64,000 nucleotides of DNA from Hydnum rufescens UP504 (taxonomy: Eukaryota; Basidiomycota; Agaricomycetes; Cantharellales; Hydnaceae). The notes below the pieces were generated by a model. The model did no database searches. It was not told the origin of the DNA and was given only the letters and a program-made list of their open reading frames with translations. A program made the translations under genes and the position numbers. Below, piece after piece: positions 1 through 64,000 of the stretch. Numbering within the stretch: position 1 is the stretch's first letter; the number at the start of each line of letters is the position of its first letter. The stretch spans positions 200,243 through 264,242 of the forward strand of contig MU128963.1 in assembly GCA_014904985.1 (NCBI GenBank). Reading direction: 5' to 3'.

Positions 1-818
1 GGACTCTGTCGGAAGGTGACTTGCTCAGAATGTTGTCGTTTGCCCCCCACGGGTTGGAGTATGTGTGCTGTGGTCTCTTTCCGTGGTGAAGTTCTGACAT
101 CCTTACTGGATTATAGGAGACAATGGGAAGATATGGTTCGCACGTTGAAATTCGAAGGTCCTTAGAGTGTTGCCTTATTTTTTTAAATTTAGTAACCCAC
201 GGTGTATCCTGATCCTCACTAGTTGTAACTGTAGGATTCCCTGATTTAATTTATGGTGGCATCTGAATACTAGACCTATTCCCAGTTGCCTTCTTTGCCG
301 AAACCTCATTGCAATTGGTGGTAATATTAAGTATCTGATAGCTGGATAGTCCCAGACAGTGAGTTCACTGAACACTCATCCCTGACGTTGTTATGTGTCG
401 GGTGGATCAAAACTAGGTCTCGGGAGACTCGTGTACGATACGCGAACATTCCGGAAGGGATTGATGACATAGGCATTAAGTTCCATTCAGGTGTTGTGGC
501 GGTTGGAGTGAACAAGTATGACCCATGTTCTCTAGGAGCAATACACTTAATTCTGTAAATGCCACGTGGGAATAATAGAGAATCTCTGCAAGATCTCATT
601 TGCTGAAGGGACCACATTACAATAGACAAGGCTGTATGACCCGCCCAACACACGCAACTACAGTAATTGACTGAGACGCGGAGACAATACATGTACAGTA
701 AATTGTCACAAACGTCACGTTGGGCGCCCACTGCAGCAAGCAGTACAGATCCCGCTTTCATCTCTCTTTTCCTTGTCTCCGTTATCCATCTGTTCAGTGT
801 TATCAAGCTGACTCCAGG
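1..818. other. no gene recognised (5' end of window)
   Basis: No open frame here joins into a recognisable protein. The longest minus-strand frame (327-1049) overlaps the first exon of the Rad60-like gene antisense and looks like its shadow. The last few hundred bases should contain the promoter of that gene, but I see no clear TATA box. Confidence 0.5.
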
Positions 819-2511
819 ATGTCCGATAAACCTCGACCCCGACCCCGGCCTCGCTCGCGACTCGCAACTAATAGCCAAAATGGAACTACCGGCGGCGCGG
901 GACCATCCTCGCTTTCTTCCTCCGCCCAAACTGGGTCGACGATACGTCGTGATGATGCAGACGACGAAAATGCACTCTTCTTCCGTAATCGTGGGTGGGA
1001 TGCAAACGTGATCAAGGCGCGAGCAGCTCGTACGTTTTCGCCGTAGCATGCGTGGTGTTCTGTGTCTGAAGATGGTATAACTACGCTTTCAGGGGCCAAA
1101 AAAGCCGATGACGATTCGTCCACGAATCAAAATGAATCTGATGATGGTTTTGAATTCCTCTCTCCAAATTCAAAGAAACGGCCCAAGGCAGGTAAATTGA
1201 AGCCTCCTCCAGCGTGGACAACGCAGGTGGAGCGTGGAGGCTCTGCGTTTGCAGACAGGCGCAGGTGGTCATCTCCTTCCCGTACTCTCTTGCCTCATCG
1301 CTAACATGGGTCCCTCTGCGCTATACAGTAGCACGGTTGTATGCTCAGACGAAGAAAGACGTCGTGTGTTGAGCGACTCGGACGACTCTGTTGCGGGCCC
1401 AAGGAATATGAATGGGAAACGTCCAAAGCCCAAGCCAAGTCCCGATCTCCGACACCTCCCCCTGCTCTCCCTGAGCACTTCCGGAACGAGGCCCGCAGGA
1501 TAGCACGGCAGGTTGTGCGCGAGCAGAACCCTCTACCCATTATCGATCTTGACGCAGCGGAAACACGACGAGTATACCAGCCCGTGCTGAATATCGATAG
1601 TTCCGAAGAGGATGATCCCGACTTTGCAGCCATTGCGGCGAAGGTTAGGGCGGAACATAAACGCAAAGCATCTGCGCTGTCGTCTACGCAGACGAATGTC
1701 GCTGGCCCAAGCAGGAGCAGCAGTGGTGTCAAAGTTAAAATTCTCGTAAAGTGGGTACAACACCCATTCGATGAATTTGCCCAGGAACAGCCAGAGGAAG
1801 CATGGAACTATTTCATAGACAGGGTATGTACTTAGATGATCCACCCCTTCCTTTTTTTTTTCCCCTCGTCTGACCAGCTTTTTATTGAGATAGGACTCGA
1901 ATTTGCGAGAAATCTTTACGACGACAACGAGACTAAAGCACCTCCTTGGCTCCCAGTTGGTCGTAACTCATGATGGGCATCAAATTTACCAAACAAGCAC
2001 GCCACGGAGTCTTGAGGGATTGGCTGGCGAGATCCATCTTTGTCTGTGGTTTCCTCCTCTCTTTCTCCTGCGTTGAGCTAACGTTGTGGCTGCACCAGCT
2101 GCCTGCGATGATAATACTTACAGTCACCTCCAGGATATGCGAAAGAAAAGCCTAGCATCTACAGGCAATGATCCGCGCTTGGAATTCGGCGGCGCCGGTG
2201 GCTCAAATGCTCCTGCTGCCGAAGATTCCGACGGGGAAGGAGATAAACCGGCGAATGACGAGCCAAAGAAGAAGATCAAAATCGGCTTGCGGAGCGCACA
2301 GTTCCCCCAAACAAAGTATCTGAACGTCCGGGCGGAGATGACCTGTCGGGCAATTCTCCAGCATTATCTCAAAGTGATGAAAATCGAAGGCAAGCATGAC
2401 AAGGCGCGATTGTCGTTCGATGGAGAGCAACTGGCTCCCGATTCGCAGATTGGAGATGCTGACATCGACCTCGATGACGACGAGGCACTCGTGGATGTTG
2501 TAGGGCTGTAA
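819..2511 (+). CDS. Rad60/Esc2/NIP45-family protein with two SUMO-like domains
   Basis: The family supports SUMO-dependent genome stability and replication-fork repair in the nucleus. Proposed exons are 819-1029, 1093-1264, 1329-1823 (probably with a further intron 1390-1439), 1894-2041 and 2099-2511. The N-terminus is basic and low-complexity, starting MSDKPRPRPRPRSR. Two SUMO-interacting-like motifs follow: PLPIIDLDAAE near 1545 and VLNIDSSEEDD near 1595. SLD1 spans about 1728-2130 (VKVKILVKWVQHP, then LVVTHDGHQIYQTSTPRSLE, then EIHL). SLD2 is the C-terminus (KKKIKIGLRSAQ to DDDEALVDVVGL), ending in a VVGL similar to processed SUMO but with no GG. Exon 3 changes frame between about 1390 and 1440; a 50-nt intron (GTTGCG...CCAAG) restores the frame, and an indel is the alternative. 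The start is the first ATG in frame with the acidic second exon. The family call is firm; the gene symbol is left open. Confidence 0.88.
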
Positions 2512-3029
2512 TTTCCTTTTTTCTTTTTTGGGTTGCAGTCTTTCTGGCTATCGTGTCCATTCGTACTATAGTCGGTCGATGGAGTAATATCATACTCTCT
2601 GTAGTGACGAATGGGTGTAACCTGTCGTTTCTGAGGACTCGAAACTCTGGGCTGAGCATGTGCGAGAAATTGAAGCTGACTGCAAGACATTATGATGGAT
2701 AAATGAGACATAGTGGGCCATACGAAATTCGTGAGTAGATTAATCCCTAGATATGCGGTATCACATTGCCCCAAGGCATGGTATTCGCGGCACCGTTGGG
2801 AATGCACGAAGTCAGTCGCAGAGCCTGACAGCACATCCACACTGTTCCCAGTGTGCATCATAATGATACCCATTTGAACGACTACTGAAACAGACATGGC
2901 CCAGACAGCCTCGAGCGAATCTAAGACGCGAGGCTGTCCTCGAGCGCATCTGACCAAGGTATGAAGACATAGTCCGGTGTTACGCGTGATCATTCCCCGC
3001 AAGGACCAGAATACTAGCTAGGACGGAAA
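2512..3029. other. convergent intergenic region
   Basis: This is the shared 3' region between the plus-strand Rad60-like gene and the minus-strand PQ-loop gene. The Rad60-like stop is followed by a T-rich run (2513-2530). No convincing coding frame is seen. Confidence 0.5.
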
Positions 3030-4209
3030 TTATGCTAGTTCCGACCGTCCAGAGGAAATCGCCTGCTTCTGCTCGGCGAACTTCGCTTCCCTTTGGAAAC
3101 GGAAAAATTGGACGAGGATCTAATAACCATTAGCAAAGAATGATCGGTGTAAGATGCGTTGGCCCCAGGGAAGAAGCGCGATGACGTACATAAACGTCTG
3201 CAAATATGGTAAGGCCACTACCAGCAAGCCAACTGGCGTTAATGATTAGATGTGACCATTCCATGGATGCGACACATATTGAAAGGACGTAAAAAGTATT
3301 GCCAGCGATGGCGAAGAGGAACAGGGCAAGGGAAAGGCCCTCGCACTTGGTTTGAATATTCTTCACTGAAAACAATTTCAAGATCAGCTATCACGATACA
3401 CCTCTATCCATCAGAAAGGGAGAGACGCACTGATTTGAGGGATGCGGGAACCGAGGTACAGGAGCGCAGACGCCCATCCCATCAGCTGGCTCCTCCATTC
3501 AAACACAACTTCTGGCCTTTCGGGAGAGGTGTCACCCTGATCGTGTTGATTGAAGTGCCGATTGTAGAAGAATGCACCAAGACCGAAGGAAATAACGAAT
3601 AGACAGAGGAGGGTATATTCATTGCGGTTCGAAACGAAGAGGTTTGAATGAGTGAGGGAGTATCCTTTGGCCCACAGCCAGATCCATGAGCCGGAATGAG
3701 GGGGGAAGTCTCGGATGGTTCGGAATTATCGGAATTACGCAAGGAGGCCCCGTAAAAAATGCGATAGTAATATATTTGGAAGAGGAAGGTCAGATCGCAT
3801 ATCAAGTACTTTGGTCATATAGGCATAAATAGGTCAGCGATGTCCTTCGCCAGGAGCGTCGTCCACCCACATAAATCGACAACAGAATTACGGTGGGTAT
3901 CAGACCCGCCATGATTGCTCCCGTCACGTTGAACAGATCACCGAGGGCCCAAGTGATCACGAAGAGGACTGATAGGCCCTCTCCGGACTTGAGTTGATAA
4001 TTTTCGATAAATTGCGGAGTGTATACGATAAGCCTAAAGGGGTTCGACGTCGACAACACAACCCAGGTAGGAAATATCGAGGTCTTACCAGCAACCGATA
4101 GAAAGCCAGCCAAACTAGTCTCTGATCAGCTAAAGAGGACTTGGGCTAGCGTGAGGCTTACCACATTGCTAGCCTCCTCGTTCACAGAAGCGACGGCTGC
4201 CCCTAGCAT
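3030..4209 (-). CDS. PQ-loop vacuolar (lysosomal) amino-acid transporter, YPQ/RTC2 family
   Basis: Family members export cationic amino acids across the vacuolar membrane. Minus-strand exons are 4209-4162, 4114-4089 (a 26-nt microexon), 4033-3871, 3808-3431, 3365-3190 and 3119-3030. The first PQ loop reads YTPQFIENYQLKSGEGLS, and the second reads GSRIPQIMKNIQTKCEGLSL across the exon 4/5 junction. Both are followed by the typical hydrophobic helices (VLFVITWALGDLFNVTGA; ALFLFAIAGNTFYVLSI). The 3' intron has a good donor GTACGT, branch GCTAAT and acceptor TTATTAG. Exon 4 loses one base of frame between the SEPSETSPLIP stretch and YTLLCLFVISF (about 3620-3720). Either an indel or a 74-nt GTAATT...AAAG intron would explain it. 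About 290 residues is normal for the family. Confidence 0.9.
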
Positions 4210-4398
4210 GATAGAAGTGATCCGTTGCGATAGAAAAGAATCAGGTTCTATTCGCCCGATTACTTGGGGCTGCCGTTCAGATACTTGAGGTTTCTACTGG
4301 GAGGGGATCTAGGTCTGCACACTGAGTACAATAATGGTTAAGAATGGGTCCGGGAACTTCGGGTGCATCCTCGTGACCAAATTGTGACATTTACAAAC
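4210..4398. promoter_or_regulatory. divergent promoter region between the PQ-loop gene and ATE1
   Basis: This 189-bp gap separates the two start codons of divergently transcribed genes, so both promoters should lie here or overlap the 5' ends. I see no defined motif; the call rests on gene orientation only. Confidence 0.5.
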
Positions 4399-6234
<1,836 letters not shown>

Positions 6235-6413
6235 AGTTGTACCCACAGTCATTTTGCCTAACGGGTTATCGTCCTTCCTGGTCCTTCCTGACAATTTTGC
6301 CTCCTATGGGAGACAGGCGCCGCAGTGTTGCCTTAAGTCTGGAGACAAGTGGTATGCGCCATCAGCAGTGAAGACTGCTCTCTCTCCCCCTGACACCTTC
6401 CCCCGTTCTAACC

Positions 6414-7800
6414 ATGAGCTATGTGCCCCCTTCTATGCACATCTTCCCGTTTCCGAAAATTCCAGCTCGCAAAATGAGAGACATGCCGGGTGCTGGCCGT
6501 GCAGATACAGACAAAAATTGTGTAAAGCGGGCGCAAGTGGCCCCCAGGGATCATGCAAGGATTGCACCGCTTTTAAAATTGTCTGCGATGGTAAAGGGCT
6601 GAGGAGGCCACCCGGTGTACGTTGTCTCGGAATCTCCCTGTCCCTTAGCCTAATTGGAGACGCGTATTAGGGTCGAGCCCTGGCGGACCAGGTCCGAGCT
6701 GATGCGAAGGCTTGGATACAGAAACGTGACAAGCACGAGCCATCCATTCAGCCTCTCTCACTCTCATATGAACTGAGACCCGCTCTACCCTCTCCTCCGT
6801 CGCCAACTCGGTTGACTATCAGGATCGGGATGGTACCCCAATCGCTCCCTCGCTATTCCCAGCGAACGAAGCCGGCTTCCAAGGAGCCGATACTCCTGAT
6901 CAGGCCTCATTCCAGAATGATGCGAATACAACTAGTTCGTGATACATTATCGCTGTGTCCATTGTGCTTAACTGTCTTAACAGGTGTTGTAGATCCTTTG
7001 GAGACGGGGGTCCCATGGAATAACGCCCCATTCGAGCATCACAACCATACTACCCAGTCCCCGCCCGTCACGAATCCCATGTGGGGCGAGAGTACGGATC
7101 TCCCACTTCCCAATGTCCGCATTTGTGTATGGGGACTTACCTCTGGCTCCACACAGCTCCCTTGTCTCCCTCTCCCACGGACTTCTATCGGCGTCGCATA
7201 ACAATGAGTATATGCTCCTCGCTTCGTCCTCAGGATTTCATAATATCCTTGGATGAAGCCAGAGGATATTTCAATGGATTACAATTTGTCACATCTGAGC
7301 AGCTGGTTGTTCACCATGACCCTGACGAGGCAATGGCTTTGAGGGACCCATTGCTAGCTCATCCCTCATCTCATTCCCAGGGGGCCGATCCTAACCCAAT
7401 CAGTTAGTAATTCATGATCACATCCCCCATGGTAGTTAATAGGTGCTGTAGACGTTTTGCATGCGGTGGACCCGTGGGACGTGGCCCAATCCGGGTCCAC
7501 AATCAGACCCAGTACCCGCTCCTCTCGAATGACATATGGAACGAAGGTACCAGTCTCCCCTTTCGCAACCTTCCGTACGCATTTGTATATCTGAATTCAT
7601 CTCCGGCTCTGTAGATCCCTTGTCTCCCTCTTCCACCACCTTCCTTTCGACATCGAACAATGACCACCCGCTCCCCCCTTCGCCCTCCGGAATCTTTAAT
7701 TCCTTGGTTGAACCTGAAGAGTATTCCCATGGATTAGAATTTACCCCACCTGGGCAGCTGGTTCGCCGTGACTTTGACGAGGACGTGACAGGGTGATTGA
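6414..7800 (+). pseudogene. Zn2Cys6 (fungal binuclear zinc cluster) transcription-factor-like gene, damaged
   Basis: A Zn2Cys6 cluster is readable at about 6485-6610: GCWPCRYRQKLCKAG, then GSCKDCTAFKIVC. The spacing matches basidiomycete proteins of the GCWTCR..KKC type, with all six cysteines present. An intron GTACGT...GTATTAG (about 6618-6670) then joins to a frame reading ALADQVRADAKAW. The rest has Ser/Pro-rich segments in different frames, and the region 6977-7420 is repeated as a diverged copy at 7436-7796. No upstream ATG lies in frame with the cluster except 6182, which would overlap ATE1's last exon; the N-terminus is therefore unresolved. The 3' end dissolves into an 18-bp minisatellite. 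The zinc cluster call is good; that the gene is broken is inferred from stops and frame changes. Confidence 0.6.
6977..7796 (+). repeat. diverged tandem duplication inside the Zn2Cys6 gene (two copies of about 400 bp)
   Basis: Copy 1 is about 6977-7420 and copy 2 about 7436-7796. Matching landmarks, in order: GGTGTTGTAGAT / GGTGCTGTAGAC; CCCAGTCCCC / CCCAGTACCC; CGCATTTGTGTAT / CGCATTTGTATAT; CTCCCTTGTCTCCCTCT / ATCCCTTGTCTCCCTCT; CAGCTGGTTGTTCACC / CAGCTGGTTCGCCGTG. Several point and frame differences separate the copies, so the duplication is not recent. Confidence 0.7.
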
Positions 7801-7998
7801 CGAAGGACGTGACTTGACGAAGGACGTGACTTTGACGAAGGATGTGACTTTGACGAAGGATGTGACTTTGACGAAGGACGTGACTTTGACGAAGGATGTG
7901 ACTTTGACGAAGGACGTGACTTTGACGAACGTGATTGACGAAGATGTGATTTAACGAGACGTGACTTGACGAAGGAGTGATTGCGAGACGTGATTTCC
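7767..7998. repeat. 18-bp minisatellite, unit GACTTTGACGAAGGAYGT
   Basis: There are about twelve head-to-tail copies of an 18-bp unit. The middle ones are near identical (alternating GGACGT and GGATGT) and the outer ones are decayed and shortened (for example GATTGACGAAGATGT). The seed occurs in the last coding piece of the duplicated Zn2Cys6 region, where it encodes DFDEDV. Confidence 0.9.
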
Positions 7999-10288
7999 TT
8001 GGAAGTTATACCCAGCGTATCGTTGAGGCCCTCACCCCGTATGGGTATACTTCATGGCTGCTTGCTTCAAATCTTAACTGATGCATCTTCATCTTTTAGC
8101 CTCCACGATTAAGCCACAAGCATCTACACGCTAGCAGCCTTGCTCCCTCCGTTCTTCGTTCGGATATGCACTGTCTGAGCCGAAGCTCAAAGGTCCAAAT
8201 TCGCACTTGTGTTAGACTGATAGATCGGTTTGTTTCCGCGCTCCACGGACAAACCGTAGAGCCCATAGGTCCCATTCTTCTTGCTTCCCGCTCCTGTTCG
8301 TCGTTCTGTTTCATACGAACCCCAGTTCCAGTTTCGGTGCGAGTCTCGGTCCTCTTGGTACATGCTAACCCTCCTTTTGCGTGGCCCTATGTCGTTTCCT
8401 CCAATATGTTTTACATTTCTGGAGAGGTCAGGTTTTCATTTTCGTGGCAAGCTGCGAGGAACGGTCTCGAATGTTTGCCGCAGTGTTTCCCACAATAAAT
8501 CGGTCCATTGTGATTAGCATGGCACGGGGCGTGGTTCTCTTCTCTTGGTCTGCCATCTCGTAAATTAACAATCTGGGGTTCATTCCCTATTCTGTTTACA
8601 AGGTTTGGTCATCAAGTTCTCCCCATTTCTGCGGTCGCTGTGGTCTCGGTCTGCGTGAAGGCATAATCGTTTTGGGCTCCTGTCTTTGGTTGCTGGCTTT
8701 CTCATTTTCGGATCGTCTCATCCGCTGGTGTAATGTCTGACTTCGTGGTGTCGTCTGGAAAGGTTTTCGGGTTTCTCGGGTCCATGCTTCTCTTTATTTT
8801 CCTTTGGTTGTTGTTGTTTTTTCCGCTTAAATTGTGTTTTGTGTGCCCTATATTGTCTGCGATGAAGTCTCGTGAGATGCCTGCGGCGGGTTCTTCCCCC
8901 CTGACTCCATTTCTCCTTTAGGCATTACATCGTCTATCCCTCTCTGTTCTCTCTCATCCCCATCCCATCAATTGTCACCCACACTACCACCACCTTGACT
9001 CAACGTCAACGACAAACGAGAAGACAGGCGGTGCGAGAAGAAATCAACCATCGCGGCCACGATGTGCTACATCCGCACGGTACTGTAAAGAAAACACATG
9101 AACACAAAGAACAATAACACAAAGAGCCTGGCCGGGCTCATTGGGCACAGGTCGGTGAACGTCGATGTCTTCGGCGACACTATCGCAATGGACTGACAGA
9201 CGTTGTCGTGACTTGAGATTTGCATTGAAGTCCAATCATCCCTACCCTCCCTAAACTAATCCAGCAACTCGCGAGTCGAGTTGACTCAAGTCAGCCGTTC
9301 CTATCCACACTAGGATTAGTTCGAGGTTGACATAAGCGGATGCAACTCTGCTGCCACCAAATCAACGATCACTTTTTCTTCCCCCAATTCTCCCAACTCT
9401 ATCAATGCGCAACAAAAAATCACTAGTGAGAGTCATGTGATTTCGCTTATTCTGCCACACACTATGGGATAATCCTTTGCACAGTATGGGTGTGTTTGCC
9501 AACGTGCTGAATATGTGCTTCAACGGCTTTTTTTTTGGTCCAACTTGCCAATTTCTGCAGTAGTCTCTTGCCTCTGAACGTCATTATACGGATCGTATTT
9601 TTTGGCTTTTTCATTTTTGACGTATCCCAAACTGGTATGCATTTTGCCTTTCATTCCCGATGTGTTGCGAGGTCTGCGCGTTTATTCCCCATGCCGTCCA
9701 GCGGTGGTGGCATACGTCCTTTATATGCCTGTTTTGGATCTCATAGTAAGTACTTCTCCTATATGTTCTCTCTATGCATTCTACTCATGTCCTGCCGATA
9801 GAATCATGACTATTTGTGTGGCTCTACTCTACGATATGATTGTGGAGTATGCAAATATATGTCGCTGCGTATGGTTTGTTGTCACCGCTCCCTTTCATGT
9901 ATTCTCTTGGTCTCACCTCGCTGCCTCAGGTTTCTGTGCATTTCAATATATATTCTTTTCTCCGGTCCATGTCGCACATCGCCAATCGATATAGATGATT
10001 GACAGGGTCCAGAACTTGACACGTTGGTGGAGGATTCCCTTCGTAAGTAGTGCCTCTGGCTCTATCCACACATATTTGAAACATGGATCCAATATCCGCC
10101 CAGCCGAAATCGCACATATCGACGATAATAGCGATTATCATCGAAAAAGTACGTAGATCTTAGTCGGGGTGGCGGATGTTTGTTGATTAACTTGTGTCAT
10201 ATCGGACATGCTTTCCTGTACATAGGTGTAGTCAAATACCTTACTCTATGACCTACATTCGCGCCAAGCCCTGCGGCGTGCTCCATCG
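7999..10288. other. no gene recognised
   Basis: The frames are short and hydrophobic by T-richness only (for example 8733-8921 and 9602-9994). None splices into a familiar protein and none has a conserved motif. The T-rich runs and absence of long frames suggest non-coding or fully decayed sequence. Confidence 0.4.
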
Positions 10289-10755
10289 ATGCCAACCACC
10301 GTGAGTACCGGATTTCAGAGTGGTGTTTGGTGAAGACCACTGACAGTCCTACTTCGACCATGCACTAGTTGGACCACGCGATTGAGTTTCCACCCCAGCG
10401 GCGAAATTCCTCCAGCGACAACTTCACCCTCGAGCTCACGACACTTGGATACATTGGCGACGAACCTGGTGTTCTTGGCGTGAAACAGGTGAGAAGACGC
10501 AAAGAAGCCGGCCCAAACAACTTGCTGACAATGGCTGGTAGGACATTACTTCAGTGCGGCTGTCGGAAGTTGGGGAAGGATCTTAGCGGTGGGGTCCCAG
10601 ACCACGGTGGGTACTTAAGAAGTTTCTGTGGCACGATGAGGAACGCGATGCTGATGTTGCCCTTTATCCTGGAATCCGCCAGTCCCGTTCCGGTTCGCTT
10701 TGGCAAACAGCCCCCCTGTTGTCGTGGCTTTGGACTCAAGAGAGATATACTTTGA
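10289..10755 (+). CDS. doubtful small gene, function unknown
   Basis: A possible start ATG at 10289 (MPTT) is followed by a plausible intron GTGAGT...CACTAG (10301-10368). Then comes an open exon 10369-10488 reading LDHAIEFPPQRRNSSS and LELTTLGYIGDEPGVLG, ended by donor CAG|GTGAGA. Downstream frames such as HYFSAAVGSWGRILAVGS (about 10545-10600) could be further exons, but I could not join them. No family is recognised; the evidence is splice-signal quality and exon openness only. Confidence 0.3.
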
Positions 10756-11957
10756 GACTGCTCAGGTAGATCTGCGTTGAGATCTCCAATGTAGGCGTCA
10801 ACTTCTCACGTACCATATGTGTGACCTGTGGTGCGGTACGGCGCTTATTCGAATCAATGGGTGGGTTTTGCATCCCGAAGGTGTCCATCATGTTGTCGGA
10901 AAACACGAACCAGCATCCATTTGACAGAATTTCAAAACCTCACGCCTTCTGTGGGTGTGATATCCAGAGTAACGTAACGTGGGAAATGGGACGGGTGTGT
11001 AGCTACACTTCCTTGTCTATTTCATTCTTCCCCTCAGCTAGTGACGGTTCAGCCTCTCACTGTCCTCTGCGGACACGTGCCGCGCATTATACGTGTATGA
11101 GCAAGGCGCCCTGTTTTTGCGCCAGCCAGTCACAAGGAACGAAACTCAATGGCGCAATTGACACGATTCCCCACGCCGCGTGTGTTCCCGTTTTGAATAG
11201 AAGGTCACGATTTTCCCGTCTCAAATCGCCGATGACGGTCTGGAAACTGGTTCAACCTGGTTTCGCTGGGATCAAACTGAAAGGGACCTTGTGCAAAGCT
11301 CGTCCTTTCACCCGCTGAATATCGCCGTTGGTTGATTAGGAACGTGCGCAGAAAGGCTTCTTGCAGGTGGTGGATGCTCTGATATTCGCTGCAACTTGGT
11401 AATGCCCCCAGTTCTTCAGATTTATATATGTTACTCACCGTGGGGCTGAGAGGAGTGCGGTGCAGTGAAGGGAACGATCTAGCCACTGAAGGTGTTCTGG
11501 GAAACTGGGTAAGTATAGTACTGCATACATGAGAATTTTTGGGAAAGAAACCTGGATCTATCTCAAAGAAATGCGATATACGATCCGAACACTCTTTTTG
11601 GCTACCCCACCGTCATTGTGGAGGCACCGTACTTGGAAGGACATGAGGACAGTTTTCGGCCCTGTCCTGCGGATTACGCCCCTGCCGCACGGCCTTTGAA
11701 AGCACACCAAATGCAAACACCAGAGTTCGGGATCGCTGTGTCCTCATTAATTCCGCCCTCGTCGATCTATGCTGGACGATATAGGGGTAACGTAGGGAAT
11801 TACCGCAGTCTGTCAAGCCGCCCGAAAATCTTCGGGCTCCTATACAGTTCATTTTGATATTTCATTCAACTCGGTTCTAATAAAGTGAGCTGATGTATAC
11901 TGTGCATATTTGAGCCTTCATTTCCTTCCCCGGTCCGCCCTCTCTTTGCCCTTCATC
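10756..11957. other. no gene firmly recognised
   Basis: Isolated coding-looking pieces are present (for example a frame with ETGSTWFRWDQTERDL near 11240-11290). They do not assemble into a gene I can name. They may be exons of the doubtful upstream gene or of a decayed one. Confidence 0.35.
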
Positions 11958-13998
11958 ATGGTGGTGATCAACGCCACCCGAGTCAACATCTTGGGTGGCT
12001 CGTTCTTTGGTAATCTCCTCACCGCTTTGTCAGTCTCCTCCAGCCTTAGGGCGTGACAGCGCTGACCTGCCGTATTTGGCAGATGCTTCGGTGTCCTCAC
12101 TATCCAGACCTCTAGCTATTACCATTCATTCCCAAATGAAGGAAGGCTGGTGAAACTGGCGGTACGTCTCCTCTAGTTCCTTGGAATGTGCATTCATCGC
12201 TCATTAACTATCCCTTCCCCAGGTGGGCTTTTTATGGTGAAAATCTATCATACTTATCTGTCAAGGCCTATTCCCCATCTTCCATTGTAAAGGACTTCCG
12301 AAGCTTTTCAACTGTTGGTATCTCCTTTCCCCTGCTCTTCCACTGAAATAATGTGCAGACGTACCGTTGGTCGATACCGTGTACGCTATACAGTGCATGC
12401 ATTACCAAGTCTTTACATTCGTGGTTTGTTGCAAATTACAATAACCATTTCACTCTTAGGCGGGCAACGTGGTGCGTATCGGATGGATCACAACCGCTCG
12501 CCGTTCCTTTCCCTACTGACCCCCTCTACCCATGAAATCATTGCATATTTATAGGGAATTCTTAATGTATCACACCAGCACGGTGAGTACTGAGTTGGTC
12601 CTTGTTGTGGATGCCCTTATCTTTGCTTTGGCGCTATCTACTTCAAGGCCTGCGCATCAGTCACTGTCCAGACATTCTTTGCGCATCGCGTCTATTCTCG
12701 TAGGTCTTGCCCACATATCCTCGCCGGAGAAGCACTGCATTCATAGTGCCTCTTGATTTCCATAGTGAGCGGCAATCTCTATCTGGGAGTGCTTGTGGTA
12801 TGCTGTGGCGCTGATGTTGGAATAGACCAGTCTAAAAGTCATGCAATATAACGTTGTAGCAAGTCCTTGTGTTGCTTCAATTTGGTTAGTTTTACCCGAT
12901 TATGATCACTTTCCGATGTGCTTCATCCGTCTTATTCCTCCTGTGCTAGGATTCGCTGCTGGTTAGTACTCATCTTCATGTCTCGATGGACCTTGACTTA
13001 TTGTATTCCGATCAAATTGATGTTTTGGCATGCTGCAGCAACCGCCATCAGAGCGTATGCATCCCCGTATTTACTTCGGCAAGGTCCTAGCTAACAATTT
13101 GTTGGTCTGATTTACTTGTATCGCACACTGTTGTAGGAACATGATACTAGAATTTCACGTGATGGTCAAGGAGTGCACATGGCTCGCCGAGGCATGGCTC
13201 ATTATTCAAGTGCGTCCTGGACGCATCTGCCCTTGTTCTTAGCACACACTCTCCTGTCTTCACTGATACATGGTATATGGTGTGATTACGCGCTTTCAGG
13301 CAATCGCAGATGTTGTGATTGCAACGTATATGTGTATCTTATTACGACGTCGGCGGACTGGGTTCCCGAAGTGCGTATCCCGATACGTTTGCGATGCCAC
13401 ATTCATGTACTAAATGAGTCGCTTTGTCTGATTAATGATCTCACGCGTTGTTGCGTTGCACAGGACTGATTCGGTAATCAACCGCATGGTATTGTACACC
13501 ATTAGTACGGGATTGATCACTAGTGTTCTCTCGATGTTTGCTTCTTGTGATGGTGCGTTTCAGCGATTTCCTTCCTCTTTTCAGTATGATAATGCTGGTG
13601 CTGAACTAAATATGAGACAGCTTGCCAAAGACGGGTATCATTTTAGTGTAGTTGTTATCGGCATGGTAGGTTACTCGATTTTCCGGTCCCCAGCCCATTC
13701 GAGAGTCAGGATATTTCTATATAAACTAATTTCTTAATCCTATTCTAGTCACTAGGCGCATTCTATTCCATCACCATGCTCACCAAGTACGTCCCTCTAG
13801 TATGGCTCGTTGCATGTGCGATGCTGAAGCACTGTTTGGCTTTGCAGTTTGAACATGCGAATGAGACTCCGGGCGAGCCTTGATACACCAACCCCTCTTG
13901 AACTAATCGGCCACTCGATCGAAAAGAGAATTTGGCAGAATGCGGGGGATCGTCGAGGCGTACGTCGCAATGCGTATATCGCGACCTCAGGGGGATGA
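11958..13998 (+). CDS. DUF6534-type seven-transmembrane protein
   Basis: This is a basidiomycete-expanded membrane-protein family of unknown function. The N-terminal exons splice as 11958-12028, 12083-12161 and 12223-12236, giving LGGSFFGNLLTALCFGVLTI, then QTSSYYHSFPNEGRLVKLAV and GFLW. Later exons give LVDTVYAIQCMHYQ, ASVTVQTFFAHRVYSRR (about 12650) and WLAEAWLIIQAIADVVIATY (about 13180-13340). The hallmark follows: RRRRTGFPKTDSVINRMVLY (about 13345-13500). The end is SLGAFYSITMLTNLNMRMRL then RASLDTPT, with stop at 13996-13998. The order matches DUF6534 proteins. The exon path at 12240-12440 is uncertain and a one-base frame change is needed near 12430 (between VFTFVV and ANYNN). The ATG at 11958 is the only good start before the first helix. 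Confidence 0.82.
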
Positions 13999-14072
13999 GG
14001 TGATGCTACTTGACACTGATCCAAACTCCTCCTCGTTTCTAGGGAGAGAGTTCCGATGCTGCAAGGATAAAT

Positions 14073-14097
14073 ATCACCCCAGAGGTGGCGGGGTGAT
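14073..14097. other. short inverted repeat (hairpin)
   Basis: ATCACCCC, a 9-nt spacer, then GGGGTGAT form a perfect 8-bp stem. It lies 75 bp after the stop of the DUF6534 gene, where it could affect 3'-end formation. It may equally be chance. Confidence 0.35.
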
Positions 14098-14239
14098 GTG
14101 GATATAAAACCAATGATTCGTATTGGGTGTTATCCCGATGAATAAGCAGTTCGTAAGGCTCGAGTTTGTATGTTGGTGTGACTCTGGCATGTGTACAAGT
14201 AGAGAAATTCTCCTTCCTTTAATCACAGGTGGCCCCTGG

Positions 14240-17200
14240 CGACGAATCCTTAACGCAACGTTCCTTTACATGTAATTAACTCTAGACTCTTTCTGCTCTT
14301 GCATTGGGAAACAGGATAGTTGCTTCCACCCCCCTCCAAACAGGGCGGTGTAGAGTGGGATTCGAGCAAAATATTTCCCTGAGCATACCAAGATATAGAA
14401 AAGTTGGGTATAGGATGAGTGACGATCTGGCCCCGATCCCCGATGCCGACGAACGCGATTCCAACGAATGACCGTATATTTGGATGTCACAGCCCTCACT
14501 TTAGCCACGAGTATCGTACTTTTTAATGGCCCCAATCAAGAGCATTCTCTTTCGGGTGGGAGGCTGAAGAATCTGTACGATATTAATTGCGCTTTATGGA
14601 ATTGATAACATCTTCTGCATTCTAAGAATCGTTGTGATCATCCCGATATGTCTTCTCGTCCTCTCCTACGGGTTCTTTCCCTGCGATTCCATCTGTTCTC
14701 TCTCACTCGAACATTCGTTATGGGCACACTGGGATAGAATGTCATGTGGCCCTTTGCCCAAGGAAGTTTGGTGCGGAAATAAGAAACGGAATATATACTG
14801 GACTACTGCTGCTAACAAAAGTACCCGTCGTTGACTTCTGGCCATCTCTACGAGCCACAAAAGATTTTTTTCACGCGTCTCTTGCTTTGGGTCCTCCATC
14901 ACAGCTCCCTCGCTGCCTCGCGCCCAGTCCTTGTGTGCGTACTATGGATTTCGTCGTCTCGACCGATCGTTTGCGTCTCATTTGCTCTACTCTCGGGACT
15001 ATGTACTCGCTATTAATGCCATCTGATGGCCTTCACACTCACATCGATCCGTCCCATCCCTGCATACCTTCGGTCTCTTCATGTTGTCGCATTCTGCAGT
15101 CATCGATCTATTGCGCTGGCATTCACTAGTCAACGCATCCCCCATTCGTTTTCCTCTCGGACTCGGTGCCCTCCATGACGAGATGCCTTCAGTATCGGGA
15201 TCATTGGGGCCCAACAATCGGCGTATTGAGTCATGCGTCCGCCATGCTGGACTCGAGTGGTCTGCCCCCTTTGTGCACTAGTACTGAGCCCGGTACGAGG
15301 CTATTGGCACTATATCGAACAGACGGTCACCCAGGTTTGATCTTGAGTCTCAGGGATGCTCGTCAGGAGAGGACCGTGCAAATGAATCTGCGTTCGTTTC
15401 CTATTCCACTCGCGTCTCGTCCTGGGCAACATATTCCAAGGTTTCGGTCCTGGCAAGACACGGAGAGGCTGTATTTAGACTATGTGAGTTATCGAAATAT
15501 TATTCATTCTTGCTGGATTAGAACATTGCGCTAAGTCTCAATAGTCATATTTTCACCCCTTTGATCGTATTCCTCCCCCTTAGGCGTCTTACCATAGGGT
15601 TGGTTGCCAGTTTCTGCGTATTCAAAGGCTATCTCTTGTGCCTTGTCATTTCGTGGCTTCAGTTGAGTATCTCTCGACATTACAATTTCCACTCGTAAAC
15701 AATGATCCATCAGGATGAATCCTCTAACTGGCCTAGTGCAATCAAGGCCTCCTGTGGAATGTACGTTACATCAGTGGTACCCTAAACACTCAGCATTTTG
15801 AAGTTTGCATAGGTAGTGACATACCCTCGCAGCGCGGTCTTTTGCGACTCTCAGACGCACACCGGACCCGAAGCCAATGGATTGGCCATCCACTGCGGCA
15901 CGATGAAAACATGTAAGGTTAGTTGGCAGTCCTGTGGGATCCATTCCATCAAACACTGACGGACCTACGGCAGTCACCTTCCAAAGTTTGGATGTGTCTG
16001 TGGGTTTCTTACTGTTTGTTCCACTTCCTACGTGTGCACCCAAATATTGCATGTGGGGGGAGTGGGTGGTGAATCGCGTGATTTTCGGTGAGAAATATAT
16101 CACTATACCATCCATTGGAGACGCCTCCCGCGTAGGCTGAGTAGCTTGAGCTTTAAATCACAGATATCCTATCATATTAGGAATGCAATCTCACAAGTTG
16201 TGCAGAAGACGGGTGTGGCCTCCAGCGGCGACAACGGCTGTGGAAAGGAACAAATCTTGCGAATCAGGAAGGGTCGTATTCTAGCCATGGATCAACTCAC
16301 AAGAACTAAGCGCGAGTGCGGACATTATCGATAACGTTCTAATCAAGTGAGACAGGGGAACTGGTTGGTGAGGGGTTGGTGAGAAAGACAGGTTGGTTCT
16401 CTTTTATCCACCTCTCATGTGGTACCCTTGTCAGTTTTTCGGAGTTCTCGATACGTGGTGTATGACCGCTTGTGACAGCAGGCACCCACGACCTAAAGCC
16501 TCGAACGGCTATCCCTTGATGTATTGTGGTAGTTATGAATTGAAGCAATTTTCTATCAATGGAGCATGTAGAACATGAGGCAGATGTCACAATTTATATT
16601 CAGGGATCCCTGCCTCCGTCAAAGGCTTTAATTGTTTTTGGATCAATAGAGTAGACAACCTCTGTAGATGGAAAGAATACAGATGAAACGCGTGTGATTC
16701 TGACCAATGCCACCGAAGCCCACTAGAGGGTTCGAGGAGAGATCGAGTGCCCCCCCAGATCGGGAAACAAGGTGGTTCCCGAAGCCTCCGCCTCCAAACA
16801 AAGGGGTGTCATCAGCCACAAATCGAGCTGACGACAGCGGTTGCGATAATATTGTAGTAACAAAAATTCAATGATTCCCAAGACATGAGGGCTTAAGTGG
16901 ATGGGGCGACCTTGGAGTAGAGCCCCGGAAATCAACGCTAGAAACCTCGCAGCCTGGTCGGGGGCAGTTGTCCTCGAGGAATCGCGAGCACGCATCCCGG
17001 TTTCTCGTAACGCGTTGGGGTGCGCCCCCTTGACAGACGTCGGGGCCGTTGACCGATTTACTCACCGAGTCCTTAGTCAGCGCTAGTACGGAATGGCAAT
17101 GAGGGGAATAAACTCAGAGCCTTCTAATGCTGAAGGTGGGGCTTGAGACGTAAAGCAGCGACGGTCAGATATCATGGATGGGTCGCCGAAAACGTGGAGG

Positions 17201-18480
17201 TCCCGAAACCTCGTAAATATTCCACTGCGAAATTGTGCCGGATTATGCTTCGATAGAAAGCACAGCAATAATCAGAAATATAACGCTCCAAGAAGAGCGA
17301 TCTGGGATTCAGCTTTTACATAGTGGTCAATGGCTCAACTGAATTCCGTGATCTCTGGTGTCCTGCTCTCCCTGTATCACATAAGGACAGAAACGAAGCT
17401 TAGAGTGCACACCACACGTCCAGAAAGCCAAGAACAGCGAAAGAAGAGAAACGATTCAGAAACAGTTGTCGCAATGGATGCCTGGTTGTGCACAGATCAT
17501 ATTCACGCGCGTCAAGAAACAAGATGGTTCCCGGGCCCTCAATCGCCAAACACGTTGCCATGGATTAGGCCAGGAATTTCAGGGTGACGATGAGATTAGA
17601 ACCATATAAGCCACAGGATTTCCTGGGCCCATGAGCTTAAGTGGATGCGCGAATTGGGAGCAAAGCACCAACACGACGCTTGAACCTACACAGTCCATAT
17701 GAAGTCGCCCTGGAAAAGGCACTAGCACGTATAGTATTAATTGAGGATATTGCCTGACTTCGGGTCTGTCGGTCAGATCCCCAGCCGAGAAACCCAGGGA
17801 GTGCACAAGACTATCAACAGGCGATGCGATGAGTAGCCTGAGATCTTCCGATGTTGAAGCCAGAGTTTAGGACGAAGAGGAGAAAGGGTTAGATTTGAGG
17901 GATAGGAATGTACATATTGTCCCAACAAGCCTTCCCTACTGTTCCACGGAGATAGGCCATAGGGAGCTCATGCAGTTTAAGGCAAAGACATAATGAGAAA
18001 AATAGCTCTCACGAGGGAGCAGCAAACGGTTTCGAGTGGGATTCGCAGACGTGGCAGATTGCTGAATAGAAATCCGCGATCCAGAGTCTCTTCTGCTCTC
18101 TCCGAAGTTGCGTAACAAGGGCCATGAAGACCAAACTGCCTACCACCCAAGCGTCAAGAGAGTGAAACATCAGGATTTCGGGCAACGGATGCCGATGGTG
18201 AGTGATTCACGTGACCCGAAGTCACTCGTCGTGACGTCGACAGCGAAAGACAAGCGAATTGCTCAAGGCAGATCGAATACTTTTCTCGGCGACATCCACC
18301 ACGCCCTCCTTACATTCTCACCATCTCCAAACATCAAAAGCACTGAAATTGGTAGGAATTCTGTCAACTCTCAGTCTAAACCATCCGATTGGTTGAAAAG
18401 ATTCACCCGCCGATTTTGACATTGGAGATGGGACGCGGGAAACATTCAATCAGGGTCTGTCAGACTGTTATCTATACCGA
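14240..18480. repeat. first copy of the duplicated accessory block
   Basis: The block carries module relics that recur later in the same order: A (14,290-14,530), B (14,600-14,830), C (14,940-15,150), H (15,240-15,470), D (dsRBD-like, 15,710-16,590) and F (16,620-18,120). Partial A and B copies follow at 18,490-18,990. Shared landmarks with the 25-, 30- and 49-kb copies include ATCGTTGTGATCATC and AGCCACGAGTATCGTACTTTT. The segment 15,768-16,720 is strikingly close to 53,003-53,980. Most frames on both strands are interrupted, so this is decayed coding sequence, apparently of minus-strand genes. Confidence 0.7.
15710..16115 (-). pseudogene. small dsRNA-binding-domain-like gene, copy 1
   Basis: The minus strand reads KLWKVTAVGPSVFDGMD, then AAVDGQSIGFGSGVRLRVAK and DRAAR. 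An intron follows, then EALIALGQLEDSS and a stop (tca at 15710-15712). The pattern VDG..IG.G.G.....AK..AA..AL..LG is that of the second half of a double-stranded-RNA-binding domain. The N-terminal helix is not clear. Three other copies (23.7, 35.1 and 52.9 kb) preserve the same pieces, which supports a real protein. The fold assignment is by eye and moderate. Confidence 0.55.
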
Positions 18481-19139
18481 TATGTGGGCTAATATTTGGA
18501 GCGAGTAAATGCTATGGTATGGGGATCGTCGTCGAGGAACATAAAATACCAGGATGCCAGGTTGAGGCTCTGGCGCTGATCCCCGACACCAACGAATGCT
18601 ATGCCGCCAAATGACCGTATATTCCATCGCTGAATTTGAATATCGTGGAGCTTGGTCCAAGACACCCTAGCCATGAGTATCGTACTTTTCGACGGCTCCA
18701 ATCAAGAGCATTCCATCCATCACCTTTTTCGGGCGGGGAGCTGAAGAATCGTTCCATATGATATTAATTGTACTTTATGAAACTGATAACATCTTCTCCC
18801 TTCTAGGAATCGATGTGATCATCCCGATATGTCTTCTCGTCCTCTCCTGCGGGTTTAGGCTATGCTTTTCCTGTGATTCCATCTGTCCTTTCGCACTCGA
18901 AAATTTGTCATCGACACACTGGGATGGAATGCCGTGTGGCTCTTTGCCCAAGGAAGCTTGGTGCGGAAATAAGCAACCGGATATATACTGAACAGCTGCT
19001 GCTAAGATGGACACTGGAAACACTTATCCGGGATTGACTGATAACTGGAATCACATGTACGACCGACCGTGCAAGCACAATACCAATGAATATCTACGTC
19101 GTACGTCACTATAGTTGGAGCGACCAGATCAAGCCTATA

Positions 19140-21415
19140 CTACGTTTTATGCCTCTTGGAGTTCAACTGGTCTGCGCCCTCGTCTCGGTACTTCCGCCTC
19201 AAACCAAGCCCTGTATTGCCAATAATCTGCCGAACCGGTCCATCGTTTGTAGGCCACCCATCTTTCGACGCTGCGTTTCTGAGGGTTTTGACCAGCCAAT
19301 CAGTGCCGTCTTTCAGAGCGGCCACGGCGTTATTGTACTTGGTATCTAGGATGGCAGCTGCAGCTTGCGCAGGATCTTGGCTGGCTTGGGGACCAAGGAG
19401 AAGGGAGGGGTTTTCCTTGTAGCGAACCGAGAGGGTACGGACGAGATCCTGATTAAGTTGGGGTAAGGCAGGGCGTTCTGCAAATTGTATGTTTTCGAAT
19501 GCCCCGACTTCTGTTAACGCACGTGCTTTCAGCTCGCCGCCGCACAATTCATCATCTATCCAGTCCGCCTCGTCAAACATCTTCAGTCTCCTCGCAAGTT
19601 CATCTGGCGACAGGTTGTAGTTCGTGTACCGCAACGACACCCACAGCAATACCCAAAACGCTGATTCTCGATCATCTGCCAGCTCATGCGGAAGGCTGGG
19701 GGAGATAAGAAGGCGGGCAGAGATGAACTGCCATGTGCCCTGATACCAATCAAGCCTGATAAGCCAGAGGTAGAGGTAGTCTCATCACAATCACACACCG
19801 TCCGTTTCAATCTGCGTGCCGATGACTGAGGGTGTGATATATCGAGTGACAAGTCCCAGTCTATCAACATCCCTTTTCCATCCGCCTTGATGACAATGTT
19901 TCCGACGCTTATGTCGCGGTGTAATATTTTCGCCTTGTCGAAAGCATCCTGGTGGGCTGCGTTCGCAGGCTAATTCAGCCTCATACATCAAACAAGGAGC
20001 AAATGCGACATATTGCTGACCTTCCATGGCGTCTGCAATAGCGTGCACTAGCTCCTGCGTCGACTTAAATTCCGTCAACCGACGCCCAACCTCTCGGAGA
20101 CCCATTCGGTAGTGTTCGAATCCTTCCAGAGGATAAGGAGAATCCCCACAATCTTGGGCGAGCGTCTTTTGACCCCAAATGTTGTCTCCGCAATAAAAGG
20201 TTGCTACGTTTCGCACCTTGTGAAGGCGAAGCTTCTGATAAATGTCCCCTTCTTTTTCCACCCCTTCTACACATGGTCTCCAGTAGTCCTTGACAAACAC
20301 CTCCATCTTAGTCTCCAAGTCAATGCGCGCATGGCCCTAGTTGCACGCCCGAACGGCGACTCTGGTGTATATTCCGGACGACGCACAACTACTTTGTTCA
20401 TCTGGGTCCCTTCAACGCGAGGAATCTCCAATACGAAGAAGCGGGAGATCTGGGCCAGGAAGGGAGGAGTCCGAGATCGAGGGCGGCATCTGTAGCAGCT
20501 GAAACAGTAGAGTCATAGCCACGTTTGTCACTCGGAAGACGAGTGTAGTTCCAAAAGAATTCAATCAATAGTCTTGGGTTCTCAACATAATTGAAGGATT
20601 TGGTGACTATAGCCCCCGCTCGATCCCAACGGATGAAACGCGCTCTAGTGTGGCACAGAAGGCCGGAGAACAGATGAGTGCGAAATTGAGTAGTCATCTG
20701 ACCAGCTGCGTAGAAGGCGAGTTGACCTCGAGTTGACAGCCCTGAGCGAGAACATGCTTCGAAGGGAAGAGAATCGTTGAAACCGTCCTCTGGATTTGAA
20801 GACTTGAGCTCGATGAACAAATCCCTCCTTGCAAAATTGGTACTGCCCATCCGGTCGAAGCTAGAGTATCCCAGCGTGCTATCCGAAAGTTTATACAAGC
20901 TGATATCAGTCTTGCAACCACCGCACTTTGGGTCGGGTTTTGAGCCAGTACGAACAAACTTGAACTGACGGTCAACGTATTGACTGACAAAATGAATCTT
21001 GATAACGATTCCTCAGTAAATTTATGGCCTGTACATTATCAAAAGTGAAGGTGTACGAAATATGAAGCAAGATTCTCTTCCCCGGGTGGGATATCTCGGA
21101 ATGGTGATCCCCGTATGTCAGGTATGGCAGACTCGGAGGACACCTTAAGATAGCTTTCCAAGAATTCCTCTGGGGGCATGGGACCCTGTACATATTTGTT
21201 GTTTCCCACGCAAATTTCATGTGCCGTTCGTGTCGTTTCTCCTCCTGGTCAGACAGGTATGGGATTGATCCAGAGGGTTTCTGCGAAATGGGTCTGCTAG
21301 TCGCAGCCGCCGAATGTTGAGAGGCGGGATGTTGGTCACCCGGCGACTGAGGGAGTCCTCGATGGGAGGCATCTGCTGAATTCCCGGGAGGGATGTGAGC
21401 AATCGACGGAGGCAT
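19140..21415 (-). pseudogene. FunK1-type fungal protein kinase, frameshifted
   Basis: The N-terminal region begins MPPSIAHIPPGNS at 21,415 and continues GPMPPEEFLESYLKVSSESA. Then come DLFIELKSSNPEDGFNDS, TRGQLAFYAAGQM and RARFIRWDRAGAIVTKSFNY. Next are EVFVKDYWRPCVEGVEKEGD, the catalytic loop ILHRDISVGNIVIKADGKG and the metal-binding segment LIDWDLSLD. After an intron GTGTGT...TATCAG comes GTWQFISARLLISPSLPHEL, then YTNYNLSPDEL, ending at 19,140. HRDIS..NI and IDWDL are hallmarks of Pkinase_fungal. Frame breaks lie near 20,330-20,345 (one base missing before DLETKMEVF), 20,420-20,460, and around 21,000-21,060. The gene is either decayed or carries sequence errors. It sits between duplicated blocks, in the genomic setting typical of FunK1 genes in agaricomycetes. 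Confidence 0.85.
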
Positions 21416-21559
21416 GTGGGTTCGAGACGGGGCTGTGAGGGAGAACCCACTGATGTGCGGTGGCTGAGTGACGAAAAAGGAATTTATGTATCACGTGAGC
21501 ATAATATTACATAATTGGCCGCACCAACTGGCTGCTGTAACGACGCTATTTCGATCCAA

Positions 21560-22380
21560 AAGCAGTGGTCGGTTCCTCTTGGATCATACTACTGACGCCG
21601 TCGACAGCGAAAAAGGCGGGAAACTTGCTAAAGGCAGATCTAATGGCGGTTCAATATCTGCCGAGCCAACCTCACGTCTTCCCCATTTCTGAACTATCGC
21701 AGTGGATTGTCCAAAACACCATGCGATATGTGAGCCAAATTTTGCGAAAGGCGTGTGAGGTTGTCCTAGAGCGCGTTGGGGCTGTTGCCAAAGAACCAAT
21801 GGACGACTCGGATATTGAGAGGCAAGGCGCAGTAGGAAAATGCTAGCGGCCAACACCAATGAGAGCGTAGGCGGTATTACGGTCTCTTTTCGCGCTCCGT
21901 TCTTGTTGCACTACCTCATACGTTTGTAGGTCTTTTATCCGATACTTGGGGGTTTGCAAGATCAGGAGGTGAATAATATTTATCGCCGCAGCTCCCTGTC
22001 TCCGAACAAAAAACGGGGCTCTTTTTTCTGCGAATATTGTCTCCCCCGCGCCGTAGAAGGCTTGGAGTAAAATTCCATTTCAATCCGTTCCCCAAGTTGT
22101 GCCCTCTCATCATCTGACTCCTCCCGTGGAAGAACTAATAATTCCCAGGCAGCGACCGTTTCGCACCCCCTCTGTCCCTCCTTTCTCCGGTTGCTTCTCT
22201 CGAAGGGGTTGTAGATGGGTCCCCACCTCCTAAAGACAATATACCCCACGGGATCACGGAATCTATTACCCCTTCCACACCTCCCGCCAACGTAAAATGC
22301 TGATACGTCGACAGCCCTTAAATTACGATGGCTGTACCTATGGCCGTATCCCCTAACCGCCCTTGGTGACTTGTACAATG
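21560..22380. repeat. accessory module G, copy 1
   Basis: It matches 36,740-37,560 and 43,500-44,400 in the same orientation. Landmarks are GGCAGATCTAATG / GGCAGGTCTGATG, AATGAGAGCGTAGGCG / GATGAGAGCGTAGGCG, and TCTATTATCCG-like strings. Minus-strand frames such as FRRWGPIYNPFERSNRRKEG and EERAQLGERIE-like stretches suggest a former gene, not recognised. At about 22,380 the match ends and an inverted copy of a neighbouring module begins. Confidence 0.55.
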
Positions 22381-24930
22381 TTTTCGCTGGCACAAGCCAG
22401 CCAGCATCCGTCTCCGAATTATTTGGCTTCTCTGCAGCCTCGAAGTCTGGATGATATGCGGCGTAATCCTCATGACTTTGATCGCATAACTTCAGGGAAG
22501 GCATGTGACCCTCGCGGACTTCGGTTTAGCAATCTGCCACTTCGAATGTTGCACAAGATTGTTCACTGCTCTTGGTGTCATTTTTTCCGGTTATGTGTAA
22601 GGCTTCTACCCATGAACCATGTGGCCCAATTCTGTGGAATGTTTTGGAAGCCCTATTCGGGAAACATGTATATTTTGGCGGCTTATCCCTGAAATCTGAC
22701 ACTTTCCCTTTTATGTCTTAAACTCTGGCTTCAACATCTGAAGGCTCAAGGCTAGTCGCTACATCACCCTCTTGATAGCCTTGTACATTCCTATGTCTCT
22801 CGACTAGAAAGCTGGCCGACGGTCTGAATTCTATCAATCCCCACATACTAAGATACGTGCTCGCGCTCCCTCTACAGAAGCAGTTTCCTATGGGCTTCGA
22901 AGCTTCAAATGTTGAGTTGGGGCTGCTTTGCTAGCGCCCAGTCCACTTAAGTGTGTATGCCATGCAATGTAAATATCGATCTTTGCCACCCCCGTCGTTT
23001 CCGGCTTAATTATAGCAGATGACGCCCCCACGTCTGACGATAGAGACATCGGGAACCATCTTGTTTTCATCAGACGTCTGCTGTGAACTTAGCAGCTTCG
23101 GGAGCACCAATATTGATCGGAATAGCCTACGCCCATCCAATTCTCTCCATCCTATCGAGGCAGAGTCCCTATTCTCCTAAAAGCAGGTTCTTGGCGACGA
23201 GGAGGCTCCATATAATTAATTGTGGCCTCTGCCTCATGTTCGACATGCACAATTTATCAAAGATTGCTTTAATTCATATCTATTGTACTATGAAGCATGA
23301 CCTCTCCAAGTTTCAGAACGTGGATGCCAGTCGCAAGCATATACCACGCATCGAAACCTCCGAAAAACTGGCAGGGGTGTACGTTTCTTTGACATGCAAG
23401 GCGCATAAAAAAGGACAAAGCTGGCGTCTTCTTGCCAGTCCCCAAGAACCCCTTGTTCATTGCCTCGGACGTCATCGATAATGTCCGCCTCCGTCTTGTG
23501 TCTACTCCTTGTTAGTGGATCATGCGTAGAAACATGGACCTGTGCTCACAAAACCATTTCCTTTCTTTCCGTCAGCCTTTGTCGCTGCTGCTGGGGGATA
23601 TGCTCGCCTGCTACATAACTTGTGAGCATCGCGTCCCCAATCTATGGGACACCTGTTGTTAAACTTTAGATGATACCCAGCGTACACGGCAAGCGCCTGG
23701 TATGGAGGGTACGAGCATGTGTTTCTCACCAAATATCTACACGATTGACTTGTCACTCCACCCCACGTAAGTATTTCCATGAATATGTAGGAGGAAGAAG
23801 CCCCAATTCCATCTCCATAAATTGGAGGGCCACTGCGGTTGGTTTGTCAAATGCTGGTTATGGATGCAAACAGGACTGATACTAACCTTACATCTTCTCA
23901 TCTGCTCTGGCTTGCTGCAGTTGATGGACAACCCATTGAGTCTGGGTCTGGCCCACGTCTAAAGGTTGCGAAGGACAGGGCGGCAAAGGCGTGTCACAAT
24001 AGATGCATACTTCAAGACATCTGATTTAACGTACCTTCTACAGGAGGCCCTAATCGCGCTGGGCCAGATTGAGGAATCAGACTGATGGATAGCAACCCAT
24101 CAGTTCACATTGTAATTCCACACCATATCAACTGCTAGCAATACTCATCTAATGTGTCCGGGTGTAAGTAATCACCGAGGAAGCCTTGCAAAAACCAGCT
24201 ATTGAAAGTTATTGGAAGGGGACGTTACAGGCTGGTGAATAGGACAAAAGATTGTGGCCAGGACCACAAACAGTTGGTACTTTGGATTAGAATGAATAGT
24301 ATTTCCATAATTCGTATGGAGTAGTCTAAATCCAACCTCTCTCTACCTTGCCGAGGCCATCAAACCTCTGAATACGTCGACCCTTATGCGACGTGAATGT
24401 GATAGGAGACGACAGAAATCGCCGTGCCCATGTGTCCCATGGTTGGGAGTACCCCTGAGGCTCGAGGTCGGGCTGGTCTGCATCTCCGTTCAATGCAACG
24501 CTGCCGATAGTCTCGCTCCGCCCCCAGTACTAATATGGCAGGAGGAGTTGATTTCCGCATGGCGGACGCCGTCCACCGTTTGGAAGCCAGAGTCTCGATA
24601 TACATTCCATGAAATACCCCCGCCACCATGGCGGAGAGAACGGCGACTCAGAGCGCTGCAGCCCCTGGCATCCCGTAGGTCACAGATCGCATTTGCCGAT
24701 TTCACGTAGCAATCTGGATCTGAGCTGACGAGGCAGATATCGTGGGAGGTGAACAACACGGGCGGAACTTTGAACATGATGCGACAAATCGTTTGAAAGG
24801 TGTGTATAAGGAACATTGAGATACGCAAAACCAGTGGCCAGACTGATTGTGAATGAGGGTTGGTGGTCGAGAAGACGAGGAGAACACAGAGTGAGAGACG
24901 CCTGAAAGATGGGAACCAAGAGATGCTGGC
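22380..24930. repeat. inverted copy of the accessory block (modules F, D, H)
   Basis: Sequence at 22,410-22,450 is the reverse complement of 36,690-36,760 (shared string GAGAAGCCAAATAAT). Sequence at 22,600-22,900 is the reverse complement of 36,300-36,500. Sequence at 24,390-24,720 is the reverse complement of 34,430-34,760. The dsRBD-like gene inside is accordingly on the plus strand, whereas the other three copies are on the minus strand. Confidence 0.6.
23670..24085 (+). pseudogene. small dsRNA-binding-domain-like gene, copy 2 (inverted)
   Basis: Plus-strand pieces read GGRSPNSISINWRATAVGLS, then after an intron ending TTGCTGCAG come VDGQPIESGSGPRLKVAK and DRAAK. After a second intron (...CTACAG) comes EALIALGQIEESD with stop at 24083-24085. 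This is the best spliced copy of the four. Upstream at 23,300-23,480 lies RIETSEKLAGVYVSLTCK, which also recurs beside the 35.8-kb copy and may be an upstream exon or a separate gene. Confidence 0.58.
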
Positions 24931-26240
24931 CCACGCAGAGAGGTCGTTTAGACCGATCGCACAGGTGTTTTCGCCAGCATCAGTCTGGCGTATATATATC
25001 GTATCATACAAATTATGTTAGTGTCGCATGGAAACTGATCTATTCCCGGAGCACGCAAGGACATGGAACCGTAACAGCCGAAACACAACAAAGGAGGAGA
25101 CGAAGGCATATCAGCTGCGAGTCGATCAGGACGAATCCTAAGATTCAGACAATGGGTTTCCATCGCTACCACGATCGGCTGAAGGTACCACGCGAAAACC
25201 GCCCAGTCAGGGTATATCAGACTGTGGTCCACACCACCATGTAGGCTCTAAGATTTGGAGCGGTAATCCGGAGGCCTCATCGGCATATTCCACCCAGTCC
25301 TCCGCTTCCTCGCAATATCGTAACTAAATATCGACGGCATTTTGTATTTGCTATCCAATCTGTTCTCTGGGGCCGTCGTCAGGGAACATACTCCCCTGAG
25401 AATGCCAGGATGGGGGACTATCTGGGCTCGATCCTCACCACCAAATGTGATGCCACAAATCCGAAGTTGACGTATATTCCGTCCCGACTTACACCCTAAA
25501 TTTGGATATCGCACAGCCTAGTCCAAGGCTCCAAACCTCGTCACTTTAGCCACGAGTGTCGTACTTTTCAATGGCTGCGATCAAGAACATTCCATCCGTC
25601 ACCTCTTTCAGGTAGGGGCTAAAGAATCCGTATGATATATCTTCTGTATCCTAGGAATCGTTGTGATCATCGCGATACGTCTTTTCTTCCCCTCCTGCGG
25701 GTTTAGGCTCCTCTTTCCCTGCGATTCGGTCCGTTCTTTCGCCCTCCGCGATTCGTCACCCGCACACGGGAGACTCAGGAGCCATGTGGAAGGAAGCTTG
25801 GTACGGAAATGACAAACGGCATATATCCTGGAAAGCTGTTCTGTTGCTAGCGAACGTACCCGTCGCAGGACTTCTGGCTATCCCTGCGAGCCTTGAACGA
25901 TTTCAAACTATCTAAGCGCTCTTCTGCGTACCACTTGTGGTTCCTGTGTTGTTTCCTGCTTTGTCTCCTCGATCATAACTCCCTTTCCCCCTGTCCTTCT
26001 GTACATATTATGGCTTTCGACGTCTCGATGGCCTCCTTTTTAGCCGGTGTCGTTGCGTATAATTTGCGATTCTGTCCTCGCTGGTAATTCCGCTTGATGA
26101 CCTTCACGCCTACTTTGATCCGCCACATCCCTGCATGGCTCCGCTGTCCTGCACATAGTCTTTGTCGCATTCCGCCGTCATAGACGTCCTGTGCCCATCT
26201 TCACTAGTCAACACACCCTATTCGGATTCACCTCAAGTTA
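24930..26240. repeat. accessory block copy (modules A, B, C) upstream of the NLR1 3' flank
   Basis: Module A lies at 25,200-25,560, B at 25,640-25,870 and C at 25,880-26,240. All are in the same orientation as the 14-, 30- and 49-kb copies, with strings such as GGAATCGTTGTGATCATC and TCCTGCGGGTTTAGGCT shared. The reading frames are interrupted. Confidence 0.6.
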
Positions 26241-26754
26241 TTGTAGGCATTCCTATACATCCCTGTGGGAGGGGAAGTTAAGATCTTAATGCTGCTGCAG
26301 AATTTGCAAGCCATAGAACACTGATGGCTCTGGGCACCTTATTGCTGACGCAGTCTATTGTAGGTTAAGGTTGCACAGGTATAAACCAATAGTTTGAGGG
26401 GAAGAGGAAGTACAACATAGTCGGACATTGTGCTATGAGGTCATCAACCAAACAATATTATGCAGTGTTTGTATTGAAGATGTAGATTAGAGAGTCCAGC
26501 AAAGTCCCTTCCTGCCTTTGAATAATATGGTTGCATCTGTAGGGAACCTCATGACCCACTGAATTTATGATGGTGGACAGAGGTAATGGCCATCTAACAG
26601 TGCTTGCAAAAAGAACATGACCTTAAGCTTAAGTCCACACAAGACTTTCTGGAACCCAGCCACACTTTGCCCAGTGGGGATCATGACTTATGAGAGGGTG
26701 TTGGGGGGGGGCAAAAGTAGGCGATAGCCTAGTATGATCTTCCTTGCTGAAGCA
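26241..26754. repeat. NLR 3'-flanking module, copy 1
   Basis: The start of this stretch (26,247-26,290) resembles 38,043-38,080 and more weakly 44,780-44,830. The common 3' flank shows that the duplication unit extended beyond the NLR coding region. No gene is seen. Confidence 0.5.
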
Positions 26755-29700
26755 CTAATTAAAGGGGTCCAGTGGAACAGCAAGAATTATGACATGGCCA
26801 CCTGTACACCCAACGGCAATCCGAGGGTGGGTTTGATGACTGGACATGATGATCTTGGTGGAGGGGGTATAATGGGTTGGAATATAACACACACGTCGGG
26901 TGTACCCATCTTTTCTCCGCACCACTTCTATCCACTGGTCATGAGGGGTCCAGGTCCAGATGAGTGGTGTCAAGGTCACAGAAGGTGTAGGGGTCATTAA
27001 GGATGAGATGGAAGTTAGGCGAGAGGGTGGTTGGGAAGTCAAATTCCAAGCCATCATCTCCATCCCTGCATGAGTGATCAAAGTATGACCATCCAAGGAA
27101 AATTTGACAGCAGTGATCAAACCAGAGTGGCCTTCCAATTTGGCAAGAGATGCACCAGATACAGCATCCCATAATTGAACAGTATCATCATCAGACCCTG
27201 ATGCCAGGGACAATCCATCAGGTGAAAATGAAATAGTCCTAATCCAATCAGAATGGCCTTCCAGCTTTGCAATGGATGCACCAGACAAGGCATCCCACAA
27301 TCTTAGAGTATGATCATCAGAGCCTGATGCCAGTAAAGATCCATCAGGGGAAAATGCAATGGTCCTAACCCAATTGGAATGGCTTTCCAGTTTTCCAATG
27401 GATGTATCAGCTGTGGTGTCCCACAGTCGCAGAGTATGATCATTGGAACCTGATGCCAGGCGCAATCCATCAGGTGAAAATGCAATGGCACTGACCCAAC
27501 CAGAATGGCCTTCCAGTTTTGCAATGAGCACACCAGATGTGGGATTCCACAATCGCACAGTATGATCATCAGAGCCTGAGGCCAGGATCAGTCCATTGGG
27601 TGAAAATGCAACAGTGCCAACTGAACCAGAATGGCCTTCCAGCTTTGCCATGGGTGCACCAGATATAGCATTCCACAATCGCAGAGTGCGATCATCAGAG
27701 CCTGATGCCAGGTGCTGTCCATTGGGGGAAAATGCAACTGTCCTCACAGAACGAGAATGACCTTCCAGTTTTGCAATAAATGTGTGAGATATGGCATCCC
27801 ACAATTGGAGAGTGTAATCATTGGAGCCTGATGCCAGGTGAAATCCATCAGGTGAAAATGCAACAGTCCTAACCCAACCAGAATGGCTGTCCAGTTCTGC
27901 AATGCATGCACCAGACACCACATTCCATAAATGTATACTGCCATTGGAGGAGCCTGATGCTAGGCACAATCCATCAGGGGAAAATGCAATGGTGGTAACC
28001 CAATGAGAATGGCCTTTCAGTTCTGTCTTGGGCACACCAGATTTGACATCCCATAATTGTAGAGTATGATCAGAAGAGCCTGAGGCCAGTTGTGATCCAT
28101 GTGGTGAAAATGCAATGGTTGTAACCCAACCAGAATGGCCTTTCAGTTTTGCCATGGGTGCACCAGATGTGGCATCCCACAACCGCACTGTATGATCATC
28201 ACTGCCAGATGCCAGGTGCAATCCATCAGGTGAAAATGCAACAGTGTTGACCCAACCAGAATGGCCTTCCAGTTTTGCAATGGACACCCCAGATATAGCA
28301 TCCCACAATCGGACAGTGTGATCATCAGATCCAGATGCAAGGCAGGATCCATCAGGTGAAAATGCCACAGTGTTAACCCAGCCAGAATGGCCCCCTAAGG
28401 TACTCAGGTTCTGTGGCCATTCAGGCTCCATCCCCTGTAGCACCCTGACACAATCCTCTCCATGTTTACAATACACTTGGTACAGTGCAGTGTTCCGTGG
28501 GGTGAAAGGGAATGCAGAATGATATACATGCAGTGCACTCCCTCTTATCACTTCCCCATGTGCAAGAATGAATCGATGTGAATCAAAGAGGATTCTTACA
28601 GCCGTTGACTTGCATTTTGAACTTTTCTGGCATCAGAATGATTGACCAATCAGCCACTCCATCGGCAATGAAATAAGATATACACATACCGCCCAGCAGT
28701 ATGCCTCCTGAATCGATCTTACGGCAGTAGATACTCCCCCAATCAAGCTCAATGCTTCCAGCCACCATAAAATTGAGCACATCGAGAATGACTCCAGTTT
28801 CTCCACCATTCTCTTCTCCCCAATCTTCACACACGATAGATGTGACACCCAGTACCGGCAGGCATACTGAACCTCCGGTGACAGTGCCTCTCTCACTTTC
28901 TCTTCCAATCCATCTACTTCTGCGTTGAGTAGTGACGGATCCGAGATCCCAGCTACGTCCCGCTTTAGATGCATCGCCATGAGGTCGAAGCATCGGATAG
29001 CATGTCGCAGTTCCTGCTCTGGCACGGCAACAATGACGAACTCTGGCATAGAACATCGCCTAGCGTCGGTAATAAATTCAAGAAACGAAGGGTGGTAGAT
29101 TCGAGGCGCCTCGTGGATATTAGAAGGGGTGACAATAACAGAGTGAAGATGACTTAAGCTAGCCTCAACGACGTGTATTTCGTACTGAGCGAATTCAGCC
29201 AACGAATGCAGTGGGAGAGGCTCGCGCAATAGTACGATGCTCCCAACGATGACTTGAAACCTCTCCTGAATTGCCCGGTCATTGTATGGGGAAAGGGAGT
29301 TGCGGAGCACCTCCGTGTAGAGATCGTCCAGCTGCGAATAGGGTGTCGCACCGGCTTCCCGGAGGGACTGACTATCAAGTATAAGCTTCAGTTGTCTGCG
29401 GGGATCTCGCATGCGATTGTCCCCGATGAAGCGGATTGCTGTAGCTGCCGAAATGAATAGCTTTCCAGATTTCTCTATGAGAGTCCATTTCATCCCCCGT
29501 CGCCCAATCCGCAGGCATCGTGAGACGAAGTTTCCCCGGAATTTTCGCCAATTCGGTGGAGATGTAAAGCCGGATGTCTTGCTCAACGACTGATGCTTCG
29601 ATATCATGGAGAACAGTCTTGGCCAGGTTGGGGACTTCGTTGAAGATAGAGGATAAGTGAGGTTGTGGACGGCTCGTGATCAAGATCCGTAGGAAAGGGA

Positions 29701-30486
29701 TTTGGATGAGGCGTGTAAGGATAAGTTGCAAAATATCTTCAGCACCCTGCTCCTCGCATTCATCGAGGGCGTCAAGGATGATAAGCATTGGGCGCCGCCG
29801 GGGATTGATATTGCGAAGTGGCTTCAAGATTAATTCCTGAAGCTGAGACGATAGTTCCTGTTGCCCGACTGTCGGGTCTTCTTTTAGAGCTTCCACGAGG
29901 ACCTCCTTGAAGGCACTGTCTGAGCGCGCGAGTTGGAAAGCGAGTGTTGGTAGTACAAGGCCCGGATTCCGTAAAGGTTCACTGCTCCGAGAAAAGAAGA
30001 AACTGGCCCCCAGCATAGCTTTGTCTTGCGCTTGTTCGGCGACTGTTTTGGCGATGGTGGATTTGCCGATTCCAGCGAGCCCGCTGAGCCAGTACACTGG
30101 CGGTCTTTCACCGTTCTCGCTCTCTGACCACGACAGAATCTCCTTTAATATATCGACCCGGGTGCCCTCAAGACATGAGGATACTGCATCCTTGCGGACA
30201 GAGTTATAGAACGCATATAAAGCTCGAGGAAGATCCCTTAAAGAGGAGGTATCACGAGACCCCGGGCTTCCTGACAGAACGTCGATAATGGATAAGGACT
30301 GTAAATACCTTAGGGGGAGAGGGACTCTTACCGTAATGGAGATGGACATCCCCTGCACGACCAGCAATACCACCATAGGCAGCATCACCCCCACGACCAG
30401 CAACTGAGACAAAACACGTATGAGCGTGAGGACCGGAACAAGGGATTGAAAGAGAACTCGCTTATATTAAGGACAGGATTCTCCAT
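26755..30486 (-). CDS. NACHT-WD40 NLR-like protein 1 (frameshifted, truncated C-terminus)
   Basis: This is a STAND NTPase of the fungal NLR type, the family that includes HET-E/HET-D; such proteins act in non-self recognition. A likely start is ATG at 30486-30484 (MENPVLNISEF), followed by a glycine-rich stretch GGIAGRAGDVHLHYG. The NACHT domain has P-loop LAGIGKSTIAKTVAEQ (about 30,040-30,090), Walker B LIILDALDECEE (about 29,755-29,795) and ILITSRPQPHL (about 29,665-29,700). A helical linker follows to 28,690, then an intron GTATGT...TGCAAG, then eleven 42-residue WD40 repeats (28,410-27,060) and a tail to stop 26755. A CT deletion near 29,485 shifts the frame (the other copies read EMDSLV). 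The stop TAG replaces a TGG present in both paralogues, removing a short tail. The N-terminal exon path is unresolved. Confidence 0.9.
27060..28410 (-). repeat. WD40 repeat array of NLR1, 11 units of 126 bp
   Basis: Ten regular repeats follow the pattern EGHSGWVxTxAFSPDG then xxLASGSDDHTxxLWDAxSG. One degenerate last blade (FSLDGHTLITHAG) follows. Neighbouring units differ mainly in the residues after GHS and around DDHT. CpG is rare here compared with the adjacent NACHT part. Confidence 0.92.
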
Positions 30487-33400
30487 CGTAATCAACAGGT
30501 GCGGACCCCAGCGCGGGCTAGAGCGGTTGAAAATATTCACTAACCGATTTCAAGCGACGACACGGACAAAGCTCAATCGGAGTATATCAGACTGATCTAC
30601 GCCGACTGCTGAGGCCCAGCGCGCTAGCGTCCTCGGCGTATTCCGCTCCGACGAGAATATTTCGTGATCACTGTCCAATCTGTTCTCTGTGACCATACTA
30701 GGACGTAATTGACCCGAAAATACCAGGATGATCATGGATCTGGCCCCAATGCCCGACACCAACGAATCCGACGTCATCTTCCCTGAAACCTAAGTTGACA
30801 ATATATTCCATCCCTACATTTGTATATCTTGGAAGCTCCCGATTTCGTCCACAATAGTCATGGGTGTAGTTGACTCACGACAATCAAGACTATTCCACCC
30901 ATCGTCTCTCTCTTTTAAGGTATGGAGGTGAAGACTCCGGGTGATATTAATCGTGTTCTATAAAACTGATAGCATCTTCTGTATTATAGGAATCGTTATC
31001 ATCTCGTCGATCTCGATATATATTCTTGTCCTTTCCGTCGTGTTTTGGCAGTTCTTTGATCTTTCAGGTGTTCTTTCGCACTCTGCAATTCGTCATCGGG
31101 ACATTGGGATAGTCAATCCGATCGGGTTTTCCTCCGAAAGATGTTTCGCACAGAAATAAGAAACGTTGCTGAACAGATGCCAACGAAACATTCTTCCGCT
31201 GGGCTTCTAGCCATCCCTCCCAGTCCCAGAAGATTTCAAAGTATCTAAGTACTCTTTTCGAGTCGTATTCCGTAGTTCCAGCACTTCAGACATCTCTCAG
31301 ACCTGTGTCCTTGATCATGCCTTTCTCGCTCCCGGTCGGTGTGTGCATTATGAATTTCGACGTCTCGAGGCCTCCCAGCTGGACCTTGCGAATAGTTTGC
31401 GTATGATTTGTTCTACTCTTGGGATTCTGCCCTCGCCGTTGAATTCCCATTTGATGAGGACATTGATCCGCCCGATACCTTCATTGTTTCTGCCTAGAGT
31501 CTTCATCGGATTCCGGCGTCATAGACGTGTTGCTGCGGCCTTGACTACCCAATACATTCGGCATTCATGTTCAAACGTTTTGTCTGGGCGGTTCACTTCC
31601 ACCTCGTAAGCTCTGACACTCTGGGATATTACCGTGGTTCGAGCTCTTGACTGGGTTACTGCCTGGAATGAACAGAATCCACCGTGATCCGAGGGCTCTA
31701 GGGCTTTCACTCTGTGCCCTCCGAGCCGAGCTTCTGTGGAATGTATATTGGGACCGTAGCACCCAAATAATGAGCAGTCTTGAAGCTCCCCTCCACCATG
31801 CTGGACTCCAAGGGGTTCACCCTCTGGGCTCTGCCAATACTGACTGGGATGAGGAAGATTATGTCGAACGGGGGGTCAGACAGGTTCGATTTCGAGGCTC
31901 AGGGACGTTCGTCAGCAATGGTGCGCCTAAAGGGATTTCCCTTCGTCTCCCTTTTCACCCTACGGTGGGTCAACATATTTAGGGCCATAGAGGTCGGATT
32001 CAAGCATTTCTGTTTGAGCTTCTGGAAATATTATTAATTCTTTTCTTGGTGGATTGGAACACCGCGCCAAGCCTTGGTGATCCTCTTGCCACCTTCCGCC
32101 ACATTCTGTTCCCTATCACAGCATTTGATCAAGACCACCTCCTGGTGATTACTCGTACCTTATCACTCTGGTGCATCATTCGAATATCACAAACTGCGTA
32201 TAGTGTCTACGAGATTGCAAATGTGAACTCAAATTATGAGTGCGACACATCCATCTGGCCTCGTGCACAATCAACTCCCCATGTAGAATGGATGTCCTAT
32301 CAGTGATTCAAAGCATATGCATCTTGAAAGCTTGCATCGGTAGTGATGTATTCTCGTAGCCGTGTCTTCTGTGGCTTTTAGACACGATGGAACAGAGCCG
32401 AGATGGATTAAACATTAACTGCAGCATGTCAGAGCAGAGGGAAATGGTTAGGGGGGCCCATGGTAGTTACAATCTCTGGATATTATTCTGAGGTTTCTTA
32501 CAATGTCTTCTTCCTAGATGTCCGCCCAAATATTGTGTGGGGCGGAGGGGGTGAGTCGTGTGCGTTTTCCGTTAGAAGTCTATGTCCGTCCCTCCTATTA
32601 ACGCAATCCTCGTAAATTGTGCGGGAGACGGATATGAGCCCCAGCACGGAAAATGGCTGATAGCAAGAGGTTTTGTTCAGACAGGTCTATAAGTTAACTC
32701 GCAAAGATTAGATGTGTCACCGAGGAACGCGAAAGGTCGAGTCATCCTCTAGATCAGAGCTTCTTGGGGTATCTGAAGGCAACATAGCTAAACCGAGCTT
32801 GCTATGAGATCAGCCAGAATACTCATGAGTTGACACGATGGCCATTATCTGCACCCTGGGATTACGCCCTGCGCTCCTCGAAGGACACTGTTTCAGAGTC
32901 AATTTTATGTTTTAGTTCACAGATGGGCAGGGAGCTGCTGTCCCCAAAAATGACTGGCATATATCGCGGGATTGAAAATAACAGAGTACATTGGACAACA
33001 GGGTGCGGCAGGTGCAAAACTTTCTCCGGGTGGTACAAGGAACGTGCGAGGCCATAGAGCAGTAACGTGGGGAAGTATCGCCAATGCAACGGGGTTTGGG
33101 ACGACCGGATTTTCGAGTACATCCCATACCCAAGAGTAAAAAAGAGTACGTTCGCGCATTTCAAGCTGGAAGATCACCAATAGCAACCCTTAATGTGGAG
33201 TACAGTAGTACAGGGCGGGATATTGTGCTGCGAACGCATCGCGAAGTGATCTGTCCATTCCACTCGTAAGAACATCTACAAGCCTCAAGAACTCCTGGAG
33301 GCGGCTACATTTCCCGGGAGATCAGAAATTGCAAGTATCCACGAGAACGCTCTGGTATGGTGCCTTCTGTCGACCCAGGTGCTATACTGGACGGAGTTAA

Positions 33401-36300
33401 GAAGTAATAGTAAGCGTGACGGCGCTTGTTCCGGAGATAATTGGCAGTAGGTAATAGCTATTGACGCGCCGTGGTCAAGGCCACAGTTGCCGGGTCCTTC
33501 ACTATAGACACTGTGTGGAAGATGCTTGGAGATGGTGACGTAGGTTACTCGTTCGGTAAATCTCGAAGCAATTATAGGCCGGATGGCCGTGATTTTCGAC
33601 GTCGATGGCGAACGAGAATATTATCCACTCTATTGTCTGCGGCGCACCAAGCTGAGAGACGGGGCTCTGATCCCGGGCACCAAGGAATGCGGTGCCTCTC
33701 CTCCCATGAAAACGATATTGACCAGATATACTTCCTGGATTTGTAGAGGTGGAACTGGTCCGGGAGCCGAAATATCGGAAACGTACCACGTGAATGATGG
33801 GCAGTCAAGTATTCAGTCCTATGAAAACTAATCCTATTTTCTGAATCTTAGGATTCGTCCTGATGGGCCTGATATGTCCTCGTCTCGTCCTCTGCTTTGT
33901 GCTTCGGCTGTCGATTGATCTTATGGTTCCATCGCCTTGCATGCCCCGGGAACAGATTGCGGCACCTTGCCAAAGGTTGGTACGGGGATAAGAGATAAGA
34001 TACAGTACATATATGCCGACTAATGCTGGCGATAATGCCCCCTGGTGGACATCTGTCGAGTGGTCCCTCGATTCAAGCGGTCTCCCTGAGCAGTATCTTC
34101 TAGTCCCCATGGTCCCGACCTCTCATTCTGTGTCCTCAACCATAACTCCCTCATTCACAGTCTGTACCCGAGCATTGCAGCTTTGCACATCTCAATGTGT
34201 CCTACACAGACCATGTAGACGCTTTGTGAATGAGTTTTCCTACTGCTGCAACTACGTCCCCATCGTGAATTCTCATGACCTTTACGCCAACCTCGGTCCA
34301 CCCATGGCTTCATGGTCAGTCTCCTCTGATTCGGCTCCTCCTGACACCCCGCCGTGGTCTTCTGGAGCAACGTATTTCGCATCGTGTTCAAAGGGTTCCG
34401 CTCGCATTACTCGCTTCCCGCCTCGTCGGCTCTGATCTGAATTGCTACATGAAATCAACCCATACGTTCTATGACCTCAAGACTCCCCACTCGGTGTCTT
34501 CCCGTGGCCATAGTGGCGAGGGCACTTCATAGAATGTATATCGAGACCATGGCTTCCAAACGGTGGACATCTTGAAGCGTGTGTCCACCATGCGGAATCC
34601 GACTGGTTCAGCCTCTTTCCATCCTAGTACTGGGGCCGGAACGAGGCTATCGGCGGCGTTGTGTCGAAGGGAGATACGGGCCAGTTTAACCTCGAGGATC
34701 AAAGATACTCGCAGGCATGGAACACATGGACGCGTGGCGATTTTTCTCATCTCCCATTCCATTCGTGTTTCGTGGGAGTTGACATATTCAAAGGTTTGGT
34801 TGCTTGCCAAGCGGGCCGCGGAATTCGTTCTAATCGACCGCACCAAGTGTTCGTATCCCTGGCCGGTATCTTTTGTCGTATTCAGCGGTCTTCAGCATGG
34901 TCTTCCAGCAGCTTTCAATTTCCCGTCCTTGCAAGACTATCTCTGGGATTACGTCCGTCTCATCATTCCTGGCACATCATATGAGTATCAACAGTAGTTC
35001 TTCGGGTACAGAATCGCAATATAAACAGATGAATTGCTATCTATCAGTTCTATCACTGTGATCCCTCGATTTGGCCCAGTGCAATGAGAGCATCCTGAAG
35101 AATGTACGTCAGATCGGATGTCTTGTGGGTATGCATACATAGTGACTTACCCTTGCCGCCCTGTCCTTGGCCACTTTTAGACGTGGGCCGGGCCCCCACC
35201 CGATGGACTCTCCATCGACTACAGCACGCCGGTTCAGATGAAAAGATGTGAGGTTAGTATCGGCCCTCTTTGCATCCATGATAAGCATTGACGGACCAAT
35301 TGCAGTGGCCCTCCAAAGTATGGAGATTGCATTTTGGCTTCTTACGGTTTCTTCTTCTTCCTACATATTCATCGAAATATTACGTGGGGTGGAGTGACCT
35401 GTCAATCGCGCAGAAATTCGGTGAGGAAAACATGACCATACCCTCCATACTAGGCGCTTGCCCTGTAAGCTGAGTATCATCTAAAGTTTAGCAACAGGTG
35501 ACGTATAGATTGGGGATGCAATCCCCACAAGTTATGTAGGAAGCGAACATGTCCTCCAGCAGTGACAATGGCTGACGGAAAGAAAGGAAATGGTTTTGTG
35601 AGCGACACAGGTCCGCGTTTCTAGCTATGAGTTGACTAACAAAGAGTAGACATGGAGGCGGAGGCGGAGGCGGAGGCGGAGGTAGACATTATCGACGACG
35701 TTCGAAGCAATCAGCAAGGGCTGTTAAGGACTGGAAAGAAGATGCCAGCTTCGTCCTCTTTTATTGCATGTCAAAGAAACGTACACCCCTGCGAGTTTTT
35801 CGGAGGTTTCGATGCGTGGTATATGCTTGCCACCCACATCCTGAAGCCTCGAGAGGTCATGCCTCATTGTATTACGATAGATATGAATGAAAGCAACCTT
35901 TGATAAATAGTGCGAACATGAGGCAGGGGCCACAATTATATAAAGCCTTCTGTTTTTGGGTCAATAGGATATCTATACGACGGAAAGAATCTAGATGAAC
36001 ATAGGTTATTCTGATCAATATCCCCGAAGCCTGCTAAAGGTTTCGATAGCAGACCGAGCGTCCCTTGATCCGGAAACAAGATGGTTGCCGAAGCCTCTCC
36101 AGTCAAGCACGGCGGTGTAATCTGCCATAAACTAAGCTGCAAAACGATGGCGATGGTAAAGAGATTAGAAAAATATAAATTCCATGTGAGTACGAACTTA
36201 GGTGGATGGAGGGAACCGGGAACAAAGCGCGTCCACCCAACTCAATATTAGCTCCCCTCGTAGAGGGAGGACTAGCGCATTGGCGGTTCTGGCCAGTCCG
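30487..36300. repeat. large accessory duplication, copy I (5' of NLR1)
   Basis: The order is A (30,560-30,900), B (30,950-31,170), C (31,350-31,610), H (31,760-31,960), D remnant (32,310-32,640), E (32,860-33,270), A (33,560-33,830), B remnant (33,845-34,020), C (34,150-34,470), H (34,500-34,760), D (35,053-35,930) and F (35,940-36,300). The same order occurs at 48,621-54,024. Fragments seen on the minus strand include, in module E, CTRKSGRPKPRCIGDTSP and a PRTFL.P.GE motif. No module except D could be named. Confidence 0.72.
35053..35450 (-). pseudogene. small dsRNA-binding-domain-like gene, copy 3
   Basis: The minus strand reads AVVDGESIGWGPGPRLKVAK and DRAAR, then after an intron DALIALGQIEGSQ and a stop at 35053-35055. 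The preceding exon carries LEGHCNWSV / WRATAIGPS-type sequence. A nearby minus-strand piece at 35,740-35,860 reads KHIPRIETSEKLAGVYVSL, shared with copy 2. The copy is broken by frame changes between exons. Confidence 0.55.
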
Positions 36301-38440
36301 CCGCTTTCCTAGCCGAGAGACTTAGGGATGCACAAGACTATCACGGGGGTGATGGGGCGAATAGCCTTTGAGCCTTCAGACGTTGAAACCAGAGTTCAAG
36401 ACATAAAAGAGAGTGTGTCAGATTTCGGGGATAGGCTACCAAAATGTGCACGTTGTCTGAGGAGGCCTTCCCAAATATTCCACAGAATTGGAGCACACTG
36501 GGTGGTAGAAACCATAGCCACAATCAGAAAAACAATGCCAAGGGGAGCAGTGAATGATCATGTGTTACATTCGGAGAAGTGGCAGATTGCTGAGTCGTGT
36601 TCGCGATCTAGGCTCTTTTTGCCCCCACAATTGCAAAGCTGTACGACGAGAGCCATGAAGACTACTCTGCACACCATCCAAACTTCGAGGACATAGAGAA
36701 GCCAAATAATGCGAGATTTCCGGCGACGAATACTCGCTGGCTTATACCAGAAGAAAAATTTTGTGCTAATGTAGACCGGCCGGATAATCGAAGGAGCGGG
36801 GAAATTGCCGAAGGCAGGTCTGATGCCGGTACTACTATACATCTACCGCACCAACCTCGTTACGTCCTCTCCATCTCCAGACCATTAGACTAGATTGTCA
36901 AAAAACGGTTGGGATCCTGGCAATTCCATCCAATCCATGCGAGACGTGAGCCAAATTTACGCCAAAGGCGTTTGCGTTGGGGCTGCTACCAAAGAACGAA
37001 TAAACGACTCGGATACCTAAGGGAAAGGCTCAATGGAAAATTCCATAGTAGAAACCCGCACCGATGAGAGCGTAGGCGATATTATGATGTGTTATCGCTC
37101 CCTTTCCATTCTTGTCACAATCTTATACGTCCATAGGTCTATTATCCGATATTTGAAGGTTTACAGGACCAGCTGGCGAAGACTATTTATCGCATCGCCT
37201 GCCTGTCTCCGAACAAAAATAACGTGGCTCTTTTGTCTATCAAGATTCTCTCCCCCGCTAAAGCCGTGGAAGGCTTGAACGTAGTATTCCATTAGAATCG
37301 GTACCACAAGTTAGGCCCTCCTCGCCATGTCATCCTATTCCTCCCGTGGAAGAACTAACAATTCTCTGGCAGCGTCCGTTTTGCATCTCTCGGGTCCTCC
37401 TTTCTCCGGTTGCTTCTCAAAGGGGTCGTCGATGAGCCCACATCTCCTGAAGATAATCTGTCCCCCCTGCGATCGTAAAATGCTTGGAAGACGTGGAACT
37501 ACACATTCCGCCCTTGGATTACGATAATCGTACCTATAGGCGAACGCTCACTGTTGTTAATTGATGCGATATTCGTTTTCCATTGGAATACTAAGAGGTG
37601 CAGTTGCTACTCAAATGTGAGATCTGACTGCTTGATTCTGGGAATGTCTTCTAGATCCGAAGTCACTGGGTGAGTCCTTGCAGTCCTCCTTCCCAACGAT
37701 GGCGGGGGTTTTCTCCGTGGACATAGACTCCATCCAAGAATAATAACAAGCGTAGGCATACAGCACCACCAATTCAACTGTTCTGCAATGAACTCGATCT
37801 CACGCTCCACGTTGTTCGTGCCTTGTATTTCACCCCGTAAGAATGCCTAGTGGGGTCGGACGAGGTGATGTCTGCGGTTCCAAGTGTATCGTACGTACAA
37901 AGTCAAGACTGGGTGGTTGAAGGACGGTTGCATGTGCGTCAACGTTGCAAGCCAGAAGAATTTCGAGGCTGATGTTAGAGGTAAGGTATAGTCCAATTTT
38001 TTCGACCTGGACCTGGTTAGTGCCCAGTCACTCTAGGGCGTCGTTGTACATCCCTGCGGTAGGGAAGGTTACGATCTTAATATTGTTGCAAAATCTGAAA
38101 ATAATAGATATGCGCTGTTGCAGGTTAAGGTTGCGTGAGCATCAATTGCAAGGTGAAGTATGGTAGACTGTGATGTTGTGGCGTAATCTCATCGCCGCAA
38201 AATGGCTGAAGGGTCTTAGGCAACATTGTATCGTCAAAAGGCATAGATCAGGGTGTACAAGTACATGTATACATAGCACAGAGATAGCGGAGTCACGGGA
38301 GGAGGTACTCTTTGTGCCTTTGGATTCGAGATCACATCAATGAAGAACCCCACTACACTGGATTTACAATAATGACAGAGATGGTGGATGGACGTCGGGC
38401 TTGCTAGCGCAAGACCGTGCCCTTGAGCCTTTGCAAGACT
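36300..38440. repeat. modules F2 and G plus NLR2 3' flank
   Basis: Sequence at 36,300-36,720 resembles 17,700-18,180 and the reverse complement of 22,400-22,850. Its minus strand has a hydrophobic stretch (WLLYVLEVWMVCRVVFMALV) typical of a membrane helix. Sequence at 36,740-37,560 is module G. A minus-strand frame at 37,607-37,810 reads EREIEFIAEQLNWWCC and LVIILGWSLCPRRKPPP, with a weak counterpart at 44,430-44,560. From 37,900 the sequence resembles the NLR1 3' flank. Confidence 0.55.
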
Positions 38441-41400
38441 TTACGAAAGTCCCAGGCATGCTTTCATTGAGGGCCTGCGGAAGAATGTGTAGAGGTGCAG
38501 CAGGAGAGACCAGCTGAGTAGAACCTGTTCCTCAGTGAAGCGCCAATTAAATGGGTCAAGTGGAACCGCGAGAATTAAGACACATCCACCACTACATCCA
38601 ACAGCAATCCGAGGGTGAGTTTGATGGCCCGACACATGGATCTCAGTGGAGAGGGAATAATGTAGAGGGATGTAACATATACGTCTGGTGTTGCTGTCTT
38701 CTTCCCGCTCCACTTGTATCCATCCATCATGAAAAACGTAGAACCAGATGAGTGGTGTCAGGCTTACAAAGGATGTAGAAGTCACTGGGATGAGCCAGAG
38801 AGGTGAGAAGGAGGATGAGAAGTCAAATCCCAAGTCAAGGTCTCAACCCCTGCATGTGAGATCAAAGTATGACCATCCAAGGAATATTCAATGGTGGTAA
38901 CAAAACCAGAATGACCTTTCAGTTTGGCAATGGACATGCCAGATGTGGCATCCCACAATCGTAGAGTGTGATCATTTGAACCTGATGCCAGGTGCAATCC
39001 ATCTGGTGAAAATGCAATGGTAGTAATGGAGTGAGAATGGCCTTCCAGTGTTGCAATGGAGGTACCAGATACACCATCCCACAATCGGATAGTATAATCA
39101 TAGGCACCTGATGCTAGTCGCAGTCCATCTGGTGAAAATGCAACAGTTGTAATGGACCTGGAATGGCCTTCCAGTTTTGCAATGGATCTGCCAGATATAG
39201 CATCCCATAATTGTAGAGTGTGATCATCAGAGCCTGATGCCAGGCGTGATCCATCAGGTGAAAATGCAATGGCCCTAACCCAACTAGAGTGGCCTTCCAG
39301 TTTTGCACTGAATGTCCTGGACATGGCATCCCATAATTGTACAGTATAATCAAAGGAGCCTGAGGCCAAGGTGAATCCATCTGGTGAAAATGCAAGACTC
39401 CTGACAAAACCAGAATGGCCTTCTAGTTTTGTGATGGATACACCAGATAGGACATCCCATAATCGTATGGAATGATCATCAGAGCCTGATGCCAGGCACA
39501 GTCCATCAGGTGAGAATGCAAGAGTGTTAACTGAATCAGAATGACCCTCCAGTTTGGTGATGGACATGCCAGATATGCCATCCCACAATCGTAGGGTATG
39601 ATCATTGGAACCTGATGCCAGGTGTTTCCCATCATGTGAAAATGCAATGGCCCTAACCCAACTAGAGTGGCCTTCCAGTTTTGCAACAGACACACCAGAT
39701 ATGGCATCCCACAATTGTACAGTATGATCATGGGAGCCTGATGCCAGGTGCAATCCATTGGGTGAGAAAGCAACAGCCCTAACCACATCAGAATGGCCTT
39801 CCAGTTTTGCAATAGAGGCACCAGACACAGCATCCCACAATCTTAGGTATGATCATCTGAGCCAGATGCCAGGCACAATCCACTGGGTGAAAATGCAACA
39901 CTCCTAACTGAATGAGAGTGACCTTCTAGTTTTGTGATGGACATGCTGGATGTGGCATCCCACAACTGCAGACTATGATCATCAGAGCCTGATGCCAGGT
40001 GCAATCCATCAGGTGAAAATGCTACAGTCATCACCCAACCAAAATGGCCCTCCAGTTTGGCAATGGATGCCCCAGATGTGGTATCCCATAATCGTAGTGT
40101 ATGATCATCAGAGCCTGATGCCAGGCGCAATCCATCAGGTGAAAATGCAACAGTCCTGACCCAGCCAGAATGACCTTCCAGTTTTGCAATGGACACACCA
40201 GATCTGGGATCCCATAATTGTACAGTATGATCATAGGAGCTTGATGCAAGGCACAATCCATCAGGTGAAAAGGCAATGGTGCTAACTGCACCAGAATGGC
40301 CCCACAAAGTACTCAAGTTCTGAGGCCATTCAGGCTCTATGCCTTGGAGCACCCTGATGCAATCCTTTCCATCTTCACAATATGCTTGGGACAGTGCAGT
40401 GTTCCCTGGGGTGAAAGGCAATGCAGAATGATATACATGCAGTGCACTCCCTCTTATCACTTCCCCATGTGCAAGAATGAATCGATGTGAATCAGAGAGG
40501 ATTGTTGCAACAATTGCCTTGCATTTCGAACTTTTCTGTGACCGGAATCACTGGGCAATTAGCCACAACACCGATGATCAAATAAGAAAAGTACACATAC
40601 CGCCCAGCGGTGTGCATCCTGAATCGAACTTAGAGCACGAGGGACTTCCCCAATCAGGCTCAATGCTTCCAACCACCATAAAATCGACCGCATCGTGAAC
40701 CACTCCAATGCCTCCATCATTCTCTTCTCCCCGAACTGCACACGCGATAGATGTGACGTCCAGTACCGACATGCGTACTGAACCTCCGGTGACAGTGCCT
40801 CTCTCACTTTTTCCTCAAATCCATCTACTTCCTCATTGAGCAGCGATGGATCCGAGATTCCAGCTACGTCCCGCTTTAAATGTCGCGCCATGAGTTCGAA
40901 GCATCGGATAGCATGCCGCAGTTCTTGTTCTGGGCATAGGAACGATCACGAACTCCTGCATAGAACATCGCGAGGCATCCGTGATGAACTCGATAAATGA
41001 GGGGTGGTAGACCCGAGGAGCCTCGTGAATATCGGAAGGGGGGACGATGACTGAGTGAAGATGACGTAAAGCTAGGCTTCGACAACTGCGTATTTCGTAT
41101 AGAACGAAGTCTAGCCAGCGAATGCAACGGGAGCGGCTCGCGCAACAGCACGATGCTCCCGATGACGATTTGAAACCGCTTGCAGAATTTCTCGATCGTT
41201 ATATACGGAAAGGGAATTGCGGAGCTACCCCCATGTAGAGCTCGTCCAGCTGCGAATATGGCTTGCACTCCGGCTGTTCGGAGGTGACTCGGCTATCAAG
41301 TATACGCATTCAGGTGTCCATCGAGGATTTCGCACACGATACGTCCCCGATGAAAGCGGATGTGCTGTAGCTGCATAAACGAATAGCCTCCAGACTTCTC

Positions 41401-42417
41401 TACCAAAGAGTCCATCTCAACCTCCGTGGTCCAATCCGCAGGCATCGTAAGACCGAGTTTCGCCGGGATTTTTGCTAATTCAGTTGAGACTGTAAAGCCG
41501 GATGTCTTGTTGAAAGACCGAGGCATCAATATCGTGAAGGAACATCCTCGCCAGGTTCCGGAGCTTCGTTGAACACAGAGGATAGGTGAGGTTGGGGACG
41601 GCTCGTGATCAAGATCCGTAAGAAAGGTATTCGGATCAGGTGTGCAAACACAAGTCGCAATATATCTACAGCACCCTTTTCCTCGCATTCGTCGAGGGCA
41701 TCAAGGATAATAAGTATTGGGCGCCGCGGGGATTGATGTGGAGAAGGGGCTTCAAGATTAATTCCTGAAGCTGAGACGACAGTTCCTTTCGCCCGACTGT
41801 CGAATCTTGTCTCAGGGCTCCACGATGACCTCCTTGAACGCGCTGTCTGAATGCGCGAGTTGGAAGGCGAGTGTCGGTAGTACAAGGCTCGGATCCCGTA
41901 AATGTTCATCGCTTCGAGAAAAGAAGAAACTGCACTCCTAGCATGACATTTTTTTGCGCTTGTTCTGCGACGGTTTTCGCGATAGTCGATTTACCGATGC
42001 CAGCGAGCCCAGTGAGCCAGAAGACAGGTGGTCTTTCGTTATTCGCACTCTCGGACCATGACTGAATCTGCTTCAACATGGCGACACGTGTGCCCTCGAG
42101 ACACGAGGACGGGGCGTCCTTGCGGACAGAGTTGTGGGCCGCATCTAGGGCGCACGAGGAAGATTCATTGAAAGGAAAGCATCGGAAGATCGCGGACGGT
42201 CTGGAAGAACATTGATTAGGGATAAGTACTGTAAATACCTGAGGGAGCGAGTGACTATTACCGTAATGGAAATGGACAACGCCTGCACGACTACTAATAC
42301 CACCATTCATGCCATCTCTCCCTGCGACCAATATCTAAGGACAAAGGCGTATGAGGGTGAGGGCCGGAACGAGAGAACGAAGGGCGACTCGCTCATATTA
42401 GAGAAAGGGTTGTGCAT
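38441..42417 (-). pseudogene. NACHT-WD40 NLR-like protein 2, heavily frameshifted
   Basis: The homologous start is ATG at 42417-42415 (MHNPFSNMSESPF), followed by RAGVVHFHYGNS and LAGIGKSTIAKTVAEQ (about 41,960-42,020). Walker B is ILIILDALDECEE (about 41,680-41,720) and the sensor is ILITSRPQPHL. The NACHT part is split over at least five frames between 40,890 and 42,200. The WD40 array (40,290-38,850) has twelve repeats. It is broken near 39,845, where two bases are missing within the string AATCTTAGGTATGATC. The tail changes frame again near 38,830 and ends DPFNWRFTEEQ... at 38,441. So many independent breaks make it a pseudogene rather than an error-bearing gene. Confidence 0.88.
38850..40290 (-). 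repeat. WD40 repeat array of NLR2, 12 units of 126 bp
   Basis: There are eleven regular repeats and one degenerate last blade (YSLDGHTLISHAG). The fourth is interrupted by the frame break at about 39,845. Unit variants after GHS include GAV, GWV, HSV, DVV, SWV, DSV, GFV, RSI and HSI. Confidence 0.9.
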
Positions 42418-45132
42418 CGTAATCAACAGGTGCGGCCGCACCCCTGCGAAGATTGGTTAAAAAGATTCACCGCCAATTCGAGGTCGAAGATATGATCCAA
42501 GCAGCGTTTACAATCAGGGAATATGGTTTGGAGTGCAGGCAGGAGAGAGCGATCGATAACCGGACGCAGCCGGAGAGCACGTTTTCAATAAGTCCAGTCA
42601 TTACGTATTTGGTCCATGCGAGTCCGTATTCATAGGCCAATTTTATGTTGGAATTCCAAGTGCACACTCATCCTACTTGAAAACTCGCGGACCGGTACCT
42701 CTCTTAGCAACATCATGGTATCAAACGTATAGAAACAGCGTGGAGCCTTGGAGGCTTGCTTGTCTGACTCCACCGCGCCTCCAAACTTGAGGCACCAACA
42801 AGTAACCTACAACTATTTTCCTGGCAAGGTCTAGGCAAAGTCTGGAGTTTTCAAAGTTTCATAGAAACCCCTGTGAGCAAGGTACACTTGGGGCTATTGA
42901 TTGAATGGGTAAACTTACACCATCGCGATAGGTACTCTTGAAACCGATACAGTTGTAGTGAAAATTGGCCTGACTGTCCAGGCTCAATTAATCTACGAGG
43001 TTTTGGGCGCCCCAATCGTTACTCCTCGTCGGCATATTCCGTGGGGATTTAATCACTCAACGCCAAACCAAATTATAGTACAAAGAGCAGGGGAACTTCC
43101 GTGAGGCCGGGCATTGTGATGGCACTCTGTAGGCCCCGTCTGCTGCGCGGAGATGAGAATGGCTGTGAGGGTGCCACCGCACCTCTTTCCGTGCATGGGG
43201 ACCGAATGTTAGGTACTAATAGTGAATTGCCTTATTTGGTAGTGGAAGTACATCAAACCTGTTGCAGGGACACCCTGCAGAGCGCGTTCACCGGGCTGGG
43301 CTCATCAGGGATTTCAAGGACAGCCCGCACCCCGTCCGTTGCACTAGTGGATTAACGATTAATTTCATTCTTTCCCTAATTTGGCAGGCTGTGAAGATAC
43401 ATCTGACGGACGGCACCGGGAACATCAATAAGGGCGACAAAAAGAATCCAGAGCTTTGGTAAGATTAAAATACACGGAAAGTGCCGAAAACGGACGTGGG
43501 AATAAGACTGTCGTATCATTTGGGGTGTCGACGGCGGAAAATTGCCTGAGGCAGCTCTGATTGCTTTTCGCAGCGATATCCGCCTTAGATCTTCACCATC
43601 CATCACACTGGACTGTCAAAAACACTGAAATCGATGGGAATTTCATCCGAGACATATGTCGAATTTATGCGCAAGACATGTGATGACCTCGGTGTCGAGT
43701 TCGTCCTAGAGTGCATTGGAGCTGCTGCCTGATAAGGAATAAATGACTCAGGTACTCAGGGCAAGGCGCATTGAAAAATGCCATAGTAAAAGGCCAACAA
43801 AGTTGGTAGTATCGTGGTCTGTTTTCTCTCCTTCGCTATTCTGTTCATAAACTCATATGTCGATAGGTCTATTATCCGGTATTTGGAAGTTTGGACGATC
43901 ATTATTATCTTCAGCAGATGAATTGCATTTATCATCTCGCCTCCCCGTCCGAATAACACGGATGTGGCCCTGTTTTTGTAAGCGTGGTATCCCCCCGCCA
44001 AAGACGTAGAAGGCTTGAACGTAAACTTCCATTATGTGTACCACAAGTTGTGCCCTCCCACTTATCTGATTCCTGGCATGGATGCAATAATATTCCCCAC
44101 TAGCATTTGTTTTATATCCCCTGTGCCTCCTTTCTCCTACTTCTTCCCTCGAAGGTACCATAGATGTGCCCACCTTTGCTGGCGATAATCTGCTGCATGG
44201 GATCATGATATCTATTCTCCCTTGCATGCCTCTCCCTATCACAAAATGCGTGAGAATATACAATCAACTCTCGGATCACAGTGATCATGCCGGCCAACAG
44301 GGATGGTTATTAATCGGTGCAATATTCCTGTTTTCCATTAGAATACTAACAAATGCCGCTGTTACTGAAATGTGAAGCCTACCTGGTCGATTTTTGCAAT
44401 ATTCTTCCTGATACAAGGTCGGTGGGTGCCTCATTGCAGACCCCCTTGCGAACGACGGCACTTGGGTTTTCTCCATAGACATTGACTCCATCTAAGAGCA
44501 TAACAAATGGGCATATTCCATTCAGCACTGATTCGATCATTCTGTGATAAACTTGATATCACACACCCCGTCGTTCGTGGCTTGTTTTGCACCTTTCCCA
44601 GAGTGCCTAGCATGGTTGGATGTGGTGACCCCTTCAATCCCAAGTGCATCGTATAAATTTAGGATTGAGTGGTTGAGGGGCGGTTGTGTGTGTGACATTG
44701 CAAGCGAGAAGAATTCTGACACTGATGTTAGAGATAAGGTATATTTAGCGCCAGCCCTGGTTCAGACCGAGTTACTCTCTAGGCATTGCTTCACACCCCT
44801 GTACCAGGGGAGGCATTGCAGAATCCGTGAGCAATAGAAGACCGACAGTTGTGTGCAACTTACTGCTGATTCGGTCCATCACAGGTGAATGTTTGTAAGT
44901 ATGAATCGATACATTCAGAGCAAGGGGAGGTGGAGTGGAATGGGATGTTGTGGTGTGATCTCATCGGCCGCAAAATTCGCAGAAAGTGTCGGATCGTCAG
45001 GAGTAGATTAGGGAGTACATATAAGCACAGTCATGGGAAGGCATTCTTCATGCCTTTGAGTTTGAGTGATTATGGTTACATCAGGAGAACCCCATGACAC
45101 CGTGGATTTTATAGAGAGGGATATCTAGCTTG
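42418..45132. repeat. NLR2 5' flank, module G, NLR3 3' flank
   Basis: At 42,418-42,480 the sequence matches the NLR1 and NLR3 5' flanks (CGTAATCAACAGGTGCGG, then GATTCACCG). At 42,500-43,490 I see nothing recognisable. Module G follows at 43,500-44,400; its minus strand reads RIDIMIPCSRLSPAKVGTSM. Weak similarity to the NLR 3' flanks runs from 44,770. Modules A to F found in the other two duplication units are missing here. Confidence 0.5.
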
Positions 45133-48100
45133 CTAGCAGAATGCACCCTTAAGGCTTCGCAAGACCTTGCGGAAGTCCCAGGTGCGCTTTCCACTGAGGC
45201 CATCGTGACTTTTGAGAGATGGGTGTGGAAGGGCTGCAGTGGGCACTGGCCGGGCATAAACCTCTTCCTTGCTGAAATGCCAATTAAATGGGTCAAGTGG
45301 AATGGCAAGAATTATCACGTCACCACTTGTACATCCCATGGCAACTCGAGGCTGGGTTTGATGACTTGAAGCAAGGATGTCAGTGGAGGGGTGTAGTGTG
45401 ATGGTATGTAGCATAGACGTCTGGTATTGCTGTCTTCTTGGCATTCCACATTGATGCAGTGACCATGAAGGGACCACAGAAGTGGTGTTGAGGTCACAAT
45501 GGGCCCTTGGGTTGCAAAGGATGGGCCAGAGGGAAGGCAAGAGGGAGGTTGTGAAGCTAAATCCCAAGCAAAAGTCACTCCCCCTGCATGGGAGATCAAA
45601 GTTTGACCATCCAAGGAATATTCAACAGTGGTAACAGGATGAGAATGGCCTTCCAGTTTTCTGATGAGTGCACCAGATATGGCATCCCACAAGCATACAG
45701 TATGATCATTGGAGCCTGATGCCAGGTGCAATCCATCAGGGGAAAATGCAATGGTGGTAACCAAACCAGAATGAGCTTCCAGTTTTGCAATGGATGTACC
45801 AGCTTTGGCATCCCACAGCCGTACAGTGTCATCATCAGAGCCTGATGCCAGGCATCCATTGGGTGAAAATGCAATGGTCCTAACTGAACCAGAATGGCCT
45901 TGCAGTTTTGCAATTGACACACCAGATATGGCATCCCATAATCGTAGAGTACAATCAGAGGAGCCTGATGCCACATGCAATCCATTGGGCAAAAATGCAA
46001 TGGTCCTGACAGAATCAGAATGACCTTCCAGTTTTGCAATGCATGCTCCAGATATGGCATTCCACAACCGGAGGGTGTGATCATAGGAGCCTGATGCCAA
46101 ACATGATCCATTGGGTGAAAATGCAACAATGCTAACCCAATTAGAATGGCCTTCCAGTTTGGCAACAGACAAACCAGATATGGCATCCCACAATTGCACA
46201 GTATGATCATTGGACCCTGATGCCAGGTGCAATCCATCATGTGAAAATGCAATGGTGCTAACCCAACCAGAGTGGCCTTCTAGTTTTGCAATGGAAGCAC
46301 CAGATACACCATGCCATAATCGTACAGTATAATCAGAGGAGCCAGATACCAAGCACAACCCATCAGGTGAATATGCAATGGTCCTGACCCAACCAGAATG
46401 GCCTTCCAGTTTTGCAATGGACATCCCAGACATGGCATCCCATAATCGTACAGTATCATCAGAGGAGCCTGAAGCCAGGTGTAGGCCATCAGGTGAAAAT
46501 ACAATGGTGCTAACCCACCCAGAATGGCCCTGCAAAGTACTCAAGTTCTGTGGCCATTCAGACTCCATGCCTTGGAGCACCCTGATGGAATCTGTTCCAT
46601 GTTCACAATACACTTGGTACAGTGCAGTGTTCAGTGGGGTGAAAGGCAATGCAGAATGATACACCTGTAGTGCACTTGCTCTTATCACTTCCCCATGTGC
46701 AAGAATGAATCGATGTGAATCAGAAAGGATTGCCACAATGGTTGAATTGCATTTTGAACTTTTCTGTCATCAGAATCATTGGTCAATCAGCCACTCCACC
46801 CATAATACAAATAAGAAATACACATACTGCCCAGTCATGTGCCCCCTGAATTGAGCTTACAGCACTAGAAATACCCCCAATCAGACTCAATGCTTCCAAC
46901 CACCATAAAATTGACCCCATAGAGAATGACTCCAGTGCCTCCATCATTCTCTTCTCCCCAAACTTCACGTATGATAGATGTGACACCCAGTACCGGCATG
47001 CATACTGAACCTCCGGTGACAATGCCCCTCTCACTTTTTCCTCAAATCCATCAACTTCCCAGTTGTAGAGTGATGGATCCGAGATACCAGCTACGTCCCG
47101 CTTTAGATGCGTTGCCATCAGTTCGATGCATCGGATGGCGTGCCGCAGTTCCTGTTCCGGTAGAGGAACAATAACGAACTCTGGCATAGAACATCGCAAG
47201 GCGTCCGTGATAAACTCGATAAATGAAGGGTGGTAGATGCGAGGCGCCTCGTGAATATCGGAAGGGGGGACGATGACTGAGTGAAGATGACTTAAGCTAG
47301 CCTCAACGGCGCGTGTTTCGTACTGAACGAACTCTGCCAGCGAATGCAACGGGAGGGGCTCGCGCAACAGCACGATGCTCCCGACCACGATTTGAAACCT
47401 CTTCACAGTTTCTTGATCGTTATACACGGAAAGGGAATTGCGGAGCACCCCCAGGTAAAGCTCGTCCAGCCGCGAATATAGTTTCACTCCGGCCTGTCGG
47501 AGGGACTGGTTATCAAGTATAAGCCTTAGATGTTTCTGAGGGTCTCGCACACGATCGTCCCCAATGAAGCGGATCGCCGTCGCCGCGTAAACGAACAGCT
47601 TCCCGGTCTTCCCTACGAGTGAGTCCATCTCGGTCTCGGTCACCCAATCCGTAGGCATCGCAAGATCAAGATTTCCCGGAATTTTCGCCAATTCAGTGGA
47701 GATGTAAAGCCGGATGTCTTGCTCAACCACGGATGCTTCGATATTGTGAAGAACCACCGTCGCCAAGTTCGAGACTTTGTTGAACACAGAGGATAGGTGA
47801 GGTTGGGGACGGCTCGTAATCAAGATCCGTAGGAAAGGTATTCGGATTAGGTGTGCAAACACAAGTCGCAAAATATCTGCAGCACCCTTTTCCTCGCATT
47901 CGTCGAGGGCGTCAAGGACAATAAGTATTGGGCGCCGCTGGGGATTGATATTGAGAAGCGGCTTCAAGATTAATTCCTGAAGCTGAGACGACAGGTCCTT
48001 TCGCCCGACCGTCGGATCTTGTCTCAGGGCTTTCACGATGACCTCCTGAAACGCAATTTCTGAGTGCGCGAGTTGGAAGGCGAGTGTGGGTAGCACGAGT

Positions 48101-48620
48101 CCTGGATCCCGTAAACGTTCATCGCTCCGAGAAAAGAAGAAACTGGCACCCAGCATGGCATTCTCTTGCGCTTGTTCTGCGACGGTTTTCGCGATAGTCG
48201 ATTTACCGATGCCAGCGAGCCCACTGAGCCAGCATACAGGTGGTCTTTCGCCATTCCCACTCTCTGACCACGATAGAATATCCTTCAATGTATCGACACG
48301 AGTGCCCTCCAGACATGAGGATAGTGCATCCCTGCGGAGAGAGTTATGGGACGCATATAGTGCGCGAGGAAGATCCCTTAAAAGGGAGGCATCAGAAGAC
48401 CTCGGGCTCCCTGACAGAACATTGGTTATGGATAAGTACTGTAAATACCTAAGGCAGGAGTATTACCGTAATAGATATGGACATCCCCTGCACGACCACC
48501 AGTACCACCGCCTACGCCATCACCCCCACGACCAATAACTGAGGGAAAACAGGTATGAGTTGGGGACCAGAAGGAAAGATTGAACGGGAACTCGCTTATA
48601 TTAGAGCCAGGATTTTGCAT
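45133..48620 (-). CDS. NACHT-WD40 NLR-like protein 3 (most intact copy)
   Basis: The start ATG at 48620-48618 gives MQNPGSNISEFPFNLSFW and then GRGGDGVGGGTGGRAGDVHI. A 501-residue open NACHT frame (48,288-46,783) contains LAGIGKSTIAKTVAEQ (about 48,180-48,235), ILIVLDALDECEE (about 47,885-47,925) and RILITSRPQPHLSS. An intron GTATGT...GACAG (46,827-46,764) joins it to a 473-residue WD40 frame. That frame has eight repeats, seven regular and one degenerate. The sixth repeat lacks one codon (FSPNGCLASG). A one-base shift near 45,385 separates the WD40 frame from its conserved tail (SSHQTQPRVAMGCTSGDV, DPFNWHFSKEE), which ends at 45,133. The join between the glycine-rich segment and LSGSPRSSDAS is unresolved; a short intron ending GGTATTTACAG is possible. 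Likely role: cytosolic recognition protein. Confidence 0.93.
45600..46535 (-). repeat. WD40 repeat array of NLR3, 8 units
   Basis: Seven regular 42-residue repeats (one of 41) and one degenerate blade. The array is shorter than in NLR1 (11) and NLR2 (12), although the flanking NACHT and tail are clearly orthologous. Confidence 0.92.
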
Positions 48621-48942
48621 CGTAATCGGCAGGTATGGGCCCCACCCCTGGCCACAGCAGTTAAAAGGATTCACCCGCCGATTCCAAGGGGAGACGACAC
48701 GGGCAACGCCCAATCGGGATATATCAGACTGTGATCTACACCGACTCGTGGGCTCGGAGCGCGCCAATCCACCTCCTCGGCATATTCCGCTCCGGCGAAT
48801 GATCTGTTCTTAGTTGACTTGAAAAATATCGGGATGAGCGAGGGTCCGGTCCCGACACCAAAGAATGCGACGTCATCTCCCGTGAAATCCAAGTTGATGC
48901 TATATTCCATTCCAACGTACTCCCTACATTTGTATATCATGG

Positions 48943-49048
48943 CATCAGCAAAATCAATTGTGCTTCGGAGGCTCCGAAGTCTTGGAAGTCCAGCTTCTGG
49001 CGCTTCGAAGACCTCGAAGGCTCCGGAGTACAATTGAGTTTGCTGATG
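48943..49048. mobile_element. 106-bp foldback MITE-like insertion
   Basis: The ends are inverted repeats: CATCAGCAAAATCAATTGT on the left and the complement of ACAATTGAGTTTGCTGATG on the right. The inner part is also largely self-complementary (CTTCGGAGGCTCCGAAG). It is flanked by TGG on both sides (48,940-48,942 and 49,049-49,051). The paralogous site in copy I (30,821-30,840, TGTATATCTTGGAAGC) lacks the element, so the insertion followed the duplication. Confidence 0.85.
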
Positions 49049-52000
49049 TGGAACCTGCCCTATTTCGCCCACAATAGTCACGGGTGCTGTAGCTTTACTC
49101 ATGACAACCGAGAATATTAATATTCCATCCTTCACCTCTCTTTTAGGGTACGGAGCTGAAGGCTCCGAGTGATATTCTTCTTCTCCTCTCCCTCGTGTTT
49201 TGGCTGTTCTTGGATCCTGCGATTCCATCCCTCTTTCGCCAATCTACAATTCGTCATCGGGAGACTAGTTTTCTGCCGAAGGATTTGGCACAGAAATAAG
49301 AAATGGTGCCGAACAGATGCTAATGAACGGTCCTTCCGCTGGGCTTCTGGCCCTCCCTGCTAGCCCAAAAGATTTCAAACTATCCAAGCACTCTCTTCGA
49401 GTTGTATTCTGTAGTTCTGGCTCTTCGGACGTTTCAGACAGTGTCCTGGATCGCACCTTTCTTGCTCCCAGTCTGTGTATGTGCAATATGGCTTTCGACG
49501 TCTGGAGGCCTTCCAGCCGGACCTTGCGAATATTTTGCGTCTCATTTCTTCTACTCTGGGGGATTCTGCCGTTGCCGCTAACCTCCATTTGATGGCCTTC
49601 ACGCCCACATTGATCCGCCCCACGCCGTCGTTGTTTTTGCACTGAGTCTTCATCGGGTTCCGGCGTCCTAGACGTGTTGCAGCGGCCTTCACTACTCGAC
49701 GCATTCCGCATTCATGTTCAAACGTTTTGTCTACGTGATTCGCTTCTCGCGATTTCCCCCTCGCAAGCTCGGATACAATCTAGAATATCACCGTGGTTCG
49801 GGCTCTTTATGGGACTACTGCCTAGAATCGGCACGATCCTTCGCAACCCAAGGGCTACGGTGCTCTGACCCGCGGGAACCATCTGTGGACTGTATATTGG
49901 ATCGTGGCACCCACACAATGAGCGTCTTGAAGCGCCCATCTACCGTGCTGGAGTCAAGGGGTCCACACTCTTGCTATACTGGCACTGACCGGAACGAGAC
50001 TATCGTGCAGATTATGTTGAACGGGGAGTCAGCCAAGTTCGGTTTCGAGCCTCAGGGACACTTGTCGGCAATCATCTTCTGTCCATGGTCACACCACAGA
50101 GAAGTCGACTTTTGGAAATACTATTACCTCTTGCTGGGTTGGGATGTCGTGTCAATCCTGGTAATCCTAGGGCCGCCTTTCACTGTATTCTGCCGTTAGC
50201 TTCCTACAACGGCGTTTGGCAGAAGGCCCCCTTGCAATTACTCATGTCTGATCATTACTAGGCGTTAGTTTAGTATCACGAGCAGTTTACAGTGTCTACG
50301 AGATTACGACATGAACTCAAATTATCAGGGCCATCTGGACTCGTGTAATGAAGGCCCCATGTAGAATACATGTCATGTCAGTGGGATATAAATAATGCAC
50401 GCCCTGAAAGCTTGCATCGGTCACAATGTGCCCTCGCAGTTCTGTCTTTTGCGAACTTTAGACGTGTGCAGAGTCGAGGAACAGATGTAAGGTCAGTAGG
50501 GAGTCCTGTGGAATCCATTAACGAACATTAACAGACCCTCGGCAGTTGCCTTCCGATATCTGGGCATTATTTTGGGTTTTCTACAGTTTCTTCTTCCAAT
50601 GTCCACCCAAATATTGTGCGAAGTGGACTGGGCGGCGAATCGTGGGCATTTTCCGTGAGAAGGGCATGATTGATGCAATCCTCCCAAATTGTGCAGGAAG
50701 CGGACGTGACCCCAGGAACAACGGCTGATGGATAGGAAAGGGTTTTACGAGTCAGACAGGTACGTAGTCTACCTACGAGTTGACTCACAAGGACTGGATG
50801 TGTCATGGAAGACGACGAAGGGTCGAGTCATCTGAAGACAATAAGTAAATCAAGCTCATGATGAGATCAGGAAACAGCATCAGAATAATCACGCGTTGAG
50901 AGCATGGCTCCCATCTTCGCCTGGGGATTGCACCCTCTTCTCGAACAGCACTGTTCCAGAGTCAATTTTCGCAGATGGGACTCGGGGGAATTGGAAATAA
51001 CACCATCCATTAGGCCGTAGGGGCAGGTAGTGGTAAACCCCTCAAGAAGTGCTGTTTCCCCGCGTGGCAAGAGGAAGGTGCGAGGCCATAGCATAGTTAT
51101 GTGGGGCGATATTGTCAATAGAGCGCGGATTTGTGGGTGATCAGAATTTCGAGTGGTGGAGGCAGTGAGTTGACGCACTTCAAGCTGAAAATCACCGTCC
51201 ATTCCACTTGCACAAACAAGAACAAACCTCCAGAATTCCCGGCGGGTAGCCAGAATACTCGGTTGACTCGAAGATAACAGCTGCTAAGTATTCACCAGCC
51301 AAGGCTCTCGTACGGCGCCTTCTGGGTAACTCGACCCAGGCGCTGTACCGCCAGTCTAAGGATTTGGGACGTAATACTAACCGCGACAGCCCTAGCTTTG
51401 GTGTATCTCTTCAGCGATAGCTATTGGCGCAGGTGGCTAAAGTTCATAAACACAATTGCCGGGACCTGCTGCAGTGCAGATATTGAACAGACTTGAAGAT
51501 AATGACGTTGGGTACTCGTTTCTTAATTTTGAAAACAACGTTGAGATAGGCCGGAACGGGGTGAATTTCAACGTCGATGACGAATGCGATGACTATCCAA
51601 CCTGTTGTCTGGGCAGGCAGGTTGTATTCTCTGGGACTACACCAGGAGCGGAGAAACCAGGTGAATATAGTGACGGCAGGGCCCTGATTCCGGACACCCA
51701 AGGAATGCGACGGCATCTTTTCACATGACGGTAAGATTCAGAGACGCAGTCACGCGAAAGACGGTATCCTTTGAAACCGATCCCATCTTAAGATTCGTAT
51801 CACCACGATACGTCTTCGTCCCATCCTCTCTGCTTTGTGCTTCCGTGCCCTTGCGTGCCCCAGGAATAGATCAGCTTCCATGCGGCACTAAGGGGGTGAT
51901 GTGGTGTATACATGCTGCACCGGACTGATGGTGGCGAGAATATCCGTGCGGTGATCTAACTAACCTCCCTAAGCAGCCTCTCTGACCAGCCCCTCTTGGT

Positions 52001-52937
52001 TCCCATCTTTCAGGTCCCCTTACTCCGTGCTCTTGTCGTCGTCTCGAGCATGAACACCCTCATTCGCAATCTGTCTGGCGATTGTAGTTTTGGACATCTC
52101 AATGCTTCCTCAATACTTCGTACACAGGCCTTGCAAACGATTTATTAATACATTTCCCCACTACCGCGACCATGCTGCCCTGTTAATTCCCTTGACTTTC
52201 ACGCTGATATCGGTCCACCCCATGGATTCACAATCCCTGATTTGACTCCCCTGGGCATGTGGCGATGGTCTTCTGTGGCCAACGCATTTCGCATCGTGTT
52301 CAAAGGTTCCACCTGTACTATTCTCATCCCGCGATATCCACCTCGTCGTCCGTCTCGTCGGCTGTGATCCGGATTGCTATAGGAAATCCACACATACGAT
52401 CTGTGATCTACGGGAAGCCCAGGATCACGGCGTTCTGAGTCGGTGTCCTCCCTCCGCCATAGGAGGCATTGCATAGAATGTATATTGAGGCTCTGGCTTC
52501 CAAATGGTGGAAGGCTTGAAGCATGTATCCACCATGCGGAATCCGACTGGTCAGCCTCTCGTCATACTAGTACTGCGGGCGGAACAAGGCTATCGGCGGC
52601 GTCGTGTCGAACGGAGACCCCGGTCAGTTCAATCCTAGAGCCCCAGGGATACTCGCAGCCATGAAATACATGGACAAATCGATTTCTGCCGTCTCCCATT
52701 CCACTCGTGTCTATAAGGGTCGACATTTTCAGAGGTTTGGTGGCTTGACAAGACAGATCTAGTTTTTTTTGGAGTTCTCGATGCGTGGTGTACCACTTTG
52801 ATCGTATTCCCCCCCCTGAGTCTCTCACAATAGGGTTTGGTTTGGTTGCCAGTTTGTGCGGCGCCTTGTCATTTCGGGACATCAGTTGAGTGCTAGTGTC
52901 TATGAGATCACAATCCACACTCATAAACCATGATCCA

Positions 52938-53340
52938 TCAGGGCGAGGAGTCCTCTATCTGGCCTAGCGCAATGAGGGCCTCCTGTGGAATGTACGTCCC
53001 ATCAGTGGTACCCTAATCACTCGGCATTTTGAAGTTCGCATAGGTAGTGACATACCCTGGCAGCCTGGTCTTTTGTGACTCTCAGACGTGGACCGGACCC
53101 GAAGCCAATGGATTGGCTATCCACTGTGGCGAAATGAAACACGTAAGGTTAGTTGGCAGTCCTCTGGGATCCATCCCAACAAACACTGACAGAACTACGG
53201 CAGTGACCTTCCAAAGTTTGGATGTAGATTTGAGGTCTCTTACTGTTTCTTCCTCTTCCTATGTGCCCACCCAAATATTGCATGGAGGGGGGAGTGGGAA
53301 TTTCAATATTTTCGGTGAGAGATATATCACTATAGTACCT
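52938..53340 (-). pseudogene. small dsRNA-binding-domain-like gene, copy 4
   Basis: The minus strand reads VDSQSIGFGSGPRLRV-type sequence (53,065-53,130), then after an intron EALIALGQIEDSSP and a stop at 52938-52940. It is very close in sequence to copy 1, including the flank up to 53,980. A Gly codon of the usual VDG appears as Ser (VDSQ), a possible inactivating change. Confidence 0.52.
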
Positions 53341-54024
53341 TCCAATATAGACACCTCTTGTGTAGGCTGAGTAGCTTGAGCTTTAAATCATAGATATCCT
53401 ATCACATTAGGAATGCAATCCTCACAAGTTGTATAGAAGGCGGGTGTGCCCTCCAGTGGCGACAACGGTTGAGGGAAAGGAAGTGATTTTGCAAATCAGG
53501 CAGGTTGTATTCTAGCCATGAATTGACTCACAAGAACTGGGTGTGAGTGTGGACATTATCGATAGCATTTGAATTAATTGAGGAAGGAGAACTGGTTGCT
53601 GAGTTGGTGAGAAAGAGGGGTTGGGTTCATTCTCTTTTATCCACCTCTCATCTTGTACCTTTCTATGTCTGTTTCACAGTTCTCAAGGTGTGGCATATGC
53701 CTGCTTGCAATAGCAGGCACTCACGACCTGAAGCTTCAAGTTCGAAGGGCTATCCCTTGATATATTGTAGTTATGAATAGTTATGAATTGAAGCAATTTT
53801 CTATCAATGGTGCATGTAGAACATGAGGCATATGCCACAATTTATATGCAGGGATCCCTGTATCCCTGTCTCTGTCAAAGGCTTTAATTTTTTTTGGATC
53901 AATGGCGTAGTCGACCTCTATGGGATAGAAAGAATACAGATAAACATGTGTGATGATTCTGACCAATGCCACCGATGCCTGGAAGTGGTTTCAATCGAAG
54001 ATCGAACACCCCTGGATTGGGAAA

Positions 54025-54792
54025 TGTTACCGATGTTGGAGCAAGCAGATATGGAAGTCGTCGTGCTGACGGAGACAAGTGCGACCCTTTGAGGCAATGC
54101 TGACAACCTCGCCAATTGTCAATTTGCCAATATAGCTGGATCCTGTAGCCGAGTTTCCCCAGCAACCTTTTACCTCTTTACTTGCTGGCACCACCGGCAG
54201 TTGGACATTTCTTTCTCTTCTTTAGCCTGTTTTCATGTGCTCTCTACCTTCCTGTAAACACTATAAAAGATGGGCTTTGACCCACAAAATAACAAGGACC
54301 TTCTCTGCTCTTCCCATTGTGGCCTCTATTCACCTGAGCACTTAAGGCTTGCTAATCTCTCAAATTTGTCTTCACCTGCTTAAGTAATCAGGGGGAGTCC
54401 ACCCTCAAATACCATAACTCTCACTAGGTTATGGGCCTGTTGTTGCACCTCAGTCACCCCATTTTTGGGGCCTCATGAGGCCCTTATTTGGGGGGGCATG
54501 TAAGGCCCATGAGGGGTTTTTGAATAGGTTTTTTCATGGTGCTCCCAGTTCCTATTCTGTGTAGCTACATTGGGGGTCTGGGGGCAGAGCCCCTGGGAGC
54601 TCCAGGATAATGTTGCTACATTTGTATGATGCAATATTGAGGGAGCCCCAGCTGTAATATACTACTACACTAATACATCTAGTGTAGCTACACTAGTCCA
54701 TCTATTGTAGTTCCACTAGTCCACCACTGTAGTCTATCTAGTATAGCTACACTATTCATTTTCATTAATTCTCTCTAAGTCTACCCTTTCAG
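54025..54792. mobile_element. possible LTR fragment at the junction with the repeat-rich region
   Basis: Sequence unrelated to the accessory block starts exactly after GGGAAA with TGTTAC. It contains a TATA-like ACTATAAAAG (about 54,260) and CT-rich downstream sequence, as in an LTR promoter. I found no matching 3' end or second LTR. A second part (54,600-54,770) has several copies of TGTAGCTACACTAG-like strings. The LTR call is tentative. Confidence 0.3.
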
Positions 54793-55005
54793 GCTGTCAC
54801 TGGAAACATACCATGCCCTGGAACCCCACCTGAGTGGTCCATGTTGCTTGAGCAGACAGCAGGGAATGTTGGTATTATGGACAATGCTATATCAAGTGAC
54901 TGTGATGAATTGGATGGGGAGGGCTTAGTTATGCAGGAGTTAGATCTATCTATATTGAGTGAGGGGGAGGAAGGGGAGGAAGAGATGGATAATGATTATG
55001 AATAA
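54793..55005 (+). CDS. isolated acidic C-terminal exon, function unknown
   Basis: After a good acceptor (CTACCCTTTCAG) a 70-codon open exon starts AVTGNIPCPGTPPEWSMLL. It ends in a very acidic tail (LSEGEEGEEEMDNDYE) with TAA at 55003-55005. No upstream exons were found; the preceding DNA is repeat-like. It may be the end of a transposon-borne gene. Confidence 0.35.
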   Translation, partial: AVTGNIPCPGTPPEWSMLLEQTAGNVGIMDNAISSDCDELDGEGLVMQELDLSILSEGEEGEEEMDNDYE

Positions 55006-55471
55006 CAAGCAATGTAATGCTGTTTCAGTTGGCATACTTTGCACAAAAGAGAATTTTCTGGCCAATGTTGCCTCAACATTACTTTTATGCAGATTGCTGC
55101 AATATCTGTACAATGTCTTCCTGAGGAGAAAAGTAAATCATTTTCTCAACATTCAACATTTTAACATTAGCCTAGCATATTTTGGAAAGTATTGGGCTGC
55201 AGGCTGGTCAGCCAATTATCTATATCTAACTAGATACAATGAGAGTTGCATTTGAACCATCTAATTAGATATATAGGCCTGGGGCCCCAGGGGACTCCTC
55301 AGGGTATCAAAAAGGGGGCTCAGGGGCCCCTGGGGTCCCTCAGAACCAACTTCAAAGGCCATACATTTTGTAAGTTCACCACTAGGGGCCCCAGAAAATA
55401 AATTAAGAAAATAACTTCAACCAATAATTATTTTCCAAGGTCACATACAAACCTGTAGGCACTACAAAAGC

Positions 55472-57170
55472 TTATAACTCATTAGAAGATTCCTCTTCAT
55501 CACTGCTATCTACCTCATTCCCTCCATCACTTGAACAATTCTTATCAACCAAGTCCATGGCAGCAATGAGGGCAGAATCCCTGGGTATGGGAGTGGGTTC
55601 TAGCTCAAAGTCTTCCCCATCATCAGAGCTGTCCACACTCTCCTCAGCATCCAGGATGTGGAGAACATCTAGAGGTGGCCTTGTCTGTTGTTGGATCCCA
55701 GCATGTTCTGCCAAAACAGTCATGCAATCCAACTGAGGTTTGCTGAGGGTGTTCTGTGCATCAGGTGCATCCAGTCCATCTGATACATCTGTTGGGCACA
55801 AAGTATTAATTGAGCATTCCCACCTCCTGCCCAAGTCTGTAAGCCACTGGACATGCTCTAGCATGAGGAAATGTACATCAGGGTCCCCTATAGGACAGAC
55901 CATGTCAGCAGATTATTCAACAAATGGAAATATCAATTCCTCACCTTCACAAGCCCCCAAAGCTGCCATGAGTACTGCAGATTCTTCCTCAAACCAAAGC
56001 TGCAATGAGTACAGCTCCTGTTCACAGAGAGAAAGCTCATCATGACAATTTGTGAGTTCTTGAACAAGTCAGATGCCATTTTGGACATCTTCATCACCAA
56101 GCCAAGGTGGCACCTTCCCCCACCTAATGCACCCTCAAAATAGTACCTCTTAGGTGGTTTGAGTTTGCATCTGCAAACCACCTAAGAGGTGTTCTGAGTA
56201 TAGGCATGTCTAAGACATGCCTGAGGGGTATTTTTGGGGAATTTTTTTTCTAAGTTCACTATATAGACATGTCTAAAATAGCCCACTGCAGGTGCCACCT
56301 GGGAGGGTTTGTTCACTGGCTGGAGAGTGTTACAGGTCTAATTTAGGCATGTCTAATAAGATATTTTCTGGAGCCTTAGAGGTGTCTATCATCCTTACTG
56401 TGTGTCTACTGGTGTAGACATTACTGTGCACACATCCACAAGAGTACCACAAGTGTTGAATTAGACACCATTAGACACCATCTAATGATCTCCCCCTGAG
56501 CAGATGCCTTTGTTCTAATTTAGACCCTAGTAGACATGCATCCACAATAGCACCATTATTATTGGATTATTATTGGATCTAGACAACATTAGACACCTCT
56601 AGTACTGCCACCAGAGGTCTTGGGCTCAAAATGTTGATTTAGACACCAGTAGACACACAGTAAGGATGATAGACACCTCTAAGGCTCCAGAAAATATCTT
56701 ATTAGACATGCCTAAATTAGACCTGTAACACTCTCCAGCCAGTGAACAAACCCTCCCAGGTGGCACCTGCAGTGGGCTATTTTAGACATGTCTATATAGT
56801 GAACTTAGAAAAAAAATTCCCCAAAAATACCCCTCAGGCATGTCTTAGACATGCCTATACTCAGAACACCTCTTAGGTGGTTTGCAGATGCAAACTCAAA
56901 CCACCTAAGAGGTACTATTTTGAGGGTGCATTAGGTGCCTTCCCCTCAAACTCATTGTCCACATCAAGGTTGAAAAGGCCCTTGATGTTGATGGGGGGAT
57001 GGATGATTGCATTCTGAGGAATCCCTCACCAGCCATGGAGTTTGACCATGCTCTGATTATGTTTATTGTAATCCACAACAAGGCTTTTGACAGAGCAATA
57101 GTGCCATTTCAAGGCCTTGCTGGTATGTTCAATTGTATTGTGGTCTAAAATCACCTTGGTCAGCTACAAA
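55472..57170 (-). pseudogene. KDZ-type transposase relic (C-terminal region), split by an inserted element
   Basis: Reading the minus strand from 57,170: HTSKALKWHYCSVKSLVVDY, a stop, NAIIHPPINIKGLFNLDVDN, then the inserted element. It resumes with VPPWLGDEDVQNG, a stop, and LWFEEESAVLMAALGAC near 55,970. The pattern of a WHY.SV..L...YN segment, then PP.NIKGLF.LDVD, then PPWL.D..V..GI and WF.EE.AV resembles the C-terminal part of fungal KDZ transposases. A frame at 55,903-55,472 with an acidic end (DSSDDGEDFELEP) may be its tail. Several in-frame stops show decay. The family assignment is by memory of the pattern. Confidence 0.45.
56121..56937. mobile_element. 817-bp hAT-like foldback element with 8-bp target-site duplication
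   Basis: Terminal inverted repeats of about 295 bp: 56,121-56,415 against 56,640-56,937. The ends read CACCTAATGCACCCTCAAAA and TTTTGAGGGTGCATTAGGTG. The flanking 8-mer CCTTCCCC is perfectly duplicated (56,113-56,120 and 56,938-56,945), as in hAT transposons. Each arm contains its own hairpin: ACCTCTTAGGTGGTTTG pairs with CAAACCACCTAAGAGGT. Each also contains the palindrome GGCATGTCTTAGACATGCC or its near copy. The centre has no coding frame, so it is non-autonomous. Confidence 0.88.
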
Positions 57171-57514
57171 ACTGGGCCTAACTAGGCCCAAAAACAAGGC
57201 ACTATTTGGGCCTAAGTAGGGTCAAATCCTGTGGGCCCCAAGGGGTCTTTTGGGAGACCTTAGGATTTTCACTGTTTTGCTGGATATAAGTTTCTATCTG
57301 TATTAACACCTATCTTCAGGTATTCACAGGTTTATCAGTGATAATCATTAAGTCCACTGCCTTTTGAGCCTAACCAGGCCTACATCACAAGAGCCCTGAT
57401 GGGGACTTCAGCCTGGTCCATTCAGAATAGAATTTTAAAAAATGAATGCAATTACATAGACTATGTACAAAGGTGGTGGTATCAGATGAACTGAACAAAA
57501 ATTTGATGAAGTTG

Positions 57515-57877
57515 TCAGGAACAATTATCTTTGGGAACAAGTAAACTGAAATTTGTATCATCCCAAGGTAAAGTTGAGGGCTGCATCAGTTGCCAAGCCA
57601 AATTTTGGATTGAAATATCATGTAGAATTTGGTCCCATTCAAAAAATGAACTGGAGCCAGAGGTATTTTCAGGCATTGATGGTACCAGGGGGGCTGGAGT
57701 TGAAAAATCAGAGGCAGATGGACCAACATGGCCAGACAATGGGGGTGCCCCAGGGAATAACACCACATTGGGTGGCATGGTCTGTAAAGATGAGCTTGCC
57801 ACACCCAAATCACCAACAGGATTCATAAGCACAGAATCCTTGATGTCAACATCATTGTCATCATCAATATATGGCAT
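57515..57877 (-). CDS. short Ser/Pro-rich open frame, unknown
   Basis: This is a 120-residue minus-strand frame starting MPYIDDDNDVDIKDSVLMNP, rich in Pro and Ser, with IQNLAWQLMQPSTLPWDD near the end. No family is recognised. It lies between the transposase relic and the next repeat-associated frame in the same orientation and may belong to the same mobile unit. Confidence 0.3.
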   Translation of the reverse strand: MPYIDDDNDVDIKDSVLMNPVGDLGVASSSLQTMPPNVVLFPGAPPLSGHVGPSASDFSTPAPLVPSMPENTSGSSSFFEWDQILHDISIQNLAWQLMQPSTLPWDDTNFSLLVPKDNCS

Positions 57878-58128
57878 TGACTTCGGTGGAGCTCTGCCTT
57901 TCTCCCTTCCAGTCTTTAGCCCACCACCAGAAGGTGGGATAATTCCTGCTTTTTCTTGATTGCTGCCACTGGCAATCCTGATGCCTGGTCCAAATCATCA
58001 TCTTTATCCACTACCCTTCTCTTTTTCCCTACTTGGAGATCTTGGGCTTGTCACACAGTTAGCAGTGGCTTATTGTCTACACCTGTAACCAAGATGTCAT
58101 TGTTGCCCAAGTCTATGAAAAAGCATGT

Positions 58129-58805
58129 TCAGTAATCAAATCTAGTGAGATCCCAGACATCCATACCTAAGTCACCAATTCTCTCAAAACAGAGCCTTTT
58201 CAGTGGATCCATAGACTGGATTGCATCATAAACCAATTGCCAGTGATGTGTCTTGAGATCATTGGCAGAGAATGTGCCAAGTAGAGGCATACCATCAACC
58301 CCAGGCCAACAGACACAACATACTCTCCCTGCCACCATCTTTTTCAGAATAGAAGACCATGGCACACTCTTGTAGTTCAATGTGATCCTAAGAGGGATCC
58401 AAGAGTAATTAACAGCATACCCCAATGACTCAAATATATATGCTCACCAAGCATCTTCAGCAGACTCATAGAGACAGCCCTCCACAATGTATATTGATCC
58501 TTCATCTCTTTTGCATGAGTTGCTTCATCTTGATCTTTTTGGAAATTAGCGAGGTCCTCACCTGCCCCTTTCTTCTGGAGAACATGCATGTAAAGCGAAG
58601 TGAGCAGCCTCTTCATTTCAGGCACATTTGTTGATGTCCATTCATGTTTGACCCACTCTTGAAGTTCCTCACTGTTGAAGTTGATTGAGTTCTGGCTATG
58701 GGCTGCCATTGATGAGGCAAGGTTGGACACCATCATGTACAAAAGATGGACTCCAATCGGACAGAGCATCTTTCCCTGAGTACAACAAACAGGCTGGTCA
58801 GTCAA
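58129..58805 (-). pseudogene. repeat-associated ORF, unknown, in two overlapping frames
   Basis: The first frame (58,805-58,377) has IGVHLLYMMVSNLASSMAAH and MHVLQKKGAGEDLANF, and ends LSHWGMLLITLGSLLGSH. The second (58,425-58,129) continues with NYKSVPWSSILKKMVAGRV, then WPGVDGMPLLGTFSANDLKT and HHWQLVYDAIQSMDPLKRL. The sense runs smoothly across the frame change, so they were one protein. It looks like the multicopy ORFs carried by basidiomycete repeats, but I cannot name it. Confidence 0.45.
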
Positions 58806-58924
58806 ATTGGGGACCTAATTAGGTACCATTTTTGGGGCAGAAAATGGTACCTAATAGGTCCCCAGACAGTATGGCCAAAATATGGCCATTCCAATTCATT
58901 TCAGCCAATCCATGGCTATGCTAG

Positions 58925-58995
58925 ATTATATATTTATTTATTATTATTATTATTACTACTATAATTATATACATATTATGCTATATATATATTAT
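58925..58995. repeat. AT-rich microsatellite
   Basis: TATTTATT followed by (ATT)n, then (TA)n as in CTATATATATATTA. It sits at the border between the unknown ORF and the inverted arm of the hairpin array. Confidence 0.85.
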
Positions 58996-60895
58996 CCCCC
59001 CCCAGGGTCTGCCACCACAGGGGGGGCACGGTTCCTGGTGGTCATGCACCTGCATATACCCACCACACCCACCACAGTGGGTGGGGTTCATTTGCCCTGG
59101 TCGGGGCCAGTTCCATTTGGGTGCTCCCTCAAGGGAGCAGGTTTTCATTCACAGGGGCTCGTTTGCAGTTTTTGTTCCCAGCATGTCATTTGGCAGGTTC
59201 AGAGGGGGTTCATGTGGATTCTGGTCAAGGATCTATAGAAATAAGGAATTCAATGTTAGTACAACATTAATGCAATGCAAAAAGAGCAGCTTATGCTGCT
59301 CTTTTTGCACCACAAGACTAAGAAATAAGAAAAACATAACACATACCTTGTACCCCACACCTGCAGGTGTAGGGTACTGGGCCATGCATGCTGGCTTGTC
59401 CATACACCAGTGTGTACATATGCTGGCTCATATGCACAGCAGTTCATATGGGTCCCCTGTCGTTCAGGGGTTGATAGGTGGGGTTATGGGGGTTCTTTGT
59501 CGGTATTCATTTGCAAGGGCAGTTGAAACCTACAAAATATTATTTTTAAATTAGTTAGGAAATAAGGGCCATGCAAAAAGAGCAGCTTTCACTGCTCTTT
59601 TTGCTTGGCTGTAGCTAGTGAGGGGGGTGGGTATTCCTCCTCTCCTACTGAACAAAATCCCTTGGGGAAGGGTGGAACTGGTTGCCCTAGATGTACCCTC
59701 CATCGGATATAGGGTGCCGGAACCATAATTGCCTTTAGTAATCAGAAAAAGTGGAGGTAAAAGTGAAATGAGACATGGGGAGACTAAATTACAGAAAGCC
59801 AAGTTCTCATCCGTTCGTTTTGCCCTTGGTACCATTCGATGTGGATTTTTAGCGTCTTTCCAGAAGTGGTTGTTTCTAACGAGTCGGATCAAAACTGGGA
59901 GAGATATTTGCGAAATACTGAAGGGTAGTGTGGAGCATGAGGTAAAATCGACCTGGAGGATGCAGTTCGCATTTTATAAACGCGTGTGTGGTACCGTTAG
60001 ATAGGTATTGATTGTAGCTTTCTGGGCGCTGTTTTTTCGAGTCGATCTGATCAAAATTGGTGGAGATATTTGCGAAATACTCCTTGAGAGTATTGGAATA
60101 GCCCCTATTTAACATGTGACAAGTCTGCAAGTCAAAGTGGGAGTCATGTTACATAATCCAAGGTCAAGTACCACCCTTGAGGCATTTGGATACACCAATA
60201 GTGATACAATAGGTGGATGAAAGTAAGCAAGTTGAATTGCTGTAGCCTGGTTGAACTGGCTTGGAAATAAGTACAATTTGGATGGCCTGTTGAAGTGCCA
60301 AGGATGGACAAGTATTTGTCTTGTATATAGGGTGGAGGAAAAGTAAAAAGGACCATGGATCCTGGGATGTGAATCCATGCTATTTGATGGCCAGAGGAAT
60401 AACAAGTGTGGATACAAGAGAAATGTAGAAATATGGATTTGTTTGAGGAGGTAGTTGGGCCCAGATGAGGTATGTATGTAATGGGATTTTATCCCTCCAA
60501 CACTGTGGCAGGTGTGTGATTCCAGGCCCTTATTTGGCATGGCACCATATGTCATGTTGTTGGCACATTGCTGTGTTGTGTTGCTGTGTCATGTTGCCAT
60601 GTACCATGTTGTTTGTCATTTTGCAGGTTATTGTTGTGCATTGGGTGGGCCCCAATCTAGAATAAAGCATGTCAGTAGAAAAAAATAAACCTTACCTTGT
60701 AGTACCCCACACCCACTGCTGCAGGTGTGGGGTACTGGGGCCATACTCTGGCTCATGGGTGCAGCAGTTCATACAGGGCCCATTGTTCAGGTGTCAATGG
60801 GTGGGGTTACAGGGGTTCTCGTGTGGGTATTTGTTCGTGCGGGAACCAATGACCTAGAATATAAGATTGTATGTTAGTTAAGAGTTAAAGACCAT
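58996..60895 (-). repeat. hairpin-intron array, minus-oriented arm (interrupted)
   Basis: Units here read on the minus strand. One exon-like piece lies at 59,355-59,530; it ends in a stem (CACCTGCAGGTGTGGGG) and is followed by a GTATGT donor. The hairpin is at 59,277-59,308, then GTACTAAC and acceptor TTTCTATAG. A second hairpin is at 59,573-59,604, followed on the minus strand by TTCCTAACTAATTT and TTTTGTAG. Another exon-like piece lies at 60,705-60,852, with a 44-nt intron GTAAGG...TTCTAG (60,705-60,662) that lacks a hairpin. Both hairpins have GCAAAAAGAGCAG arms. Confidence 0.7.
59605..60560. other. unrelated insert inside the array
   Basis: The sequence between the two minus-oriented parts shows no unit structure. 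A 35-bp string, GATCAAAAYTGG...GAGATATTTGCGAAATACT, occurs twice (59,887-59,922 and 60,050-60,085). CpG content rises again at about 59,700-60,060. No gene is recognised. Confidence 0.4.
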
Positions 60896-63090
60896 GCAAA
60901 AAGAGCAGCTTAGCTGCTCTTTTGGCATTGCTTGAATTTTTTTCTACTAACATCTTCATTATTCTAGCACCATTCTCCCTTGGCAAAACCCCACCCAGGA
61001 ATGCACCGACAGGTCCCAGGGCAAAATACAGGAGCATGCGCAGCCACTCAAGATGCCAATGGTCAACCATCCACAACATACAATGAATGAAACACAGTGC
61101 CACACACCCACTTTGGCAGGTGTGTGGCAATATTAGGTGAGTTTTTTCCTTATGGGGTGTACCACAATGCCAAAAGAGCAGCACCAGCTGCTCTTTTGGC
61201 ATTGTCTTTGGTTTTTTTTTCTTACTAACCTCTTATTATTCTAGGTACCTCCACCAGATGAAGTTCAAGATGAATGTGTGCAGCCACCCAATCCAAGAAC
61301 CCAGCACCCCAACACCTGCAATCTATGCAATGATGGATGAAATGTGGTACCACACACCCACTGTGGTGGGTGTGTGGTAATACTGGGTAAGTTCTCAATT
61401 ATATGATGTACGACAGCACCAAAAGAGCAGCAGAAGCTGCTCTTTTGGTGCTGCTTGTGTTTTTTTTCCTGTTACTAATGTGTTTGTTATAGGTCCTTTC
61501 TCCCACTATGAAACCCCATCCGAAGCAAGCACAGATGAAGCCCAGGGTGAAAACCGAGCATGTGCAGCCACCCAAAGGCTCCACCCCCAAGCACTTGTAA
61601 TGTACATGACAGCTTAAATATGGCACCACACCTGTTGTGGCAGGTGTAGTAAAATCCAGTAAGTGATGTGTACAATGGCACCAAAAGAGTTGCAGCAGCA
61701 GCTCTTTTGGTGCCACCTGCATCTCTTTTTTTTTCTTTACTAATCTATTCACTACCCTAGGTGCCTTTTCCCATTGTGAAACCCCACCCAAGGCAGCAGA
61801 GATGAAGGCCAGGGCAAAACACAGACATACACAGGCACCCGAAAGCCCAGCCCCCAAACACCCATGATGACCACCATGATGAATTAAATACGATACCACA
61901 CACCTGCTGCAGCAGGTGTGTAGGTGAGTTTTCCATTACTACAACACCAAAAGAGCAGCACCAGCTGCTCTTTTGGTGTTGCTTGGATTCTTTCTTTTTA
62001 TTAACATGTTTATTATTCTAGGTTCTTTCTTCCATCACAAAACCCAACAAGGCCCAGAGTGAAATATGGGCACCCGTGCAGCCACCCAAGACCCTGACCC
62101 TCAAGTATCCACAGCTCACACAATGACCAATTGAATATGGTGCCACACACCCGCTTCAGCAGGTGTGTAGTAGTATCAGGTACATCTAATCCCACTGTTG
62201 CCAAAAGAGCAGCAAAAGCTGCTCTTTTGGCACCCCTCTGTTTTCTTTTTTTTACTGATGTATTATTCTTCGTTATTCTAGGTGCCTTCCCTATGCAAAA
62301 ACCCACTCAATGAGGACATGGACAAGCCCCCAGCACAAAACCTGATGTGCAGCCACCCAAGCCCTGAGTACCTGGCCCCCGAACACAACAATTGACGAAA
62401 TCTCATACCACACCTGCTGCGGCAGGTGACCTTGTAAGTTTCTCATTATAAGATGTGCAACCACGCCAGAAGAGCAGCAGTTGCTGCTCTTCTGGCACTG
62501 CTTCTGTTTTTTTATTCACTAACATATTATTGGTCATTGTAGATCACCCCCCTGCACAAAGACCAGCCCAACAAGAGCACGAAAACCCCCACATGAGATG
62601 CAGATGCATAGCTGCTGAAGGCCACAACTGACGTGACAATGGGCAAAGCACAGTACCACACCTGCTGCAGTGGGTGTGGTAGTACATGGTAAGTTTTTAA
62701 TTACAGTGCATACAATGGCACCAAAGAGCAGCAGAAGCTGCTCTTTTGGCACTGCCTCTGGCTTTTTTTGTTTGACACACTATTTGTTATTCTAGACTCT
62801 CCCCACACAAAAACCCGTCTGATGAGAACATGGAGAGGCCCTCAAACTGAAATATGAACACACAGCCACCAGAGACACACACAAGGGCCCCACCCCCAAA
62901 TGCCCACAATGTGTGCAACATTGGATGAAAGATGGCATCACACCACACACCTGCTCTGGCAGGTGTGTGGTAATATCTTGTAAGTTTTCAATCATAGTAC
63001 ATATACCAGCACCAAAAGAGCAGCTTCTGCTGCTCTTTTGGTGCTGCCTCTGGTCTTTTTTTTACTAACCCACTATTCATTATTCTAGAC
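60896..63090 (+). repeat. tandem array of about 260-bp exon/intron-like units, each with an intronic hairpin
   Basis: There are eight plus-oriented units plus a junction half-unit. Each has an exon-like part of about 145 bp (GTNCCTTCCCC...CAGCCACCCAA...ATGG). It ends in a stem such as CACACACCTGCTGCAGCAGG and then a donor (GTGAGT, GTAAGT or GTACAT). Next comes the hairpin, a T-rich tract with a TACTAAC-like branch site, and acceptor TTCTAG. Hairpins lie at 60,896-60,926, 61,169-61,200, 61,417-61,450, 61,677-61,714, 61,943-61,980, 62,199-62,232, 62,465-62,496, 62,717-62,751 and 63,008-63,045. The core GAGCAGC...GCTGCTC is nearly constant while outer pairs vary in matched fashion. Exon-like parts have no shared open frame on either strand, so they look non-coding. 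A spliced non-coding transcript is possible but unproven. Confidence 0.85.
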
Positions 63091-64000
63091 TGTCCCCACA
63101 CAAAAACCCACCCGGCAAGAACACAAAGAGGCCCTCAAAAATACGAACACACAGCCGCCAAAGACATGGGCAAGGGCCATGAGAATGAAACCTGAAACCC
63201 ACATGAGCACAAAGACCTGTACAAGCCTGGGCTTGTGGACTTGTATGAATACCCACCTGAGCCCCCCCCCAGCCATATGTAGTAGCAATCATAAATAATA
63301 ATAATAATGAGGCCTCCATGTACATTAGTGATGAATAATAAAAGCTTGTGATTATCCTGATAAGCCAGTCCATATAGCCTGCTGACCCATTTAGGGACAT
63401 GCTGGTGTAGAAGAGACCTAATGGGCTTTATTTGTTTTGATCTGTTAAAATGTTATAAGATGTTTGTTTAGAATGTGTTAGATGAGGACAGATCAGTTTT
63501 TGATGGGTTATGCACCACTCAACTGTTGTTTTGTACTAGTTTTGTTGTTGGTTTGACCTTAGGACTTGAACACAAGACTCCAAGATAGATGCTTAGCACA
63601 AGATTTGAACACAGGACCTTCAGATACTCCAAAATGCAGATAGCAAGACACCAAGATTTGAACACAAGACCTTAAGACACTTCCAAGATACTTCAAGACA
63701 CAACTGCAAGACTCAAGATTCAAACACACGACTTCAAGAATGGATGTCTAGCAACTCCTACTCTGAGGGTTCTACAACTATCCACTATTCTTCACATGAC
63801 TAAGCAAGACTGACACACTCTGATTCTCTTATTCCTTTTATACTCTTCTCCTTGTTCAAGATACTATTATTCTCTCTACTAATGGATACTTGGATACTAG
63901 GGTACTTTGATCCTCAGGGCACTTTGATCCTTGGAGGGGACTCCTCTTCAGATGCTCTTCTACACTAAATTCCCCCTCTCTTTATACCTTTCTGAACCTC
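63091..64000. other. end of array and repeat-rich tail, no gene
   Basis: The last exon-like piece fades at about 63,270 into an (AAT)n tract (63,293-63,310). From 63,555 to 63,740 four loose copies of a string like AGATTTGAACACAAGACCTT occur (near 63,561, 63,600, 63,652 and 63,714). The final 200 bp are CT-rich. Nothing coding is seen. Confidence 0.5.

Follow-up and report, generated by a model that had tools for sequence, protein, structure and literature searches.

Tandem hairpin units resembling introns in Hydnum rufescens belong to a truncated copy of a probable non-autonomous transposon and have hairpin arms that change together

A 64,000-nucleotide stretch of the Hydnum rufescens UP504 genome (contig MU128963.1, positions 200,243 to 264,242; hereafter the window) carries close to its right end a run of short repeated units that look like introns with a hairpin inside, which raises the questions of what these units belong to, whether they are real introns and why the two arms of their hairpins change together. 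H. rufescens is counted among the first ectomycorrhizal Cantharellales to be sequenced (PMC7550596). Elsewhere in the window, WD40-type 126-bp repeats lie at 27120-28392, 38904-40301 and 45315-48288, with an adjoining NACHT-domain frame at 46783-48288, as in fungal NLR-like genes; the best named relative of the NACHT protein is from Hydnum rufescens itself (77% identity) and two metagenome proteins match at 80-89%. At 7797-7980 an 18-bp sequence, TTGACGAAGGACGTGACT, is repeated in tandem about 11 times.

Between 61.08 and 63.40 kb, eight units of about 250-290 bp follow one another in tandem on the plus strand (Table 1). In each of them a short hairpin closes a non-coding exon; then come the donor, a further hairpin whose loop has 4 bases, a pyrimidine tract, the branch-like site and the acceptor. 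A sequence-only reading of this DNA had described units at 61.2-63.0 kb with a GT donor, a hairpin, a TACTAAC-like branch site and an AG acceptor, and had called them intron-like. Position and order agree with what we found, with two exceptions: the donor of the 62.2-kb unit is GTACAT, and a good branch site is lacking in the unit at 62.7 kb. The arm sequences that it quoted are also right, but the hairpin that it placed alongside these at 59.3 kb belongs to a unit on the minus strand, in an array of another type. It contained no mention of the second, exonic hairpin, which is present 5' of the donor in all eight window units. Compared with dinucleotide shuffles, three window introns fold with z scores of -5.3 to -7.0 and one window exonic hairpin with a z score of -4.1.

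Table 1. Coordinates of the array features in the window
Feature	Position	Strand	Remarks
Hairpin-intron unit, other array type	59233..59346	-	
Hairpin-intron remnant	59530..59607	-	donor side gone
Independent high-copy repeat, probably solo LTR, within minus-side array	59630..60505		at least 40 copies at >=90% identity
39-nt intron-like stretch without hairpin	60657..60695	-	GTAAGG ... TACTGAC ... TTCTAG
Half intron left of hybrid hairpin	60854..60895	-	branch-like TTAACTAAC, acceptor TTCTAG
Hybrid hairpin	60896..60925		left arm GCAAAAAGAGCAGC, right arm GCTGCTCTTTTGGC; joins minus-strand array to plus-strand array
Truncated long (X) arm	60896..63403	+	eight exon + hairpin-intron units and start of last exon; unit order of L016/L026; right end cut
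Predicted intron 1	61137..61244	+	hairpin 61165-61204, branch 61223
Predicted intron 2	61387..61492	+	hairpin 61414-61453, branch 61473
Predicted intron 3	61659..61760	+	hairpin 61676-61715, branch 61738; donor GTAAGT at 61659 by eye (script: GTAAAA at 61649, 10 bases upstream)
Predicted intron 4	61924..62021	+	hairpin 61942-61981, branch 61999; donor GTGAGT at 61924 by eye (script: 61920, 4 bases off)
Predicted intron 5	62180..62281	+	hairpin 62196-62235, branch 62253; donor by eye (script: none)
Predicted intron 6	62434..62542	+	hairpin 62461-62500, branch 62517
Intron-like unit 7	62689..62795	+	hairpin 62715-62754, left arm one base short
Predicted intron 8	62980..63088	+	hairpin 63007-63046, flipped loop TTCT; branch 63063
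Exonic hairpins 1-4, directly 5' of donors	61103-61124, 61353-61374, 61627-61648, 61899-61920	+	
Exonic hairpins 5-8, directly 5' of donors	62146-62167, 62409-62430, 62657-62678, 62946-62967	+	

Having defined the units in the window, we turned to the genome, as the sequence-only reading had proposed, and a strict pattern for the core hairpin matched 948 sites in the 63.2-Mb assembly of 539 contigs while the same pattern written backwards matched none, so that the hairpin is not a product of chance. Beyond this genome, the core palindrome was found at 22 single sites in bacterial contigs, which are probably unrelated terminators, and at none in viral contigs. In the window and in 16 further regions that we fetched, the units are arranged in arrays; minus-strand units stand to the left of plus-strand units in 11 of the 16, as read from columns of T content, and the remaining five are mixed or one-sided. 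The arrays run outward on opposite strands from a palindromic centre, with non-coding exons of about 157 nt alternating with hairpin introns of about 109 nt (the latter being the median of the 159 of 193 units in which donor and acceptor were both found). That the exons might be coding sequence was ruled out: the 103 internal exons (median 157 nt) have lengths in all three phases, an open frame runs through 45 of them compared with a mean of 42 in base shuffles, and none of 13 spliced runs exceeded the 95% shuffle limit.

The arrays lie within an element with defined ends, a feature that had been overlooked in the sequence-only reading. Its copies begin with CA and finish with TG and carry imperfect terminal inverted repeats, CAGCCCTAGCTGTAGT... 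and ...ACTACAGCTAGTGGTG; the end of the long arm, ...TGATATATCAGCACTACAGCTAGTGGTG, occurs at 15 places with at most 2 mismatches, 14 further places with 3 mismatches represent another type, and the short arm starts with CAGCCCTAGCTGTAGTATAGATATATC. Among seven copies in which both flanks were read, the two ends having been paired by contig position and orientation, four are bordered by exact 7-bp target duplications (TCACAGT, GTATAAT, CAGTTGG and GACTTGT), one by a duplication with a single mismatch (CTGAATG/CTGAACG), and two have none; this agreement of the flanks is the mark of a cut-and-paste transposon. The element is dispersed in the genome and has a palindrome at its centre; the array in the window is one arm of a copy that has been truncated. 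With inverted-repeat ends, 7-bp duplications and no transposase inside, as judged from the exons and spliced runs of elements read in part, it has what is expected of a non-autonomous TIR transposon, and such an element with an unusual interior is what it most likely is.

The palindrome sits between the divergent arrays with a spacer of 0-6 bases, and its arms exceed 100 bp in 13 of 31 loci scanned, nine of these reaching about 300-331 bp. When up to 320 bp of each arm were compared, the two arms of a copy (78.8-99.7% identical) resembled each other more closely, in all 12 loci, than its right arm resembled the right arm of any other copy (54-93%). In one copy, L022, the palindrome extends over 1.56 kb on either side at 93% identity and takes in hairpin units. 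Since identity within a copy exceeds identity between copies, the large arms (0.3-1.6 kb) evolve jointly within a copy. A 5S rRNA gene lies at positions 1031-1146 of L022, beside this most palindromic of the arrays.

The copy in the window has been damaged on both sides. Its unit order recurs in L016 and L026 at 85% identity, and its right end is interrupted at 63399-63405 by another repeat, where other copies run about 400 bp further to the common end. Beyond the cut, a 25-bp motif, GACTTGAACACAAGACTCCAAGATA, is repeated loosely four times at 63563-63741. On the left, the centre is missing, and the 60.9-kb hairpin pairs the left arm of one type with the right arm of another; a TACTAAC-like site and TTCTAG stand on each side of it and read outward on both strands, which indicates that two arrays were fused at this point. 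The array on the minus side is of another type than that on the plus side. On the minus strand, the 39-nt stretch may represent the form that introns of this family take when the hairpin is absent. The stretch from 59.63 to 60.5 kb was ruled out as a part of the element, since it is an independent high-copy repeat (877 candidates at first look, from which the copies counted in Table 1 were scored), and a tRNA-Ser called by ARAGORN at 60711-60807 overlaps an exonic hairpin of the minus array and is probably false.

As to what might move such an element, the KDZ transposase domain gave at least 154 matches in the genome, with the best 150 of 584 candidates scored, and many of the listed frames contain stop codons. 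Among the matches listed, 1 of 68 array clusters lies within 3 kb of a KDZ match (1.0 expected) and 15 of 68 lie within 20 kb (6.5 expected). On these numbers KDZ genes seem unlikely to be the carriers of the arrays: the two are not tightly linked, and the count at 20 kb is roughly double that expected. No transposase with the ends of the array element was found among the KDZ matches and the regions of the genome that were read. Two loci, L084 and L085 (C1:80700-84700 and C13:448700-451760), belong to a different element family with ends similar to those of the array element, CACCACAGGCTGTAGTG..., and L084 contains a piece of an Ulp1-protease-like frame (PF02902, E 2e-6); a third, L093 (C272:22350-24350), has at its left a related end, CAGCCCATGTTGTAGTATAG..., and no hairpin unit occurs in the 2 kb that come next. 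Such units are absent from the 4.0, 3.1 and 2.0 kb read of L084, L085 and L093, respectively.

Among known transposons, the Kyakuja (KDZ) elements of Agaricomycotina are reported as DNA transposons with CA..TG ends and 7-bp target duplications, which lack terminal inverted repeats and carry genes (PMC12730594). The array element shares with them the 5'-CA..TG-3' ends and the 7-bp duplications, and KDZ genes are abundant in this genome; it differs from that description in having imperfect inverted repeats and no coding sequence found in its exons. The hAT7 transposons have 7-bp target duplications as well, and in the same study they are reported from Puccinia and Melampsora with transposases (PMC12730594). 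As to the interior of the element, the introner-like elements of fungi also comprise numerous intron-like sequences that are related to one another and have complete splice signals (PMC4457414); the array element differs in that exon and intron repeat jointly, in non-coding tandem arrays inside a transposon. Introners are recognised by their insertion in many unrelated genes; no such insertion was seen in the regions read, which contained tandem arrays with repeated non-coding exons. Foldback elements have inverted arms built of tandem subunits and are alike in this respect, but the subunits of the array element look like exon plus intron, its two arms may hold different series of units, and its end repeats are short. 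No element of this layout was found in the titles and abstract openings surveyed, a body of literature that leaves out most subscription journals, so that it may already have been described.

We then asked how the splice signals behave between nearest relatives. The branch A showed no substitution at 149 aligned sites, with one gap (each pair being counted both ways). Substitution rates were 1.0-1.5% for AG and 3.0-4.2% for GT, compared with 13.8-21.2% for exons and 4.4-16.6% for other intron sequence, although in the bin of closer relatives the 3.0% of GT is little under the 4.4% of other intron sequence. The remaining positions of the donor and branch motifs were no better conserved than other intron sequence, and the core hairpin changed at 1.0-1.7%, a rate to be read with the fact that the core was itself in the search pattern, with up to 3 substitutions of 20 allowed. 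A loose donor pattern was found in 164 of 193 units in the true orientation versus 115 of 193 reverse-complement controls, by a finder that takes the first match and misplaced the donor in two window units, and 6 or 7 of the 7 bases of TACTAAC were matched in 141 of 193 units versus 37 of 193 controls.

The sequence-only reading had suggested that the hairpin might bring donor and branch site together, and the geometry fits this suggestion. The zipper stems of yeast introns are described as stems between donor and branch site that leave a linker of 42-85 nt, occur in protein-coding genes and are diverse (PMC12350175). In our units, the median distances are 27 nt from the donor start to the stem and 22 nt from the stem to the branch A, which sum to 49 nt; the distance to the donor is at least 10 nt in 157 of 159 scored introns, the distance to the branch at least 20 nt in 114 and the linker 42-85 nt in 129, and all three of these yeast values hold together in 104. 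Stem placement and linker are alike, while here a single hairpin family sits in a non-coding repeat. Taken together, the zipper-stem geometry and the constrained state of GT, AG and the branch A suggest that these are real introns in which the hairpin draws donor and branch site together, and on these sequence features the arrays are presumably transcribed and spliced.

Do the hairpin arms indeed change together, as had been claimed? Across 110 distinct stems from 193 units (6 units of unclear orientation being excluded), the intronic stems gave 151 compensatory cells, as against a mean of 66 and a maximum of 82 in shuffles that keep no relatedness; since the sites share descent, these counts are not independent events and the bulk counts are inflated. 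Pairs other than CpG covary too: C-G/A-T exchanges at one position made 42 compensatory cells versus 18 in shuffles, and A-T/G-C exchanges occur at others. Between 94 pairs of nearest relatives the intronic hairpin showed 31 two-sided changes, 21 of them compensatory, where 5.2 would be expected if the arms changed independently. When the register was slid, at most 1 compensatory change was obtained, and the 17-19 two-sided changes seen at one-base slides arise because CpG sites adjoin. The CpG pair of the intronic hairpin had decayed to matched states in 87 units, to TG/TG in 14 and to CA/CA in 7, with other states in 21 of 193 units, and across the genome 523 decayed-CpG sites were matched (357 + 166) versus 141 unmatched (74 + 67). 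The covariation of the hairpin arms is therefore real, and it bears out the original observation.

The exonic hairpin of each unit permits a comparison. Its stems gave 97 compensatory cells versus a shuffle mean of 53 and maximum of 68, mostly at outer positions, and between nearest relatives it showed 15 compensatory changes versus at most 4 when slid. Its CpG states (48 matched, 21 TG/TG and 21 CA/CA in the 171 of 193 usable units) equal the expectation under independence. Between nearest relatives, however, both sides of the CpG pair had changed in 18 of 78 comparisons for the intronic hairpin versus 19 of 77 for the exonic one, with both members matched in 6 and 5, respectively, so that by this measure the two hairpins hardly differ.

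Matched changes of this kind could be produced by selection on a folded RNA, acting through the zipper stem or some other intron function, whereby single mutations weaken the stem and compensating ones follow, and pressure to keep the fold, in RNA or in DNA, had been suggested in the sequence-only reading. The position of the stem matches that of zipper stems, the 151 compensatory cells versus 66 in shuffles are what selection would yield, and the core hairpin changes far less than the exons, although this core formed part of the pattern searched for. If RNA pairing were under selection, G.U should be better tolerated than A.C, and at the CpG pair neither state was clearly commoner: doubles were 14 TG/TG versus 7 CA/CA (p 0.19), singles 22 of the G.U type versus 28 of the A.C type, and unmatched genome sites, for 100 of the 141 with the loop as strand marker, 51 of the G.U type versus 39 of the A.C type with 10 undecided (p 0.25). 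One-sided changes between relatives comprised 51 G.T, 39 A.C and 39 others. There is an excess of G.T at core positions 7 and 10 (13 versus 2 at each), which may reflect tolerance of G.U and speaks for the fold; the imbalances at outer positions, with G.T prevailing 61 to 4 at -7 and 34 to 8 at -8 and the reverse at -9 (9 to 95) and -10 (14 to 36), look like base composition. Against selection as the main cause, moreover, stand the large arms of the element, which are far longer than an intron fold and change in concert likewise, and the loops, which are flipped in 7 of 102 nearest-relative pairs and so fit inversion between arms. Most of the variable stem pairs are decayed CpGs. Copying between arms, which had been named as an alternative from the start, accommodates the lack of a clear G.U excess and the homogenisation of the large arms within copies. 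Template switching has been described as repairing the stems of RNA genes through multi-base compensatory changes in which a strand is copied from its reverse complement (PMC8794818); what is described there concerns RNA genes, while the present case is a family of repeats in which the sites number hundreds and every unit has another hairpin for comparison. We thus favour arm-to-arm copying in DNA over selection on an RNA fold as the better account of the matched changes, while noting that the evidence is not uniform; folded-RNA selection as the main cause seems to us unlikely, if deserving of some weight, and selection on the fold as a second factor beside copying is possible.

Two further explanations dispense with the zipper stem. 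If the palindromes were DNA binding sites for a dimeric protein, either a transposase or a host factor, in mirror-image arrays like the subterminal repeats of some transposons, the intron signals would be incidental; the near-invariant half-sites of the core, AAAAGAGCAGC/GCTGCTCTTTT, the mirror symmetry of the arrays towards the ends and the lack of a clear G.U preference all accord with such sites, but the constraint on GT, AG and the branch A at the expected spacing does not, nor would binding predict matched change at the variable outer pairs, and we regard it as quite improbable. The hairpins might instead be precursors of small, milRNA-like RNAs freed from spliced introns, as hundreds of near-perfect stems of about 18 bp, mostly with 4-base loops and in intron position, would allow. 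Such a stem, however, is short by the measure of known Dicer substrates, and a search at the Rfam gathering score gave no match in the window and only the 5S rRNA gene in five array loci, so that we give this possibility very little credence.

The reading that we prefer, at a probability of about one half, is that the window contains a truncated non-coding transposon made of spliced hairpin introns, which is moved in trans and whose matched arm changes are mainly the result of DNA copying. A transposase encoded elsewhere, perhaps KDZ/Kyakuja-like or hAT7-like, would mobilise the element; the palindromic centre would act as a two-way promoter, the array transcripts would be spliced, and the hairpin would serve as a zipper stem joining donor and branch site. 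Decay of a CpG would alter one arm, after which one arm would be copied from the other in DNA, by template switching or gene conversion, sometimes flipping a loop, and selection against broken stems may add to this copying. A bolder version, which we put forward only tentatively and think rather unlikely, is that the whole body of the transposon is a two-way, intron-rich non-coding RNA gene whose efficiently spliced zipper-stem introns serve the element, with arm copying maintaining both hairpins and promoter; efficient splicing might, for example, protect the transcripts of the element from spliceosome-coupled RNA silencing. RNAi against transposons is tied in Cryptococcus to spliceosomes that have stalled, and one may speculate that a row of compact, strong introns could allow an element to evade RNAi of this kind.

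If confirmed, this would be a transposon free of protein-coding sequence in which splice sites and hairpins are nevertheless constrained, and it is difficult to see why they should be unless the element benefits from the splicing of a non-coding transcript. With its hundreds of sites, the family would also allow the origin of compensatory changes, selection on RNA pairing or arm copying in DNA, to be tested. Covariation is widely taken as proof of RNA structure, and a large family that covaries without the expected G.U signature would be a useful caution.
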